Source: an uncultured Kangiella sp. | GTDB taxonomy: Bacteria; Pseudomonadota; Gammaproteobacteria; Enterobacterales; DSM-103792 | DNA length: 5,824 bases | Reading direction: 5' to 3' | Assembly: GCA_946481205.1 (NCBI GenBank) | Contig: CAMLNB010000225.1 | Span: 1 to 5,824 of the forward strand | Shown here: positions 1 through 5,824 of the stretch, in pieces | How positions within the stretch are numbered: position 1 is the stretch's first letter | Layout: each line of letters begins with the position of its first letter | Position numbers and translations under genes: made by a program | The notes under the pieces: model-generated | Seen by the model: the letters and a program-made list of their open reading frames with translations, nothing else | What the model was told of the DNA's origin: nothing | The model's database searches: none

Positions 1-685
1 CTACACCGACTGCGGCCAACTCGGCCACCGAACACATGCCCGGCGCCATCATGATGTTGACCGGCAACGGGCTGGCCTGGCAGAGCGTTTCGATCAGTTT
101 CAGATCGCGCAGGCCCGGCGCAAAAAAGCCGCTGGCACCAGCTGCCGAGTAGGTATTGGCGCGCACAATCACCTGTTCCAACAACGCCTCGTTATGCGTG
201 GCGGCGTCAGCCTGCAAAAAGACATCAGTCCGGGCATTGATGAACAGCGGGAAATCGTGACTGTCTGCCGCCGCTCTTACCGCGGCGATGCGTTTGGCTT
301 GTGCATCGGGCGCATACATGCCACTGCCGCCGACAATCTGATCCTCGAAATTGATGCCGACCGCACCGGCTGCAATCACCGCCGCGATATTGGCCTGCAG
401 CGCCGACGCTTCACGGGCATAGCCGCTTTCAAAATCCAGCGTCACCGGCAATGAAACGGCGGCAACGATGCGGCGCAGATTCGCCAACACCAACTCCAAC
501 GGCAGCTGTTCCGAATCATCAAAGCCGTGCGCACTCGCCACCGACCAACTGCCGGTCGCAATCGCGCTGGCGCCGCTGGCGGCCACCGCTTTGGCACTGC
601 CGGCATCCCAGCAATTGAACAACACCAGCGGCTTGCCGCGTTGATGCAGCGCGTGAAACTGCTGGGCGTATTCGCGTTGAGTCAT
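1..685 (-). CDS. Isocitrate lyase / phosphoenolpyruvate mutase family protein, C-terminus outside window
   Basis: An open frame starts at the ATG complementary to 683-685 and runs off base 1 (228 codons visible, no stop). The start is fixed by AAGGAG six bases upstream. The protein reads as a TIM-barrel enzyme of the isocitrate lyase/PEP mutase superfamily. An early PLVLFNCWDAGSAKAVAASG segment (19-38) is followed by ATGSWSVASAHGF (43-55), the metal-site strand LPVTLDFESGY (79-89), AGAVGINFEDQ (106-116), FINARTDVFL (148-157), and near the visible end a FAPGLRD segment and PVNIMMAPG. Acidic residues D84, E86 and E114 are the likely Mg2+ ligands by family analogy. Members cleave or rearrange C-C or P-C bonds of 2-oxo acids in the cytoplasm. 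This 'PEP phosphonomutase-like' branch usually has no proven substrate, so none is assigned. Family length is about 250-290 aa, so a few dozen residues are missing. It lies 161 bases downstream of ada on the same strand, with its own ribosome site. Family call firm, reaction unknown. Confidence 0.9.
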   Translation of the reverse strand, partial: MTQREYAQQFHALHQRGKPLVLFNCWDAGSAKAVAASGASAIATGSWSVASAHGFDDSEQLPLELVLANLRRIVAAVSLPVTLDFESGYAREASALQANIAAVIAAGAVGINFEDQIVGGSGMYAPDAQAKRIAAVRAAADSHDFPLFINARTDVFLQADAATHNEALLEQVIVRANTYSAAGASGFFAPGLRDLKLIETLCQASPLPVNIMMAPGMCSVAELAAVGV

Positions 686-846
686 GCCTTGCTCCTTGTC
701 TGTATTGCAAAAAGGGTTCACGGAAAGCGAATTAAGCGGGTGATGAATCACCATCACGCCTTACGCTTCACACTTCACGCTTCGATGACCGAGAAAAATC
801 CAAACGGACTGGCTTAGGCTCAACTCCAGTTTTACTCAGCACATCG
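686..846. other. Gap between ada and the lyase-family gene, with a short inverted repeat
   Basis: No gene is visible here. Bases 739-752 hold GGTGAT-GA-ATCACC, a perfect 6-bp inverted repeat with a two-base centre. It overlaps a second pairing, GTGATG/CATCAC. There is a loose tandem of TTCAC/ACGCTTC units at 763-783. No stem followed by a T-run is seen on the minus strand after the ada stop, so a factor-independent terminator between the two genes is not supported. Read-through from ada remains possible. Confidence 0.4.
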
Positions 847-2031
847 TTAATGGCGCCCAGCCAGTTGCCGCTCATGCGCCAGCAACCACTGTTTGCGACT
901 GAGGCCACCACCGTAGCCACCGAGTTCACCATCCGCATTGATGACGCGGTGACAGGGAATCACAATCGCCAACTGATTGGCACCATTGGCCTGCGCGACC
1001 GCGCGCACTGCCGCCGGGTTGTCGACTGCGGCCGCCACATCGGCATAGCTGCGCGTTTCGCCAATCGGTATTGCCTGCAGCGCCGCCCAGACGCGTTGCT
1101 GGAACGCCGAACCGAGCAACGCCAGCGGCGTTTCAAACGCGGTTCGCTCGCCAGCAAAATACTGCGCCAATTCCGCGGCAATCTGCACGGTAATCGCCGT
1201 TTCGCCCGGCACGATGGCCTGCCTGCGCCGTGCCCGCAGCCGCTCGATCTCGCGTTCCAAACCGCGCCGGTCAACAAATTCGAGCAGATGCAGTGCCTGC
1301 TCATCGACCACCGCCAGCATCGGCCCGAGTCGGGTATCAAGCCAGCTCGCCTTCAGCGGTGTTGCCAGTGGCGTTGCCGGCAGTGTTCCCTGTGACGGTG
1401 CCAACGGACTTTCGCTGGCAAACAGCGACGCCTGATTGGCGCTGTCCGCTGCGCTGGTCTGTGCTGCATTTGCACGACCGGCTTTGCCGCGCGCTTTCGC
1501 CTGCACTGGCGCCGCGCCCATGATGCGAGAAAAGGCATCGCGAAAGCCGCTGCCGGAGTCATAACCGGCCGCCAGCTGGGCATCGATCACGCTCTTGCCG
1601 TCGCGGATCTGTTTCATCGCCAGCCCCATCCGGCGAGCGCGGGCGTATTCCACAAAGCTCATGCCAAAGCGCTTCTGAAACTGCCGCCGTGCCGTTGCCG
1701 CATCCACTGACAGCGCATCGAAATCGGCATCGGTCCAGCGCTTCTCCGGATTGGCCTCAACCGCGGCAACGAGTTGCTGCACCAGCGGCGAGGCCTGATT
1801 CGGATGCGATAGCGGCTGGCAACGCAAGCACGGCCGGTACGACGCCAGCAACGCCGACTGCGCATCCGGATAAAACTCACAGTTCTCGAACTTCGGCTTG
1901 CGTGCCGGGCAGGTCGGCCGGCAAAACACGCCGGTGGTTTTGACGCCCACATAGAACAGCCCGTCGTACTCGACATCCTTGGCCAACAAGGCTTGGTAGT
2001 ACAGGGGGTAATCGGCAGCATTCAGCATCAT
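847..2031 (-). CDS. ada: Bifunctional Ada: methylphosphotriester-sensing transcription activator and O6-methylguanine-DNA methyltransferase
   Basis: This 394-aa protein repairs DNA alkylation by suicidal methyl transfer and, once methylated at the N-terminal site, activates the adaptive-response genes. Domains in order: the Ada zinc domain (about 1-75) with C37, C41, C68 and C71 in FCRPTC and RPCLRC, where C37 is the expected phosphotriester acceptor (C38 in E. coli); an AraC-type helix-turn-helix (about 80-175, through FGMSFVEYARARRM and AAGYDSGSGFRDAFSRIMG); an Ala/Ser/Pro-rich linker of about 50 residues; and the methyltransferase domain with FQQRVWAALQAIPIGETRSY and the active-site IPCHRV, acceptor C360. 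All key residues are present. The linker makes it longer than E. coli Ada (354 aa). The ATG at 2031 is preferred because the preceding in-frame codons only reach a TTG at 2085 and homology starts at NAADYPLYYQALLAKD. The Shine-Dalgarno is weak, and the adjacent ATG at 2028 is an alternative. It is probably self-regulated, but no clear Ada box was found upstream. Confidence 0.95.
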   Translation of the reverse strand: MMLNAADYPLYYQALLAKDVEYDGLFYVGVKTTGVFCRPTCPARKPKFENCEFYPDAQSALLASYRPCLRCQPLSHPNQASPLVQQLVAAVEANPEKRWTDADFDALSVDAATARRQFQKRFGMSFVEYARARRMGLAMKQIRDGKSVIDAQLAAGYDSGSGFRDAFSRIMGAAPVQAKARGKAGRANAAQTSAADSANQASLFASESPLAPSQGTLPATPLATPLKASWLDTRLGPMLAVVDEQALHLLEFVDRRGLEREIERLRARRRQAIVPGETAITVQIAAELAQYFAGERTAFETPLALLGSAFQQRVWAALQAIPIGETRSYADVAAAVDNPAAVRAVAQANGANQLAIVIPCHRVINADGELGGYGGGLSRKQWLLAHERQLAGRH

Positions 2032-2100
2032 GGTGTCAACGTGGTGGCAGCAGGGATGGCGGCAGGGATGAAGAGCTACAGGCAAAAGCCATTGCCCGTC

Positions 2101-2130
2101 ATTCTAGCGAGGCGGCTCCCGGCTGCCGCC
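2101..2130 (-). promoter_or_regulatory. Candidate ada promoter: -10-like TAGAAT next to a 6-bp inverted repeat
   Basis: On the minus strand TAGAAT (2101-2106) lies about 70 bases upstream of the ada ATG and differs from the sigma-70 -10 consensus at one base. No good TTGACA-like -35 lies 16-18 bases further upstream. Instead there is GGCGGC (2111-2116) and GCCGCC (2125-2130), a perfect inverted repeat with an 8-base loop where the spacer/-35 would lie. A poor -35 suits a promoter that depends on an activator such as methylated Ada. The assignment is inferred from position and sequence only. Confidence 0.35.
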
Positions 2131-2179
2131 GAATTCCGGACATTGATTTTTTTCTGCACAACCTCGATCGACGGAGACA

Positions 2180-2306
2180 ACTTGCAAGCCTTCTCCCTTG
2201 AGGGGGCGAGGTGGGAAATAACGAAGCATCGCTTCGTTCCACCGCAGCGCCAGGAGCCGGAGGCGAATGGCAGGGGCGCGGAGCGAGGCTTGGATGAGGG
2301 TGAAGC
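2180..2306. repeat. Degenerate extragenic repeat-like segment with a perfect hairpin
   Basis: Bases 2220-2238 read AACGAAGC-ATC-GCTTCGTT, a perfect 8-bp stem with a 3-base loop and no T-run on either strand. It is flanked by CCTTCTCCCTTGAGGG (starting near 2189) and by TTGGATGAGGGTGA (2290-2303). These resemble the two halves of the common proteobacterial extragenic repeat type 'CCCTCTCCC...GGGAGAGGG...GGGTGAGGGTGA', here interrupted by about 80 bases. No protein frame here is convincing. The resemblance is from memory and could not be searched. Confidence 0.35.
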
Positions 2307-2354
2307 CTTTCGACCGATCCACAACGCGGCATCGGCTTGAGTGAATGCTTCGGC
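2290..2354 (-). other. Possible decayed attC site after the PhnB-like gene
   Basis: On the minus strand, starting 10 bases after the PhnB-like stop, the sequence GCCGAAGCATTCACTCAAGC (2354-2335) begins a segment that continues into CGATGCCGC. It resembles the 5' half of class-1-type attC sites. Next comes an imperfect stem: CCGAT-g-CC pairs with GG-ATCGG around a 7-base loop (2314-2335), with a single extrahelical G, and AAGCC/GGCTT pair further out (2334-2338 with 2303-2307). The right-hand GTTRRRY box is missing, so if this is an attC it is inactive. The alternative is a plain intergenic hairpin. Confidence 0.3.
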
Positions 2355-2363
2355 AGTGAATTT

Positions 2364-2828
2364 TCAGGAGCGAACCGCCGCTTCGATTTCGGCAATGTCG
2401 ATCTTCTTTTGCTTCATCATCGCCGCAATTGCCTTGGTAGCCACCTCCTTGTCGGCCTTCAAGGTCAATTCGGTCAGCCGCCGCGGGAACACCTGCCACG
2501 ACACACCGTAGCGATCCTTGAGCCAGCCGCAATGGCTTTCCTCGCCGCCATTGGCAGTTAGCGCAGCCCACAGCCGGTCGGTCTCTGCCTGATCGTCCGT
2601 CTCGACCGAAATCGATACGGCCTCGGACAAGGTGAACATCGGCCCGGCATCAAGGATCTGATACGGCACCCCGCCCAGCGTGAAATCGATTAGCCAGGAC
2701 GCACCGTCTCCGGAAATATCGTAAGTTGCCTCGACTCGGCTGTCCGGAATCAACGTACAGTAAAACGCTGCAGCCTCACGACCGCGACCATCGCGGAACC
2801 AGAGGCAGGTACGTATGGAATTGGCCAT
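2364..2828 (-). CDS. PhnB-like VOC-superfamily protein (3-demethylubiquinone-9 3-methyltransferase-like fold)
   Basis: This 154-aa protein belongs to the PhnB/'3-demethylubiquinone-9 3-methyltransferase' family (PF06983-type) of the vicinal oxygen chelate superfamily. The family name is historical; methyltransferase activity is not implied, and most members have no known reaction. Visible family signatures are RTCLWF (6-11), EAAAFYCTLIPDSRV (18-32), DFTLGGVPYQILDAGP (48-63), EAVSISVETDDQAETDRLW (69-87), GWLKDRYGVSWQVFP (101-115) and a C-terminal helix region ending KIDIAEIEAAVR. The open frame extends upstream to 2939, but the ATG at 2828 is chosen because AGGAGG lies nine bases before it and homology begins there. 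The longer form would translate the attC of the previous gene. The leader from the attC boundary is about 50 bases, so this may be a cassette gene, but its codon use looks GC-rich like the chromosome. Family call firm, function unknown. Confidence 0.9.
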   Translation of the reverse strand: MANSIRTCLWFRDGRGREAAAFYCTLIPDSRVEATYDISGDGASWLIDFTLGGVPYQILDAGPMFTLSEAVSISVETDDQAETDRLWAALTANGGEESHCGWLKDRYGVSWQVFPRRLTELTLKADKEVATKAIAAMMKQKKIDIAEIEAAVRS

Positions 2829-2873
2829 CGGGTTGCTCCTCCTGTGAGCGGATTGATGCAGCAGCTTTGCGCG

Positions 2874-2931
2874 GTCCAACTTCTGAATTCGTCGGCCACC
2901 AATGACGACCAGATGGAACGAAGGGCTAGCC
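2874..2931 (-). other. attC-like recombination site (58 nt) closing the 274-aa gene cassette
   Basis: Read on the minus strand, the site starts with GGCTAGC (2931-2925) and ends with GTTGGAC (2880-2874). The latter fits the integron R' core GTTRRRY exactly. The interior is an imperfect palindrome: CTTC/GAAG (2880-2883 with 2920-2923) and TCGTC/GACGA (2889-2893 with 2904-2908) around a 10-base loop. The TAG stop of the upstream gene (2926-2928) lies inside the left box, typical of cassettes. The left box matches the complement of the cassette's own first bases (GTTAGCC) at six of seven positions. Confidence 0.65.
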
Positions 2932-3750
2932 ACCTTCACCCTCTTGTGATCGCCGGTCGGACGAAGCCGTGATCTCTACGATGGCGAAGCCGCGCGGATC
3001 GTCGATGAAGTTGTCAGCGAACTCTTCCGGCGGGTCTAGCACCCATCCAATGCGCTTGTAAATCAGCTCAACAATGTCGCGGACTTGTCCCTGCAAGTCA
3101 GCTCCCTCATTGCCATTGCAGAAGCGTTCTAAAAACCGTAAATGAGAGTCACAATCTTCGCAAAAAGGTTGTTCTGCTACTTTGCACAGAATTGGATTTC
3201 TAGTATGTATCGGAAACCCGTGCTGGTAGAGAGGCTGGCATGCCTTAATGCGCTTGACTGAATATGAGAGTGCATTGGCTGTGTCGAACAACAGATACTG
3301 TGCAATTTCTCCCGAATGTGGCAATCCGTTATAGATTACGGGTTTAACCCCACCCCGCTTGTAGACTGAATTACCAAAGCGGAACTGTATTTTCTTGATG
3401 TTCGCCAAAAACTCCAGTTGGTGGGGCTCGATTGACCAATAGCCGCTCCCTCTCTTTGCCTGTACAAAGCAAGCTTTCGCTCGAACAAGTTTGCCCGTTA
3501 GATCCAACCGCTTGTAGACGTATAGAACGTCACCAAATTCACACTTCTCGCGCCCTGCTATAGCGGTTGGGTTGACGAAAAATGCGTAAGGGCGTTGATG
3601 TATGAACCCAGCCCGAACCTTCATGCCCGGTTTCTGAGCGATCTTTCCCGCCGCCATAACGTAGCTTCGAACTATGTCCGGTTCAGTTCCTCCGGCAGCA
3701 ATCGCATCTGAGAGTTCGTCGTTAAGTTGCTGAGCAAACTGTGCTAACAC
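2926..3750 (-). CDS. Unknown 274-aa cassette protein, possible PD-(D/E)XK-type nuclease
   Basis: I do not recognise a named family with confidence. The GTG at 3750 is preceded by GAGGA six bases upstream, which fixes the start, and the frame ends with TAG in the attC box. The N-terminus (1-45) is probably helical. Next comes a region with beta character containing E71-F-G73-D74, then 22 residues later Q97-A-K99 in ACFVQAKRG, then YWSIEPHQLEFL with Q111. An E/G-D ... (E/Q)-x-K spacing followed by a helix is the pattern of a restriction-endonuclease-like core, so a nuclease is a reasonable guess. The second half carries C171, C189, C197, C200, H203 and C211, including C-x7-C-x2-C, a possible zinc site. 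No signal peptide or membrane segment is seen. Base composition is AT-richer than ada or the amidase. It is flanked by attC sites on both sides and lies downstream of the GIY-YIG cassette. Coding is firm; function is inference. Confidence 0.8.
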   Translation of the reverse strand: MLAQFAQQLNDELSDAIAAGGTEPDIVRSYVMAAGKIAQKPGMKVRAGFIHQRPYAFFVNPTAIAGREKCEFGDVLYVYKRLDLTGKLVRAKACFVQAKRGSGYWSIEPHQLEFLANIKKIQFRFGNSVYKRGGVKPVIYNGLPHSGEIAQYLLFDTANALSYSVKRIKACQPLYQHGFPIHTRNPILCKVAEQPFCEDCDSHLRFLERFCNGNEGADLQGQVRDIVELIYKRIGWVLDPPEEFADNFIDDPRGFAIVEITASSDRRSQEGEGG

Positions 3751-3766
3751 GGCAATTCCTCAAGAT

Positions 3767-3834
3767 GGCTAACGCTCATGTTCAGCTTCGGCCCCGTCGA
3801 AGTCGGGGATGTCGAGTGGAAAAAGTTGTTATGC
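3767..3834 (-). other. attC-like recombination site (68 nt) closing the GIY-YIG cassette
   Basis: On the minus strand it runs from GCATAAC (3834-3828) to GTTAGCC (3773-3767). The centre has a perfect 5-bp stem, CCCCG/CGGGG (3792-3796 with 3804-3808) around a 7-base loop, with an alternative CTTCG/CGAAG pairing. The outer arms pair imperfectly. The TAA stop of the GIY-YIG gene (3829-3831) lies inside the left box. The left box is the exact complement of GTTATGC, the first boundary box of the same cassette at 4405-4411, as the circular cassette model requires. Confidence 0.7.
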
Positions 3835-4386
3835 GCAAATTTTCCCGACCTGCTTCTGTAGCTTCTGGATTTCACCTTGAAGCGTAGCTATTTGTTCCAA
3901 TACATCTTCCAGCGAAAGCTCGGTGATGTTCTCGTCTACTTCTTGAAAATACTGCTCCGCCTCTGTAAATCGGGCCCCCTGTTTATTCAGCTTGGGTTCC
4001 ATCGCTGCGATGAGAACACCCTCAAGCTCACCCAGAACCAATGATCCCTCAGATTTGTAGACCTTTTCAGCATGATCGTGCTCGGACAGAGAGCCGCTCC
4101 CGGGGTTGACTCGACGGAGGCCAAACCAGGAGAAGTAGTCCCATCTGTTCCAAAGATGGTCTCTGGTGTGATGCTTCAATCTACCAAAGAGAGTTGCATT
4201 GCCGTTACCGGCCTGCCCGACGTAAACCGGGATATGGTCCTTGTCGTAGAGAACATAGATACCGATCTGATCCCTGAAGTCAATGATGCCTTTTCCAGAG
4301 CGAGCACCCAACAAGGTACCTTTGTTACTGCCCGCACCGAGATGCAAGTACTTTCGTTGCCAAAGCAATCCGTAGTTTCTTATCAC
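3829..4386 (-). CDS. GIY-YIG nuclease-family protein with C-terminal coiled coil
   Basis: This 185-aa protein carries a GIY-YIG endonuclease domain. G42-I-Y44 (IGIYVLYDKDHIPVYVGQAG) supplies the GIY strand and Y55-V-G57 the YIG strand. R69 in LFGRLKHH is the expected catalytic arginine, and E122 in ELEGVLIAAMEPKLN is the expected metal-binding glutamate. A WDYFSWFGLR stretch (82-91) is typical of one uncharacterised branch of this superfamily. The C-terminus (about 150-182) has heptad-like Leu/Ile spacing and is probably a coiled coil for dimer or partner contact. All four expected catalytic positions are present, so it is probably an active, cytoplasmic DNA-cutting enzyme, although the target is unknown. 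The GTG at 4386 is supported by AAGGGAG seven bases upstream. The gene lies alone between two attC-like sites with a leader of about 24 bases, the usual cassette layout. It has no UvrC or homing-endonuclease domains. Confidence 0.88.
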   Translation of the reverse strand: MIRNYGLLWQRKYLHLGAGSNKGTLLGARSGKGIIDFRDQIGIYVLYDKDHIPVYVGQAGNGNATLFGRLKHHTRDHLWNRWDYFSWFGLRRVNPGSGSLSEHDHAEKVYKSEGSLVLGELEGVLIAAMEPKLNKQGARFTEAEQYFQEVDENITELSLEDVLEQIATLQGEIQKLQKQVGKICA

Positions 4387-4404
4387 TTACAAACTCCCTT
4401 TAGC

Positions 4405-4492
4405 GCATAACACAAAATTAAACGGCTCACTTTAGCGCGTCCGACAGAATGAAGCGCAGCGAAATTGAGCGCCTCTTAAGAAGTCATTATCC
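4405..4492 (-). other. attC-like recombination site (88 nt) closing the 130-aa gene cassette
   Basis: On the minus strand it runs from GGATAAT (4492-4486), holding the TAA stop of the 130-aa gene, to GTTATGC (4411-4405). Paired blocks occur in matching order on the two arms: ATAA/TTAT at the outer boxes, TTAA/TTAA (4418-4421 with 4476-4479), GGC/GCC, GCTCA/TGAGC, TTT/AAA and GC/GC, separated by single mismatches or extra bases. The unpaired centre is about 15 bases. Long imperfect arms with extrahelical bases are characteristic of attC and not of terminators. The left box departs from RYYYAAC, the weakest part of this call. Confidence 0.6.
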
Positions 4493-4879
4493 TGCTTTTG
4501 TCATATACGAAACTCGGCGCAATTTCATTCTGTATTTGCTCCTTACATCATACAAGCCAATTTGAAATTCCTTGACTTTCTCGGGCGACCAACTTTCTGG
4601 ATTGAGCCAATAATCAGACTTGTACTCACAGATTTCGGCAAATTGAGAATCAATGTGGCGCATTGGAATGGCGGCGGCAGACCAGTATTTAACTAGTTGC
4701 GCTTCAGTTTCGAGATTTCTTGGCGAACCTCTGTCAAGGGACTTGTAATAGAAAAGCGTTTCGTTCAATGCAGTTGAAACTGAGCGAAGCGCATTATCGC
4801 TCAGCTCGCGATTCGTTTTTTTAAGATCGGAAATTTGATCGTATAACGTACGAAGCTTATCAATGATGATGTCGAGCAT
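4487..4879 (-). CDS. Unknown 130-aa helical cassette protein
   Basis: I do not recognise this protein as a characterised family. It appears all-helical and highly charged. An N-terminal helix (1-45) has Leu/Ile heptad-like spacing (LDIIIDKLRTLYDQI), followed by LNETLFYYKSLDRGSPR (38-54), a middle with ETEAQLVKYWSAAAIP (57-72), and YWLNPESW (89-96). The Trp/Tyr-rich motifs suggest a conserved fold rather than random translation. No membrane segment, signal peptide or catalytic motif is seen. The ATG at 4879 is the only usable start, because an in-frame TAG lies 18 bases upstream with no other start codon between. AAGGA abuts the ATG directly, too close for a standard ribosome site, so initiation may be weak. 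The stop lies inside the attC left box. Composition is the most AT-rich of the window's genes. Possible roles are a partner or regulator of neighbouring cassettes, but nothing shows this. Confidence 0.75.
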   Translation of the reverse strand: MLDIIIDKLRTLYDQISDLKKTNRELSDNALRSVSTALNETLFYYKSLDRGSPRNLETEAQLVKYWSAAAIPMRHIDSQFAEICEYKSDYWLNPESWSPEKVKEFQIGLYDVRSKYRMKLRRVSYMTKAG

Positions 4880-4901
4880 TCCTTTGAACTCTAACTAGTG
4901 A

Positions 4902-4921
4902 TTAGGAGGCACACCTCCTAA
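4902..4921. repeat. Perfect 8-bp hairpin at the cassette boundary
   Basis: TTAGGAGG (4902-4909), CACA, CCTCCTAA (4914-4921). On the minus strand the first arm overlaps the GTTAGGA boundary box and contains an AGGAGG Shine-Dalgarno-like core, which would be paired away in the leader RNA of the 130-aa gene. On the plus strand it is followed, after CATG, by six T, so it also looks a little like a terminator in that direction. Confidence 0.6.
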
Positions 4922-4981
4922 CATGTTTTTTGAGTGGCATGAAATTTGACCGATTTTCTTCGCCGACTCAAGTGGTTGCCG
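4916..4981 (-). other. Fourth attC-like (or attI-like) site upstream of the 130-aa gene
   Basis: On the minus strand it runs from CGGCAAC (4981-4975) to GTTAGGA (4922-4916), 66 nt. The arms pair as TTGAGT-c-GGC (4971-4962) with GCC-ACTCAA (4938-4930), leaving one extrahelical C, a classic attC trait. The AAC/GTT ends pair too. The left box fits RYYYAAC poorly and no matching GTTGCCG start was found further upstream, so it could instead be the attI-like start of the array or a site whose cassette has decayed. Confidence 0.5.
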
Positions 4982-5502
4982 CGATTTTGTAAAATCTCCC
5001 CACCTTGTTTAGGCTCCATGACTATTCTGTTCAGCACCAATACCGCTTAATCATTTCGATGCGGCTGACAATATCCACCGAATTTCTTTCAAATTCATAC
5101 TGTTATAGGCGGCTGCGAAAAGCGTCGGGCGTTGATATCTCCCAGATACAACCAGCAAAAGTGGCTGGAAATCGCGGTTGGCGTGTTTTTTTGACACATG
5201 ACTCTTGGTCACCAACCTCAACCACCATGCCCGCGCAATATACCAATGCAATAAAACTGTTCTTGGGTGAAGTACTGGCTCCCGTGAGCAAGAGATTGCC
5301 GGTGGGCCGTTGCCGCAAGCGGATCGAGGACGAGCTGTCATTGCCGTCGCTGGTTATTTTGCGTTGCAGCAATCGCTCGCAAAAATGCCGGACAAATGCT
5401 TCGCACAGTGACAGGCCCTTGAGGTGCAGTTCTCTTTGAGTTTGTCCGGGCCGGCGGGTTAAGGTGCGTGCATCCACAACTGTCCGCTGACAGCCAAAAC
5501 CA
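4982..5502. other. About 520 bases without a convincing gene, several inverted repeats
   Basis: Open frames exist here on both strands but none shows a recognisable motif, a good ribosome site or consistent codon use. No tyrosine-recombinase (integron integrase) motif is visible in any frame. Structures seen: CCAGC/GCTGG around a 7-base loop (5152-5168); the palindrome TTGGT-C-ACCAA (5205-5215); a seven-T run (5186-5192); GAATTT/AAATTC on the minus strand near 5080-5096; and a 9-bp inverted repeat at 5388-5396/5441-5449. It may contain the array's leader region or a degraded cassette. No reliable promoter could be placed. Confidence 0.4.
5388..5449. repeat. 9-bp perfect inverted repeat with 44-base spacer upstream of the amidase gene
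   Basis: CCGGACAAA (5388-5396) is the exact reverse complement of TTTGTCCGG (5441-5449). A shorter GCAC/GTGC pair lies nested inside. There is no T-run. It could be an operator pair, the ends of a tiny mobile-element relic, or an RNA stem in the amidase leader; the sequence does not decide. Confidence 0.5.
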
Positions 5503-5547
5503 ATGCAGCCCCTGCCCGCCTCAACCCAGCACACAGCGTCAACCGAG

Positions 5548-5824
5548 ATGGAAAACATGTTGCCACGCAACTTGCCCGATGCCACCGCGTTGCGGCAGCA
5601 ACTGCAAAGCGGCAGTTTGACGGCAACGCAGCTCGTGCAGCGACAGCTGGAGGCCTTGGCGGCCGTGCAGCCGTGCTTGAATGCTGCCACCGCCATTTTG
5701 CGCGATGAAGCACTGCATACCGCGGCACAGCCGCTAACCGATAAACAGACGGCCGGTGCGCTGGCGGGCTTGCCGTGTTCGGTGAAGGAAACCTTTGGCT
5801 TGGCGGGGATGACGGTGACGGCCG
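5548..5824 (+). CDS. Amidase-signature family hydrolase, N-terminal part only
   Basis: A plus-strand frame opens after a TGA at 5488-5490 and runs off the end of the window (92 codons from the chosen ATG). The N-terminus is helical (ATALRQQLQSGSLTATQLVQ), as is usual for amidase-signature enzymes. It leads into AGALAGLPCSVKETFGLAGM (69-88). The lysine of SVKE (K80) is the expected catalytic Lys of the Ser-cisSer-Lys triad; both serines would lie beyond the window. Members hydrolyse amide bonds, and the substrate cannot be told from this part. Start choice is uncertain: ATGs at 5503, 5548 and 5557 are all in frame and none has a strong Shine-Dalgarno. 5548 is taken because it places the conserved helix at the usual distance. 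Composition is GC-rich like the left side, so this is probably native chromosome beyond the cassette array. It points away from the array, and the gap between them is about 520 bases. Confidence 0.88.
   Translation, partial: MENMLPRNLPDATALRQQLQSGSLTATQLVQRQLEALAAVQPCLNAATAILRDEALHTAAQPLTDKQTAGALAGLPCSVKETFGLAGMTVTA

Follow-up and report, generated by a model that had tools for sequence, protein, structure and literature searches.

What is a run of three minus-strand genes, set between genes of another kind, doing in a 5.8-kb stretch of DNA in which palindromes follow the stop codons and no integrase is to be seen? We examined this stretch as a whole (hereafter the window). We read the block that spans 2874 to ~4920 as a likely CALIN, a small array of integron cassettes left stranded with no integrase in view, and we put the probability that it is integron-derived at roughly 0.8. 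The CALIN reading is the best explanation of the locus as far as two of its candidate sites, a and b, are concerned; it receives no help from two others, c and d.

A bounded block of three tandem genes

The genes of the block and those bordering it are as follows.

2364–2828, minus strand: flanking gene of the VOC/3-dmu-9 family (Pfam PF06983, E 3.5e-33, matched by the longer ORF that starts at 2939)
2926–3750, minus strand: 274-aa gene, predicted PD-(D/E)XK nuclease, no Pfam family
3829–4386, minus strand: 185-aa gene, predicted GIY-YIG nuclease (ORF; residues common to relatives)
4487–4879, minus strand: 130-aa gene (ORF; helical protein)
5503–5824, plus strand: 5' part of a flanking amidase gene that leaves the window (Pfam PF01425, E 6.4e-07)

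The initial annotation had described a tandem minus-strand trio with short leaders in a block richer in AT than its surroundings, and this description is borne out. The three ORFs are present, the short leaders are visible in the sequence, and GC is below that of the flanks, with GC3 values of 0.44, 0.57 and 0.52 for the trio versus 0.70–0.76 in four flanking genes. Non-cassette genes border the block on either side: the VOC/3-dmu-9 family gene, ada and a PEP-mutase family gene on the left, and on the right the amidase, which starts at 5503 on the opposite (+) strand. The longest ORF of the VOC gene starts at GTG 2939, so that it overlaps site a (see below) as well as the last part of the 274-aa gene. 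Since its Pfam match begins at residue 41 and the ATG at 2826–2828 is preceded by AGGAGG, the gene probably starts at that ATG, beyond site a. No sigma-70 consensus was found between 2300 and 5510, which is below the counts in shuffled sequence. Relatives of ada were matched in 13 of 369 and in 3 of 14 genomes. In the 14 neighborhoods fetched (12 of the 13, plus 2 more; ada identity 54–65%), no relative of the VOC, PEP-mutase or amidase genes lay beside ada, the amidase query being the first 107 residues.

Two of four candidate sites resemble attC

A search of the window with Rfam gave five chance-level matches and none to attC, and so we built a covariance model of our own. Scanning for attC with simple boxes and folds produced far too much noise, the stricter form of the scan returning 28 hits on the expected strand against 29 on the opposite one; seeds were therefore chosen by eye from the scan output and the covariance model was made from these. 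Plain MAFFT alignment of whole attC sites misplaced their variable middle, which was for this reason masked with N. Full-length IntI occurs in 101 of 274 sampled genomes of one class (that of genome G001), and the training DNA consisted of stretches beside 20 of these IntI genes, six of them shorter than 1.5 kb because the contigs end there. The first model, R1, comprises 20 seed sites and 18 base pairs; at E ≤ 1 it matched 100 times, across 24 sources. The second, R2, was trained on 77 R1 matches with E ≤ 0.009 from 16 sources, all integron-bearing genomes; its training set includes one wrong-strand copy of a real site (L106:10044-10103). Both are home-made attC models, not those of IntegronFinder. 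They were applied to four candidate sites.

2874–2931, minus strand: attC-like site a, where the 274-aa gene ends (R1 and R2 matches, filters off)
3767–3834, minus strand: attC-like site b, where the GIY-YIG gene ends (R1 and R2 matches)
4405–4492, minus strand: candidate site c, following the 130-aa gene (a GGATAAT box covers the stop; GTTATGC at 4405–4411)
4916–4983, minus strand: candidate site d, on the upstream side of the 130-aa gene (with GTTAGGA at 4916–4922)

All four had been put forward as attC sites in the initial annotation; the covariance test, a check which that annotation had itself suggested, upholds the claim for a and b, which were matched by R1 and R2, but not for c and d. 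Site b scored 19.7 bits with R2 on the + strand (E 0.0023) against 4.1 bits on the other strand. Site a reached 14.0 bits on the + strand (E 0.042) with filters off only; under default filters R2 reports site b and loses site a. With R1 and filters off, the values were 11.6 bits (E 0.12) for b and 11.4 bits (E 0.13) for a. In the absence of filtering, b and a rank first and second in the window for both models, the next-best R2 match standing at 6.6 bits. When R2 was run in the same way on 79,603 bases of other DNA, two of whose four sources lie on an IntI-bearing contig away from recognized attC sites, it returned eight matches at E ≤ 10, the best at 12.0 bits. Both sites occupy the expected bottom strand, which for minus-strand cassettes is the + strand. 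Because each covers a stop codon, their positions also count as evidence: at site a the stop TAG lies inside an R''-like box, GGCTAGC, with an R' box GTTGGAC at 2874–2880, and at site b the stop TAA lies inside GCATAAC, with an R' box GTTAGCC. The 185-aa and 274-aa genes thus each show the makeup of a cassette, namely a single gene with a short leader and an attC-like site over or just after its stop. The two sites are 893 bases apart and form a cluster of two by the home-made model, a being marginal; in the excerpts of the literature on which we draw, CALINs are defined by at least two attC sites by default.

Sites c and d gave no match at E ≤ 10 with either model in the window, nor did R2 find them when run on 4395–5130 alone. 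We regard site c as a candidate for a decayed attC, or as none; site d, the fourth attC-like structure that had been placed upstream of the 130-aa gene, is not supported as an attC. An imperfect 31-nt direct repeat (74%, spacing 32) at 4394–4456 spans candidate site c together with the beginning of the GIY-YIG leader, and might be a partial duplication that disturbed the site. Between candidate site d and the start of the 130-aa gene, at 4902–4921, there is a perfect 8-bp hairpin, TTAGGAGG-CACA-CCTCCTAA, which is terminator-like on the + strand.

The 7-nt boxes themselves are weak evidence when taken alone, such pairing being common by chance. The best GTT box within 50–110 nt pairs with the stop-codon box at 5 of 7 positions for the 130-aa and 185-aa genes and at 4 of 7 for the 274-aa gene; among 166 control ORF ends, 72 pair at 4 of 7 positions or better and 24 at 5 of 7 or better. 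Folding of the bottom strands as single-stranded DNA, a check that the initial annotation had recommended for the four sites, was equally undistinguished: relative to shuffles, z was −0.34 for a, −0.28 for b, −0.32 for c, and −1.04 or −1.52 for d depending on the end point chosen, so that none of the values (−0.28 to −1.52) clearly beats the shuffles.

No integrase found in the window

No match to the IntI family was found among the 13 window proteins scanned, and tblastn with 30 queries from IntI loci against the 5.8-kb window yielded nothing significant (best E 0.12). No integrase is thus visible in these 5.8 kb. In a complete integron of the usual layout, the first cassette follows immediately on intI and attI; IntI was not found in the window. 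One could still envision a complete integron with its integrase outside the window, farther right than the amidase. Only ~2 kb to the right of site b are seen here, and full IntI is present in 101 of 274 genomes sampled from the class to which G001 belongs, a class that may not be that of the window's host. Against this, the opposite-strand amidase intervenes at 5503, no IntI-like ORF was found before it, and such an arrangement would differ from the usual layout; we consider this possibility very remote. Nor does the locus lend local support to the suggestion that the block is the distal end of a larger array, because the block is bordered by the VOC/3-dmu-9 gene and ada on one side and by the opposite-strand amidase on the other.

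Relatives of the probable cassette genes and their surroundings

The relatives of the 185-aa protein carry the NCBI name GIY-YIG nuclease. The GIY-YIG superfamily is recognized by its GIY and YVG strands, after which come a conserved R, E and N, and the 185-aa protein displays these residues; Y44, Y55, G57, R69, E122 and N134 are invariant in the 34 sequences of alignment A1. Pfam GIY_YIG_2 is matched weakly by 14 of the 34 relatives, and for the window protein itself none of the GIY-YIG models in Pfam gave a match. With PADLOC this protein matches PDC-S14 (E 0.00022). A pattern scan of the species-genome collection located GIY-YIG relatives at 22 loci, four of them in genomes with IntI above the family cut-off. 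An attC lies near the gene in only one, L004, from a Nitrospira MAG (49% identity), whose contig also carries full IntI. There, the GIY-YIG ORF (3992–4540) ends three bases before an attC, the sites being at 3471–3557, 4543–4630 and 5444–5533. Detection of these sites is by construction, as they belong to the training set (L065 is the same contig) and one of them had been picked as a seed for its perfect box pairing. The L004 GIY-YIG cassette also holds a 93-aa ORF, from which it follows that two genes can share one attC.

The 130-aa family was matched in 4 of 369 genomes, and again an attC lies near the gene at a single locus, L120/L146 in genome G205. The relative there (ORF 7796–8209, 30% identity over 109 residues) is flanked by attC sites at 7705–7776 and 8212–8286, with two further sites at 5447–5507 and 5922–6009. 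The DNA of this locus is outside the R2 training set. Across 36 other loci, 291,992 bases in all, a search with default filters at E ≤ 10 gave only two matches, those flanking the 130-aa-family relative. The attC cluster at L146:5447-8286 includes a 142-aa ORF besides that relative, and G205 is absent from the 101 genomes listed with IntI. Since the L120/L146 relative has an attC of its own, we think it likelier that a site once followed the window's 130-aa gene and decayed than that none was ever there. If it never existed, a single cassette would hold both the 130-aa and the GIY-YIG gene.

These observations bear on the notion that the three genes were acquired horizontally as an ordinary cluster, were never moved by an integron and have palindromes between them by chance. 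The failure of two of the four claimed attC sites, the frequency of equal box pairing at control ORF ends, the unremarkable folds and the 21 of 22 GIY-YIG genome loci that have no attC nearby all agree with it, as they count against integron origin, together with the loss of site a under default filters, its pairing at only 4 of 7 box positions, and the scarcity of attC sites near the gene (1 of 22 GIY-YIG, 1 of 4 130-aa and 0 of 9 viral loci). What it leaves unexplained are two independent model matches that are the best in the window, fall in the right places, over stop codons and on the right strand, and exceed all background seen, as well as the fact that relatives of two of the genes adjoin attC sites elsewhere. 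We therefore judge the chance cluster improbable and retain the CALIN reading.

Predicted nucleases as cargo

The 274-aa protein is a predicted PD-(D/E)XK nuclease of a family without a Pfam entry; hallmarks of the PD-(D/E)XK superfamily are a shared core fold with conserved acidic residues and a (D/E/Q)xK motif. Twenty-three other members of the family were found. It was matched in 0 of 369 and 0 of 178 genomes, counts that show little, as there was no genome known to match. We found no relatives in viral contigs, and searches of plasmids and of PADLOC with this protein gave no match. The 130-aa protein likewise had no match in PADLOC or in the plasmid search. Viral contigs contained eight weak relatives of it; relatives of 25–35% identity occur in L023–L030 and in phage records PP925829.1, PP925837.1 and MK416017.1, those in the three phage records being annotated as hypothetical. 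For the GIY-YIG protein, there were two weak matches in plasmids and one relative in viral contigs. None of the nine viral loci (eight from 130-aa and one from GIY-YIG relatives) has an attC, the exact site-b pattern is absent from viral contigs, and the plasmid search gave no match at the DNA level. Foldseek gave no match at E ≤ 0.001 for either model submitted to it, and PADLOC produced two weak Csm2 matches among the 24 members of A2. In the protein database, the 130-aa protein comes from a 34,827-base contig and the GIY-YIG and 274-aa clusters from contigs of at most 20,917 bases; thus, either the three genes are not always together or the 34,827-base contig breaks between them. The protein table lists 5, 3 and 6 contigs for the GIY-YIG, 274-aa and 130-aa proteins, respectively.

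How might such an array have formed? An integron integrase, acting in trans or since lost from the locus, would have cut the bottom strand of each attC, in its folded form, at the G/TT of the R' box and so linked circular cassettes to one another, a process that would leave the genes head to tail with short leaders. The 274-aa cassette alone has recognized sites on both sides and is therefore expected to be the best mover if IntI were supplied. As for the cargo, the nucleases would act on DNA, most plausibly that of incoming phages or plasmids. It is tempting to go further and speculate that an in-trans integrase inserted the cassettes directly into a host intergenic region, at a non-classical site of the attG type, and that the cargo is an unrecognized cassette-borne nuclease defense set made up of a GIY-YIG nuclease, a PD-(D/E)XK family that Pfam lacks and a helical partner protein. 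Direct insertion of this type would explain why there is nothing attC-like before the first gene. A bounded block with nothing attC-like in front is compatible with a degraded integron just as with attG insertion, and we hold the combined proposal to be rather unlikely.

Comparison with known systems

Published accounts, in the portions on which we draw, report 2961 CALINs, propose that they are degraded integrons and give a mean of almost six attC sites per CALIN. They also indicate that CALINs can be mobilized in trans (PMC12444791) and that insertion at attG sites is another route of origin (PMC12444791, PMC12901181). The probable cassette array described here resembles these elements in having at least two close attC-like sites, cassette-like genes and no integrase found in 5.8 kb; it differs in that only two sites pass, one of them weakly, against the mean of almost six given in those portions.

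Among individual integrons, the class 4-like chromosomal integron of Aeromonas sp. 3925 offers an analogy. In the part of its description that we use, the cassettes include a GIY-YIG nuclease and an endonuclease-domain protein; unlike the block studied here, that integron has an integrase, an attI and eight attC sites (PMC10609294). A fainter likeness links the window's GIY-YIG protein to the GIY-YIG restriction endonuclease Eco29kI (PDB 3nic), with a non-significant profile match (E 0.45) at profile positions 53–136 that includes the region of the conserved E and N. The Eco29kI Pfam family is matched weakly by 2 of the 34 GIY-YIG relatives, and in contrast to Eco29kI, no methyltransferase partner appears among the window proteins scanned against Pfam. 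For the 274-aa protein, PD-(D/E)XK nucleases of the Hjc and RecU types are among the closest known systems. The kind of element is already well known and its cargo is the fresher part. Integrase-less arrays are common, yet each of them samples cassette cargo, and in this one two predicted nucleases and the 130-aa family provide testable candidates for cassette-borne defense against phages and plasmids.
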